Below are positions 1 to 64,000 of a stretch of 64,000 nt of DNA, piece after piece. Position numbers and translations under genes: made by a program. Location of the stretch: contig OX387182.1 of NCBI GenBank assembly GCA_947561395.2, forward strand, positions 44,571,949-44,635,948, written 5' to 3'. Each line of letters opens with the position of its first letter. Position 1 is the first letter of the stretch. The notes beneath the pieces are model-generated. The model was not told the DNA's origin. It did not search any database and saw only the letters and a list, made by a program, of their open reading frames with translations. This stretch comes from Buxus sempervirens. Lineage: Eukaryota > Streptophyta > Magnoliopsida > Buxales > Buxaceae.

Positions 1-534
1 TTCTTATTAATTAGAAATATATCTAAATACTATTTTTACATAATTATTTCTTGTTTTAAGTATGATTTTATTTTGATATTGGTTTAACTATTATAATACT
101 ATTTTGATTTTATTAGAGAATCCTATATTGAATATTAAATTAGGATATTTTGATATTATTTGCTAATTTCTAAAACTGTAAAATGATATTTTTTTTCAGT
201 ATCTAATTACTCTTATTAATTTGATAATTTAAAGTAAAGATTTTGAAGGATCTCTTATTTCAAAATACCTTTATTTTTACTAATAAAATCCTACCAAAAC
301 AAATTTTAATATATTTAATTTAATAAGAGCCTTGGGTGTGTAGACCTCTTTTCAATTAATTTTTATTTTAATAACTAATAACCCATGTACATCTAATTAA
401 ATGTAATATGTGATAAGAAAATATTTGATCATTTTAAGGAAACAAAATTTTCTTAATATGAAGAAATATTTTTGTGACAATAATTATTATTTTAAACATA
501 TGTTTTCCTTTCACTTAATTTACTAAAAGACTCC
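1..534. other. AT-rich intergenic DNA, no gene seen
   Basis: Strongly AT-rich sequence with no open frame of note and no recognisable RNA gene. It may be the body of the small Helitron-like element whose 3' end lies at 535-563. A TCTAAATACT string near position 19 could be its start, but this is only a guess. Confidence 0.4.
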
Positions 535-563
535 CACATGCAAAGCATGTGATTGTTTACTAG
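535..563 (+). mobile_element. Helitron-like 3' terminus (hairpin plus CTAG)
   Basis: A perfect 7-bp hairpin, CACATGC-AAA-GCATGTG (535-551), is followed after eight bases by CTAG (560-563) and then T. This is the layout of a plant Helitron 3' end: a stem-loop about 10 nt before CTRR, inserted before T. No Rep/helicase coding is present, so the element would be non-autonomous. The 5' end is not resolved. Confidence 0.42.
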
Positions 564-1149
564 TATGTCTAAGTTCAATCATAAAATATATCTAAATTGC
601 TTCGAATGACATATACCAATGTAGCTTTTGGCATTGTTCAGGGAATCCAAGGCTTGGAATAAATTTCTATCACAAAATGGTTGTTTGATTACAATTTAAG
701 GAGTTTTCCCAAAACGAGTTTCAGAAAATGCGCTAAAATTTTGAAGGATATATCTTACATTTGTTAAGACAATGGCAAACTTACGTCTTTCACCAAACGT
801 CCAAGTTCTCTTTAACTTATACAAACTCATTTATATTAACAGATCAAATCCTATTCGATATTTAAAGCTATATATGACTTAGCTGTTTCCAAAATTTTAG
901 CCAATAGATTGAATATTCAGCATGATTCTAGCTAGTTTAAGATAATCACCTAGCTAATTTTTCTCCTAGACTTTAGCACTAGCTATATCAGTTATGGTAT
1001 TCCTTGATTATTGCCTTGTTGAATACATTACCGTATAAATGTACACTCCACTTTTATTATAAGTAAAACAAGCCTCCCATGAAATTTGTGTGGGTGAGAT
1101 TTCTCATTCCATCAATATAATATCCTATATTTTTTACTGTGTAATTTAG
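564..1149. other. intergenic DNA, nothing recognised
   Basis: AT-rich sequence on both strands without coding potential, RNA gene or terminal repeats that I could identify. Confidence 0.4.
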
Positions 1150-2943
1150 TGTTGATGACAAGGGTATTACAGTCTTTTATATCTTAATTACGTGTATGTT
1201 GATTGACTAATGAGGTTATTTTATTTCAGTTTGAATTAGTGTGTGCATTGGTGAGATTTGATTAGCTGTGTATTTGGGTTTGGTGGTGTGATGCCATACC
1301 AAATCAAGAAAAGTTTATATAAAAGTAGGCAGGTCTCGTGTGTGAAGCTAGCTAAAGAAAGACGAGAGCTTTAGTTCTAGCAGCAAGAGTAAAGAAGAAG
1401 AAAGGGAAAAAGAGGTAAGGGAGTTTTACTAAATTGAATGATTGTGCAACGAACTGTTTGGTGTATGTATTGCTGATACTTTATTTTTGTGTGATGGATT
1501 GTACTTCCTTAAAAGTGCTTAATAATCTGTTGAAAAGTTAGACGATAAATATCTTAAGTGGTTTTGTAAGATTTTTCGTTTGAATACTTGTCGGCATTAG
1601 TTGAGAAATATCCAAATGAAATTATATATGGTTGTTGAATGCGTAAATCCATGTTTGTCTCCTTGTTTGTATGATTGAAATAAACTCTGTAAAGGTAATA
1701 GTGGTTGGACTATTAACCATGGTAACTAATTGTGTCTTGTCGATTGATCATAGATGATGTAGGCTTAATTCTTGAAAGCAAGACAATGCTCTGAAAGGTA
1801 ATCGTGGTGAACGATTAATTGTCAAACCGCTTTGTTGCACATAATTGTCATGACTTTAATGATACATAATTACCCTATTATTTGATTATTCTATGAGCAT
1901 GAAATAAGGATTTAAAGCATGTAACTGTGGTATCATTCTATAGCATATGTTGTGCTTTATGAATTGTCAAATGATAATTAAGTTGATGATTAATTAAAAT
2001 GACAACTACCTAGTTGTCATGCATGATATTGTATCATCTAACGTAATGGGTTTTTTGGAATGACCTGATTGAGGGCATAGCTCTGTCTAGGGATGTCAGG
2101 ATGTGACTCCCAATGGGTGATAACCCGTGTTTCTCTGGAAAGTAGGAAGGGAAGAGAAAAAGTACCCTTGGGGTTGAAAGTCCCATAAACCATGTGAATG
2201 GCCACACAGGTAGTGGTTAAGTAGTGCTCCCACAACCTCCAACTGGCTATAGTCAGTCTGGTTGTATAATCAATCCCATACCACCACTAATGGAGGGTAA
2301 GGTGATTGGCTTCTCTGTAAGGTCCTATACTACCGTCTAGTCGGAAGGAGCATGGACTATACATGAGGGGTAGAGGGAAGACTCCGCTTGCTCCATCGTG
2401 TTGGACATGGACAGTGTGTGTGCGTGGGAAGCATGCCATACATGCATTGTATATTTGATTGAGATGTGTATCTTATTATAACCGTTATCCATGATACTCA
2501 GCATGGCTTGGTGAAATGTGATGAGATATCTTGAATGCATTACATAATCATTATACTTGATTGTATTGGTTGTATGATTGTTATTTAGTAGGATTTCTTT
2601 ATTGGGCTATAAGCTCATGATCCTATTTTAACATTTCAGGTAAAAGATTTGCTGGCCTTTACTAGTATAGTTGGGAAGAGAGAAAGAGAGAGAGAGAGGA
2701 CAAGAGGAAAGAAATATAAATTGATGTATAAATAGACTTTTACATTTCCTGTATTGTAAATATTGTGAGAATAGTAGATGTTACTTTATCTTTGGTGCAC
2801 AACTGTCTTCATGTTCTGTTGTATTATATTCTTGTGTACTCCAATGGCTAGATGTCTCAATTTGGGAATTTTAGTACCTATTGAGATAGTTTGGTAATTG
2901 TTATTCCCTGGATTAAATTTAATTAATCAAGAGGGATGTGACA
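1150..2943 (+). mobile_element. probable Ty3/Gypsy-type LTR remnant
   Basis: This stretch has the texture of the large LTRs elsewhere in the window: a TATA-like TTTATATAAAAG near 1313, a purine-rich leader with AAGAAGAAAG near 1395 followed by GAGGTAAGG (donor-like), a GC-richer middle part (2040-2440), a polypyrimidine/CAG acceptor-like site near 2635 and an end GGGATGTGACA at 2943. I could not find the matching 5' terminus or a TSD, so the left limit is approximate. It is an old fossil with no coding part. Confidence 0.33.
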
Positions 2944-3127
2944 ATCGGACTATAGTTTTCTTCTGTTTAAGCTCTCCCATATCTAGAATGAACGCCAAAT
3001 GAGACCTAAGCAATGCCTTTGCTTTTAAAAGCAACATTTTGCTTCCAAAAGTAATAAAAAAAATCTTTTGGAAAGTAATACCAAGTGAAGGCATTTTTAA
3101 ACCCAAAATACTTAAAAAGCCTTAAAG

Positions 3128-3262
3128 ATGTTTTTTTTTCTTTTTTTTTTGTCAATATTATAAAACACCAATCCTACCACAAGCTTAATCTGATAATAAG
3201 AATGAACTTTATATGTTTAATTATATTCCTAACACTCCCCCTCACATGTGGGTCGGACTCAA
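3128..3262 (-). mobile_element. fragment of a Ty1/Copia-type 3' end followed by an A-rich tract
   Basis: Read on the minus strand, GTGAGGGGGAGTG (polypurine-tract-like, near 3240-3230) runs into TTAGGAATATAATTAAAC, the common junction of a Copia polypurine tract and LTR start (TGTTAGGAATAT). After about 100 bases the sequence reaches an A-rich run (T-rich on the plus strand, 3128-3151). Only the junction and start of the LTR are visible. It is a small decayed fragment. Confidence 0.35.
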
Positions 3263-3639
3263 ACCCATTTTAGAGAGGCTCTACATGTGGAATATTTTTC
3301 AATGAGTGGACGGAGCAATTCCGCATACCTTTACTGTTGCTTTATTTAACTCATTACATAATAAATTATCTACTTTGTTTACGCTTTCCACTAAAATTTC
3401 ACTCCAAGTAGCCTGACAACACATTTCGTGGAGTTATTTCGCTCTATTACAAATCGATTTCAAGTTACAAGAGTAAAATGTGTGGCATGTCAAGCAAAAC
3501 AAGGGGAATGATACTTTTTTTAACAAAAAATTATTTTTGCTACTTACCAGTGAATAGTATACAAAGATACTCATATCTAATTTCAGTCTTTCCTTCTTTT
3601 TCTCACCTTTTTTTCCTTTTACAAAAACAAAAACAAAAA

Positions 3640-3935
3640 CACCCCAAAAAAAAGAAGAGAAATCAAGTTAATAATCTTGTGCTTTCTTCCATGGCATGTT
3701 ATCTGCTAAGCATCCCCAACTGTCCATAGTTGTATCACAATCAACTTTTAGTGCAAGTGGACAGAGAGTAAACTATTACAAGAGCAGATTAACGCCGGAG
3801 ATGGTGCAAATATGTATCTGTTTAACAGATTGGCTAAGGGCGAAACTAAAAGATCAAGAGTATGCTGATGACCAACTTGATGGAGACTTCGATGATTTGA
3901 ATCTTGATGAATGGAATCCGAATCTTCCAGATTAG
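3640..3935 (+). pseudogene. hAT transposase C-terminal fragment
   Basis: The translation holds SIVVSQSTFSASGQRV, then YKSRLTPEMVQ and ICLTDWLRA, which matches the C-terminal dimerisation region of plant hAT (Ac/Ricesleeper-like) transposases, usually read as STVASESAFSTGGRV...LSPETVEALICTQDWLR. It ends in an acidic tail (DDQLDGDFDDLNLDEWNP) before a TAG at 3933. The upstream residues MACYLLSIP sit in a different frame (ORF stop near 3729), so there is one frame change at the start of the motif. The catalytic core is missing. With the hAT-type terminus at 4316-4533 this looks like the 3' third of one degraded element. Family identification is good; function is lost. Confidence 0.6.
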
Positions 3936-4315
3936 TCTAAGTTTTATTATATTTTTTGTAATCAATGTAAATTTAGTTTAGAAACTTTCCTTCTCGCCTT
4001 TTTTTTATTTTTGGAAACTGCAAATGATAGATAGATGAGTGGGTGCCAACCTAGTTGCGATGTGCTCATACTATAGCGATGTAATATTTTTTGTGTAATT
4101 GTATAATGAGTCAGTGACTATAGTCTGTATAAGTATTGTTGCATTTACAAAGTTGTACTTCTGGAAATTACAATTTTTGTAATAGAAATACTTTATTTAA
4201 TTTTTTTGAGAAAATTGTATCCCAATTTGTGTGAATAGTAAAAACATTTTTCAGAATTTTCTTTGTTTTTATTTTTATTTTTTCTATTTTTCTTATTTTT
4301 TTGAGAAAAAATAAA

Positions 4316-4533
4316 AAATAACCCTAGGCCCACAAGCGGCACGTTAGCCCGCAAGCCTAGGCAAGGCACAGCACAGAACGGCTAAAGCCGTGCCATGCCA
4401 AGGGGTTTGTTAAACGAGCCTAGCATGGCACAACCCGCTAAGTAAGTGGGTTGTGCCATGCTCAGCCTGCGGTCCGATTGGCACAGGCTAAACGTACCTG
4501 TGTCATGTGCCAGGTTGGCTCGATAAGCACCCT
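4316..4533 (+). mobile_element. hAT subterminal region and 3' end
   Basis: A GC-rich block of repeated GGCACG/GCCCGC/CATGGCAC words ends in CTCGATAAGCACCCT (4519-4533). It closely resembles both subterminal regions of the hAT element at 12211-13593, whose right end is CTAATAAGCAACCCT. It therefore probably closes the element that encoded the transposase fragment at 3640-3935. The left terminus and the TSD (right flank ATTACTAT) were not found. Confidence 0.5.
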
Positions 4534-5397
4534 ATTACTATGTGATTGCATCCTACATGGGAGATGGGTGTGTGTTACCACCTGAGGATGAGATGAGCTA
4601 TCTCTTACGAGGGAAATGTAAGTACTATTTATTCACATCCTGCGGTAGAGTTATGCTATCTCCTGTGGGGGAGATGTAAGTACTATGCGTTTACATCCTG
4701 CGGTAGAAATGTGCATTCGCCGAAGTACTATGTGTTTACATCCTGAGATAGAGGTATGCTATCATTTGAGGGTGAGATTTAATTACTAATTATGAATGAT
4801 TTGATTCCTTTTAAAGAAAGATATTGATTGGTTGTATTGACAAAGACAGTTTTAAAAAGCGATAGTAAAATTACATGATTGACATGATGAATTGTTTTGG
4901 GGGAAAAACTAAATGTATTAATTTGTTGTTTTGATTTATATGGCATTGTCTTCTTGTTTTAATGGTATTTATAATACTTTTTTACAACTCATAAAAGGTT
5001 ATGTATATATATATATATATAAACTGTTTTCTTTCATGCATGTTACTACTTGCTGGGATTTTATATCTTGTTCTTGCTTTCAAGTGTTTTGTTTTGAAGG
5101 ATTCTTGGAGAGGACATCGTGGGTTAGATCGATAGAAGCTTTAAAGAACTAGGGTTATTATAGGATTGAATCAAGGATATTAAATTGTGATTCTTTTATT
5201 TAGTAGAGTTATAATTACCCATTTTTCTTGAGTATTGATGTAATGAAAACACAGATTTTAGTGAGTACAATAATTTAATAGTACACTTTGATATCTATTA
5301 ACTTTTGTTCTTTATCCTTTGAGCTAATTTGTTATGTATCACTACGTAATGCCTTGATCTGAGTAAAAAAAAAAAGACCCATATTTGGGGCGTTATA
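4534..5397 (+). mobile_element. 3' part of a Gypsy-type LTR with internal tandem repeats
   Basis: Three to four diverged copies of a roughly 60-bp unit (core GTAAGTACTATGTGTTTACA followed by TCCTGCGGTAGAG) fill 4600-4760. The segment ends in ATTTGGGGCGTTATA at 5397, close to the terminus GGATTTGGGGCGTTACA of the outer LTR at 34577. The hAT remnant to the left probably interrupts this LTR. No coding capacity. Confidence 0.42.
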
Positions 5398-6376
5398 CTA
5401 ATCGTGCTACAAGCCACCTATAATTAATATATGGTCATACAAAAGAGTGAAGACTAGGGGTTTGGTCTTCATTTGAGTTATTGTTTGTGATAGAAAGAGA
5501 AAATGGCAATAATGAAGCGCAAATGCTGAAGTATATTCAGTACCAATTGTTAAACCAAAAACCGTTTATCACAAAGCACTGAAATACAAATAAAGCAAAA
5601 AGAAACAAAGATAAAGAAAATTAACTAAGTTAGCAGCACCGACTTTCCCTTGCTCTATAGCCATAGCAATGGAGTATAGAGAGAAGAAATAGGGGGCGTT
5701 TGGTAACAAAGCTAATTCAAGGATTCACCCTAGAGTATTACCTAGCCGTCGCTCGGCTATTCACCTGGCTTGACTAAGTGTAGCCTCAGTATCAGTACCA
5801 GTACCAGTTGCTCTCGCTTTATAGCCGTAGTGACAGAGTATAGAGAGAAGATGATAAGGGCCTTGACTACCTTGCCAGTGGCAAGATCTTCACGTCAAAC
5901 GGAGTAGGTAATAATTTGAAGTGTCATTATGACAGGAAGCAATGAGAGGAGACCTAAGTTATCTTCTCTCTACAGGGTGTGTAGGTTGATAGATAGTGAT
6001 CACGGATGATCGAAAATAATAATAGACGGTTGCTGTTGTTTGGATGTTGTTCTGGTTTACTTTGTAGTCATGCCTTTTATAGTTGAACCCTGATGGTTGC
6101 ACAACAACCCATTTCTCCCACGATATTCATAACAGTTAATACCGTTATCAACTTCCCACTTCTCCATAAACCGTGTGATGACTCAGTCAGCTAACTGCCT
6201 ACTTCACGTTATTCGTTAAAGTGGTTGAGCTACTTGCGTGCCAAGTTCTGTCACGAAATGCATGTCTGTGAAAGTAATTTCTGGTTTACCCGTTGGGTTG
6301 TGACATCAGCACTTACACGTGTGAAACTTACCACTTCATCTTTGCTCATGTGAGTTCTTAGGTGTCTTTATTTGTG
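5398..6376. other. unclassified repeat-like DNA flanking the LINE
   Basis: No gene is visible. It contains a diverged direct repeat (about 5640-5700 and 5806-5865, sharing CTATAGCC...GGAGTATAGAGAGAAGA) and, on the minus strand, CTATAAAAGGC (near 6074), a plausible TATA box. The LINE is inserted at 6377-6392, and the same host sequence resumes at 11295. It may be an old LTR on the minus strand, but no ends were found. Confidence 0.3.
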
Positions 6377-6392
6377 AACTTAGCCTACGTGG
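6377..6392. repeat. target-site duplication, LINE 3' side
   Basis: AACTTAGCCTACGTGG here is repeated exactly at 11295-11310 on the other side of the LINE. Length and position next to the poly(A) tract fit target-primed reverse transcription. Confidence 0.85.
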
Positions 6393-6425
6393 TTTTTTTT
6401 TATATAAATACGGTTCACAATCTGA

Positions 6426-7109
6426 TTAGCTGAAACTGAAGTTTAAAATGGGAACAATTCTAGGCACAGCCCGTCCCAAGAAGTCATCTCTAATACATTC
6501 AAAAATAGCATGGGGGAAATTCTTTAACCAAAAGCAAGAGTAATTCAAAATCGCGAAATTGGCTAGACCATCCGCTACCCTATTTGCCTCTCGGTGCACA
6601 GATTGGAATTTGGTCTCTTCAAATGAGTTTGCCATGAGTCGGATGTTCTCCACGTGAATCGTTATATTCCAGGAAGGTTGGCTTCTCTGATTTAAAATGT
6701 CAATAAGTGATTTACAATCTCCTTCTATAATCACCCTTTTGAGTTGAAGTTGAGTTCCCATGTAGAGGCCTTCAAACACAACCTTCATTTCTACCATTAG
6801 AGAATCAGCAACCTCATTCTTTAGTGCCATAGCTCCTATGCATATGCCATCACTGTTCCTTGCCACACAACCCGTAGCTGACTGTCCAGGATTGCCTTTC
6901 GCTGCTCCATCCACGTTTATCTTGATCCATTCATCTCTCGGTCTCTCCCACTTGATGAAGATTTCTTGGTTTTTTCTTACCTTTTCCAGGTGCATGTCAA
7001 AAGCTAGTCTCCTTGAGTCCTCCTGCAATAAAGAATAAAAATTAATACTATTTTGCATGTTTGGAATGATATTCTTGAAAATGGCTTTGTTCCTGGCATT
7101 CCAAACCAC
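6426..7109 (-). pseudogene. LINE ORF2 C-terminus: RNase H domain
   Basis: The last 227 codons of ORF2. The stretch INVDGAAKGNPGQSATG opens a plant LINE-type RNase H (RVT_3) domain. Acidic catalytic positions can be seen in NVDG, in VEMKVVFEGL, in IEGDCKSLID and in REANRVADGLA. The domain would degrade RNA in the RNA-DNA hybrid during insertion. The segment ends GRAVPRIVP...FSFS before the stop, shortly before the poly(A). A related but distinct copy lies at 13955-14501 on the plus strand. The domain itself looks complete, although the ORF feeding into it is broken. Confidence 0.85.
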
Positions 7110-7661
7110 CTAGCAACTGTTAGCACATGCTACCACATTCAAGCTTGCTTCTTCATGTGTCTTCCCTTGTGTTTGCATCAGCCCATTAAACACCCAATCT
7201 TTACATGTTAGGTGTTGTGAGTGTTCTTCCAACCTTCCTCCCATCATGGCAAACCATAGAGCCTTGCTGAAGCTACACTTAAGGAATAAATGAGTAGTGG
7301 AATCTTGATCATGGTTGCATAAAGAACACAATTCAATAGGGATATTTAATCTGTTGTGGAATAGATCATTGGTAATCATACCTTGCTGGAGCATCTTCCA
7401 TAAGAACATTTTGATTTTCTGAAGGCAGGGAAGGTGCCATAATTTGAGCCATTTACCTACATCCGGTTGTTGCTCCTGCCCACTTGTAAGCATATGGTAA
7501 GTAGACGCTACCGAGAAGGTTCCCTTAGCTGTGCCTTTCCATATCAGTTTATCCCCTCTTGCTATTTTACTAATGGGGATGTCAAGGATTTTATCAATGA
7601 CCTGCTGTGGCCACACCTCTCTAATTTTTTTGCATATTCCAGGATCTTTGTTGCTGATCAA
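7110..7661 (-). pseudogene. LINE ORF2: zf-RVT (zinc-binding RT-associated) domain
   Basis: The sequence includes DKLIWKGTAKGTFSVASTYH, WLKLWHLPCLQKIKMFLWKM and CSLCNHDQDSTTHLFLKC, the hallmark of the plant zf-RVT domain between reverse transcriptase and RNase H. The C-x2-C...H...C zinc ligands are present. The segment sits immediately upstream (on the minus strand) of the RNase H part and belongs to the same broken ORF2. Confidence 0.8.
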
Positions 7662-7802
7662 TTAGATCCCCCAGGTTGTTAAGCCTTTGGGTATCCTCAT
7701 TTAACACCTCTTCCCTTTCCAGTTTTGCACTCCAGCCATGCTCTCCTATCTCTATTGACTTTCCATTTGCTATAATCCATCCCATCCCCATTCTAATCAC
7801 TT

Positions 7803-9039
7803 TCATAGCCTGACAAATCTGCTTCCATAACCAAGAGTCATTTTTTTAACAGATACTTTAAGGAACTCTTCCTTCCTACAATATTTTGCTTTCCTTAGGT
7901 TGCACCAGACTTTTGGTTCATTTTGGGCCATCCCCCAAGCAACTTTAGAGATCATGGCCTGATTGAAGTTTCTGCTGTTTTTTATGTTAAGACCTCCACA
8001 TCTCTTGGGGAGATAGATTTTATCCCAACACATTGTATGTATGGTTCTTTCACTATCCGACTTGGACCAGTAGAACGTTCTAGATTCTTTATCAATGTGA
8101 TCTAAGATGGTAGAAGGGAGTTTTAGGCATCCCATGTAGAATTGGGAGGTACTCAAGAGGGTAGCATTTATGAGGGTCACCTTAGCAGCTTGATTTAGAG
8201 TTCTAGCTTTCCATCCTAGCAGTTTCCTGTTGATCTTATCAATGATATCTTGGAAGTTTTGGATTCTAGGGCTTCTAAGGAAAGTGGGGATACCTAAGTA
8301 TTTACTAGGTTTCCTAGTGGGCTTGATTCCGAGCACTCTAGCCATCTCACCCTTTTTTTCCTTTGATATTAGGGCTAAATTAGAGCTTAGACTTCCCTTG
8401 GTTGAAACTATGACTAGCACTCTCACAGAAAATATCTATGATACTTTTGAAACTTGTAAGATTCTGCTTAGTGGCTCTTCCAAATATGAGGAGGTCATCC
8501 GCATAAAGCAGGTGACTAATAGGTTCAGCAACCACATGAGCTTTAATTCCATTAATAAAGTTGTGGTGTTCAAACCTAATCAAAGCCATAGATAAGACAT
8601 GCTGGGTGAGGATAAAAATGTAAGGAGAGAGAGGGTCTCCCTGTCTAATACCCCTAGAAGGCACAATCATCTCACAAGAATTGCCATTGATGAGAATACT
8701 ATAGGAGACAGTATTAATGCACTTCATGACAAGATTGACAAAAATATCACAAAAGCCACAAGCCTTTAAAGTTTTCCTAATGAATTCCCAGTCCAGCCTA
8801 TCATAGGCCTTGGACATATCCATTTTGGCAGCAAAAAAAACCTTTTTTAGTTTTGCTTTTTTTATTGATGGTATGGTATGGCTCTTGGGCTCCAAGGATG
8901 TTCTCCTGGATGTTTCTTCTAGGGACAAAAGCAGATTGGAAAGGGGAGATAATCCTAGCCAGGAGGGGCCTTCTATCAACCATGATCCTAAATATGACCT
9001 TGTAGATGAAGTTGCAAAGGCTAATGGGCCTGAACTCAT
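7803..9039 (-). pseudogene. LINE ORF2: reverse transcriptase domain
   Basis: Two overlapping open segments in different frames carry the RT fingers and palm: MDMSKAYDRLDWEFI, GIRQGDPLSPYIFI and LLYADDLLIFGRA (YADD, the catalytic aspartates), followed by a thumb/connection region with KPSKYLGIP and GCLKLPSTILDHID. This order is diagnostic for plant L1-like reverse transcriptase. The frame change lies near 8380-8426. Sequence further upstream (9040-9830) is homologous linker without a long open frame. Confidence 0.85.
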
Positions 9040-9826
9040 TTCGTTTCCTAGGGTTCTTAGATTTAGGGATCAGAACAATGAAGGTATGATTTAATTTCTT
9101 ACAAGGAAACCATTTGCAAAAAAATCTCTCACCACTTTACACACATCATCTTTAACAACCTCCCAATAGGTTTGGTAGAAGATTCCTTGGAAGCCATCAG
9201 GCCCTGGACTCTTGAGGGGTCCAAGGCACTTTACAGCACTCCAGATTTCCTCATCCGAAACCTCCCTAGTGAGCCCTAGATTTTTAGCTTCAGTTATGCT
9301 CTTATCAATGACATTAATGATGGAAGAGTCCCTTTCTCTATTCTCAGCAAAATACAGAATGGAGAAATAGTCACAAAAAAAAATTTTTTTCTATCTCTTT
9401 TGGTTCATGAACTTCTTCAGAGAATTGGTCTTTAATAAATATGATCCTATTGGTATGTCTTCTATTGATGGTTGTGAGGTGAAAAAATTTGGTATTGAGG
9501 TCTCCATCCTTTAACCACTTGATTCTAGACTTCTGATACTAGTAGGTTTCTTGGGCTCTAAGGTCTCTTAGGTAATCCCTTTGAATTTGTTTTTCTTTTG
9601 TTATTAGCTCTTGATCATCCAAGTGCTCCATTAATTCCTGGATTTCTCTTAATTCATTATCCTTGTCCCCACCCTCTTATTGATGTTTCCCACCTCTTGC
9701 TTGTTACATTGGAGAAGTTTGTTTTTTAGCAATTTAGCTTTAGTGGAAAATTTTCCAGTGGCTTCAGTCCAAGTTTCAGTAATCACCTTCCTACTGTTAG
9801 GCTCTTCAACCCAAAATTTTTCAAAC

Positions 9827-10551
9827 CTAAAATTTTTTTCTGATTTTAGAGTACTTGGGGTTAGTGATGAGGCACATGGGGGTATGGTTAGATCCGATCA
9901 TAGGTTCCTGCCAAAGGGTAGAGTGGGGGAGCTTAGACAGCCAATCAGGCCAGCACAAAACTCTATCTATTTTTTTCACTAATCTTTCCATTTCCACTTC
10001 TACCATTATTGCAAGAATATCTAAGACCTTTACTTGGGAGATCAAACAGTTCACAATAGTTAATAAAATTCTAAGAAATAGAAGCTTTGCGTACCTGTAG
10101 ACAGTTGCCTCCTCTCTTCTCATGGTTGAACCTCAACATGTTGAAATCTATCATTGCAATCCAAGGAGCAGTACTTCGATCAGCTCTTTTTTTCAGGTAT
10201 TCCCATTGTTCGGCCTGAATATGGGCTTTGGAGCTTGCATCCACGAAGGCCATCTCGAAGTTGCCTTCTTCTCTATTTGCTATTGTCATGTAGGCGCACC
10301 ACTGCAAACTACTCTCAATCTGAACTTGGCACGAGTTGTCCCGCAAAACCCAGAATCCTTCTTTCTTGTCCATGGCAGCTTGCCTCCAAAAATTTTCCCA
10401 TTCTCCTTATTCTTCTACTAGAATTACTTTCTTCAAGGAGCGTCTCTGAAAGCAATATTATATTAGGCCTGTGTTTGCGAATTAGATTTTGCAGATGCAA
10501 TCTCGTCAGGGTACAACCTATACCCCGACAATTCCACCCAATTATCTTCAT
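9827..10551 (-). pseudogene. LINE ORF2 N-terminus: AP-type endonuclease
   Basis: ORF2 opens with MKIIGWNCRGIGCTLTRLHL, followed by IILLSETLLEES and, in another frame, WIAMIDFNMLRFNHEKRGGN, which corresponds to the GDFN...EKxGG motif of exonuclease/endonuclease/phosphatase-fold nucleases (the Gly is replaced here). The enzyme nicks target DNA to prime reverse transcription. Three open segments in shifted frames (10315-10551, 10071-10373, 9827-10123) cover the domain, so it is inactive. Confidence 0.78.
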
Positions 10552-11129
10552 TCTTCAGTTAGAGGTTGGGATTTCCCAACAGTAGAACTCTCCACAGTCT
10601 TGCACACCTCCAGATGTTCTTCACACTCAACTTCTCGGATGACCACTTGTGATTTCTTTCTCTTTCTTGGGGGAGTTAGGCTCACCTCCCTATCCTGCCG
10701 ATCCCCAAAGCCTACACTCCATCTTCTAGTCTTCTCTCGATTATGGCGAGTGTTGCAGACTTTGTTTTGGGCTAAGGTTAAATGAGGAGAGGCTTTAAGA
10801 GTGACTCTTGGGCTGAGTGTTAGAACCGAATTCAAAGAATTTGGAGAGAAGCAGGTTTGGGCCTTGTAAAATAGGCCCAAATTCAAATTGAAATAACTTA
10901 TTGTTATAACCTGCCCCGATCACCTCACCCGAGCCAAGACCCAGCACCAAACCCGAACTCGAGGCAAGCAAATCTTCTGTCTGACCAATTTTTGTCCTCT
11001 GACGGCTTAGCGTCTTTTCAATGTCACTGCCCGTTTCTTGACTCAGCAGTGGGCTCAGACCCGAGTCAACTCGGTTCTCTGAATCAACACGCCCACTCGT
11101 CTTCTAGGAGCTTCTGATCAATGGATTCC

Positions 11130-11294
11130 TCCTTCTGGCCATCGGGATGGAGAGAGGGTCGGAATACATTCTATTATCAGTAGGAATTTGTCCATCAGTC
11201 ACTTTGAACGGCTTAAGGCAGCTCAGGAACGAGTGTCCGATCAACCCACAAGACACAAAAGATTGACAGATTTTCGAACTTGAAGGGAAGCCAC
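11130..11294 (-). pseudogene. LINE ORF1 C-terminal fragment with zinc-knuckle remnant
   Basis: Translating the minus strand from about 11270 gives FVSCGLIGHSFLSC followed by TDGQIPTDNRMYSDPLSIPM and a stop near 11105. The spacing C-x4-H-x4-C matches the CCHC knuckle of plant LINE ORF1 proteins; the expected first Cys position reads Phe. The element is truncated just upstream, which accounts for the missing N-terminal RNA-binding part. Confidence 0.5.
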
Positions 11295-11310
11295 AACTTA
11301 GCCTACGTGG
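11295..11310. repeat. target-site duplication, LINE 5' side
   Basis: An exact copy of the 16 bases at 6377-6392, marking the truncated 5' boundary of the LINE at 11294. Confidence 0.85.
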
Positions 11311-12202
11311 TTACCACGTGACCTTTCATTCGTCGCACTACAGTGGGTATAAACAATATGATTCAAAAGTTAATCACATTGGCTCTTCCAATGCTACTTA
11401 TTTTCCTTCAAGAGCACCACAAACTGCATCATTCTAACCCTTTTATCTTATCACCTTTTATAGTAGATTTTATGTTCTATTCTAATCTCTTTTAAAATGA
11501 GCGATTATCTTTAAAGCATCTGAGTCTTTAATCTAAATCTCACACGTCTCTCTAAAAATTATAAAATTTATTTATTTATTAACCTGGAATTCAGTAATTA
11601 TGAAAATTTGGCATTTAAAGTCATCAATGACATTACAAGTTCAAAAGTTTATAATGAATTACGAGAGTTAAAACGTATATATCAACAATTGGGAGACTAA
11701 AAACGTGTCCAACTTCTCCAATATAGCTAGATTTATTAGTATTACAAATAATTTTCTTTTATTTACGTGATCAACTTTAGTTCATTATCAAACCCACCCC
11801 GCCCCTATAAAATATTATTTTTATATATTTAAAATATTATTTAACATATATCATAAATAAAAAAAATATATTTAATAAATAAATATATTATTTATAGATA
11901 TATTCTATCTAAAAAAACCTTTTTTGTTTTCATTTTATAATACAACCAAGTCAACCCAACCCAACCCGTTACCATAGATAAGGATGGTTTAGGGTTTTGT
12001 ATTAGGGTTTTGTATTGGCTAAACCCTAATAGCAGGGTTCGGGTTTACGAAAAACGTGCCCCGAATATTATAAGTCGCTATTCCTCAAGCCATGCTAATG
12101 ATTTCCTCTCTTCCTTCTTGTTTCTCAAATTAAATAACAATGATATTATCACCATAATCATGCTTTTATTATTTTGCTGTATAACAACCTTTGGAAGACC
12201 AT
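11311..12202. other. AT-rich intergenic DNA
   Basis: No coding sequence or RNA gene is apparent. 11750-11945 is very AT-rich; 11985-12035 has repeated TTAGGGTTTTGTATT and telobox-like AAACCCTAA words, too few and too irregular to be telomeric. Confidence 0.4.
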
Positions 12203-12210
12203 ACTTGCAT

Positions 12211-13593
12211 TTAGGGGTACTTATTGGGCCGGCCTGGCTGGGCACGGGCACGGTTATCCAGCGCCTACTGTGCCATGGGCTTGGCACAGGGTGGGCTGTG
12301 CCTGGCCCATTTAACAATATGCCTAGCATGGCACGGCCCACAACACATCTTATTGTTGGCCATGTCATGCTGGGTCGTGGCCTGCGAGCTAACAGGCAAC
12401 CTGTGGGCCACATGTGATAATTAAGAAAACAAAAAAAAATGAAGAAGGTTTTCAAAAAAAAAATCATTTACATAGCATACATGTTCTGCAAAACCTTCTC
12501 TATTTTTCTCTTGCAGCCTTTGTGATGACACATAAACCGTTTTTGTAAATACAACAATACTTACATATTCGTGATCCGTGCCGGCATGTCGAGACAAGGT
12601 GTTGCAAAGGTGTTACTAGCTTTAATAACTGCTTGACTGTCTAAGCAATTATTGAAGCTAGTAACACCGTTGCAACTCCTATTTAGATGTGAAGAGGCAA
12701 AAATGAAGAAAGAAGAAAAATGCTAACTTTCTAAGAGTCTAGTTTAATGCTTTGCCAATGGTTGCGCTTAGGGATGCACCCATGTGAGCACTCTGTCTCT
12801 GCTAACCATTAGTAAAATCGTGAAACAAGGCTCTAAGATGAAATGAAGAAAGAAAAAAAATGATCACTTTGTAAAAGTCTTGTTCAGAGTTTTACCAACG
12901 ATCGGCCTAAGGAGTAGGGATGCCCCCATGTGAGCGCTCTGCCGACCACTGGAAAAATCTTTAAACATGACTGTCAGAATGTAAGAAGAGAAGAGATAAG
13001 AAGATTGGTGTGGTTTACCAACGATCGGCCAAAGGAGTAGGGATGCCCCCATGTGAGCACTCTGCCGACCACTGGAAAAATCTTTAAACATGACTCTTAG
13101 AATGTAAGAAGAGAAGAGATGAGAAGATTGGTGTGGTCTAAAGTGGGAAGGGTTATGCCTATTTATAGAAAACCAAAAGTGGTTTTTTACCACTTCTACC
13201 CTCAAATATGATTGTTTTTTGATTGTTAAAAGGGTAGAAATGGTTATTATAATCAATTACAAGTATATCCCCTAATATGGTTGTTATATATCTGTTGAGG
13301 GGTAAAATGGTAAAAAAAAAATACCCAAAAGGCATTTTTTGCATGTGAAAACAACTAGCCATTTTCGTGCCACACTTGCCTACCGTTAGGGTCTACCCAC
13401 AGGTCGTGGCCCGCCGACCCTTTGTGCCTGGTGGGTCGTGCCTTGCTGGGCTAAAGGTCTAGTAGTATTGAGATGGTACGACCCGTTGGCAAGGAACAGG
13501 CCATGCTGTGCTGGAAGCGTGTCGTGCCGAACACAAGCATGCTTAAAACGGGCTGGGTCGTGTCATGCCCATGCCAGCCTAATAAGCAACCCT
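12211..13593. mobile_element. non-autonomous hAT element, 1.38 kb
   Basis: The left end is TTAGGGGTACTTATTGGGCC. The right end, reverse-complemented, is AGGGTTGCTTATTAGGCTGG, giving imperfect terminal inverted repeats. The flanks are ACTTGCAT (12203-12210) and ACTTGCAC (13594-13601), an 8-bp TSD with one mismatch, as expected for hAT. GC-rich subterminal regions made of GGCACGG/GGCCC words lie at both ends (12215-12415, 13380-13590). There is no transposase. The interior resembles a 5' leader: minus-strand CTATAAATAGG (near 13157-13167, TATA-like) followed by a duplicated 121-bp block. It is probably a deletion derivative of an autonomous element. Confidence 0.78.
12896..13138. repeat. two-copy tandem repeat of about 121 bp inside the hAT element
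   Basis: 12896-13016 and 13017-13138 are near-identical (both start CCAACGATCGGCC and contain GAGTAGGGATGCCCCCATGT). A more diverged third copy precedes them (about 12757-12870). On the minus strand they lie just downstream of a TATA-like site, so they would sit in the leader of any transcript. Confidence 0.75.
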
Positions 13594-13601
13594 ACTTGCA
13601 C

Positions 13602-13936
13602 TATATGGCTACATTATAGACCCTTGAAAGAGATTTTAGAATGGGAATTTTGGTTTTTAGTGTTACTTTTTAAAACTAATTCAGATTTAGTATCTGATTC
13701 TTCCTAATTGAGAAATAGTGATATTTTTTAAAATCTTTTGAGGGCATTTTTGGAAGAAATGATCTATGAACAATAAAATAACACTAGTTCTCAATTATGT
13801 TAACAAAAGTATCACCACTTTCTAATTACTGAGCATTTGGTGACTGGATTTGACTAAAAAGTATCACTCAAATCCAATTTTCCGCTTTAACATCTTGGAA
13901 GGGGATTAAATCTTCTGGAGTTCCCTACTGCATATC
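13602..13936. other. intergenic spacer
   Basis: Spacer between the hAT element and the LINE tail. AT-rich, with no feature recognised. Confidence 0.4.
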
Positions 13937-13954
13937 AAGTCATGACCTATTTAT
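13937..13954. repeat. target-site duplication, left copy (LINE tail)
   Basis: AAGTCATGACCTATTTAT is repeated at 14502-14519, immediately after the A-rich tail of the LINE fragment. Confidence 0.85.
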
Positions 13955-14501
13955 TCAGATGGCAAAGACCAAAGGAAGACTGGTACAAGGTGAACACTGA
14001 TGGTGCTGCTAGAGGTGCCCCAGGCCAGGCAGCAATAGGTGTGATAATTAGAGACTCAAAAGGAAGACATATGACGGCTATGGCTTGCAAAATCGGTATA
14101 GCCTCTTCTCTTGTCGCTGAAGCTACGGCTATAGTCGAGGGTCTTAAATTGGCTCGAGCAAGAAGATGCAGGAAAATCGTTATTGAAAGTGACTCAAAGA
14201 CAGTGGTTGATTGTTTAAAGAAGAAGACTAAAATTCCATGGAAGATTGCTAATCTTTTGGAGGAGGCTACGTTGCTTTGTTGGTTCTTTGATGAAGTTTC
14301 CTACTCTCATGTTTTTAGAGAAGTTAACGGAGTGGCTGACTCTTGCAAATTTTTCTATTGATTATTTCTCCTGTTGTTGGTTTTCTCAACTACCGTCCTG
14401 CATGGATAGTCATGTGAAAGATGATTTCTTGGGACGTGCTTTTCCCAGATGTACTAGACCTTTGGTCATTTAATCAAATTTCCTTTTTCCATTAAAAAAA
14501 A
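13955..14501 (+). mobile_element. 5'-truncated L1-type LINE tail
   Basis: A 547-bp insertion flanked by an 18-bp TSD (AAGTCATGACCTATTTAT, 13937-13954 and 14502-14519) and ending in a poly(A) of about ten A. It contains only the final RNase H part of ORF2 and the 3' UTR. The 3' coding end (DDFLGRAFPR) resembles that of the minus-strand LINE (DDFLGRAVPR), so both belong to related L1 families but are different insertions. Confidence 0.88.
13957..14473 (+). pseudogene. LINE RNase H domain (truncated ORF2)
   Basis: The translation begins RWQRPKEDWYKVNTDGAARG and continues with VAEATAIVEGLKLA, IVIESDSKTVVDCL and FREVNGVADS, showing the D-E-D-D acidic residues of LINE-type RNase H. The ATG at 13942 comes from the duplicated host target, not from the LINE. 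After VADS the frame changes by one base (a missing base near 14340), and the true C-terminus (LANFS...DDFLGRAFPR) continues in the next frame to 14473. Non-functional. Confidence 0.8.
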
Positions 14502-14519
14502 AAGTCATGACCTATTTAT

Positions 14520-15114
14520 ACTATTAATAAAGGGAAGATGGGGGAATATTCCTCCCAGATTCTAGCCTCCTTTCGTTCTTTTCAACTATTACCTTCCCCA
14601 ACTAAAACAATCTAAAACTATAACAACCCCACTACTTTTTTCAAATTCCAATTTAAACCCCTATTTATATGCTACAGTTAAGAGTAAGGACATGCAATAT
14701 GCACGTGCCACCACTATACTCATGAATGAAAGCATGGGTAAGTTCACCTGCAAAAATTGTCGACCAAGGAACCATATCCACTGCACGTAACATATCAATG
14801 ATCATATCTCGCATTGTGACTAGAAAGAGGTTCAAATAACATAAAGAAAGAACGAACATCTCCTGCAACTTAGTTAACTTACAAGGTGATGATCAATACA
14901 TCTATACCATTTCGCTGCTACATTTGGGCCCATTAATCTGACAAGCAGTTCACATAAACCAAACCACAAACGACTCTGTGAACTCCCAACTCCCAAGAAC
15001 AATAAAAAAACGATAAGTTAATGGACTAATTTTCAGTTATAGCAACAGAAGTCATTCCCAGGCAATTGTTCCAGATGAAATGTTTTAGAACTTTTACATC
15101 CAGATAGTCAAAGA
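14520..15114. other. 3' flank of the glycosyltransferase gene
   Basis: Holds the LINE TSD end, then sequence downstream of the minus-strand gene, presumably its 3' UTR near 15114. No polyadenylation signal could be assigned with confidence and no other gene is visible. Confidence 0.4.
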
Positions 15115-18100
15115 TCATCTATGAATACATAGTTTTGATCGAAAGGTTGTGTTTGCCATCAACCTGAGCAGAAGTTTCTCGAATCTTCTAGCAGCTGGGC
15201 CTGGCCTAACTATATCAGGGTTGCCCCAAATCTTGCAAGGGTCTTTGCCTCTGCCGTGCCTCCCTATACACCAGCCACCAGTTGCTATCATACCATGGTT
15301 CCTGTGGAATACCAGAGAGTCAATCTTGTCCAAAGCTGGATCATTTGGGAGAAATGGTCCAGCAAAAGCAGCCCCACTTCCTAACATCTTGTTCAAATCA
15401 GAAAACCTAAGACTGCAGGGTTCTTTTTGAGGAGGATTGTCCCATGCAGTAAAACGCAAATCCGAGTTGACAACCATGTTGGAGAAACTTCTGGAGTTGC
15501 ATGCAAGGGTTTGGAAGTAACCTTTATGTGATGCTCCTATGTTTGAGAAGTACATGAGAAGTGTTCTTGGAAGATTGTCCCATCCCAAGATGGAGAATTC
15601 TATGAACTTGCGACTCAGGATCACCGATGGAGAGCCTGAAAAAAATTATGCTTTAGCATGGTTAGAGGATAAACATAGAACAACAGAAGGAGGAAATAGA
15701 GATGAAAAAGATACGTGAAAAAAATGTAGGGCTTTTTTAAGGTTAAATGAAAATGACTCGGACTGCTGAGTCAGTACACCATTTCATCAACAGGGCAAAA
15801 TTCAAAAGAGACAAGAGAATCACAATTTTATGATCTACAGTTGACACTTAAAAGGCCCTAAATTTTTTTTTTTTTGGATATAATAGGAAGCCCTAAGACA
15901 ACCAAATTAATTGCTATCAAATAAAAGGGAGTATTGTGTGATTACATGCCTCCATTTCGTCCAAGTTTTGGGCTATGCCTTGGAATGGCCTATCTCATAT
16001 TAGAAACTGCTGATAGATGAGGTAGAGGAGCATGTGCTCAATATTTTCAAAGCTTCATTAAGCATCACAGTTTCTATTACAACCAAATGAATAACAAGGC
16101 CTACCAAAACCTAAGATTATGGGGCCCCAAATTTTCAGAATTGGGGAGAGAAACTACCTCTGAGATATTTGCATGTTTGTTCACCGAAGAAAATTTCTCT
16201 CATTGACTATAACACTCAACAGAAACTAGCAAAAGACGTGCACATAAACTCTTCCAGAGTGCTAAAACTTGCCAAAGGACTTGAGATCAGGGCTCCATGA
16301 ACTGTGGTGATGACAAAAGCACCATCCAGTGTCTATTTTACAATGTCCTTCACTCCAACATCATAAAATTTATTTTATTTCACATGTGAATTTGTGGTAA
16401 CAAAGATTGAGGAACCAATGGAGAAAACAAAGCGACATCAATACAAAAAAAAAATTACTGAGATCAGGATACCATGAATATCAGAGAACATAAAACCATC
16501 CTCTGGTGTCTATGTTGCAGCCTCCCACCTTCCAATTGCATGGAATTATTTTATTTTTGGGGAAAGCAAAGGGGCATTGAATTTCACAAAAGAATTTTTA
16601 AAGTATCATAACAGAGAGGTAAAAGGATGCAAACGGTTGTACCGAAAAGCTCAAACTTGTTAAAATATTGTGACATGGTTTTGTATCACTAACAAGCCAC
16701 ACATGATTAATAACACTTTTTAACAGCCTAAGCAATTGAATATGATGATATGCCAAGTTCTTGTTCATTGGAACAAAACTACTCCAACCAATCCATTTAT
16801 ATGTCCAATTACAAGATCATTAGTCACTGCAACAGGCTTCTAAACTGAAGATAAAAAAACCTATAATAATGTTTTACCTGTAAAAAACCTATACGCTTTT
16901 GGAAGTGTGCGCCTCTTGTTGCCCATAAATACTGTGCCTTTAGATGAAAGATAGAGTGCAGGATCAACAACAACTGGGATAATTCTTTGATACCTGAAAT
17001 GCAATTGAAGCTCAGCATTTAAACCTGAAAATAGTTATAGCAAATGCATACGATTGCATTTGGATATGAGTTCTTACTCTTTCCAGCCAATGTCACTTGT
17101 ATGCTCTATGAAATTAAAATCCTTTGGCACAAAAGACAGGACATGGAGAAAATCTGTAATAAACAATGAGTTGACAGCCATCATATTTCATATAAACACA
17201 TGCACCTGTACATATACACACAGAAGAAAAACAAAGCTTTTGAATGGAGGGAAGACCAAGCAGTAGTTTACAATGTGACTTAACTTGCAACCTTGCACGC
17301 CTTTATATCTGCTGGTTCAATAAGGTATACCATGTAATTAATCTAGAAAAACAGGCATTCTTTTCAGTTAGAAATTAAAAAACACCTGTGCTAAAGGCAT
17401 TAAGTTCTGCTTCTGTCACAAAAACCAATAATCATTATGGATGACTGAAAGATTAATGTGTTCTTTCTCATAATTTCTCATCCTAATACCCTTTTCATTC
17501 CAAAAAACATGATATTGGCTGCCAAGATAATTGCATTCTTTCTCATATTTTCTGATCTTAATACCTTTTCATTGCAAAAACATGATACTGGATGCCATAA
17601 AAAGCATTGACTTTGAAAATGTACTATTCACTGCAAGGACTCTGCAATTTCTAAGTTAATAAATTACTTTCATTTGTTTTCATCTAAATTAACGCTCTTC
17701 CAACAAGTCCCACACATTGTAGAAATGATTAAAAGAAAAAATTTAAACAGAAACGCCAATCGTACCATCCTGAGTAACCAAAGGATAGTCAGATGCTCCA
17801 AGATTAACAAACCAGTCCCAATCCTTGCTATACCTCAGCAGAATCGCAGCACCGTGAAGCACCAAGGCAATTGGCGTCGATCCGCCGTAATTCACGGAAT
17901 CCGCCTTACCAACGACATTAACGTTATCGGCAACTCTAAAGGTCTCGACCGCTTGGATTGAGACAGCGAGATCCTCTCTCTGCTGTTGCGAAGCACGCTG
18001 ATCAAGGTGCAATAAGTACTGATTTCTAGGATGATAGACTGCGTGAATAAGCCTAAAAATACGAGGCCCGTCACCGTTCGATCCCGTAATGAAGTATGCG

Positions 18101-18255
18101 ATCCTCGGCGGAGGAGGAAAGGCGTTCTGGAGATCGGCCACGGCAGAGAAACTTGGAGGACAGCGAGGTGAGGGTCTCCAAGGGAATAAAAGAACGAGAG
18201 TTAAGAATGAGACAGACAACAAAGCGCAGAAGAGCTTTCGTGTGAGTTTCTCCAT
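15115..18255 (-). CDS. family 14 glycosyltransferase (beta-glucuronosyltransferase GlcAT14-like), four exons
   Basis: CDS is complement(join(15115..15635, 16878..16993, 17078..17153, 17766..18255)): 1203 bp, 400 aa. All three introns (612, 84 and 1242 bp) are GT-AG and phase-consistent. Residues about 8-26 (LFCALLSVSFLTLVLLF) form a signal anchor, fitting a type II Golgi protein. The Core-2/I-branching (GT14) domain starts near residue 51 (RIAYFITGSNGDG) and shows HLDQRAS, DWDWFVNLGASDYPLVTQDD, FIEHTSDIGWKE, SKGTVFMGNKRRTLP, GWDNLPRTLLMYFSN, VNSDLRFTAWDNPP, GGWCIGRHG and IRPGPAARR. Arabidopsis GLCAT14A-C add glucuronic acid to arabinogalactan-protein sugars; the length is nearer the shorter members, but I cannot assign an orthologue. 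The ATG at 18255 opens directly into the anchor. Looks intact and functional. Confidence 0.93.
16280..16530. repeat. diverged duplication inside intron 3
   Basis: Two similar segments (about 16284-16350 and 16459-16523) share GAGATCAGG, CCATGAA, CCATCC and TGGTGTCTAT-type words about 175 bp apart. Probably an old local duplication; no effect on splicing is evident. Confidence 0.45.
17458..17602. repeat. two-copy tandem repeat of about 72 bp in intron 1
   Basis: TTCTTTCTCATAATTTCTCA (17461) and TTCTTTCTCATATTTTCTGA (17533) each begin a unit that ends ACATGATA(T/C)TGG(C/A)TGCCA. A simple intronic duplication. Confidence 0.65.
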
Positions 18256-18360
18256 GGCAACGCTTTCGAGCTCTCCCTCTCTTCGACATGGGAGCTTTTT
18301 CTAGGGTTCTCACAGGGGTTTTTATCGAGAGAGAGTGGGAGAAAGAAACAGAGAGTGCCA

Positions 18361-18815
18361 TGATGGGTCTTTAAAATTAATTATGGCGCTTAAATGTGAA
18401 CACTGTTGCGGAATTTTTTTTTGTTTTTTTTATTTATGGAAAGCCTGAATTAGACTATTTCATTAACAAAAAAAAGCAGTACATTATACATAACAGCATA
18501 CACCATTGAGAATATCAACACACAAAAAAGAGTCGTGAAACTCGGGGTTATAGAACTAAAGACACATCCACCAACAACAATGGTAGTCTTTGTACCAAGC
18601 AAAAGCAAATTCAGGCATACGGCCAAGGTCGACAAACCTGATGGAAAACCATCAGGAGTGCCTGAGGAAGGGTCCGCTAACAGGCGGATTTGAAGAGTCT
18701 ACAAAGGGGACAGAGTCACTAAATGAGTTGCCCGGAGCACTCGTATTGGCTGCCTTAACTACAAAATTTTTGTCAAATGAAAGTTCTTTCAAAATTCATT
18801 TTAAATATTTATATA
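18361..18815. other. upstream region of the glycosyltransferase gene
   Basis: The 5' flank of the minus-strand gene. The transcript leader probably includes the GAGAGAGAGTGGGAGAAAG-like purine tract at 18325-18350. No clear TATA box is seen. The rest (18430-18800) has no recognised gene or element ends. Confidence 0.4.
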
Positions 18816-19347
18816 CTAGCAGGGTGCACGCCCATAGGAAGGAAAGGGAAGGGACGAAGGTATACAATGTGGAGGGAACTATTGCAAAAGTGCCCATCAA
18901 GTTGTGGAAAAATTAAGGTAGTTTTGACCATTGTACCCTTTTATTAATAAATATTTTCAATAGTGCGTAAGAGCTATTTTGGAAAGCTACATATTTTGTT
19001 CGGCACGATTCCCAAAGAGCCTCTTCTCGTTATATCCAGCGATGCGTTTCGCTGGGGGAAATCGTTAATTTGTATTGTTGGTGAAACGGACCGAAATTTC
19101 GAGCGAAACGGACCGAAACAGGCTAAAAATGTAATTTTTTTAAATTTTTTTAAAAATTTTTTTAGCGAAACGGGCGGCGTGCCAGCGAAACGGAGCGGCG
19201 TGCCGTCGAAATTTCGCCGAAATCCAAAAAATATAATTTTTTATTTTTTTCGCCCATTAAAAATTTTCCGGCGTGCCACCGAAATGCCGTTCGGTGCCCT
19301 GGGCAGCACGCCCAGGGCCACCGAAACTTAAAACCTTGGTTATATCT
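18816..19347 (-). mobile_element. Helitron-like small element, copy 1 (interrupted by a MITE)
   Basis: On the minus strand the end reads GGGCGTGCACCCTG-CTAG-T (CTAG at 18816-18819), a GC-rich stem-loop followed by CTAG, as in Helitron 3' ends. About 220 bp of body follow (TTTGACC, CCTTTTATTAATA and GGGCTATTTTGG-type words). A second, similar copy follows at 19348. A 301-bp MITE is inserted at 19038. Confidence 0.4.
19038..19338. mobile_element. hAT-like MITE, 301 bp, with 8-bp TSD
   Basis: The flanking octamer GTTATATC occurs at 19030-19037 and 19339-19346. The ends are CAGCGATGCG and, reverse-complemented, CAAGGTTTTAAG; they share only a few bases, so the TIRs are weak. The body is built of GAAACGGACCGAAATTTCG-type words on both strands, a composition found in dispersed plant repeats. 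The 8-bp TSD points to hAT. Confidence 0.58.
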
Positions 19348-19585
19348 ACTAAGAAGGTAATTGCGCGTGTGCAAGAAGGGAAGGGAGGAAGGAGAACGTG
19401 GGAGGGGAAAGTTACGAAATTGATTGTAAGTTTTAAAAAAACTTGAGGCAGTTTGACCCTTTTACCCTTTTATTAATATATATATCTTCCCAACAATGTG
19501 TAAGGGCTATTTTGGGAAGCTGTGCATTTTGTTTAGCACGCTTCCCAAAGGGCCTATTCCCATTATATATAATATATATATAGAT
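19348..19585 (-). mobile_element. Helitron-like small element, copy 2
   Basis: A tandem neighbour of copy 1. It shares AAGGGAAGGGA, TTTGACCCTTTTACCC, TAAGGGCTATTTTGG and CACGCTTCCCAAAG, and ends in an AT-rich TATATATAATGGG boundary. Divergence between the copies is substantial. Confidence 0.4.
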
Positions 19586-19877
19586 ATATACTATTATATA
19601 AAGCTAACCAACCTTTTTTCTGGCTAACATTGATAACTAAATTGCCCCTCGCATTTTATTATATTCTCTTTCATCTCCCCTTAACTAATTTACACTTATA
19701 TAACTATTTTATATTATTCGAAGTGCCATTTACACTTAATTCTATTTACTTTTATATCCTTTCATGTTTAACTATTCTCCAAGGTGTCCTTCAATCTATT
19801 TTTTCTTTTATCTCCAATTAATTGCAACCACTTATTTAATTCTTTTGCTACGTGCTATGCACGTGCATTTCCCCTAG
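19586..19877 (+). mobile_element. Helitron-like small element with hairpin and CTAG terminus
   Basis: It starts near TATACTATTATATAAAGC and ends with the hairpin ACGTGC-TAT-GCACGT (19850-19864), ten bases, then CTAG (19874-19877) and T. The same design, in related sequence, appears at 41396-41624. Non-autonomous, about 290 bp. Confidence 0.48.
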
Positions 19878-20482
19878 TATATTATAAATTAAAATAATAA
19901 AATGTGAATTCTACTACTCCTAAAAGCAAAAACGCCATTCTTTGTCGTCATTTTTTTTCTCTGTTTTGACGATTGAAATTACAATGTTACCTACAAGATG
20001 TAAAATAGTTTATCACTTTCTAATAGAGTTAGTATTGGTTAAAAAGACTTTCTGAGGGTGAAGTAATAAATTAAATGTATCAAGGATAATTTTGTCATTC
20101 AGAAAGATTTTTCCCTACAATCTCATATAATCTTATTTTGCAACATTAAGTATTCTTGCTATATAATGGTTGAAGTTTAAGAGGTAATCTTATTTTGCAA
20201 CATTCATGTTGTATATCGGCTGAAATTCAAAAGGTAATTTTGAAGTTACAAATGAATGCCCTCAAACCTCATGTAACAACTCACATGTCACTAAAGAAGC
20301 ATTAAACCAAAATTTCTCTTCCACTTCCCTCATTAAATTAAAAACTTTTTTTTTTTTAACTTACCAAAGAGCACGAAATGTGAAATCTCCACCTTATTGT
20401 CAACGTCTGACTAATTAATGAATTCTTTCAAACCTCATGTGATAGCAAGAGTGTCATGGATTTAAAGAAACATTAACCCAAT
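19878..20482. other. intergenic DNA with a diverged tandem duplication
   Basis: 20280-20345 (AAGAAGCATTAAACCAAAATT, then CCTCATTAAATTAAAAAC) parallels 20464-20482 joined to 34578-34640 (AAGAAACATTAACCCAAT, then CCTTATTAAATAAAAAAAG). This gives an internal view of the site before the outer LTR inserted. No gene is visible. Confidence 0.55.
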
Positions 20483-20828
20483 TGTAAATCCATGAATTTT
20501 CAGAATTAATTAATTAATTATTATTGGGTTATTTAAGGTAATTTTGCTAACCCAAGAGTGGATTTGTATAGCTGATTACATTTAAGAAGGAGATCCAAAT
20601 TTGAGGAAAATCCAACGGTCGGATCATAAGATCAAAGGTAGATACTATTATTAGAATTACATTGAATTTAATTGGTGGAGTATACAGAGTTTAATGTACA
20701 CGAGATGCAAGGAATCCAATTAACTAAAATAGGATTATATTAGGAGAATGACATGGGTGTGCGTGTGTTTAATAGTTTCCCGAAGAGTTTGAGAAATTTA
20801 GGAACCTTCTGTTTAGAGTATACATACT

Positions 20829-21532
20829 AGGGGTGCAACTCGGTTCGGGTTGGTCCGGTTTGAACTCAATCCAAGACCAAACCGAAGCTATTGGAGATTG
20901 ATCCAAAACCGAACCAAACCGAAATATGAACCGATCTTATTAAACCGAAAACTAAACCAATTAAAATAAAGAAATCCGAAATCCAAACCAAACCATATAT
21001 TCGGTTTGGTTCTAGATCAGAACCAAGCAAATAATAAACTTTTTTGTTATTTATTTATTATTAAAAAGTTTAGTCTAACCTTCACTTGAATTGGTTCATG
21101 AGTTTGAACCATTTAAAAGTTTAAACCATTTAAGGAAGAGGGCTTGGTTTAAGGCATGGGAGAGAGGAAGGGTTGCTTTTATAACAATCGGTTTTTCCCT
21201 GGCCGCCTACTATAAATTAAAGGTTTAGGTGCCATCATGGAAGACCCTTTTTGGACAAAGGTAATGACCACGTGTGTTGGTCAAAGCCTTTATTAAAAAA
21301 CAACTTTTCTCACAACTTTTTAGTATATAATATAATTTATATATATCATAATATGTATGTATATATATATTTTATAATATATATGTATACAGGTTTCGGT
21401 TCGGTTTGGTTAATTGAGCCTTTAACCCAAAACCAAAACCAAACCAAATGTTATAAAACCGAACCACACCAAACCGAAGTCGGTTTGGATCGGTTCGGGT
21501 TTGGTTTTGACCGGACCGAGTTGCACCCCTAA
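20829..21532. mobile_element. hAT-type MITE, 704 bp
   Basis: The termini AGGGGTGCAACTCGGTTCGG and (right end reversed) TTAGGGGTGCAACTCGGTCC form good inverted repeats. The octamer TACATACT flanks both sides (20821-20828, 21533-21540). Subterminal zones are rich in CCGAACC/GGTTCGG words in both orientations. No coding. Confidence 0.82.
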
Positions 21533-21858
21533 TACATACTATCAGAATTGGAAGAGAGTTTCTAATCTTGTTTTACATGCTTGGACGACTGAAGGAGAAG
21601 GGGAATTCCTAGTCGTGTGATTGTTTTGGAGAATCCTTAGAGCTTGAACCATTGCCGGAAGCACGCCTGATCATGAGTTTTAATGAAGGATAGAGCTTTG
21701 TTCTTGGTTGCAAAACGTAAGTAGCACTATTGTTTAATTGCTACTTGCATGATTTCTGAGTTTAATCGTTTGGTTGTTACCTATGGAAGATTTGAGATGA
21801 TATTACATATATTTTTGTGCCTTGTTGATTATTTAATATGAGGAATATGAGTTGTAGA

Positions 21859-22973
21859 TAAAAATACGGTTCTGACTCTAAATACACCTAGAGGGGGTGA
21901 ATAGGTGTAAACGACTGTGAAATAAAATTTCTACTAATTAAAGACAAGTCCTCAATTAATAGGCATGCACAAGCCTTAGAAAAATAACAATAATTACGTT
22001 ATCTAATGTCACACAAAATTGCAAGAGAATAAATAATAAGTAAATCGACACAAGCAATTTTGATGACGAAGGGAAAACTCTAAGAGAACTCTCAAAGAGA
22101 AAAACCCTTTGGGCTATCAGGAGCCACTTCAAAAATTTCACCATAAGAAGAAGACTTACAAACAGTGGTTCAGACGACCCAACATAGACTCTAACTCACA
22201 ATGTAAGTATCTGAAGAATTATTCAGATTTGCAACCTTGCAATGATCTAGAACTCTGAATATCTTCTTCGTGAAATGCCAAATGAACTCGCTCAGCAATC
22301 GTAAGAACTCCCATGAGCAAACTCTCCAACCCGGAACTCCAAAGTAAGAGAAGAAGGAAGAAAAGAAGTTTTGATGGCTCAAAAGTAGAAAATAAGGAGA
22401 GAAGTTTCTCTTCCTCACACAAGATGATTTAGGGTTCCAAAAACGACTCAAGAGTTGTTTTGGAACGTCTTAAGAATACTTATATAGGTTAGGAAGAAGT
22501 TTAGAGAAAGTTGGATTTGATTTAGAAAAGATCAGAATTTTATAAGTGAATTTACGACTTGAACGTTCAAACGGTCATTGAAAGCGGCTCTCATGTTCTA
22601 TACGTAAAAACAACTTATAACGTTTCGTTCGAACAAAGCTCTCATGCCAGGTTACATATACACGAACGTTCGAACGTCGGCTCTAACGGTCTCGAACGCC
22701 ACTCTCAGGTTTCTCTACAAACAAGGAACGTTCGAACGGCCACTCTCATGCTCTTGAACGCTACTCTTGGGTTTCTCTGCAACTGTATTTTGCACTGAAT
22801 GTTCAAACAGTGCTTCAAACACTATCTAACATCAATCATAAATTCTTCAATTTGACTTCGATTTTGACGCCGTTTGAACTGTGACTTCTATAACTTATGC
22901 TAACCAACTTAAATACCTTAAACACATACTTTTTGACACAGAATTAAGCCAAACTAAAATATTAAACCTAACA
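21859..22973. mobile_element. LTR-like insertion of 1.1 kb with GTTCGAAC array
   Basis: Flanked by GTAGA (21854-21858 and 22974-22978). The insertion begins TAAAAATACGG, contains the CTAGAGGGGGTGAATAGG word seen at the start of some plant repeats, and ends TTAAACCTAACA. The start TA rather than TG makes LTR status uncertain. From 22559 to 22810 it holds an array of self-complementary GTTCGAAC words. It lies inside the outer solo LTR. Confidence 0.45.
22554..22815. repeat. array of GTTCGAAC palindromes
   Basis: GAACGTTCAAACGG, CGTTCGAACAAAG, GAACGTTCGAACGTC, TCGAACGCC, GAACGTTCGAACGGCC and GAATGTTCAAACAG recur at irregular spacing, alternating with CACTCTCATG/CTCTCAGG words. The core TTCGAA is its own reverse complement. 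Confidence 0.7.
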
Positions 22974-24404
22974 GTAGAACAAGTAGTGTGAAATATATCA
23001 GGTTTAGTGTTCTATTCAGAAGATTTGTATTAAAAGTATTTTGATTTGGTGAAAAACCATGTTTTGATTTGTTGGGATTGATTTGATATGTTGTATAGAT
23101 GATATTGGATGTATTGGAAGTGATTTGAAGCAATAGAATTATATCTAAAGATTTAAAATAAGAAAAATTAGGATTTTCTGAAAATTTCATGAACTAGAAA
23201 CTTGGCCGAGCTCCCAAAGTGCTGCTCGAGCAATCCCTTGAGCGCCCATGTGTTTTGATAGATTGCCCGACAGGGTCAAGCACCCATGTCGAGAACCAGT
23301 TTAAAACTTGGACTATAGAAGCCGCCCGACATGCCACCCGAGTGTAGGGTTGAGTGCTCAACTCTATTTTTCTAAATTTGGTGATTTTTTTTGTAATTTT
23401 CAACTACGAAATGATTTTAGTTAAATCCAACCCATGTACCAATAAAAAATAGGTGTTTGTGAGTTGTTTTCACTGGTCAATTGTTTAAATACAATTTTAT
23501 AAAGATTTTGGGTACTTTTTACTGAAATAGGTCTTGCTTTGGTTCTAAAGAGACTTTTGGTTCCAAACTTTGTTTTAAATTAAATTTGTTGATTTCCTCA
23601 CTTGTATAAGTTAGTTTTATATGTGTTTAAGTGGTGGAATTGATCAGAAATGTTTTATACGAGATTTGGGCATGTTGAGCTTATAATTTGAATTTGAAAG
23701 AGCTTTGATTACTATATATGCCACTAGGCACTCTATGGTTTTATATTGCTATTGAAGTATAGTTTGAAAGTGTCTAGTGGGCATAGTGGAGTATGTATCC
23801 ATAATGTCATGCTATATAGTGAAAGAGTATTTCCTTTGTTTGAGTAATTTTGCTTTACGATTGCGCTTTTTTTGCAAGTTAGTTTGTATTGAAAGGTTTT
23901 CACATACAATAGGGACTCATTTCAGATTTAGTTTGCTAGTGAGGCTGTAAAACCCCGACCATGATTATATCTTAATTATTAAGTTTAATTATTTAAAGTG
24001 GAATTATTAGACTGATTAAGTACTTGTGTTATAAAGATGAGGTGGATGTCGATCATGCTTGAGAATTTGGGGAAACAAATAGAACTTTATTGAAGGTTAT
24101 TAAGGTAAGCTTAACTAAGGTTATGTTTAAATTTCAATTGGCTAAGGTATCCTCCAATTAGTTCTAGTGAATTGGAAATCAAATTCTAAAAAATTGAAGT
24201 TAAATGTGAAAATTAGTCTTGATGTGTAGACCTTGAATCGCGCGTGGAGCTAAATTCTGCAAAAACCATTTAATAAAGGTTTAACACCCGAACATCCAAC
24301 TTTAACGTTCGTGCATCCAGTAAAAAATTCCAGATTTATTATTTTGTGCCCAAATTTGAATTTGCAATACTTCTAGATCATTCTTGAACCCTCATTAACA
24401 CCAA

Positions 24405-24895
24405 TTTGGCCCAAGTATACCTAAAATACCTTCCAAATATACCTAAAGTACCTTCTAAGTATACCCAAGGTACCCTCCCAAATAACACTAAAGTACCCTC
24501 TTGTATTACCTAAGGTACACCCCTTCTATACTTAAGTTACACCCCTTGTATTACCTAAGGTACCCCCATTGTATACCTAAGGTACACCCATATATTACCC
24601 AAGGTACCACCCAAGTATACCTAAGGTACACTCATGTATTACCTAAAGTACACTCACGTATTACCCAATGTACCACCCAAGTATACCTAAGGTACACCCA
24701 TGTATCACCTAAAGCACACTCATGTATTACCCAATGTACCACCCAAGTATACCTAAGGTACACCCATGTATTGCCCAAGGTACACCCATGTATTGCCCAA
24801 AGTACCACCAAAATATTACCTAAAGTACTCCCCCCCAATTATACCTAAAGTACCCCCCAAGTATACTTAAGGTACACCCCTTGTATTACCTAAGG
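24405..24895. repeat. CTAAGGTAC minisatellite, left part
   Basis: About 22 copies of a 21-23-bp unit, typified by GTATTACCTAAGGTACACCC alternating with GTATACCTAAGGTACCACCC. The array continues at 28117 after the solo LTR that is inserted in it. Confidence 0.85.
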
Positions 24896-24899
24896 TACG

Positions 24900-27800
24900 T
24901 GTAAGCACCTCATTTTTGCGCTCCCGGAAAAGCCGGAAATGCAAAACCCGGCTAAAAAGGCAAACCCTAAGGGGTGAAAATTTGACTTTTTGATCCAGTG
25001 ATAATTTTCCATCTTGCTTTATCTCAGTGAATAGAGAATCCCGACACGAGTCCAACGCAACTGAGCTTGTTGGAATCGGAATCCGGATGAAGGTTCTGCA
25101 GGCCGGTCAAACTTAAAGGGGAGCTGAAAGTTGACTTTTTCTCGAACCCCGTGCCAAGTGCTTATCCCTATGTCATTGGATAGAGGGCTCTGATACGAGT
25201 CTAACGCAATTGAGTTTGCTCAAATCGGAGTTCGGATGAAAGAGATATGAGCTGTCGAAGTTTCCGAGCAGCAAAACTAGAAACTGCCCACGTGGCGCAG
25301 AAACTGCACACGTGGCAGCCAACGCAGCAAAATATCTCGGGGACTAAATTTTAAATATCCAAAATTTGCTAAAAATCTCAGGGACTAAACCAAAATTCGC
25401 AGGGACCAATCCGTAATTGTTCAAAAGTGTCGAATCGGTCAAGTCGAAGGGCAAATCCGTAATTTTTTGATTTATATCCGACCAAACATGCCGGATACAC
25501 TTGCTCTTCTTCATATCCGGACTCAAATACCGGATACAAGGAGATTTTCGCGCGAGATTCACGCCGATCGCCCGACAAGTTCGCGGTGGCATTTAATTTT
25601 CGAATAATTATGTTATGTATCCGGTATTAAATGTCGGATACAAAAAAGCATCTGTGTAACTGGCCATGGAGGCCGGCTATGAAGAAGGCTTAGTGTATCC
25701 GGCCTGAGTTGCCGGATACATTAAGTTTGCCTATAAATGGCAAACAGCAGCTCATTTCCGGGGGTTGGCTCCTTTCGCGATTTTCCAAGCTTTCTTTCAC
25801 CACTTTTCCTCGTTCGAAACCTTCAACCTTCTACTCTCTTTGCCCTCCACCACCTTGCCATACCACCTAAAGTGCATTCACCCTTGCTTCCCTCTTCTTC
25901 TTCCTCACTTTCTGGAGCAAGCTAAAGGAGTCTAGCTGCTGGTGGAGTGGAGCTTGAGCACCAGAGGACTTGCCAGCCACATTTTGGCCTCAAGGAGGAG
26001 TCTTCACCCTGTGCAAGAGCTTAAGAACCTTCAGGTAAGGTTCTTCATCACTTTATGTAATACATATATTAAAATGGGTTTTTTAAGGAGTTCAAGGAAT
26101 CTGATCTCCCACTGCTGTATGGCTGTGTTAGTGTTTCTTTGCATGCATTTTCTTCCATGGCTTGGTAATATAGTGGTCTCCAAGGGCAAGGGAGACCCCA
26201 TGCATGATTTTCTGATAGAATGAGAAGCTTTGTTGTCCCATTCTAAGCCACCAAGGGTGCTGTTTTGAGGGCCTCGGTTACTCAATGAAGGGAGCATGTT
26301 CCCTCATGCAAGGCATGTCTAATGTATCCCTATGTAAACCCCCTTCTCTCACCCTTCTCTACATTTTCGTGGGTTTAAGTATAAAGTCTTGGGTTTAGAC
26401 GTTGCTAAGAGGGGGACGAAATGCATGTTAGATCACGGTTCATCCCCATTGGTCTTCTCGCATGTATTGGGTTTACTTTGCTGATTTCCTTATTTCTCGC
26501 ATGCTGTGTGGATCTTTTTTCTGATTGTTGGTGACAAGTGCTAGGCTTATTTATTTGCATTCGTTTATTTATGCATGTTAAATCATCTCCTTGCATGCAT
26601 ACACGTTAAGCATGTTAATCCCCCATGCAGCGGTTGTACCCTGGGTTAAAGTATTGAGCATGCATGTTTTGATTCAAAGGGTTCTCTATGGACCTTTGTT
26701 CTGTGCTGTGAGGGAGTTTCAGAGACCAAAGCAGGGACACCTTGGTCCCTGCCATGTTGGCGTACATGATCCCAAGTGGAAGAGACAACCCGGATGCCTC
26801 TTCCCCCCATGGCCTTTGTTATGAAAACCCCCAAAAGAGACCAAAAGCAAGCTCACCCCCATGTCTGAACCACTGTGGGTCCACCCGGGGCCCACACCAT
26901 TGCTAGAATACCCCTGGAAGACTCAGAAACCCAACCCCCTTGGAAAAATCTGAAAAAACAGCTTCTGTGTGTTGATCCGGCAACTCAGGTCGGATCAACA
27001 GGGACCTGCTTGTAACCGGCCAAGAAGGCCGGATACATGGGTCCCTGTGTGTAGCCGGCATCTCAGGCCAGCTACATTACCGAAATCTCATTTTTCCATT
27101 TTGCTTAGTTCTGTGCAACTTTCTTACTCTTCCAATCGAACCGGATGAACCAGTAGGGTTTCCAGGTCACCCGGAGACCCAACATGGGACCTGGACCACG
27201 GTCCAATTTGGAAACACTAGTGGGCCTTCCAACGGGGCCCACCAAGCCCGGTAAACCTTAAATCATGCAAATGAATAAGTCAAGTAAAATGAACTAATTG
27301 AATCGGGTGGGCCAAACCCAATGCGGCCCATCCAAACCTTGTTTTGTAAATTAATGCATGAACTGCGTGGTTTGGCCGAGACCACGGGCAAGGGCCTATC
27401 GGGCCCACCAAAGCCCACTAGTCAACCCAAGTTGGGATGCAAGCCCTATACTTCTAGAGCTTAGGCTTCCAAGCCTAAACATTGGGCTATGGGCCCCAAG
27501 CCCAATGACCAATCCACTTTGGCACAAATTAAGAAAAATGATCAAATACTTTGGCATCCACCATGGGGGCCCACCAAGGGCCCACAAACCAAGGCAGACT
27601 CACCCCTTTGTATAAAAATCACATAAAGCTCCAACTTAAAACTAAGTAAAATCAATTCACTTCACCAAAGCCCACAAGGCCTCCTGGGCTTAAACAGAGG
27701 CCCACATGGGCACATGGGCTTAACCAAGCCCACCAGGGATACCGTGGGCCTTCCAACAGGGCCCACCCAATCAGACTCAGATCACCTAAATTAAGCAAAT

Positions 27801-28116
27801 ATAAAATCAACTAAAGGGACCCACACCACTCAGGTGGTCCCGCCAAGACTTAACTAAAATACATGCTGGATTAGGAATCGGGTGAGAACCAAATAGCAAG
27901 CTGACTCAAACCAGGGAACCCACGGGACCCGTCATCCGATGGGGCGGTTTGGGGTGTCTACGGACTTCCTCAAACCGCAACCGAGAACTGACTTAGAATC
28001 TCAAGCCGCAGACCAAAAGCTCAATAGACAAGATTAGGCACCCAGGTGTCCGCCTGCACCCCATCAGGCGGTGATGACTCCGAAATTCCCCGTTCCGCGT
28101 TTCCCACGCGCGCACA
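24900..28116 (+). mobile_element. third-level solo LTR, Ogre-type (TGTAAGCACC family), 3.2 kb
   Basis: It begins TGTAAGCACCTCATTTTTGC and ends CCCACGCGCGCACA, with GTACG at 24895-24899 and 28117-28121 as TSD. It is closely similar to the 5' LTR at 51080-54238, which has a PBS and Ogre coding region, so family assignment is firm. TATCCGG/CCGGATA motifs lie at 25474-25720, just before CCTATAAATGGCAAAC (near 25731), the probable promoter, and again at 26970-27080. No internal region. Confidence 0.88.
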
Positions 28117-28470
28117 GTACGCCTTGTATTACCTAAGATACCCCCTTGTATGGTCTAAGGTACCCCACTTGTATACTTACGGTACTCCCTTGTATTGCCT
28201 AAGATACCCCCATTTGTATAACTAAAGTACCCCTCTTGTATACATAAAGGTACTTCCTTATATAACTAAGGTACACCCCTTCTATAACTAAAGTACCCTC
28301 TCTTGTATAAATAAGGTACACCCTTCAAGCATACCTAAAGTATACCCCTTGGAATGACTAAGGTAAGCCCTTGAAACACCAAGATACCCTTCAAATAACG
28401 CTAAGGTACCCCCCCTCCCCCACCCACTTAAGATTAAGGTACCCCCTCGTATACCTTAGGTACACTCTAA
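28117..28470. repeat. CTAAGGTAC minisatellite, right part
   Basis: Continuation of the left array (TTGTATTACCTAAGATACCC and related units), more diverged towards 28470. Confidence 0.8.
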
Positions 28471-29334
28471 GGATTTAGTGGAATAAAGACTTTGTTGAAG
28501 GGCAAGTTTGAAAGATCAAAAGTAGGGCATATAAAATGATGCCCTAACTAAATTCTAAGTGTTTTGAACCCTTTTTCCTTATTTTGAACGTATAGAACAA
28601 GAGAAGAAGTGTGTGAGCTTGATTGAAAGCTTGAAGAAGGAGAAGGAAAAGAAGGAGAAGAAGATTAGAGATTAAAGAAAAGTGAGCTTCTCCATTAAAT
28701 AAGTAGCAAACCCTTCAAACCAAAATGTATTATAAAAATTTGTATTCTCTCTCTAGGGTTTGATTTATTTGAGGAAATGATCTTGCATGTTGGTTTTTGC
28801 TTCTAAAATTCGAAGGGTTTTGGTTGTATAACAATCTTGTTTAGTTTTCTATTGATTTGCAATGGATTTCCAACCTACATTGATCATATTTCAGATTTGG
28901 GTTTGAGTTCAGTATTTTGAATGAGGTTTCATGTGTTGGATTTGGTGTTCATGTTGATTTGGGATCAATTTCTGTTTTGGAAGGTATTTTTAAGTATGGT
29001 GGGATGTTTTATGATCATCCTACTTGGTGTTAGAAAGGTTAGAAATGGTTTGTATGAGTTTGGTGTTGAAAAGTAGCCAAAAAGATTTCAAAACCCGAAC
29101 TAGCGATTAATCCTGAGCCAAAACCCCCCAAAACAGTCCGTGTTAGGAACAGGATTAGGTTGCAAGACTAATCGCGAATCAGGACTAGGTTGGCGACTAA
29201 TTGTAGACCTAATCGCGAAGCTAATCGCCCCTAGACAATTAATCATGAAACCTAATCGTGAGCCCTGTTTTTGACAGTTTTTCACCCCTTTCTTCTCCAA
29301 CAGTTTCCTAAACAACCTAAACCTCATAATAGCT

Positions 29335-31782
29335 GTAGCGCTTTGAACCCGGGTCAATGCAAAACCGGCATCTGAACCTGAATCCAAGTGCTACTGAGCC
29401 CATAATAACACTATCAATAATACTAGACCAAAATTTAATGATTCAATTTAGGTTATCAGATATCAGAGTGCGGAAATTAGATAGTGCGGAAGTGTAATGT
29501 GTAACATCACCATAAATAGAATAAAGAATCAATGACCATCAAAACAACTAGTCATGTCTGGTATAATAAAAAAGGGTCTAAAACCCTCTCACTCTCTCTC
29601 TCTCAATAACATCCAAAACCATAAATAAATAAAATAATTCATCAATATCAAAGTTCCATTCCCCAATAACAACCTCGACTCAATCGGGGTAGTAATAATC
29701 CTCTGGCACCACTAGGATCCCCCTCTCTTGTATCAGCTGAAAACCAAAACAAAACAAAAAGAGTGAGATACGAATATCTCAGTAGGTAACACGATGCATG
29801 CTAAAAACAATTTATATATCTAAAAGTAATCATTTCATGCTCAAATAAGATTAACACGGATAAGCAGGCATCGTTTAATTAGATCATAGCATACGAAAAG
29901 AACAAACCAGCAATAAATCATTTCTAAGGGTCATGTATCAGTCATAATTATGATAAGAAACTAAGTCTAGAATAATTCAACATAAATCCAAATCAGCTAA
30001 AGTCAAATCAATTTCCTTTAGGACTGTGGTAAACCAAGTAACCACATCCCACCATAAAATAGAACATGTATGAACTCGAATGTGTCAATATAACAATACT
30101 ATACTAGTGTCATTTGTAGGACTCACAAAGAAAGATAAGACTTTGAGAAGACACTCATCAAATGCTATGCTACCAGGCGTCTTATTGGCAAAGCTACTAT
30201 GACACTCAAACCCGAATACTATTCTTAAGATAAGAGACGTAGTCATTGACTTATTGCGCATATACTCAAAGAGTTGGCATGAACCACCAGCATACATCAC
30301 TTGAATCAATACATGGAGATGGCCGCTGATCCACATGTACAGGAATCACTAGCGATGCTTGAAATTACCCTACAGACACGGGACCCTCCAGTGCAAACTA
30401 TCTTGCAAAGGAAGCGCGCTCGCATATGGAAGTAAATCAACCCAAAAGAAATACCCCTTAGCTAACCAGCTTATTCTATGGATCCATAATCAGCTATGCC
30501 CACTAGACACAAACATCCTTAAGGACTCATCTATATGTAAGTAATAGTACCTAGTGGCATATAATAGTCTAATTTTTAAATTTTATCCAAATTTGGTTAT
30601 CTGGGTTGAATCTCTGATGTTAAGTTCCTATCTATAGAAATCTAATCCATGACTTGTGAAATACATTTTCCTAATTAACTATCCAAGTTAAAAGTTTTAA
30701 AGTTCAAAATCTCCTAATTTCCAAGTTATTTTTCAATTTAGGCAATTATAAACCTAAAATTAATACTCAAATATTTTTGTAGAAAATAGGTTATTTGGGT
30801 AGTTAATTCCGTCTCAAATCATCTAATTTAATTGATAAAATCCATTTAAAATCATTTTATTTTGAATTAAAAATCAAATTATAAAATTCACATTTTTCTG
30901 TTGAGATCGCCTAGCACCGATCGCCTAGGCGACCTAGCTAAGCGTCAGTTAAATTTTTCTGAAATTTTTAGTCTCAACGGGTGCACAAGGATCGCCTAGG
31001 CGGTCCCACTAGGTGCCCATACACTTTCTGAACACCTACCCCATCGCCTAGACAATGGGTGAGCGGGCTAAAATTCTATACATAGGCGCCTACGATCGCC
31101 TAGGCAGTTGTGCTCGATGCCCATACAACTGCGGCAAACCGAGTTCGAAATCTGTATTTTTCTTTGTTTTAATCAGTTCTAACATATATATTCAACTATA
31201 ATCAAACTAAATATACATATATACATAGAGAAATCATGCATTAGGATCAAACAACAAGAACACAAAATCAAACGACAAAACGGGTGTGTCACCTACCTGT
31301 TTCACTCGTTTCCTGCTTCTCCCTCTAAACACCAACAAGCTACATTCCTTCACGAATGCAAATCAACTCTAGGATGATGAGAAAACAAAGAACAACGATC
31401 TCTCTCCCTCTTTCGTCTTCTTCTTCTCTTCTTCGGTTTTTCTCCTTCGGTCGTTCGTCTGCTTCAATCGCAATACGAATAGAATAATACGATTGGAATA
31501 CTATTCGTATTCTCCAGGGTATAAAACCCTATTATAATACCCTTGATCCTACGCAATGCACAAACATCACCTATTACATAACCGACCAATTAGAACACGA
31601 CATCATTAAATTTTAATTCTTACTTCGATATCTCACGATCCAACAGTCTAATCTGCGCCAAACTCATGATCTCCGCTATCAATGATATCACCTACGATTA
31701 TAAATTAGTCTCATCAATAAAATCCTCAATAAATATTAATTATTATTTAATTTTATAATTAGGAAATTTTCGGGGTCTTACA
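29335..31782 (-). mobile_element. LTR on the minus strand, 2.4 kb, inside the second-level LTR
   Basis: Read on the minus strand it starts TGTAAGACCCCGAAAATTTC and ends GGTTCAAAGCGCTACA. Upstream of its start, TAATAGGGGTGATGT resembles a polypurine tract, so a short piece of internal sequence may remain to the right of 31782. No TSD is recognisable (ATAGC versus ACATC). It holds a CGCCTAGGCG palindrome array (30900-31140) and TGAGATACGAATATCTCA (29764-29781). Confidence 0.62.
30900..31140. repeat. array of GATCGCCTAGGCGATC palindromes
   Basis: GATCGCCTAGC, GATCGCCTAGGCGAC, GATCGCCTAGGCGGTC, ATCGCCTAGAC and GATCGCCTAGGCAG recur, alternating with GCCCATACAC/GCCCATACAAC. The core CGCCTAGGCG is a perfect palindrome. 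Confidence 0.75.
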
Positions 31783-34582
31783 ACATCACCCCTATTACAC
31801 GAAAGGCATTTAAGTAAATGTCATGTGTATTTTATGTTTCCATTTACTTAAGTCTCTACATGCAAATAAGGTTTTACCCCCCATTTGGAACCACTAAAAA
31901 TACTTTCAAGACTTAATTCCTTACCAATAAAAAGTCAACTTTCCAATTCATGCCTAAAATTCTAGTTTTGCCCGATTTTCATCAAAAACTACTTTTTGTG
32001 TTTGATACCCAAATGAGTGATTTAGAAGCTCATAAAATTTCAGAAAATTTTTTCTACCCTTCATTAGACTACAACCAGAATTTGAGCCCGAAACTCCTTG
32101 TAAATTTGTCTAGAAAAATCATATACCCAAAAAGTCGACATTTTTAACCATACTTCGAATATTTTTCAAGGTCGAAAACTTTTTGTCTCAGAATCCATTG
32201 ATTTTTGGTGTGGTGACTTTATTGGGAATCCTAAGACTATCCCAGTCATCAAATATGTATTTTGGGGATTTTATGACATTCGTTTTGCTTGATTTAGATT
32301 TATGAAAGCGAAGTTGAAAAACTCTTCTATGATTTGACAAGGCTCTTGGCCTATAGTTTTATTGCGGTGGATGAGGAATTCCACTTGGCCTCGGTTGATT
32401 TGGTAGTGGATGGGGAATTCCACTTGGCACATATTATGATTTGGCGGTACATGGGGAATTCCACTTGGCCTGGTTTGTGCACAAAAGCACTGGTTTTACT
32501 CACCGATTTGAATGGTTTGGTTTTGAGTTGTAAGTCGTCTAATTGGACATTGCTCTTAGTGTGGATCCACAGTGAGTCTAGTAAGTGTGTTAGTATTGGC
32601 TTGTTAACGTTAATGTCCTTGTCCATATAGCTTTCCACTATGGGGTATTAGTGAAGCCTTCTTGAGGCATAAAGGTGCTGCAGCAACCACCCGCCGTGGG
32701 GTATTGGTGGGATGTTTTTGTGATTCATATGGTATGGTTCGGCAGTGGATGGGGTATTCTACTTGGCCTTGATTATTGGTTTGGTTGTCACTTGTCAGCT
32801 TATACGTGGGTGCTCCGCTTGCTGAGATGTCCCTAGCTAGGCTTCTCTTTGTAAGTCGTATAGGTGGCAATGGACAGTGGTCATTAATCTAATTTAAAGA
32901 CACGCTAACCCATGAGTCCTACCAAGACATGCTTGCAGTATTTTATTGCTTTTTATTGAACTAATTTCATGTGTTATCCGACTGAGATACTTTGACTTGA
33001 GATTTACACTTTATATTTGAGAATATTATCATGATATTATAAAATTGTATAAATCGCTTCTAGTCATGCATGTTTGTTGTTTACTAGGACTTTTGTCTCA
33101 CGTGTTTTGTTTTATCAGATTTGTTTTCAGATCCTCCTGGTGAGCTACGCATTAGGGGAGATATTGAGGGAAATCTAGATTATAGGTTTGAGGACTACTA
33201 CCACTCATAGTAGCATTCTCCTTGTGTCAATTGTATTTAGTTTTTGGGAACTGTAAATGGATTATGTAACCATTCTTTTGGACTTTTACATTTGGAACCT
33301 TACTTTTGGACTATGACCCTTGTATATGAATGTGCATATGAGAGTGAGAGATTGTGCGCTCTTAGTTGTCTTTTGTACCCACAGATATCATATTGTTGGA
33401 GGTTATCGTACAGGTGTCCTTTTGTTAAATGGAAATTTTATTCCATGCTTCTTTTGCTTATGCACGCTGATGATTACATTGTAATTGCCCAGGTTGATTG
33501 TATTAATTAGGTTCTTTTGGGCCCATAAGTAGGGCTCGGGGACGAGTTGGTGTCGTGATAGGGCAGATCCGGTTTCGAGGCGCTACAGAGGCTCATATAG
33601 TGGGGTTATCGCTGTATGTGGTGATAAGTGGGCTACCCCTATGATGTGATTTATCTTGATGCATGCATGGTAGTATATGTCAACTCCATTTTTTTGAAAT
33701 ATAGCGTGCTAGTATGTGAATTCTTGCGCAATAAGTCGATGTCTAGGGCTCCATATTTCTAGATTGATGTCCAAGGCTTCGCTCATAAGTCACAAGTTGG
33801 CGTAGTAAATGCAAAGTAGCTACTCAAAGACTTAGTCCTAGTAATATTATTATGAATTGGTTTATGACATGACTTATCAGTTTGGAATTGTTCTTGAACA
33901 TTGAGATTGATATTGGTTGAACATTCACATAAAGTGATTTAGCTTGCTTGTATGTTGAGTATGATATTGGGATAATTGCCGTGATTAGCCAGCATTGTTT
34001 TCATCATAGAATTAACTTTATCTTGAGTTGTTATATGATTTGATTTTATCTGTTGAGATTGTATTAGGTATTATACGTTTCTTTTGTCGAGCATGAAAGA
34101 ATGTTATTTTTATATATGAATTGTTTATACATGCAAGTGCTACTTACTGGAATATTCGTATCTCACATTAGGTTTTGTTTTGAACTGACCCACGTGAGGA
34201 CGTGTTTGGGGTTGATCATTAGGGAGGAGAGATTCCTGATTTTGTTGCTGGGGATTATTATTATCTTGATTAGTTTATTTTGATTACTTGAGGTTGTCAT
34301 TAGTTTTATTTTTGATGGACTTATTATTGGATTTGTTATGAGAGTGTAGTTTTACCCTTTTGTTACCAGACTTGGATATTGTTTTATTTTGGATGGTTTG
34401 ATATTATTAGAGACCATGCTTATGATTATTTGATTAATTGAATTTTATTTTGCACTCTGACGTTATATGGAATTATTATGATTAAATTGTTTGGTATTTA
34501 GTTGCTTTGGGCCACAATAAGACTTCGGGTACGGGTTTGGTGCATGTTTTGCATAAACCTGGATTTGGGGCGTTACACCAAT

Positions 34583-34960
34583 TATCCCTTCCTCTTCCCT
34601 TATTAAATAAAAAAAGAACTTATTAACACGAACTTCAGTTTTTTATAAAACCAAAAAGATGTTTAAGAAGTTGAACAATGGAATTTTTATTGAGTGGACT
34701 GCTTTACTTAGCATTATGGGGTTTGTAATTTCTGGCTTAACTGTTAAGAAAATGCAAAATATGTACAATTATTTGGGCCTTGGAGATTTGGAAATGGTGA
34801 ATAATGTCAATGGTAGGGTGGATGACCATTCATCTTCATATCTCTTGGAATTCTCACCATCATAACTGGGTAGATAATTATCATCTCTTGAAATTTCTAA
34901 ACCTTTGAAATTCCTTAATGAATCTCTTATATCTTATATTTCTACATTCATTTACCTTTT
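34583..34960. other. short intergenic island between two LTR nests
   Basis: One of the few stretches without repeat signatures. It contains the possible gene fragment at 34659-34865 and continues, after the next solo LTR, at 40009. Confidence 0.45.
34659..34865 (+). pseudogene. possible fragment of an MSL-type mechanosensitive channel gene
   Basis: A 68-codon frame reads FIEWTALLSIMGFVISGLTV then KKMQNMYNYLGLGDLEMV. This resembles the start of the second membrane segment of plant MscS-like (MSL4-10) channels, where EW, a hydrophobic run, LT and LxLWKWE follow in the same order. It breaks off into unrelated residues, with no upstream or downstream exons in reach. It is either a captured exon fragment or chance similarity. 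Confidence 0.22.
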
Positions 34961-36581
34961 CATATTGTGCGCATGTAAAAATTGATCGCACAACGAGGCG
35001 CATGCAAATGAATGCGTGCCTTGGGACTATTGGAGTCGCCACTACCTGAGAGGTACAGGCAAACACAAGGGGTGCCTATCCAGGCCTAATTTTTCTGGTC
35101 TGTGGCTTTTTAGAGATCTGAGCAAGTTCTCGATTACATCCAGGGAAGTCCGAAGACACCCCGGCCCGCCCCGTCAGTCCAACGGGTCCCTCGGGTCTCC
35201 CTGGTTTTGAGTCAACTCTCACCCTTCCTAATCCAGCATGTTTCTCTTTAAGTCTGGTGGGGACCCTTTGAAGGTGTAGATCCCTTTTATTTTATTTTTA
35301 TCTTTTTATCCTTTTTGGTGAAGTGGGTTGGGTACGAGCCCCGTTGGAAGGCCCGTAGGGATGCCAAGTTGGGCTTGAGCCCATGGCCCAGTAGGATTAT
35401 TGGGTAACCCTTATCAAATATGGCTATTTTGGTTTAAAGACTGATTAAAGCATGTTAGTTATGTGGGTTAAGATTCTTAGGAGGCCCAATGGGCTTGGTA
35501 TTGGCCCATGGGTAGTTAATCAAATGGCCTTTGACCAATTTGAAAATGGGTCTCGGTTTGGGCCGGATTGGTAGCGGGCCCCATTGGAAGGCCCACTAAA
35601 CCTTTGTGGGCCCGAATGGGTCCACAATCTCGAAAACGGGCTTGGATTGACCCACAAAGCCCAATAGGTGCATGTCATATCAAAACGGGTCGGATTGGGT
35701 CTAAAAGACTGATTTTTAATTAATTACGGAAATTGATCGTGTATACAATGCGGTCTGGGCTGAACCGCATTCAATCTGCAGTTCAGGCTCGACCGCATAT
35801 GAAATGCGGTCAAGCCCGAACCACACTGAATATGTGGTTCGGCTCGGATTTCACAAAATCACCGTGTCGCCGGCTGGGTCTGACTCACCTACTTCCTTGG
35901 GGTGTCTGCCAGCTTCTATTGGGGTTCTCTGACACTTCACAGAGACACGAATAGCCCACTTTTGGGCTCAAACGTCCGCTTTCTTGGAGCTATTCACATG
36001 CTTCTCCAACCATTCAATCAAACAAGCATGGATTGAAGGGAAGAGGGAAAAGAGAAGTTAGGGATACATTGGATGACACAGAGAGGACATGACCCCTCTT
36101 ATTATAAAGTAAATAAATCTGCATAAAAAGGTTAGTTCATGAAAGACAAAACAAGACTCTTTGATTTTCATGGAACTCTCCTCTCCTCCCATTTTTTCTA
36201 ATAAAAGGTCCCCTTTACCATGGGGGCCTTGTTTGCATGCACAAGAAGAGCCAATCAAGTTAGAAAGAGTATAAAGATATAATATCTAAAGAAAAAGGAA
36301 TAAAAGAAAACATGTTAGAATGGCCTTATTTTCATATATGTTGAACAAAAAGTATCAGGAAGGCTTACCACACTATTACCTTTCAATTCTAATGAGTAGT
36401 GGTACTCCGAGTGATGTGGACAACGCTTCCGCACTCCTTTTGAATCTCCAAAATGGCTTTGAAAAGGACCTCCCCTTTTATTTTCAAGTGATCAGAAATG
36501 GTGAGGAATGATGCTTTGAGGGGTAAAATGGGTAAAAGAACAGCGTTTGGAGGTTGGGGAGCAGGGGAGAGGTTTGCTGGC

Positions 36582-38990
36582 TGTAGACACCCCAAATTGC
36601 ACTTCAATGTGAGAGAACAATCAAAATGAATTTTAAATGTTTTATTTGAGCTTTGACATGTGTCAAAAAAACTCAATGATACTCAAAAAAGGTGCTAACC
36701 GCACTGAATATATGGTTTTTGTGAATTTGGTCCCAACCGCCCTGTGTATATGGTTGCGATCGCGCATACAGCACGGTTGAAGTTCATGCTTCTTGCGTGA
36801 ACTGCCACATGGCTTCTAGAAGCTTAAGCCGTTCGGCCACGTCGACAGCAATCATGAGGAGCGTAACTGAATTCAAACCGTTCTATTTCTGCGATTAAGG
36901 TTATTTTGCATTGAAACCGTATACGGAGTGGTGGTTTGGCTCAAACCGCACTGTGTATGCGGTTTTGATTGTTTCGTGCATTTGCGAAAAGACTCGATTT
37001 CTGAGCCTTATTTACGCATATTACCTCTCTCCTAGGGACCTGAACTCCCTGTTTTACCCTCCGAAACTTGCAAAATTACTCCAATTCAATCCTTTAATGG
37101 GAATTGGAATAATCTAGAGGAGTTTTTTGGCATACCCTTGGGACATTCATACCCCTGGCTGTACCTATAAATAGAGGGGTCCTCATCTTGCAAAGGGCTG
37201 ACAATTTGAAGCATTGAGGCTCTGCAAGAAGAAGGGAAACTCTGCTGGATTGTCTACTCAAGTGCTCAAGCTACCAAGGTAAAGCTCTATTTTGATTTTC
37301 CAGCTCTCTCTTTACATTTTCAACTCCTATCTTCTAGCTTTTTGTAGTGTAAGGCCACTTGGTGTTTTTTGTAGCCCCAAACCTCTTCCAAAGTACCTTG
37401 GAATCCTCTCTAGCCGTAAAACGTGAAGAAAGATCCTGGGGAAAAAGAAGATGGAATGGATCCTTGAGGCTAGAACCTATTTTGAATGATTTGCATATTT
37501 TTGTGTGTTGATCACTTGTGTTATTTGGATCTGAAGAAAATATTATGATCAATGCTCGCTATAGCATTTTATCTTTGTTTTCACCTAGAAATGTGATTTT
37601 CGACACCTCTTCACACACTTTTCACTGTTTTTCAAGAATAGGCTAGATCTCGGATTCTCTATGCTCAATATGAAAAATCTGAGATCTCAAGCCTTAAAAT
37701 GAACTTTTAGGACTTCATGAGAATGTTTTTCATGATCTCAAGTTGTTTTGGTCGAATTCACTTTCACACATGCACTAGTTTTCCATTTTTATTCAAGGTT
37801 TTCAAAAACATGACAGCATCTGTAGCCTGTCTTAGAATGCTCATAACTTTATCATCCGAATGAATTTTTGAGTGATTTCAAAGACATGTGATAGATGAGA
37901 CTGTCTAGTTTATATCTGGAGATTTTCATTAATTTCCATGAAGCCAATTTTTGATGCCATTTGTTCAAAGTCGGCAGGTCAGTTCAGTCCAGATTGCTGA
38001 ACTTGCTGCTTTGATTGAGCACCGTTTGCTCCTTTTTTATCCGTTTCAAGTGATTTCAATCTCTGTATTTTCCTTGAGGAGTCTATTTTCAAGTCCAATC
38101 AAATTCATAAGATTTTGTTTTGGTTTGTGGCTTGTGTGCTTGGTTGACTCAGAGTGGCTTTGTAACAGAGTTCTGGGTTAATCTGTGATCCTCTAGGCAT
38201 GTTCAAGAGGTCACACAAGTCACAAACGGATGGAGTTTGGTGTGAGGCCTATTTAGTTTGAAATATGTCACCTCCTACTTCATCCATGCAAGTTTTTACG
38301 GATTGAGATGGAGCCAAACTCCACGAATAGAACTTCAAAAATGCCTACTCGCCGCTTTTTTTGATTTATAACAGCAGATTTTAATAGTGTATTTCTCTTT
38401 TGTTTTAAATCAGATTGAGCTGATTTTTTTTATACTAAATATCCTACTTCATACCAGCTTTCTAATAGTTTTGGTTTCATTTGATTTGAGTTTGAATCGA
38501 GGGATTTCTGAGTGATCCAAGCTTTCAAGCTGTTATGGTCTGATTTTTCCAAATTTGCTTTGGCTTGATTTTTCTCAATTTTTACTTTCATTTTTATTCT
38601 CTCACGAAGTCTTAGAAGTGATATATCCATGGAGAGAGTCCATATTTATTGGACCACTCATGTGGGAGAATCACACACATATTTGCTTACTTTCAAGCAA
38701 TTCTCTATTTATTGTGATTAGCAAACAGTCCTTTGAGCATGACAAGCATATAGCAACCGTCTTATACGGATGAGTGGGGGTGCCTAACACCTTCCCCTGC
38801 TCATAACTGATTCCCCTTACCTGATCTCTGGATTTTTCCTTGTAGTAGAGCTACTTTGGCTCTATTTGGCATTATATGATATCTTTGGTGTCCATTCACA
38901 CCTTAACTTGAATGGTGGCGACTCTCTATTTTTATCAATCCCCGCGTGATGATATCGGAAGTCATCTAGGTGACATTTCCATGTCTCACA
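36582..38990 (+). mobile_element. solo LTR (TGTAGACACCCC family), 2.4 kb, nested
   Basis: It starts TGTAGACACCCCAAATTGCA and ends CCATGTCTCACA, with CTGGC on both sides (36577-36581, 38991-38995). It is the same family as the 5' LTR at 60726-62994. AACCGCA...TGCGGTT motifs lie at 36690-36970, then CCTATAAATAGAGG (near 37165) and a leader with AAGAAGAAGGG. TGGCGACTC is found at 38916-38924. No internal part. Confidence 0.87.
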
Positions 38991-39084
38991 CTGGCAGTAG
39001 GACAGAGTAGGGACGGAGTGGCAAAAGGATGGGGGGACCAACCTTCTTAACAATGGGGGGTGGAGGCCTATTTATAGGCAAAAA

Positions 39085-39445
39085 TTTCCAGAACCGCACT
39101 TGAAGTGCGGTTCTGTGCAATTTGGTCAGAACCGCACTTAAAGTGCGGTTCCTCCTGAATTTCACTTAAAGTGCAAAAACCACACTTAAAGTGCGGTTGG
39201 CATTTAAAACGTGCGAATCTACCAGCTGTCGCCGTACGAGACACGCGTCTCGCTTTTAGAAGATCAAAACCGCATTTGAAGTGCGGTTAGTGCGGTTCAA
39301 ACCAAACCGCACTTAAAATGCAGTTGTGCGAATCTGGGCGAATTTGCCAACTGTCGCCGTACGATACACGCATCCCGCTTCTAGAAGCTCAAAACCGCAT
39401 TTGGAATGCTGTTGAGACCAAACCGCACTTTAAATGCGGTCGCGC
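39085..39445. repeat. array of ACCGCACTTNAAGTGCGGT palindromes
   Basis: At least six copies or half-copies: AACCGCACTTGAAGTGCGGTT, ACCGCACTTAAAGTGCGGTT, then more diverged pairs. The motif is a near-perfect 19-bp inverted repeat, positioned in the promoter region of the minus-strand solo LTR. Confidence 0.8.
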
Positions 39446-40008
39446 ACGTTTTTTAAATGTTTGATTTGAAACACTTTATCCAATTTGGTTTTGAGCTCAA
39501 ATTTGGTCCAATTCTTTCATGATTTCCGATTATTTTAATGTAAAAAATCTTAGATATTTTTTATACAAATATTATTTAAGTCCCGATATTTATTTGCTGC
39601 AACTTTACCTGCTCTTTTGCCACGCGAGCAGTTTTCTTGAATTTTTGACCGACAATAACTTTTCCGTCCAGACTCCGATTCGAGCAAACTTAATGTCGTT
39701 GGAATCGGCTCGAAGTCCTCTATCCACCGGGATCAAAGTGGGAAGCTGAATTGGGGTCAAGCAAAAAGTCAACTTTTCACTCCCCAAAAGTTTGACCAGC
39801 TCATAACTTCCTCATCCGGGTTCCGATTCTAGCAAATTCAGTTGCGTTGGAACCGTGTCAGAATGCTCTTTTCAATGAGAGGAAGTTTGATGATTAATTT
39901 GCACGAAATCAAGAAGTCAAAATTTTGCCCCCTCAGGGTTTGACTTTTCAAATCAGAATTTCATTTTCTACACTTTTTGGGGTGCAAAAATCAGGTGCTA
40001 ACACATAT

Positions 40009-41395
40009 CTTATTGTCTTTTCATATTCTTGTAATTATGACTCTAGCCTATAAAATGGGGTTTTGAGGAGAATGAAATGTGCACAGAAGGAAAAAAAAAA
40101 AAGAATACTGAATCAGAAGAAGGAAGGGGAAATATTACATGTCTTCTCATATCCAAGTTGTTGTTTTTTGGTATAAAAATAACTTCTTAATTGCTCAAGA
40201 TGGATGTTCAGTATTTTGATTATGGGCCGAAAATTATTGTTCAAGTTTGCACTAAGTTTAGTTTGGTTTTACTTACATTGTACTTGATTCAATGTTGTCT
40301 TTGTTTTTATTATTTGACATCAATAAAGTTACTATACGCGTTCCTAATTTTGAAATAAACCTACCTTTTATTCTCATTTTCCTCCTAAAATATTGATTAT
40401 CATTTTCTTTGTCCAAAATATTCTCAAAATTTTATTCATCACATATCTTAAGAAACTCTTATATTAGAGATTGTCAATGTTAGCATTGATTTTTGTACTT
40501 GATTCAATGCTTCTATTTGGTTTTTTAAATTTGTTTATGCTTGTTAGACCATACTAATTATGATCTTCTAATTATGAAGCTATATATCTGTAAATTCAAC
40601 TAGTTAATATATCCATCATGAGATCTTTGAGATGCTTAGATAATTTTTCTTTATTACTAAGATTATTCATTAGAACTAAACTTTACATGGAAACTACTAT
40701 AAATTATACCCAACCAATAAGTAACTTAAAATGTCAATTACAGGAATGAGTTAGGAATTTTTCCGGAGGCAAATATGGATCGACTTTATGTTAAATATTA
40801 TGCATGTCATTTCTTATATAGTCAAGTTCTTAGCTACATAACATGCCTTAAACACAAGCACTCATACGTTTTTTTAATTATTATATTATATTTCTTCTAA
40901 TCCAACAAATTTGATCTAAACAAAATTTATACTACAAATTGTGTTTGGATGGGTTTGTTTACATGGAGATATTTAGAGATGGTTCAATTTTGAGTCAAAA
41001 GCCAATTTGATTTGTTTATGGGTAGACATCAAAATATAGCTTATATTGAACCAAAAAGGAGTTAACCCTTGTACTGTATATATGCAAGAGGTTAATATGA
41101 TGTTTGATAGTGGAATGATCTGTATGAATACTTAAAGATTATAAAGGATTTATATTAAAAAAATAATGTATACATGGTACACTATTTATTACAAAATATT
41201 GAAAAGTTGGTCGTGACATTTATCCAATCTTGGCTTTGTTTATAAAACATATTTAGATGTAGATACAATTTATAATCAAGAATTTAAAATTAAGTAATGA
41301 AAGTAATCGGTTAAAGGTTTATTTATTTGTTTTACTAGCATTTACCATAACTAATATTGTCATTCAAATTCTTTCACGTGCACATGTGCTTCTCA
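40009..41395. other. AT-rich intergenic DNA
   Basis: Continuation of the island at 34583. No gene, RNA or clear repeat terminus was recognised. Confidence 0.4.
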
Positions 41396-41624
41396 CTTAA
41401 CTATACTAATATATAAAGGGAATAGAGGACATTCAGGCTGGACAATCTATGCCCAAATCGTCCCTCAACTTTCTCCCATTTTACAGGTTTGTTATGCTAC
41501 GTTAGCAAAACGTATCAAATGAAATGACATGTGCTCTATTTTAACATGGGGCATCTTTCTAACTCGGTCCCACAAAAAAAGAGTTTCCTAATTTGCTATG
41601 TGCGTAGCCCGTGCAATCTCCTGG
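41396..41624 (+). mobile_element. Helitron-like small element
   Basis: It begins ACTATACTAATATATAAAGG and ends TGCTATGTGCGTAGCCCGTG CAATCTC-CTGG before T. Start and end words match those of the 19586-19877 element; the terminal hairpin is degraded here. Confidence 0.4.
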
Positions 41625-41752
41625 TATAATTATATATAATCTTATAATTGAAAATTCATAATTTAAGAGAAATCTTGTATTTCAATAAATAACCAATTTT
41701 TTTAATTACTTTATTCTCAGCATAATAAAGTCATTTTTTTAAAAATTATTCT

Positions 41753-42273
41753 TAGGGACAGCAAATGTTCGATTTTGAGGAAAACTGAAATTAAACCGTC
41801 ATGTTTGTAATAAAAAACAAAACCGAACTGAAACCGTTACAATTTAGTAATTTAAAAACCGAAATCGAACCAATTGCCTAACGGTTTAATCAGTTTTCAT
41901 CATTGTGGTCTCAAATTTGAGCCCAATAACATATCAAATTTCATAATTTACAAGTAATTAAACTTTTTTCAATAGTTTGAGCTCAAACCTGTGTCACAAA
42001 CTAGCTAGTAAAAAATGACAAACCAATTAAACCAATTATAAATATCTTTTCAATGGTTTCATATACAAAGTAACAACTAACATATTTTACAAAACGCATA
42101 AATGAGTGCACAACTGCTTAATAGCCTGTTCGGTTTTGATTCAATTTGACCTTAAAACCGCAATGGTTTTTCCAATATAAAACCAAAACCAAACCGAAAT
42201 CGTTTAATAAAGACTCAAAACTGACCCTAATAAGTTTGGTTTAACAGTTTTAACCGAACCATTGCCATCCCTA
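41753..42273. mobile_element. hAT-type MITE, 521 bp, degraded
   Basis: The left end TAGGGACAGCAAATGTTCG and the reversed right end TAGGGATGGCAATGGTTCGG form imperfect inverted repeats; CCGAACC/AACCGAA words fill the subterminal parts. The flanking octamers ATTATTCT and GTCATTGT match at five of eight positions, so the TSD is old or coincidental. Confidence 0.55.
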
Positions 42274-42922
42274 GTCATTGTGCAAGTATTATGAATATTA
42301 TTTTATAAAAACTAATTCACCATAAATGCTTTTGAGAAATAACATTTTTCTATTTTTTTTTTTTGCATTCATTAATGTTAACACAAATTTTGTCTCTAAA
42401 ACAAAAGACAAGAAAAATGGAACAAATAACAATTTGTATTAAAAATGAAGAAAATGGGTACAATCTTTGTGATTCTCCTCTGATTCGATCTCCTTAATGT
42501 GTCTTGATCCAAGGGCTACACAAGCTTGATCTTGAATCGAACTTCAATATTTAACTTGAGGGCTGCAAGAGCTTGATCTCAAATTGGACTTTGATCTTCG
42601 TTTTGGGGGCCGTAAAGCTTGATCTCGAACCAGATGATCTTCTTTCTTTGTGATTGTGATTTGTCTTCTCTTTTCTCAAAGTATAAATTTGATAAAGAAA
42701 AAACGGGGTAGATTTGTGTAGACTTGAATCTTCTTTGAATTTCTGTAGAGTTTCTCCAAGTTTTAGGCAAATCTTCTAGAACTTGAAAGGTCCTTTCTTC
42801 TCACTGAGGTCCTCTATTTATAGGCAAAGGGTATGAACACTTGCCATAATATGAGGATCTCTTTTGATTGAGAATTTCCTTATGAGGATGCATCTCATTT
42901 GGCAACAATTTGAATTAAATGG
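42274..42922. other. intergenic DNA flanking the minus-strand LTR
   Basis: Includes a repeated CTTGATCTCGAA/CTTGATCTTGAATCG word (42520-42630) and TCTATTTATAGGC (42811, TATA-like on the minus strand). No gene is visible. Confidence 0.35.
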
Positions 42923-44454
42923 TGTGAGACATGGGAAAAATCAATCTCGTGACTTTCTGTTCATCACACGGGATTTGAAAAAGGGGAAGAGTCGCCACCA
43001 TTCTTTTTAGGTGTGAATGGACACTAAAATCATCAAAATAAGCAACAAGGCAAAACTAGAGTAAAATTAATTCCACCTTAAAATAAAAAATCCAGAGATG
43101 GGTAAGGGGATTAGATTATGAATAGGGGAAGGTGTTAGACACCCCCATTCATCCACACAAAGTGGTTGCCAAGTATTGTTCATGCTTAAAATAAAGAAAG
43201 CTTGCTAATATAAAAGGCTTGAAAAGAATTAAACGCATGTATGATCCCCCCACATGAGAAGTACAATGAATTTTAGACCCTCTTTATGGAAGTACCACTT
43301 CTAGGACATCACCATTAATTGCAAATCAAAATAAAACTTGAATACAAGCAAATTGAGGCAAATCCGAAGCACTCGGTAAAAGATGGAGCCATTTGACCAT
43401 AAATCATTCAAATCAAATTCAAATTGAATTAAACCAAATCCATTTAAAAGATTATGACAAATAAAAGATTCAGGAAAATTTTCAAGTAGATCCGATTAAA
43501 ATCCTAAGAGTTATGCTTGTTTGAAATTCAGTGTTATAAGTTGATAAAAGTGGCAAGCAGGCAACTTTGAAAACTTATTTGTAAAGATTGGCTCCATATA
43601 AATCTTTGAAAATTTGTAAGAATGAAGTATGTGGTGCCATCTTTCGAATGAAATAGGCCTCACACAAAAATTCATTCGGGTGTGACTTGTGTAACCTCAC
43701 GAACATGCCCAGAAGATCACAGATCAGCACAGAATGGTGCTATAGGGCAGTTCTGAGTAAATCAGACACACAAGACACAAATGAAAGCAAAAATTTTTGA
43801 AACCAATTGGATTTGAAAGCATACTCATAAAGGAAAACACAGAAATCAAAATCACCCAAATCGAACTTAAAACGAGCAAATGGTGCTCAGTCAAAGTGAC
43901 AGGTTCAGCAATCTGGCCTGGACTGACCTGTTGACTTTGATCGAATGGTGTCCAAAATCCACTCCATAAAAATTGATGAATTTTGACAAACACAAACTAG
44001 ACAATCACACCTTTCACATGTCTTTGGAATCACTCCAAAATTCATCCGGATGATGAAGTTATGGGTGTTCCAAGATCAGGTGCAGGTGCTGTCCAGATTT
44101 GAGACTTTTAAGCAAAATCAAGTCAAAACAGTGAGCAAGTGTGTGTGTAATCTAAACTAAAATCATTTGGAAAAATGTTGAAAAACCTCCAGAAGGATAT
44201 AGGGCACGAATTTGGCTCACCATTCTCTTTGATTGGAGAGAATATACCAAAACCCCCCAAAATGGAGCACAAATGCCCAAAACAGAGAGATTAAACCGAG
44301 AGGTCTTCTATATCCAAAGAAAAACTTGCTTGTATTCTTTTGAAAACCATTTAGAAATGTCCAAGAAATGCTTGGGGCCATTCATTTCAGATCTACCATA
44401 ATGAATACGATGGATCCAAAATACAAGCCTATTTCACATCAAATCGAGTGAGAT

Positions 44455-44576
44455 GTGTGCATGTGTAAAAAAAAACCTTTTTCCAAAGGGAATGGAGATC
44501 CAATGCTATCAAGAGCATGGATCTAGGTATTCTCCGCAAAAAAGAAAATAAAAAATATAAAATTAATCAACACATC
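44455..44576. repeat. 122-bp direct repeat, left copy
   Basis: Runs from GTGTGCATGTG to ATCAACACATC. The copy at 45591-45712 differs at about two positions. The two bracket the LTR-like insertion, with a 3-base filler (GGA) on the right. Confidence 0.85.
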
Positions 44577-45587
44577 TGAAAGAGTAGAGGACTACTCTAT
44601 AGGTCCACGATCTATAACAATTCAGAATTGAACAATGCGGAAACAATACACAGAGAATTATACGAGGAAACCTGGATCCAGATCCAGGAAAAACCTCGAG
44701 TCTATATGAGGCGACTAACCCTTCAAAATCCACTATTGAATGAAAAGACAATTACAAAGGAGTACATACTTAACCTTTACAATTTGACTCACTCAACAGC
44801 AATCCACAGTTCGAATCCACGAACTGCAACACAGCTTGAATCCACAAGCTGCAGAACACGATCAGTCCAGATCGCAAACAATCACTCACCAGTGATCGAC
44901 AGTTCGAATCCACGAACTGCAACACAGCTTGAATCCACAAGCTGCAGAACACGATCAATCCAGATCGCAGCAATCCCCTCAGAATCCACTGAGACGATCC
45001 AATGCAGTAGGAATCCACCTACGCATCAATCAAGGCCGATCACCAGTCCAGGCGATCACACGATCAGATGAAGTTCCGAATTGAAGAAGAATCCTCTATC
45101 TTCAATTCCAGGTGATCTATCTCAGATCTCCCCCTCACTCGATCGCCGACTCTCTAAAGAAGATTTGATCGAATCTCAAACACCTCAAGATTCGAAATCA
45201 AAATAATCCAAAGACAAAAGTCACAATTAAAAATTACAACACGTCTATTTAAAGAATAAAACTCAGATCGCGTCGAGCGCTGGTGGCGTCGTGAAGCGAT
45301 CGATGTAGACGGCAGGAAGCGAACTCAAGTCCCGCTCAGAGTAAGTTGAATCAGTTAAAAGCGCGCTGCTAGCGAGCTGCTAGCGGGAGAGTAAGCGGCA
45401 TGTGCACGGACCTTTCTTTCAAAACACTAATTCCCTTATGCGCTGCCAGCGGGGTGGCAGCGGCGTGGTAGCAGTGTGGTGGCATCAACTTCTTCTTCTT
45501 TACTAAATTCACTGAATTTTCATTGTTTAATCTGCACATCTTGAAGCTTCATTAGAAGACATAATTTGTCAAATATTTGCCATAACA
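44577..45587 (-). mobile_element. LTR-like element, 1.01 kb, with a hairpin-rich leader
   Basis: On the minus strand it begins TGTTATGGCAAATATTTG and ends CCTCTACTCTTTCA, so it has TG...CA ends. A TATA-like TTTAAATAG (45253-45245) precedes the region that would be transcribed. From 45108 down to 44671 that region consists largely of short hairpins. Upstream (45270-45480) is a cluster of CGCTGCTAGCG/CGCTGCCAGCG inverted motifs. It may be a solo LTR of Ty1/Copia type; no coding or PBS is available to confirm. Confidence 0.5.
44671..45108 (-). repeat. array of about ten hairpins sharing loop AATCCA/AGTCCA
   Basis: Inverted repeats seen directly: CCTGGATC/GATCCAGG (44671-44688); CAGTTCG-AATCCA-CGAACTG (44807-44826, 44900-44919); CAGCTTG-AATCCA-CAAGCTG (44832-44851, 44925-44944); CGATC-AGTCCA-GATCG (44859-44874); CGATC-AATCCA-GATCG (44952-44967); CTCAG-AATCCA-CTGAG (44978-44993); GTAGG-AATCCA-CCTAC (45007-45022); GATCACC-AGTCCA-GGCGATC (45038-45057, one mismatch); GAATTGAAGA/TCTTCAATTC with an 11-base loop (45078-45108). 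A 93-bp tandem duplication (44807-44899, 44900-44970) accounts for three repeated pairs. The loop is nearly constant while stems differ. Confidence 0.85.
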
Positions 45588-45590
45588 GGA

Positions 45591-45712
45591 GTGTGCATGT
45601 GTAAAAAAAAACCTTTTTCTGAAGGGAATGGAGATCCAATGCTATCAAGAGCATGGATCTAGGTATTCTCCGCAAAAAAGAAAATAAAAAATATAAAATT
45701 AATCAACACATC
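45591..45712. repeat. 122-bp direct repeat, right copy
   Basis: A near-identical copy of 44455-44576, starting three bases after the LTR-like element. Confidence 0.85.
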
Positions 45713-46654
45713 ACAACATATAACATTCAAAGCATATCAATCAAATGGGGGTTCTATAACTAGGGTTCCATTCCCATTCTCGTTTCCCCTAGTTCTCTCT
45801 TCACGTTTTACGGCTAGAGATAATCTTGAGGTACTTTGAGATAGGAAAGGGGTTTTATACAACATTAGGCCATTGCGGGGGTTATATAGCTAAGGTTCCA
45901 TTCCCATTCTCATTTCCCCTAGCTTTCTTTTCACGTTTTACGGCTAAAGATAGTCTTGAGGTACTTTGAGTAGGAATGGGGTTCCAAACACAATCAGGCC
46001 ATTATTCTACAGAAAGGAAGAAGGAAGAACTAACCCTAGAATTTAAGAACAGAAAATTAAAACAAGGTTAGGGCTTACTTGGGTTCTGGAAGCAATGGGG
46101 CAGAGGTTCCCTTCTTCACTTGGAGCTCTTCAATCTCCAACTCTTGGCCATTTGCTTGAGGAGAGGCCTCCTATTTTGTAACGGCCCAGATCCGAGTCAC
46201 ATGGAAAACCCGTAACTCATCTCCAGAGGTCATTTTAAATAACAGGATCGCACTACCAGAGTAAAGAAAACATGAATTCAATATTATTACGAAACAGAGT
46301 GCGCTAAATTAACCCCAAAGTAATAACTCACATGGCCCCATACATAACCCGCAAGTATCGGCTCTCCAAACGTATCTGAAAAACAAACAGAAACAAAAGA
46401 ATGAGATACGAATATCTCAGCGAGCAGCACATGCATGCACAAATACAATTTACCAGTTGTAAGATATGAGTCGAATAATCACACGAGTAAGCAGGCAATA
46501 ACTCGACGAAACCAACGGAAAACCCAAGGCTACCACAATCCCATAACATATTTCCAATCTAGATAAACCAAAAATCCCACAATGGTCAATGTCATGTAAT
46601 TATTTGATTGGTTAATCAACATGCCAGAGCGACCTCCACACCTCCATGTACACA

Positions 46655-46770
46655 GTTCCGGCCTACTCAGGGTTTCGGATACTTTGAAATGACGGCCTAC
46701 TCAGGGTTTCGTCATCCAATGCCGGCCTACTCAGGGTTTCGACATTGACAACCAGGCCTACTCAGGGTTT
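46655..46770. repeat. GGCCTACTCAGGGTTT tandem repeat, four copies
   Basis: CCGGCCTACTCAGGGTTTCG or close variants recur about every 30 bp inside the minus-strand LTR. Confidence 0.8.
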
Positions 46771-47910
46771 TTGGCTGCTCTACACCGGTCGTGGCAACAC
46801 TCCATGGCCATGCCATTACCCCAATAAAACAAAGGCATCACATTACTAAGCTTAGTTGACTAGGTAATATAGGTTCCAAAGTCCCGAACAAGTGATTGGT
46901 TAAGTGGTTTAACCCTCAAATCATCAAAAACCACTTGGTTTAGTCAAAAAAACAATTCGGCAAGCTTATAAGACCATACGCTGACCTCCTGAATTGAGCG
47001 CAAGGTCGGCGGATAGGTCTGGGGTTGAAATTGGGGTATGCGCCTACTCGAATTCAAGTGAGCGCGAAGTGGGCGTGAAGTGAGCGAGAAGTTGGTGCGA
47101 GATGCGCGTATCGGTTTTAAGTGCGCGCGAGCTGAGCGCCAAGTGGGCGCGAGCTCGGCGGATAGTATACTTTTATCTTACGCCTACTACCCGAAGTGAG
47201 CGCCAGTGAACTCCAAGTGGGCGGATGCTCACTGTGTTTTCCGACTCTCTGTTATTTCCAGATCTCCGACTCTGGCCGATCTTTTTCGGTCTGTAACTAT
47301 TCCAGTAGTCTCCTAATATCCCCAGAATACATCCCAACTAGTTTTGAAATTAATCTAAACATATTTCTATTTATCCTTCATTCAGTTATAATTCAAACTC
47401 ATGCTCGGACGAAGTTCTTCCAGAAAACTCAGAAAACACTCATGCATCAGAATACATTCACAAATAAACTCAAATCCTCAGTTTTAAAACAGTGCTACTC
47501 ACAGGTATTGGAGATCTTCTTCAAGCTTCCAGCCATTTTTGATGGAGTCCTCTCGAGACCCAAGCTGTTCAGCCGCCGCCCTAATTTCAGAGAAGCAACT
47601 TTTCCCCAATTTCCCAATCTCCGAAAATTTTTATATTAGTTATCTATTTATAGACATCGCAAGGGTTTAACCTAATTCACCCTCGGTGTTTAATTAACCC
47701 TCGGAATCCCCTTTCTACCCCTCATTCAACTTGGGTTTACCAGGATTTATTTATTTGTTAATTCCCTATTTACTACCCTATTTTTAAGTTCGAAAATTAA
47801 TTACGTAATAATATTCCACCTCATTTTCTTTGCCAACTAATGACCACAATCTCCAGCAATAAATAAATTTTGATTAAACCTATCAATAAATCCAGGTGTA
47901 CATATTTATG

Positions 47911-48117
<207 letters not shown>

Positions 48118-48140
48118 CTACTCAAAACTGGGGTTTTACA

Positions 48141-48980
48141 TTCTTTCCCCCTACAAAAATTTTGCCCTCGAAATTTAACACACTAACTCCATGCTGACTT
48201 TCACAATCAATTTGCATTTCATGATTTTTATTTCCAAGCCGAATATTCTTTAATTTTAAAATACTGTAGAAGAAATCCGCAAGTCTTCCATTCTCAACCT
48301 TTTCATATAAACGCGTCCGCCTATACGCAAGTTTCGAGCAGGAAATTTGCAATTTCTACTAGCTTTTAACTTGAATATAATTATAACAATATCTGCCATA
48401 TGTATTTATACACTTTCTTATTCATACTAATACATATCCCAATTGCACAGGTTTTGCACTCAGCGTAGTTCCGCATGGTACCCTGCTTCACCACTCCTTG
48501 ACACGTCACCTGCTACCCTGGCTCAACAAAACTTCAGATATCATTCAGCAATAATAAATTTAGTATTTTCACTCATCCTCAATTATTTAATATACAATTT
48601 CATAGTTTATCTCACCAATTTTCTAGTCATTCATCAGCAACTTTTATTTTAACAATTTGATCCGGAGGTTTCACAAAGTTTAGGGGCAAATCTTTATGTA
48701 GACCTTAATTGTTACTTGAGACAACATATCAAATTTCTCCCCTATAGGTTACTTATATTGCTAAGTTAGTAAAATTTAAAGTTTACCTAACAGTTGCTTA
48801 TGACTAGTAAATCCTCTTTGCACATTAACTTTACTGAGAAAGAAAAACAAAATTTAACTTTACTGAGAAAGAAAAACAAAATTTCATCTGAAGAACAAAA
48901 CTAAACGCTCACTCAAAAGTTTCCGCCGAGGTCTTGGGTTTAAGACCCAACCGTTTCTAATCACCCGACCGGCCCAACCA
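48141..48980. other. remnant internal sequence, no gene recognised
   Basis: The first 40 bases are the polypurine tract and internal 3' end of the Gypsy element to the left. Beyond that no domain is recognised. A 31-bp tandem duplication (TTAACTTTACTGAGAAAG...) is at about 48826-48885. Confidence 0.45.
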
Positions 48981-48995
48981 ACCCACCGGTTCCTC

Positions 48996-51061
48996 ATGAG
49001 GAAAACGAAAGCCTTAAAACCCTCAACCCACGCCCATTTTTTTCACTCGCCCAAAACCCTTTTTCCCTTTTCTCCTTTTTCCCCTCGACGCAAACTTCGC
49101 TCGGCCATTTCTTCATCCACCAAGCCCTGTTCACTCAGCGGAGACTTGATTTACTCGGCACTAGCTCCCTTCAACTCTCTATTGATTTCCAAGACGAGGT
49201 ACGCACTCATCCGATTTTCTTTTAGACGATTTTTTTTCTTCTTTCATGCGGCTAGGGCATAACTCAGAATTGGTTTTTCGTTCGCAAAATGAGGGCTTGG
49301 TTTCGAAATCGATCTTCCACATTCCAATCGCACCTAGTGTGGTTTTATCCGTGGTTTTGGTCTTCGGATTTCTTCCGCAATGGCTACACTACCCATGGGA
49401 ACCCCAACTTCCATTTGTAAATCCTAGAGTTGGGCGCGACCTTGGGGCGCTAATTGCCAATTTATTTATTTATTTACTTTTTCTTTGTTGGGGTGTGTTT
49501 GCTATTATTTCCTAGGCACTTCTAGGTTGTATTAAGATTTAAACTTGTTGATGACCTCACATTTTTTTTTCACTCGGCATGCAACCTAAATTTTCTAACC
49601 ATGACCGACTATGCGCTTAGTCTTCGGACTGAGCGGCACTCGGTCCACATTGGCGCACCCAATATATATATATATTTCCTTTTTTTTTCACTTGTTTGCT
49701 GCCCAAAATTTTAAATTTTTATTTTCACCTACATCAACCTATTGTTGTATAACTTTTCTTTATTTGCCGTAATTTTGCTGCTATTGCTTACTAATTCTGT
49801 TTTCTGGTGTTCTTGTTGTTTTTCTACTTCCAATCCGTTTGGTTTTAAATCTTAGATGACTAGGACCTCTTCCGGGAATCCCTCTAAGAGGGCTAGGGTT
49901 GAGCCTAGAGACGATAGGTTTCTTTCAGACAGGGAGAGGGAGATATATGATAGGTATCTGCAGCATCGTGCAGTTCTAGTAGAGAGAGAGGTTAGGTTTG
50001 ATGACTTTGATTCTTCCATAGAGGATATTTTCCGAGTCCGCGGTTGGTTACCCGTGTTCAGTGGCTTCACTCCCACTTGTGAGGAGCTAGTTCGGGAGTT
50101 TTATAGTAACATCCATGATATCTCTCCTGATCATACCTCCTTCTATGTTTATATCCGAGGTACCCGGTTTCAGATTTCTCCTGATTTCATAGCTGCCAGC
50201 CTTAGGGTTCTTAGGGTGGAGCACCCGGTATATTCCTACTCCAGTGAGACCATGCCCGACTATTCTGCCGTCGCCACATTTCTTATCGGCCGGCCGACAG
50301 AGTATACAGGGGTGGGTCCTCTCCATACTTCGGGATTTTCTGCCGACATTGATATCCTGTCGAGGATCGTTTTTACCAATCTTTGGCCTGTTTCTCATCT
50401 TTCTTCTCTCCCCAGCTCTTGTGTCCTGCTCCTTTATGCCATACGGAGGGGAGATTCCATTGACCTTCCTTCGTTGATCATTTCCATCAAGCTTGGGGTT
50501 TATGAGGATCATAGGCGATCAGTCGCTTTACCCTACGGTTGTTTGATATCTAGACTCATTTCTGCTTCTCCAGCCGTGTATCCCAGTTTTACTATCTTAC
50601 CTCTTAGTCAGCCTATTGGCAGAGCTACCACAGGTATCTCCCGTGGTAGGAGGGCTGCGATCACTGCTGCTGTGCCCCGCCCCTCTGTTCCTTCGACTTC
50701 TCTTTTCCCAGATCCTCCCTCTGCTTCTGCTCTACCCCCTTCTACTGACATTCCCTCTTCTTCTTCCTTTCCCTCATTTTCTGACTTCGCGTCTTCCTCT
50801 CATTTTCCCTCTTCCACTGACCTCCCATCCTCCTCTGGTGCTCCCCCGACTCCTACTCCAGACCCTCCTCCCTCTACTATTGAGGGTCTTTCTACTCTAG
50901 TTACTACTTTGACTGGTGAGGTGAGGACTCTCCAGGACGTGGTGAGGGCACTGGGCCATTACGTGCTCCACACGGTGAGGAGCGTGGACGAGGTGTTGAG
51001 AGCCCAGACAGCGATACAACAGACCCAGGTGGAGATGCTAGAGACTATGTCGACCCTATAG
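48996..51061 (+). CDS. putative plant transposon protein (PF20167-like), 401 aa, with possible 5' leader intron
   Basis: The open frame at 49856-51061 starts ATGACTAGGACCTCTTCCGG directly after a TTTTAAATCTTAG acceptor-like site. A donor-like GACGAG/GTACGC at about 49198 suggests a 5' leader exon (48996-49198). Residues about 1-40 are hydrophilic. Residues 40-250 (DIFRVRGWLPVFSGF, CEELVREFYSNI, FYVYIRGTRFQISPDFIAAS) resemble the uncharacterised plant transposon-associated family PF20167. Residues 255-340 are Ser/Pro-rich and 345-401 look like a coiled coil. Its role is unknown; such ORFs occur in plant transposable elements. The frame is intact. An Ogre-type LTR is inserted 19 bases after the stop. 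Confidence 0.55.
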
Positions 51062-51079
51062 GGACATGTGCAGTCTATG

Positions 51080-54000
51080 TGTAAGCACCCCATTTTTGCG
51101 CTCCCAGAAAGCCAGAAATGCAAAACCCAGCTAAAAAAGTCAAACCCTAAGGGGTGAAAAGTTGACTTTTTAATCCAGTGAAATTTGGCCACCGTGCTCT
51201 ATACCCTTGGATAGAGAATCTCGACACGGTTCCGACGCAACTGAGTTTGCTGGAATCGGAGTTCGGATGAGGGTTCTGCGGCCGGTCAAACTTAAAGGAG
51301 AGCCGAAAGTTGACTTTTCCTCGAATTCCGTGACAAGTGCTTAGCCCTATGTCATTGCATAGAGAGCTCCAATACGAGTCTAACACAATTGAGTTTGCTC
51401 AGATCGGAGCTCGGATGAAGGAGATATGAGCTGTCGAAGTTTCCGAGCAGCAGAACCGGAAGCTGCACACGTGGCAGCCAACGCAGCAAAATATCTCGGG
51501 GACGAAATCTTAAATATCCAAAGTTTACTAAAAATCTCAGGGACTAAACTGAAATTCGCAGGGACCAATCTGTAATTGCTCAAAAGTGTCGAATCGGTCG
51601 AATCGGTCAAGTCGAAGGGCAAATCGATAATTTTTTGATTTGTATGCGGCTATATATGCCGGATACACTAGCTCCCTTTCATATCCGGACTCAAATACCA
51701 GATACAAGAAGATTTTCGCGCGAGATTCGCGCTGATCGCCCGACAAGTTCGCGGCGGCATTTAAATTTTGAATGATTATGTTTTGTATCCGGCATTGAAT
51801 ATCGGATACAAAGGAGGACCTGTGTAACCGGCCATGGAGGCCGGATATGAAGAGTATTTAGTGTATCCGGCCTGAGTTGCCGGATACATTAAGTTTGTTT
51901 ATAAAAGGCAAACAGCAGCTCATTTCCGGGGGTTGGCTCCTTTTGGCTTTTCTCCTGCTCTCTTCTCTCACTTGCCCACCTCCGAATCCCATCTCTTCCC
52001 ACCCCCTAAGTCATCTACCCCCACCCTTGACCATCCCAAGCCATTCTAACCCTTATTCCCTTTCTCCACCTCTACTTACACTCTACCAAGAAGGTGGGTA
52101 GCTGCTGTTGGAAGCTGGGAGAAGGACTTCCAGCCTTGTTCTTGCTACAAAGGGGGAGGCTCCACCTCGTGTAAGAGTCCAAGAACCACCAGGTAAGGCT
52201 CCCTATCATGTTGTGTTCATCATATATTAAAATCGTATTTTTCTGAAAATATTCCTATTTTGTTTCCTTCTTTGCATGGGGTCATGTTCCTACTATGCTA
52301 AGCATGCACTCGCTTTCATTTTTATGGCATAAGGTCCTACATGGTTAGGAAGTCCACGCAGGTCTTTTAGGAAGCATGGGAGTCTCTTTTCACATTTTGT
52401 TTAGTAATTTTTAGTTGCGGTTTTGGCTTTATCTCCAGAAATCATTAGAGGAGAATGTTCCTCCCTTCTTTGGTCTAATGTACCCCAGTAATAACCCCCT
52501 GATTCCTTTCTTGGTATTTTGGTTTTCTTTTAAACTTTCTCATGGGTTTTGTGGATGTTTTTTTATTTCTTCTTGTGTTGCTGCTGGTCGTATCCTTCCA
52601 TGCTTGCTGTGTTCGGTTGTAATGTCAGCATGTCCCCTAACCCCCACAGCTGTGCTTGTGTTTTTTATTATTTCCTATGGTCACCATGGTAAAAGCATGC
52701 TCCCACCATCCCCTACAGCTCCCCCATGCAGAACCATGCGAGCTGCTGTTCCCGGCAGATTTGCACACCCCCTTGCTCCGTTTACCTCGGGTGATTTGCT
52801 GCTGTCCTACATGTCCAAGCTTGAACCGTTCTTTTGTTGTTTTATTTTATTGATATTAGGTGGAGAGCCATTGCCATGCTCCCTTTAGCCATGACTTAGA
52901 TGAGTTGCTGTGGGAGACAGCAGTAAACTCCCATCAGTCATTGCTGCCCCGGCAGCCCAAAAGCCTAAGATCAAGCCCATGCCCCCCACCCTCCTCTTGC
53001 CTTTGCTGAATAAACCAAGAAAAGAAGCCAAGAGAGGAGATCCCCAAACCTGAACCAATGTGGGCCCATCCGAGGGCCCACCTGACCTGCAGAAACCTCT
53101 AGGAAGCCCCTGGAAGTCACCCCAACTGCCAAAACCCCAAAAAAGGCCATTTTGGGGTGATCTGGCAACTCAGGCCGGATCACCTATCGCCTATGTGTAT
53201 CCGGCAACTCAGGCTGGATCACCTACAGCTTGCGTGTATCCGACAACTAAGGCCGGATACACACAGAAATGTCTTTTTTTGTGTGTTTTGATGTTTTTGC
53301 CGAATTTTGGGGTAATTTGAGCCAAACCAATGGAACCAATGGACCACGGTCCAATTTAGTACATCTGTGGGCCTTCCAACGGGGCCCACCAAGCCCAATA
53401 AACACTAAAGCATGCCATTAAACAACTTAAGTAAAAATGAACCAATTGAATTGGGTGGGCCAAACTCAATGCGGTCCACCCGAATCTTGATATGTGGAAT
53501 AATGCATGAATTGTGTGGTTTGGCCGAGAACCGGGGTTACGGCCTATCGGGCCCGTCAAAGCCCAAAAACTAACCAAGTAAGGGTTCAAAGCCCTAACTT
53601 CATATAACTTGGGCTTTCAAGCCTAAGAATTGGACTACGGGCCCCAAGCCCAATGTCCAACCCATCTGGATGAATTTAAATAAGATAAATTAAAAAACCT
53701 TTTGGCAACCATCATGGGGGGCCCACCCAGGGGCCCGCAAACCAACGCCGGGCCACTATTTGCATGAAAACCACTTAAGCTTCAAACCTGAACCTTAATG
53801 TAAAACCAATTCACTTAACCTAAGCCCACATGGACACATGGGCTCACCAAGCCCCACCAGGGACACCGTGGGCCTTCCAACGGAGCCCACCCAATCAGAC
53901 TCAGTACACTTAATTAAACAAGATAAAATCAACTAAAGGGACCCACACCAACTTAGGTGGTCCCGCCAAGACTTAACTAAATTACATGTTGGATTAGGAA

Positions 54001-54238
54001 TCGAGTGGGAACCAAGTATAAAGCTGACTCAAACCAGGGAACCCACGGGACCCGTCATCCGACGGGGTGGACTGGGGTGTCTACGGACTTCCCCAGACCA
54101 CAACCGAGAACCGACTTAGAATCTCAAGGCGCAGACCAAAGCCCAATAGACAAGATTAGGCACCTAGGTGTCCGCCTGCACCCCATCAGGCGGTGGTGAC
54201 TCCGAACTTCCCCGTGCCGCGTTTCCCACGCGCGCATA
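51080..54238 (+). repeat. 5' LTR of the Ogre-type element
   Basis: Begins TGTAAGCACCCCATTTTTGC and ends near CACGCGCGCATA, just before the PBS. It is similar throughout to the solo LTR at 24900-28116. TATCCGG/CCGGATA motif pairs lie at 51644-51890 and 53155-53265. GTTTATAAAAGGCAAAC near 51897 is the probable promoter TATA. Confidence 0.87.
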
Positions 54239-54241
54239 GCC

Positions 54242-54260
54242 TGGCGACTCCACTGGGGAC
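54242..54260 (+). promoter_or_regulatory. primer-binding site
   Basis: TGGCGACTCCACTGGGGAC, three bases after the LTR end. Ends in TGG as required for pairing with a tRNA CCA tail; Ogre elements are known to prime with tRNA-Arg. The specific tRNA was not checked here. Confidence 0.82.
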
Positions 54261-55798
54261 CTTTCAGCCCAGTAGGACCCTGTTTAGATTGAGTCAGCTT
54301 AAAGAGGGATTTAGTTGATATTTAGGAATTCTTGCTACCCCACTTAGTAAGGCATAGAATACACGTGACTACGTGTTCTGGGGAGTCCTGTCACAAGGAC
54401 GCGATAATTGCCTAAGGCAAGTGGAATTTAAGTGGTCCCCTGTGACCCTCCACTTACCTGGGGATTCTCCCAGGACATCATAATACGTGCCAATTCTGCA
54501 CCTTACTATACAAGGCAGTAAGGATTCCTTTATCACCTAAATCCAGACAAAATTCACCCATGTAGACACAGCACGCAGCCCAACTGCACACACGGGCACA
54601 CCACCACACCGTGGATGGATGTTTATCTATTTAAATTTAATTTCCCGCTTCTTTGTGATAAACTGCATGGGGTGACACGCACGAGGGAGGCTGCATGGAT
54701 GATCCGACCCTGAATAGATGAGCGAATCGGATATTGCTACTTCTTTACCAAAACTTAGACCTCTCTAGCAGCCTACCCTTCTGATTCCTATGAACTGATC
54801 TTTGGGATGGTATTAGCACCTATGCTCCCGTGGCTTGCCGGGGAGAGCAGGGTAAACCCATCCCCCCAGTTTTCTGGAGTCCATTAGCACCACTGGTTTC
54901 TTGTCGTGGCACGCGAGGATCCAGTACTGGTCCAGACCCTTGTAGGCTTATGTCTCGGGCTGGGTATCCTTCCCCACCTAACGTTTCTGAATGAACCTTG
55001 CGTTGAGCATGAGAGGGTGAGTAGGATGTGAATGATGAATACAAGAGGAGTAAAATCAGAATAAAATCCAGAGTCCATTAGGGGCAGCAACCCCCGCTTT
55101 TTGCATCAAATTGAGTAAACCCTAGATGCTGGGCTACCTCGGCCCTGGCTTAGGAAGCTCACCTAATTGTGATCAGGGGAACCACCCCAGATCCATGCAT
55201 GGAGTCCTGTGCGCCATGGGTCCTGACCCATTAGAGTCCGCTGGGAGCACTTCAAGTCCAGATTGGTCTTTTAGAGTAGATGAAAGCCGGCCAAATCAAA
55301 TAGACAGACGAAAGCATGCTATATCGGAACATGGGTACTAAACCCTAGTTCTAGGAATTTTCAGCCTACCCGCTTTGAAAGCAATTTGTATCCGTCCTTT
55401 TGGCTCCCAACAGCCTTAAGGATGAATTCTTTGCAGTTTTGTAAATATCTTGTAACATTTTCGCCTTCGATGGCAAGTTGTAATTTTTGCAGTGTTCCGA
55501 CACGTAAAGCAGATGAAAGAACAGATGAAAGACAAAAAGATTGATCAGGACTTAAATGTGCTCCTCTACACAAGTATGTCTAGGAGTCGCGCCTTCACTG
55601 GTGCCAACCCTTAGGACCACACACAATGTGTGCCTGAGTTAAATTCCGCGCTGTTTTAGTTTTCTGCTTTATTTTTGTGAAGCATGTTAGAACTGCTAAG
55701 TGGGTAATCCTTTGCTTAAGATTATGCATGTCTTAGGACTAATTAAGAGTTTGGTGTGGAACCTTAAATTGATTTGGAATTTCGATCGGATAGTTGGC
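54261..55798 (+). other. untranslated leader of the Ogre-type element
   Basis: No long open frame or recognised domain. It links the PBS to ORF1, and a leader of this size is common in Ogre elements. Confidence 0.6.
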
Positions 55799-57232
55799 AT
55801 GGCATCCTCATCCTCATCTGAGAGAGTCCATTTCCCTAGGATAGAGAAGTGCGCCTGGGATACCCCCTGGATCCGTTCTTGAACAAGGCAGCTCCAAGGG
55901 AGTGAGCAGACTGAATGGGAGCACAAATACCATATGGGACAGACTTTGTCCCTGTTAAACGTACCAATCAACTGGGACATGATCCAAACAGCCCTGCTTT
56001 TCTGGGATCCCCAGCTGTCGGTGTTTCGATTTGGGATCAATGAGTTGACTCCCACAATTGAGGAACTTGACTTGTTCCTCCGATTTCGCGACTTAGGAGA
56101 ACCTGCCAGGCCAAGCCTCAAAGAAAGCTACAAGAATGAAGCTTGTGTTTTCTTTGGCCTCTCAAGGGGAGAATTCCAGACCTTAGGAGGTGACAAAGCA
56201 TTCACTAGGGTCTCCAAAACATTCCTTGCTGAAAAGATAAGAAACAAAAAGCAGGAAAGACCCCGGGCTTGGTTTGACACCTTCACCCTTGTGGTCCTGT
56301 CGCAAATCTTCATTCCAACTGGGGGAGACAACATTAATTTTGCTCTCATGGAAATTGTGGATCAACTCAGGGTGGGATATCGAATCATGCCACTGATCCT
56401 AGCTCAACTGTTCCATTCCCTAACTATGTCCAAAAATGGAACCCGGAGGTTTCAAGGGTGCGCTCCCCTTCTCCACATCTGGCTGCAAGACCACCTGATG
56501 ATGTCATCACCTGTCAGTGCACATTACGGCTTAGTCAGAGACAACATTCATTGGTTGGCTCGAAGAGAAATCCAACCAAACCTACCCACTCGTGAGGATT
56601 GGTTCAACCACTTTCTCCACCTGAAAGGAGAAACAGACATTCGATGGTGGGGCACATACAACATCCCCTACACCCCCATTATAGCTTTCAAGAAAAGAGA
56701 GGGACTTGCCTTGATAGGCCTTACACATGCCGTGCCATACTATCCGATTCGGGTTCTAAGACAGTTTGGGAAACCGCAGGGAATCCCAGTCAAGGACAAC
56801 CTGAGCAGTTTGATTGGTCCACTCACTAAGGGACTGAGGACACAGCTGCTAGCAGAGTGGAAGACGATGTGCGTATATCGGGAGGACGTCTTCACCAAAG
56901 TACACTTTCAAGATTACGAGCAGTGGATAGCTCGGGAATTTGGCCACAACGGCCCCCCACCTCTTCAGCCTGTCGCTTCGAGCGACATTCCAGTTCTGCC
57001 CCCTAACACATATAGGGACAGGGTGGCCGAGCTGCAGGAGACCCACTCCCGCATCCATTCAGCTTATGTGGATTCGGAACGGGAAAGTAGGCAGGCCAAT
57101 ACGGCCTTGCAACATGACATGGAATTAGTGCGCAAACGCGCAGAAGAGGACCGATGTCTGCGGAACAAGCTTCTGCGAGCCTTGAGGAGGCAAGACGTGT
57201 CCTCCTACTATGATGATGACCAACCTAACTAG
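55799..57232 (+). CDS. Ogre ORF1 (plant-mobile-domain-like protein, DUF7745-type)
   Basis: The longest open stretch is 55934-57232 (432 codons). It contains LLFWDPQLSVFRFGINELTP, IEELDLFLRFRDLG, FFGLSRGEFQ, RPRAWFDTFTLVVLSQIF and APLLHIWLQDHL, resembling the extra ORF1 of Ogre elements and, more distantly, the plant mobile domain of host MAIN/MAIL1 proteins. The last 70 residues (RVAELQETHSRIHSAY...RRQD) are a probable coiled coil. The function of ORF1 is unknown. The ORF as a whole appears to carry about one break. A fossil within the Ogre-type element, upstream of gag. Confidence 0.72.
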
Positions 57233-57581
57233 ACTTTGGCTTTGTTGTATTTTGATAAATATGATGATGTACTTTGTGCCACGGCGGCACCCTTTTTGAT
57301 TGAAGCATGAATTTATTTTCACTCTGCTATGTTGTTCAAATTTAACAAAACAAGAACTTGAAATGAAAGAATTAATCCCCTCCAATAGGGCAACTCGGTC
57401 TCCGGCAGACCACCTCTTCTCAGATAATTTCAACATTTCTGGTCTCTGCGACCACCTAATTTCCTTTGATTGCATCTCCCCCATTGAGATCGCAAAAACC
57501 CAGCAAGTGTTTAAAAACACCCAAGACTTTGAGCTCAAACCACACCCGTCTGTATCTTTCCGAGATCATTTGGTCCAACCT

Positions 57582-58020
57582 TTGGGGCACTGAAGCCGCC
57601 GACGGATGAGTCGGATATTGGTGGATGAACGTCCTGGTATAGCCTTCCCCTTTGTGAGGCGCCGAAGTCAATGGTGATTAAACCAACGACTAGCTAAGGT
57701 ATGCCCGGGAACTACTAGCCGAAATCTTGGGGCACTGAAACCGCCGACGGATGAGTCGGATATTGGTGGATGAGCGTCCTGTCATAGCCTTCCCCTTTGT
57801 GAGGCGCCGAAGTCAATGGTGATTAAACCAACGACTAGCTAAGGCACGCCCGGGAACTACTAGCCGAAATCTTGGGGCACTGAAACCGCCGACGGATGAG
57901 TCGGATATTGGTGGATGAGTGTCCTGGCATAGCCTTCCCCTTTGTGAGGCGCCGAAGTCAATGGTGATTAAACCAACGACTAGCTAAGGCACGCTCGGGA
58001 ACTACTAGCCGAAGTGTGGC
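57582..58020 (+). repeat. 145-bp tandem repeat, three copies
   Basis: Units start at 57582, 57727 and 57872 (TTGGGGCACTGAARCCGCCG) and end ACTACTAGCCGAA. They are nearly identical, so amplification is recent relative to the element. They lie between ORF1 and gag. Confidence 0.92.
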
Positions 58021-58155
58021 GCCGACGCCACCAGTGAATGAACTGGAGATTGGCTGAGGTACGCCTGGGTGCTGCTATTCAGCTCACCCCCTACGGAGAC
58101 CCTGCATTTGGTCCAACCCTGTGATTCTAAGCTCAAACAAAACCCCTTAAATTGA

Positions 58156-59010
58156 AGGTTCTCTTTCCTTGCCTAAAACGGCTAAAATAGATCAGCTTGA
58201 CCCCAGGTTCTCTTCCCTTGCCAAATCGCTAAAATAGATCTGTTTTCAGAAGAAAAAAAAATAAGATTCTCTCTCCCAGTTGCCTACGGGTAGCTAAAAG
58301 AGATTCGGTCACTAGGGTTCTCTTTCCGAGTTGCTTCCGAGCGACTAAAATAGATCAGTTTTCAAAATTCTTAGGGTTCTCTCTCCCAGTTACCTGCGGG
58401 TAGCTAAAATAGATCCGGTCACTAGGGTTCTCTCCCCCAGTCGCTTCCGAGCGACTAAAATAGATCAGTTTTCAAAATTCTTAGGGTTCTCTCTCCCAGT
58501 TACCTGCGGGTAGCTAAAATAGATTCGGTCATTAGGGTTCTCTTCCCCGATCAGTCTTCAGAAAAATAGGGTTCTCTTCCCCGGTCATCCTAGGATGGCC
58601 AAAATAGACCAGTTAATTCATTAAGGTTCTCTTCCCTTGTTACCTACGGGTAGCTAAAATAGACCAGTTAATTCATTCAGGTTCTCTTCCCTTGTTACCT
58701 GCGGGTAGCTAAAATAGATCAGTTAATTCATTCAGGTTCTTTTCCCTTGTTACCTGCGGGTAGCTAAAATAGATCAGTTAATTCATTCAGGTTCTCTTCC
58801 CTTGTTACCTACGGGTAGCTAAAATAGATCAGTCTTCAAATTCATTCAGGTTCTCTTCCCTTGTTACCTACGGGTAGCTAAAATAGATCAGTCTTCAAAT
58901 TCATTCCGGTTCTCTCCCCTTGTTACCTACAGGTAGCTAAAATAGATTAGTTGATTCAAAACTAGGTTCTCTTCCCTTGTTGCCTTAGGGTAGCTAAAAT
59001 AGATCAGTTA
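58156..59010 (+). repeat. 40-70-bp tandem repeat, about fifteen copies
   Basis: Consensus GGTTCTCTTCCCTTGTTACC plus TACGGGTAGCTAAAATAGATCAG. Copies vary in length and diverge more at the 5' end of the array. The second array between ORF1 and gag. Confidence 0.92.
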
Positions 59011-59102
59011 GTCAAAGCATATCAGAAAACAAAAAAATAAATGAATTCAATCAAATAAAGTTGTGTAAACAGTTTATGTAAAATTGCACTAATGCCGGCT
59101 AA

Positions 59103-60677
59103 TTGTTCCATCAGGTACCAAAAATTGCTTTCAGAAGTCCGTATCTGTTAAGATCAAGGAGAAGGCTCGATATGGAACAGCAAGGGGAACAGACGCCGCC
59201 AGGGCAACATCCGGCAGAGTCCAGCCATGCCCAGGTAGTCAATGAGATGCAGCAGAAAATGGACAGCATGATTTCCATCATCCAGGAGCTGATGACAGAA
59301 CTGAGAGAGTTAAGACAGGGCCCACCAGGGGTACCGGTCACCTAGCAGCCGCAGCCACAGTTCCCGCCACAAGCAGAAGCAGTGCCACCGCCGCGCCCAG
59401 TAAATCCCCCTCCCCTAGCACCTCCACCACCACCGGTAGCGCCATTTCATGTGGCACAACAAGATCAATTTCTGCCTATCCATCTGGGACAGGGTGATGA
59501 GGACTGGTATAGAACCCAGGAAGCACAGTTTGAGGAGAAGCTGATAGCAGTAAGGGAGGAGAACAAAACGGAAATGGCCGCCCTGAAGGAGCAACTCAAG
59601 CAGCTCCAACCCAGCATGGTGCAAAGTGAGGCTACCCTGGAAAGCCTCTGTTTCTTTTCAGACATCCAACTCCCGGCTAAGTTTAAATGCCCTGAGTTGC
59701 ACCAATTTGACGACACCGGCTGCCCGCTGAACCATCTAAGGTCGTACTCAGGCGACATGTGCCAGTACGCCAAGGAAGAGCGAATCATGGTGCAATTCTT
59801 CCAGAAGTCGTTAACGGGGGCAACCTATTCCTGGTTCCTGAGTTTGGACAAGGCTAAAATAAAGACATGGAATGACCTGGCAGCGGTCTTCATCCAGCAG
59901 TATCGCCTAAATAGTCAGATCGTACAGACTAGGGCAGAACTACAAAGGTTGACCAAGAAGAGCCCAGAGTCGGTGAGAGAATATGCCAAACGCTGGAAGG
60001 AGTTGGCAACACTGGTACGGCCGCCACTATTGGAACAGGAGATGACATCTCTGTTTATCACATCGTTGGGACAGCCATTCTTCACTTTGCTGCTGGGGCA
60101 AAGTACGTCGAACTTCAATGACCTGATCTTGACCGTGGATCGGATTGAAGATGCAGTGAGGGCCGGGAAGATAGACGGCAGTGGGCAGAGTTCTGCACCC
60201 AGAAGGCCAGTATCAGGGCAGGCTAGCAGAAACCAAGGGCAAGAGCCCAAGAGACAAGAACAGCAGGCGGTCAACTATGTACACCCCGCACAACCCCACC
60301 ATTTCTCTCAAAGACCAGAGGCAGTGGCACCTCAAGGGACCGGGCAAGCAGCTTACCAAGGGGCAAGAAGGACGAGAGAAGAGATGGAGGCCAGGATGAA
60401 ACGGGTTTTCACTCCACTCCCGTATGCGCCAGCATAGTTGTTGCCTACCTTGCTGAAGAGGGGGTATGTACAAATCAAACCTCCGAATCCTCGCCTGGTC
60501 AATGCCCGGAGCTATAATGCAGCTGAGCGATGCGAGTACCACTCCGGTGCTCCAGGGCACCACACCAATCGGTGCTGGGACCTGAGGCACGACATCCAGG
60601 ACCTGATTGACAGTAAATGCATCACGGTGGACCCTCCAGCACCACCTGCTCAGACTCCACTCCGGCAACCGGTGTGA
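59103..60677 (+). CDS. gag region of the Ogre-type element
   Basis: A retrotransposon gag domain is clear: CPELHQFDDTGCPLNHLRSY, MVQFFQKSLTGATYSWFLSL, TWNDLAAVFIQQY, SVREYAKRWKELA and FNDLILTVDRIEDA. An N-terminal proline-rich segment with a coiled-coil-like stretch precedes it. A C-terminal CEYHSGAPGHHTNRCWDLRH is a C-x2-H...H...C zinc-knuckle-like motif. The protein would form the element's particle and bind its RNA. The region looks broken by about two interruptions; it is treated as a fossil. Confidence 0.85.
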
Positions 60678-60725
60678 CTACCAATCCGCTCCCAGACCAT
60701 TCAAAGGCCTCCACTAGCAGGGCAG

Positions 60726-62994
60726 TGTAGACACCCCAAATTGCACAAACAATCATCAAAAATCATTATCTCCTGGAAAGCCAGCATAGAATTTGAAGAA
60801 AATAAACTTTTACCTGTATCCGGATACTCAATCCGGATACAAGTACTCTTTCCCGTATCCGGATACTCATACCGGATACATGTGGGCCTTAGCGTATCCG
60901 GTACCATGTACCGGATACCTTAAGGCCCTTTGTTATCCGGCCTGATATACCGGATACCTTAAGTTTGCTCAAAATTAGGGTTTTCCGAGGGCTTTTCACT
61001 TTTACCATCATGTCCTTCATTAAATGAGGGGAAATCTCGGAAATGACCTTAGGGTTTAGGTTGGAGGGGTTCTAGACATTAAGTTGTGTCTACCAATGAC
61101 CTTAGCCCTTGCCTATAAATAGGAGCCTCCTCCTTGAGCAAATGGCACACAACTCTTGTTTTGAATTCTCGCAAAGAAGAACTCCAAGAGAAGAAGAAAA
61201 CCGCTGTGGAATCGCCTCCAGAACTCAGGTAAGCCTCAACTTTTCTTTTTATTTTCTGTCTTTACATTCCTAGATCTAGATCTCTTCTTCTACCTTTCTG
61301 TAGTGTAAAGCCTTGTTTGTATGTGTGGAAATCCTTCCCCGGCTCAAAGTATCTCAAGACTCCCCTAGCCGTAAAACGTGAAGGCGGATCTAGGAGAAAC
61401 GAGACTGGGGATTGACCCTAGTGCTAGAACCTATGTAGCATAAGGCCTTTTTGATTGATTGTAAACCGTTCCATATTCAAAGTACCCTTGATTATCTTAA
61501 AGAGAACAGAGGGAAACGATAATGGAACGGAACCCTAGGCTATGCTAGAACCTATTTTGTTGAATCTATATGCATGTGTATTAATCTTGCTTGGTTTTTC
61601 ACTTTTGCACACATATTACACTTTTTTGGCGGGATAGGCTCATATTTGGGGTTTATTGCATTTATTGTGATAAAACTCAAATAAATGGCCTCAATCAAAT
61701 TCTGGAGTGTTTTTAAATGTTTTTTAAAGGTTTTGGATTCATCTCACACGAATCACACACTTTTTGTCAATTTTCGGATTTGGATTTCTTCAAAAGTGGC
61801 TTAGCTTGACAGCACCTGTACCCTTACTTCGGACATCCGTAACTTCATCATCCGGATGAATTTTGGGGCGATTCCAGAACCATGGAAAAGGTGAGGCTGT
61901 CTAGTTTATGTCCACCAAATTTCACAAATTTCTATCTAGCGGATTTTTGACACCTCTCTGTCGAAGTTAAGTGGACAGTTCAGGTTCAAATACAGAACTT
62001 GTCACTTCGACGGACCGCCATGTGTTCGTTTTAAGTCCGATTCGAGTGATTTTTGTTTCTGAGTACTCCTTTATGAGTCTATTTTTAAATCCAGTTGGTT
62101 TCATAATTTTTGGATTCCATTTGAATTATTGGTAGCCGATTTACTCAAAACTGCTCATTTGCATTTTTCTGGGTAAATCTGTGATCTTCGGGGCCTGTTC
62201 GGGAGACCACCCAAGGCACGTCCAAAGGGATTTTTGTATGAGGCTAGTTTCTCTGGAAAGATGGCCATACAGACTTCAATCACACCAAATTTCACGGATT
62301 TCTATGTAGTGGATTTTTCTAGACAATTTTCCAAAGTTGCCCACTTACCACTTTTAAAAATCCCCAGCAGCAACTTCAAAGGAGCATAACTCCTAGGTTT
62401 TTTATTGGAATGAAGTGAAATTTTGCATGAGACCCTTATTTACTATAATCTTTCAAATGGATTTGGTTTGATTTGATTTAAAATTGTATTTGAATGATTT
62501 CAAGACAAATGGCATACTTTTTACCAAACTTCCCGGATTTGATTTAACTTGGTTTTGAGCAACTTGTGCTTTGATTTCCACCTCTTTAATGTTCCAGAAA
62601 TGATATTGACATAAAAGGAGAACCCAAAATTCATTTGGATTTTCATGTGAAAATATCATACATTAATCCTTTTTCAAGGTTTTCTATGATTTTAGCAAGC
62701 TTTCTATTTTTTGCATGAACATGCACTTGGCAACCACTTCGTGTGGATGAATGGGGGTGCCTAACACCTTCCCCCGTTCATAATCTAATCCCCTTACCCA
62801 TCTCTGGATTTGATTTTCAAGTAGGATTATTTTTATCCTAGAATGCTTCTTTTTTCACTTTTTGCTTATTTTGAACTCTTTGGTGTCCATTCTCACCCCA
62901 AAATCATGAATGGTGGCGACTCTCCCATTTTTGCGATGAGCCCGTGTGTTGACGGAGGGATGATCACTCTGGTGATTTTTTCCCATGTCTCACA
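60726..62994 (+). repeat. 5' LTR of the second Ogre-type element, 2.27 kb
   Basis: Begins TGTAGACACCCCAAATTGCA and ends CCATGTCTCACA, matching the solo LTR at 36582-38990 at both ends. TATCCGG/CCGGATA motifs fill 60815-60960; GCCTATAAATAGGAGCC (near 61111) is the probable TATA. The leader carries AAGAAGAACTCC and a donor-like CAGGTAAGCC (61227). Confidence 0.86.
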
Positions 62995-62996
62995 AC

Positions 62997-63015
62997 TGGC
63001 GACTCTGCTGGGGAC
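62997..63015 (+). promoter_or_regulatory. primer-binding site of the second Ogre-type element
   Basis: TGGCGACTCTGCTGGGGAC, differing from the 54242 site at two positions. A partial copy (TGGCGACTC) lies 83 bases upstream, inside the LTR, at 62914-62922. Confidence 0.82.
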
Positions 63016-64000
63016 TTGTGGATTTAAGCTTTTTTTTGTATGTTCATGCTTTTTCTTTACTTTTTGAATGCTTGCTATTTTGTTTACTTTATTTGTGTAT
63101 ATTCTTGTATTTCAAATCAGATTGGGATGCTTTTGAATTTTATATGGATCAAGTCATGTATGTTTTGATTGATGTTGCCTAAAGATTGATTTAAGAGAAG
63201 CCTATCTTGAAGCATGATTTTGATGCATTTGGTGATAACATGCTCTAATTTGGATTTTGAATACCATGGTTTGAACATGAGAATTAGAAGCATGAAATCT
63301 AGGAGTTCAGAATTTTTGGGGTATTCAAACATGATTCCCATAAAGCATGCTTTTTTGTGCTTAAAAATTTTTGTTATGCTATGCCTTTGATTTGGGGTAT
63401 AGGGGGATTTGATTTGAGCATGAAAACCAAGAGCATGAAATCTGGAATTTTAGTGCACATTGTAGATTTTTTTTAGCATGTTCACCAATATAGCATGTCA
63501 AGTAGTTGCTAAACTTTTAGGCATTAATTTGGGGTATAAGGGATGCACTTTTGAGCATGAAAATTCTGGAAATTTCAGTGCATATTTGGGGGTTTTCAAG
63601 CATGTTTAAATCATCAAAACCTTTCTTGTATCATGCCAAGTAAGTGCTAAAATTTTAGGCTTCAATTTGGGGTAAATGGTACACTTTGAGCATGAAAAAG
63701 GCATGAAAATCTGGAATTTTAGGGAATGCTTTTGGGTCAAGCATGCTTCCATGGTTTAGTTGTTGTTTGTACAAATGACATGTTTTGTATAACACTTTTT
63801 GGGCATGTAATATTTTTTGGGCATATTTGGTTACTTTGGTGCTTGCTTGCTTGTATTTAGCTTCATTATCTTTGTCATTAGTACCTTGGCTTGAAATTGA
63901 ATGCATGGCTACGAAAAAGAGTGGCAAAGGGCTGGGACGTTGTGAATGTTACCACAATTTAAAATTGCACTTGAGCACTTGAAACAATTTGCACAGCCTA
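63016..64000 (+). other. leader of the second Ogre-type element with diverged repeats
   Basis: From about 63230 to 63730 a loosely conserved block recurs about every 120 bases (GAGCATGAAAA, TCTGGAATTTTAGTGCATA, GCTAAAATTTTAGGC, AATTTGGGGTA). No gene is visible. Confidence 0.55.

Follow-up and report, generated by a model that had tools for sequence, protein, structure and literature searches.

The way in which LTR retrotransposons of plants select their own RNA for their particles is poorly defined, and the packaged RNA of elements other than BARE is described as fairly little known (PMC3735527). In Ty1, Ty3 and HIV-1, packaging and dimer signals lie in a structured 5′ end (PMC11381356), and retroviral zinc knuckles bind exposed guanines in hairpin loops, for example GGAG and GGUG (PMC7599994). 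Coat-protein hairpins are dispersed in MS2 and TNV (PMC8472981). Within plant LTRs, the RM boxes of Sireviruses are described as one palindrome repeated with constant arms upstream of the TATA box, in an account that also cites box I of Tnt1 (PMC2829016), and palindromes such as CACCGGACNNNGTCCGGTG are known from maize Sirevirus LTRs (PMC10760457, PMC5311732). Here we describe a real array of hairpins in an LTR of Buxus sempervirens, which bears signs of selection for pairing and recurs in three lineages with different loops. The first-pass annotation of this DNA knew of no named system with such a layout; we likewise found no described counterpart of a constant-loop leader array in searches of open-licence papers.

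The array lies in a window of 64,000 nucleotides (the whole stretch of DNA that was analysed), within what had been annotated as a 1-kb LTR-like element. High-copy relatives with PBS and PPT showed this element to be a solo LTR. In the 676.5-Mb genome, 40 of 2177 candidates were scored, all of them near full length and at least 98% identical, and nine pairs among the 40 lie ∼9 kb apart in the same orientation. The flanks of other copies showed that the full LTR starts TGTAAGTGTGAAAACTCACACTCC, that 3′ LTRs are preceded by a PPT ending AAGGGGGAGAT and that 5′ LTRs are followed by AGTGGTATCAGAGCC, the PBS, in L011, L018, L019 and L026, with close variants elsewhere; the window LTR is without its first ∼16–21 nt, other copies starting TGTAAGTGTGAAAACTCACACTCCTGTTATGG. 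The Sirevirus junction between 5′ LTR and PBS reads CA/ATTGG (or AGTGG)/TATCAGAGC, and the Sirevirus PPT octamer is followed by an AT/TG attachment site (PMC2829016). In family A we found the junction as CAAGTGGTATCAGAGC in the same four copies and with small changes in L003, L013 and L020, and the PPT as GCCAAGGGGGAGAT/TGTAAG in, for example, L006, L010, L023 and L025. The interior of one family A copy matched Retrotran_gag_2, zf-CCHC and RVT_2 in Pfam, corresponding to a copia-type Gag and RT. Since the PBS and PPT of the other copies set the minus strand of the window as the sense strand, the array stands downstream of a TATA-like site and before the PBS, as first annotated, in what we infer to be the R-U5 leader. 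Transcription would start a few tens of bases downstream of the TATA-like TTTAAATAGA, and the array would be transcribed as part of the leader. The features, in sense order, are as follows.

44577..45590, minus strand: solo LTR of a Sirevirus-type Ty1/copia retrotransposon, identified from copies and from flanks with PBS and PPT
45441..45462, minus strand: U3 palindrome, upstream of the TATA-like site and outside the array, resembling Sirevirus RM boxes
45244..45253, minus strand: TATA-like TTTAAATAGA, with a matching block in the 84% relative
45078..45108, minus strand: h1, GAAUUGAAGA / UCUUCAAUUC with the 11 nt UAGAGGAUUCU between them (has GGAUU); a weak member with another loop
45038..45057, minus strand: h2, GAUCGCC UGGACU GGUGAUC, one G-U
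45007..45022, minus strand: h3, GUAGG UGGAUU CCUAC
44978..44993, minus strand: h4, CUCAG UGGAUU CUGAG
44952..44967, minus strand: h5, CGAUC UGGAUU GAUCG
44925..44944, minus strand: h6, CAGCUUG UGGAUU CAAGCUG
44900..44919, minus strand: h7, CAGUUCG UGGAUU CGAACUG
44859..44874, minus strand: second copy of h5, CGAUC UGGACU GAUCG
44832..44851, minus strand: second copy of h6
44807..44826, minus strand: second copy of h7
44789..44969, minus strand: 93-bp tandem duplication (1.9 copies, 94%), which doubled three hairpins
44724..44737, minus strand: U5 block AATAGTGGATTTTG, where UGGAUU lies outside any listed hairpin
44671..44688, minus strand: U5 hairpin, CCTGGAT CTGG ATCCAGG, with a different loop

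Direct repeats of ∼122 bp (98% identical; 44455–44576 and 45591–45712), instead of a 5-bp target duplication, flank the solo LTR, whose 5′ end is clipped at a CACAC common to LTR and flank; this copy likely arose by a repair-type insertion. A TRIM with the 122-bp flanks as its LTRs was rejected, as no PBS adjoins them and 29 further copies, compared by eye, have different flanks. Palindromic CGCTGCCAGCGGGGTGGCAGCG and GCTAGC repeats occur in U3 at 45364–45385 and 45441–45462; they are RM-box-like and precede the TATA-like site. In L031 (105–128 and 146–154) the PBS is directly followed by the inverted repeat CACTTTG ... CAAAGTG; UGGAUU also occurs within AUGGAUUUU, the start of gag. Elsewhere in the window, tandem arrays (145 bp ×3 at 57582–58013; units of 110 and 55 bp at 58267–59009) lie near a gag-like frame recognized by eye (59346–60437).

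The series had been annotated as about ten inverted repeats, most of them with one six-base loop, and with stems too different for simple duplication. Nine hairpins in 44671–45108 do carry the loop AATCCA or AGTCCA (UGGAUU or UGGACU on the minus strand), eight of the nine being perfect with a stem of at least 5. Their stems differ around the common loop, but there are only six distinct ones instead of about ten: the remaining three hairpins are second copies from the 93-bp tandem duplication (units 44789–44876 and 44882–44969, 94% identical at 93-bp spacing), and to that extent the series is plain duplication. The inverted repeats at 45078–45108, 44881–44896 and 44671–44688 have loops other than AATCCA or AGTCCA. 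On the plus strand h2 reads GATCACC AGTCCA GGCGATC and has a single A-C mismatch, which is a G-U on the minus strand. In relatives, the h4 stem extends to 11 pairs and the outer G-C of h3 is replaced by A-U, a change on both sides, while both changes to the U5 hairpin at 44671–44688 in the 84% relative yield G-U.

Counting perfect stems of at least 5 with a 6-nt loop, 44671–45108 holds 10 hairpins, 7 on one loop with 5 distinct stems there; after one tandem copy was dropped the same counts were 6, 4 and 4. With 5000 dinucleotide shuffles per version (full, and with one tandem copy dropped), a control that the first-pass annotation had called for, none reached any of these values. The two loop hexamers occur 101 times on both strands of the 64-kb window and 8 of these occurrences are in a stem of at least 4, all within the array. 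Beside the array, a scan of the window listed no other repeated loop (4–8 nt, at least 3 distinct stems), loops built of one or two kinds of letter being left unlisted. The shuffles and the window-wide scan exclude chance as the origin of the array, and pure duplication of one palindrome is ruled out because distinct stems persist when one tandem copy is dropped. Single-strand fold z-scores for 44671–45128 were −6.7 on the minus and −7.3 on the plus strand, so folding energy alone gives no strand choice.

Other identities for the segment were also rejected. A 163-aa stop-to-stop frame (44580–45071, plus strand) spans the array, and the repeat length of 93 bp is divisible by three; the frame is antisense to the element and was judged incidental. 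A tRNA or known RNA was ruled out: Rfam covariance models gave no matches at E≤5 in 44300–45800, and in L067, L102, L121 and L069 they gave a single mir-184 match of 19.9 bits, far under the gathering score of 54.1. Neither plasmid blastn nor a viral-contig pattern scan returned a match.

We examined how the stems change across copies of the UGGAUU family. The copy L030 sits inside another LTR, L033, which has 84% identity to the window element, and a complete LTR of this kind lies ∼10 kb away (L034), with the array present and without the 93-bp duplication. Of these 84% relatives, family B, 40 copies were scored, all at least 98%. The alignment comprised 34 sequences and 219 columns (20 sampled LTR ends, 7 of 30 family A copies and 7 of 30 distinct family B copies). 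In it 97.1% of 2005 cells pair, whereas sliding the 3′ arms leaves 31.9–44.8% and alignment shuffles give 96.7±0.1% (0/500 reach 97.1%), and the covariation score is 0.076 compared with 0.069±0.002 (0/500); these shuffles, like those of the other alignments below, take no account of relatedness. A change on both sides was seen at only one pair, in h3, where 17 sequences have G-C and 15 have A-U; 419/500 shuffles reach this count of one pair, and further pair types were not above shuffles either (500/500). Three mismatches are fixed in the family: U-U in h1 and h2 and G-G in h4. The positions concerned are unpaired in 12, 13 and 12 sequences, mostly through these mismatches; in h1, 95.8% of cells are paired, with the U-U mismatch in 12 of the 34 sequences.

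Pair states were further compared over 79–80 loci per hairpin, a non-majority state being called shared when present in at least 5 loci and private when present in a single locus. Shared states were probably transmitted, and private ones mostly reflect post-insertion decay. Pairing is kept by 10 of 13 shared states (3 broken) and by 7 of 29 private ones (22 broken; Fisher P=0.002); with the limit for shared states set at 3 or more loci, 19 of 24 keep pairing (P=0.00009). The test at 5 or more loci leaves out 24 states at 2–4 loci and 15 h5 rows that are truncated where tandem units join, and L035 (part of the L034 place) and L033 (overlapping the L030 flank) do not enter the count. Among the broken shared states, the C-A of h7, present in 6 loci, falls on a CpG and is likely parallel decay. 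These data support selection on pairing in transmitted copies. The original proposal that stems change under selection for pairing is upheld inasmuch as shared changes keep pairing far more often than private ones and covariation exceeds shuffles, but in the UGGAUU family it is weakened by the single pair changed on both sides and by the three fixed mismatches.

We sampled 76 LTR ends with a PBS junction in the B. sempervirens genome, taken non-randomly from lists, and scanned the 670–800 nt upstream of each for an array, defined as one loop on at least 3 distinct stems. The lineages outside the window's own were retrieved by CAATTGGTATCAGAGC or CAAGTGGTATCAGAGC themselves, so the junction match is a selection criterion there. 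All 21 sampled ends of the UGGAUU cluster, which contains the window element, carry an array. So do 12 of 17 ends of the GAGUUC cluster, on 3–4 distinct stems; matches between this cluster and the UGGAUU cluster all fall short of 120 nt. In the GGGAG cluster, 3 of 5 ends have the 5-nt loop GGGAG on 4 stems, and by eye the lineage has seven hairpins with loops GGGA, GGGAG or GGAG. The remaining 33 ends (24 clusters with the same junction patterns) have no array within 670–800 nt; one of these negatives, L110, shares its LTR end with the UGGAUU cluster, without the array or a long match to that cluster. Since all 33 sampled ends outside the three lineages are without an array, the function of the array is not general. 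For each of nine UGGAUU or GAGUUC ends and for the window sequence 0/400 shuffles produced an array, and for L102 0/1000. Family B L034 has 2 stems only, which 4/400 shuffles reach, its low score being due to changes in two loops and one closing pair. These results support the conclusion that at least three lineages of this genome carry constant-loop arrays and that the loop differs from lineage to lineage, being UGGAUU/UGGACU in one, GAGUUC in another and GGGA/GGGAG (with GGAG) in the third.

Covariation is clear in the GAGUUC array. In alignment A2 (11 of 13 sequences then sampled) 3 pairs changed on both sides, which 1/500 shuffles reached. Alignment A4 comprised 15 of 17 sequences, 12 of them distinct; L105 and L118, with 55–57% identity to L065 and L067, were left out of both A2 and A4. 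In A4, 96.3% of cells are paired, compared with 26.9–47.2% when slid, 13 cells changed on both sides (0/500 shuffles) and the covariation score is 0.238 compared with 0.177 in shuffles (0/500). Four pairs changed on both sides (reached by 26/500), and further pair types were not above shuffles (476/500). For GGGAG the signal is suggestive only: in an alignment of 5 sequences there are 2 pairs with changes on both sides (212/500), and the score is 0.059 compared with 0.039 in shuffles (23/500), a weak test overall at 23–28/500.

Several further details of these lineages were noted. In L069, at about 240–440, a 69-bp unit with two hairpins occurs three times, an expansion distinct from the 93-bp duplication of the window family. 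L134, a diverged copy of the GAGUUC family, has at 375–392 one hairpin whose loop is UGGA and whose perfect stem, CCAAACG/CGTTTGG, is new. In the GGGAG family a block TTTAGTGGATT, resembling the U5 block at 44724–44737, comes after the array.

The first-pass annotation had proposed asking whether loops are more conserved than stems, and the answer differs between families. In the GAGUUC alignment A2 per-site difference is 0.008 in loops, 0.089 in stems and 0.104 in spacers, with loops more conserved than stems (P=0.0018) and stems as variable as spacers (P=0.31). In the UGGAUU alignment, by contrast, loops are no more conserved than stems (P=0.42): per-site difference is 0.162 in spacers, 0.063 in stems and 0.057 in loops (the long h1 loop left out), the spacers being ∼2.5-fold more variable than stems or loops (loop versus spacer, P=0.005; stem versus spacer, P=0.0007). 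Within the UGGAUU loop U1, G2, G3 and U6 are nearly invariant and position 5 is U or C. As for the strand, shared departures (at least 3 loci) at pairs whose commonest state is Watson–Crick are G-U in 11 cases and A-C in 3 (two-sided binomial about 0.06, by hand), and private departures from Watson–Crick are G-U in 6 and A-C in 5. The corresponding G-U:A-C counts in GAGUUC alignment A4 are 4:1 in at least 2 rows, 3:0 in at least 3 and 9:5 in any row. This preference for G-U over A-C is suggestive and leans to sense RNA over DNA. RNA hairpins with loop UGGAUU/UGGACU in the leader, as first proposed, agree with the sense strand and the position of the series, the 11:3 asymmetry between RNA and DNA being suggestive only; the target of selection would be the RNA form.

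Many constant loops on changing stems favour a protein-binding RNA array. We tentatively prefer, as a distinct possibility short of a probable one, that this structured R-U5 leader array is a multi-copy loop site for one protein, most likely the element's own Gag nucleocapsid, and serves packaging. Selection on the structure is supported by the data above, and a protein would be its ligand. Each hairpin would present one short G-containing loop, the stem sequence being free provided pairing holds, and the loops would be repeated binding sites for a single protein, most likely the element's own Gag. The CCHC zinc knuckle of Gag may bind the exposed guanines and so mark genomic RNA for packaging. 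The arrays gain sites through tandem duplication. One copy of each of the other two lineages (GAGUUC and GGGAG) has, by eye, a gag-like frame with a CCHC motif, and the sequence of this motif differs among the Gags of the three lineages (one copy each). It is the guanines in all three loops, the CCHC Gags and the retroviral zinc-knuckle precedent together that would favour Gag-mediated packaging. As expected of a packaging signal, there are multiple leader hairpins with exposed G loops and selected pairing, in a leader that is predicted to be transcribed. Against Gag-mediated packaging, replacement of the GGAG psi loop in HIV-1 had little effect on packaging (PMC7599994), and GAGUUC is able to close as AGUU, a loop to which a zinc knuckle need not bind. 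Kissing-loop dimer (DIS) sites were considered and rejected: UGGAUU, GAGUUC and GGGAG are not self-complementary, and nothing in the sense LTR is the reverse complement of UGGAUU/UGGACU, so there is no loop–loop partner there.

A bolder form of the Gag-binding proposal, which we regard as doubtful though worth stating, is a self-recognition code in which the lineage-specific loops (UGGAUU, GAGUUC and GGGA(G)) are read by each lineage's own Gag, loop and zinc knuckle having coevolved. If such a code were true, competing families in one nucleus would each package their own RNA. Should Gag bind the loops, packaging codes would differ between related elements of the same cell. The arrays supply short, defined RNAs whose binding to the Gag of each lineage can be tested directly, and one loop on distinct paired stems makes a simple scan for the trait in other plant genomes.

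Rather unlikely, in our estimate, is that a host or element factor acts on translation, export or stability, the ∼600-nt hairpin leader controlling ribosome entry or marking one RNA pool. The array does lie before gag and folds strongly, and BARE keeps separate RNA pools for translation and replication (PMC3735527). Control of translation by structure alone, however, leaves the constant loop and the free stems unexplained. AGNN loops are read by yeast Rnt1p, and GAGUUC, which in the consensus fold closes as a G-C-capped AGUU, recalls them; nevertheless RNase III-type processing sites or silencing substrates are an improbable account of the hairpins, as UGGAUU and GGGA loops do not match AGNN and stems of 5–11 pairs are short for Dicer. 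Palindrome-rich regions of maize Sirevirus LTRs are small-RNA hotspots (PMC10760457, PMC5311732), yet selection for keeping a silencing target is hard to explain. We give an equally small chance to a role in reverse transcription, in which structures of the R region aid first-strand transfer or recombination with the loop as nucleation site. The R-U5 location, which if in R would place the array at both RNA ends, would suit such a role, and TAR-like roles are known in HIV; strand transfer, however, requires complementarity of R rather than a constant loop, and many identical loops would invite mispairing.

Regulatory palindromes acting as DNA, that is, transcription-factor boxes like the Sirevirus RM boxes, are disfavoured and slightly less probable still. 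Clusters of palindromes in Sirevirus LTRs are linked to CpG islands (PMC2829016), and the strand asymmetry that would speak against DNA is suggestive only, but RM boxes keep their arms and lie upstream of the TATA box, whereas this array lies downstream and has varying arms around a kept loop, and G-U exceeds A-C among shared states (11:3). Least probable of all is a functionless by-product of templated correction of imperfect palindromes in reverse transcription together with tandem duplication, for although tandem duplications do occur (of 93 bp in the copy from the window; the 69-bp unit ×3 in L069), templated correction yields perfect pairs, yet G-U states are common to many copies, and it would not hold the loop constant, while UGGAUU-family spacers diverge ∼2.5-fold faster and private changes break pairs where shared ones do not.

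Among systems with many hairpins, STNV and parechovirus also have dispersed coat-protein hairpins, with a common loop motif there. The coat-protein hairpins of RNA viruses resemble the present array in their number, common loop motif and free stems and in being read by a coat protein as proposed here for Gag; they differ in being dispersed over the genome rather than gathered in one leader segment, and host and virus are unrelated. The U3 repeats of plant copia elements of the Tnt1/Tto1 type are likewise short and dyad-symmetric and lie in copia LTRs, but they are upstream promoter elements, in contrast to a leader array. Retroviral packaging hairpins are few and are not known to number five or more on one loop, as opposed to the array described here, for which packaging is a proposed role. 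The likeness is one of position and form, since HIV-1 psi GGAG, SL2 GGUG and the GACG pair of MLV (PMC7599994) are also G-containing loops on short stems in a 5′ leader and go with a CCHC Gag. The enod40 RNA (PMC10578108) is unrelated. With the RM boxes of Sireviruses the array shares the genus, the LTR and the clustering of short palindromes, and RM-like palindromes are found here too, upstream of the TATA-like site. The array itself, however, departs from the RM-box pattern, in which one palindrome recurs upstream of TATA with its CGG-CCG arms unchanged: RM arms are constant (for example, CACCGGACNNNGTCCGGTG), whereas here the loops are constant, the arms differ and covary, and the position is downstream. 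In conclusion, structured leader signals of LTR retroelements are a known kind, and the constant-loop arrays, with different loops in three lineages, are a variant of it.
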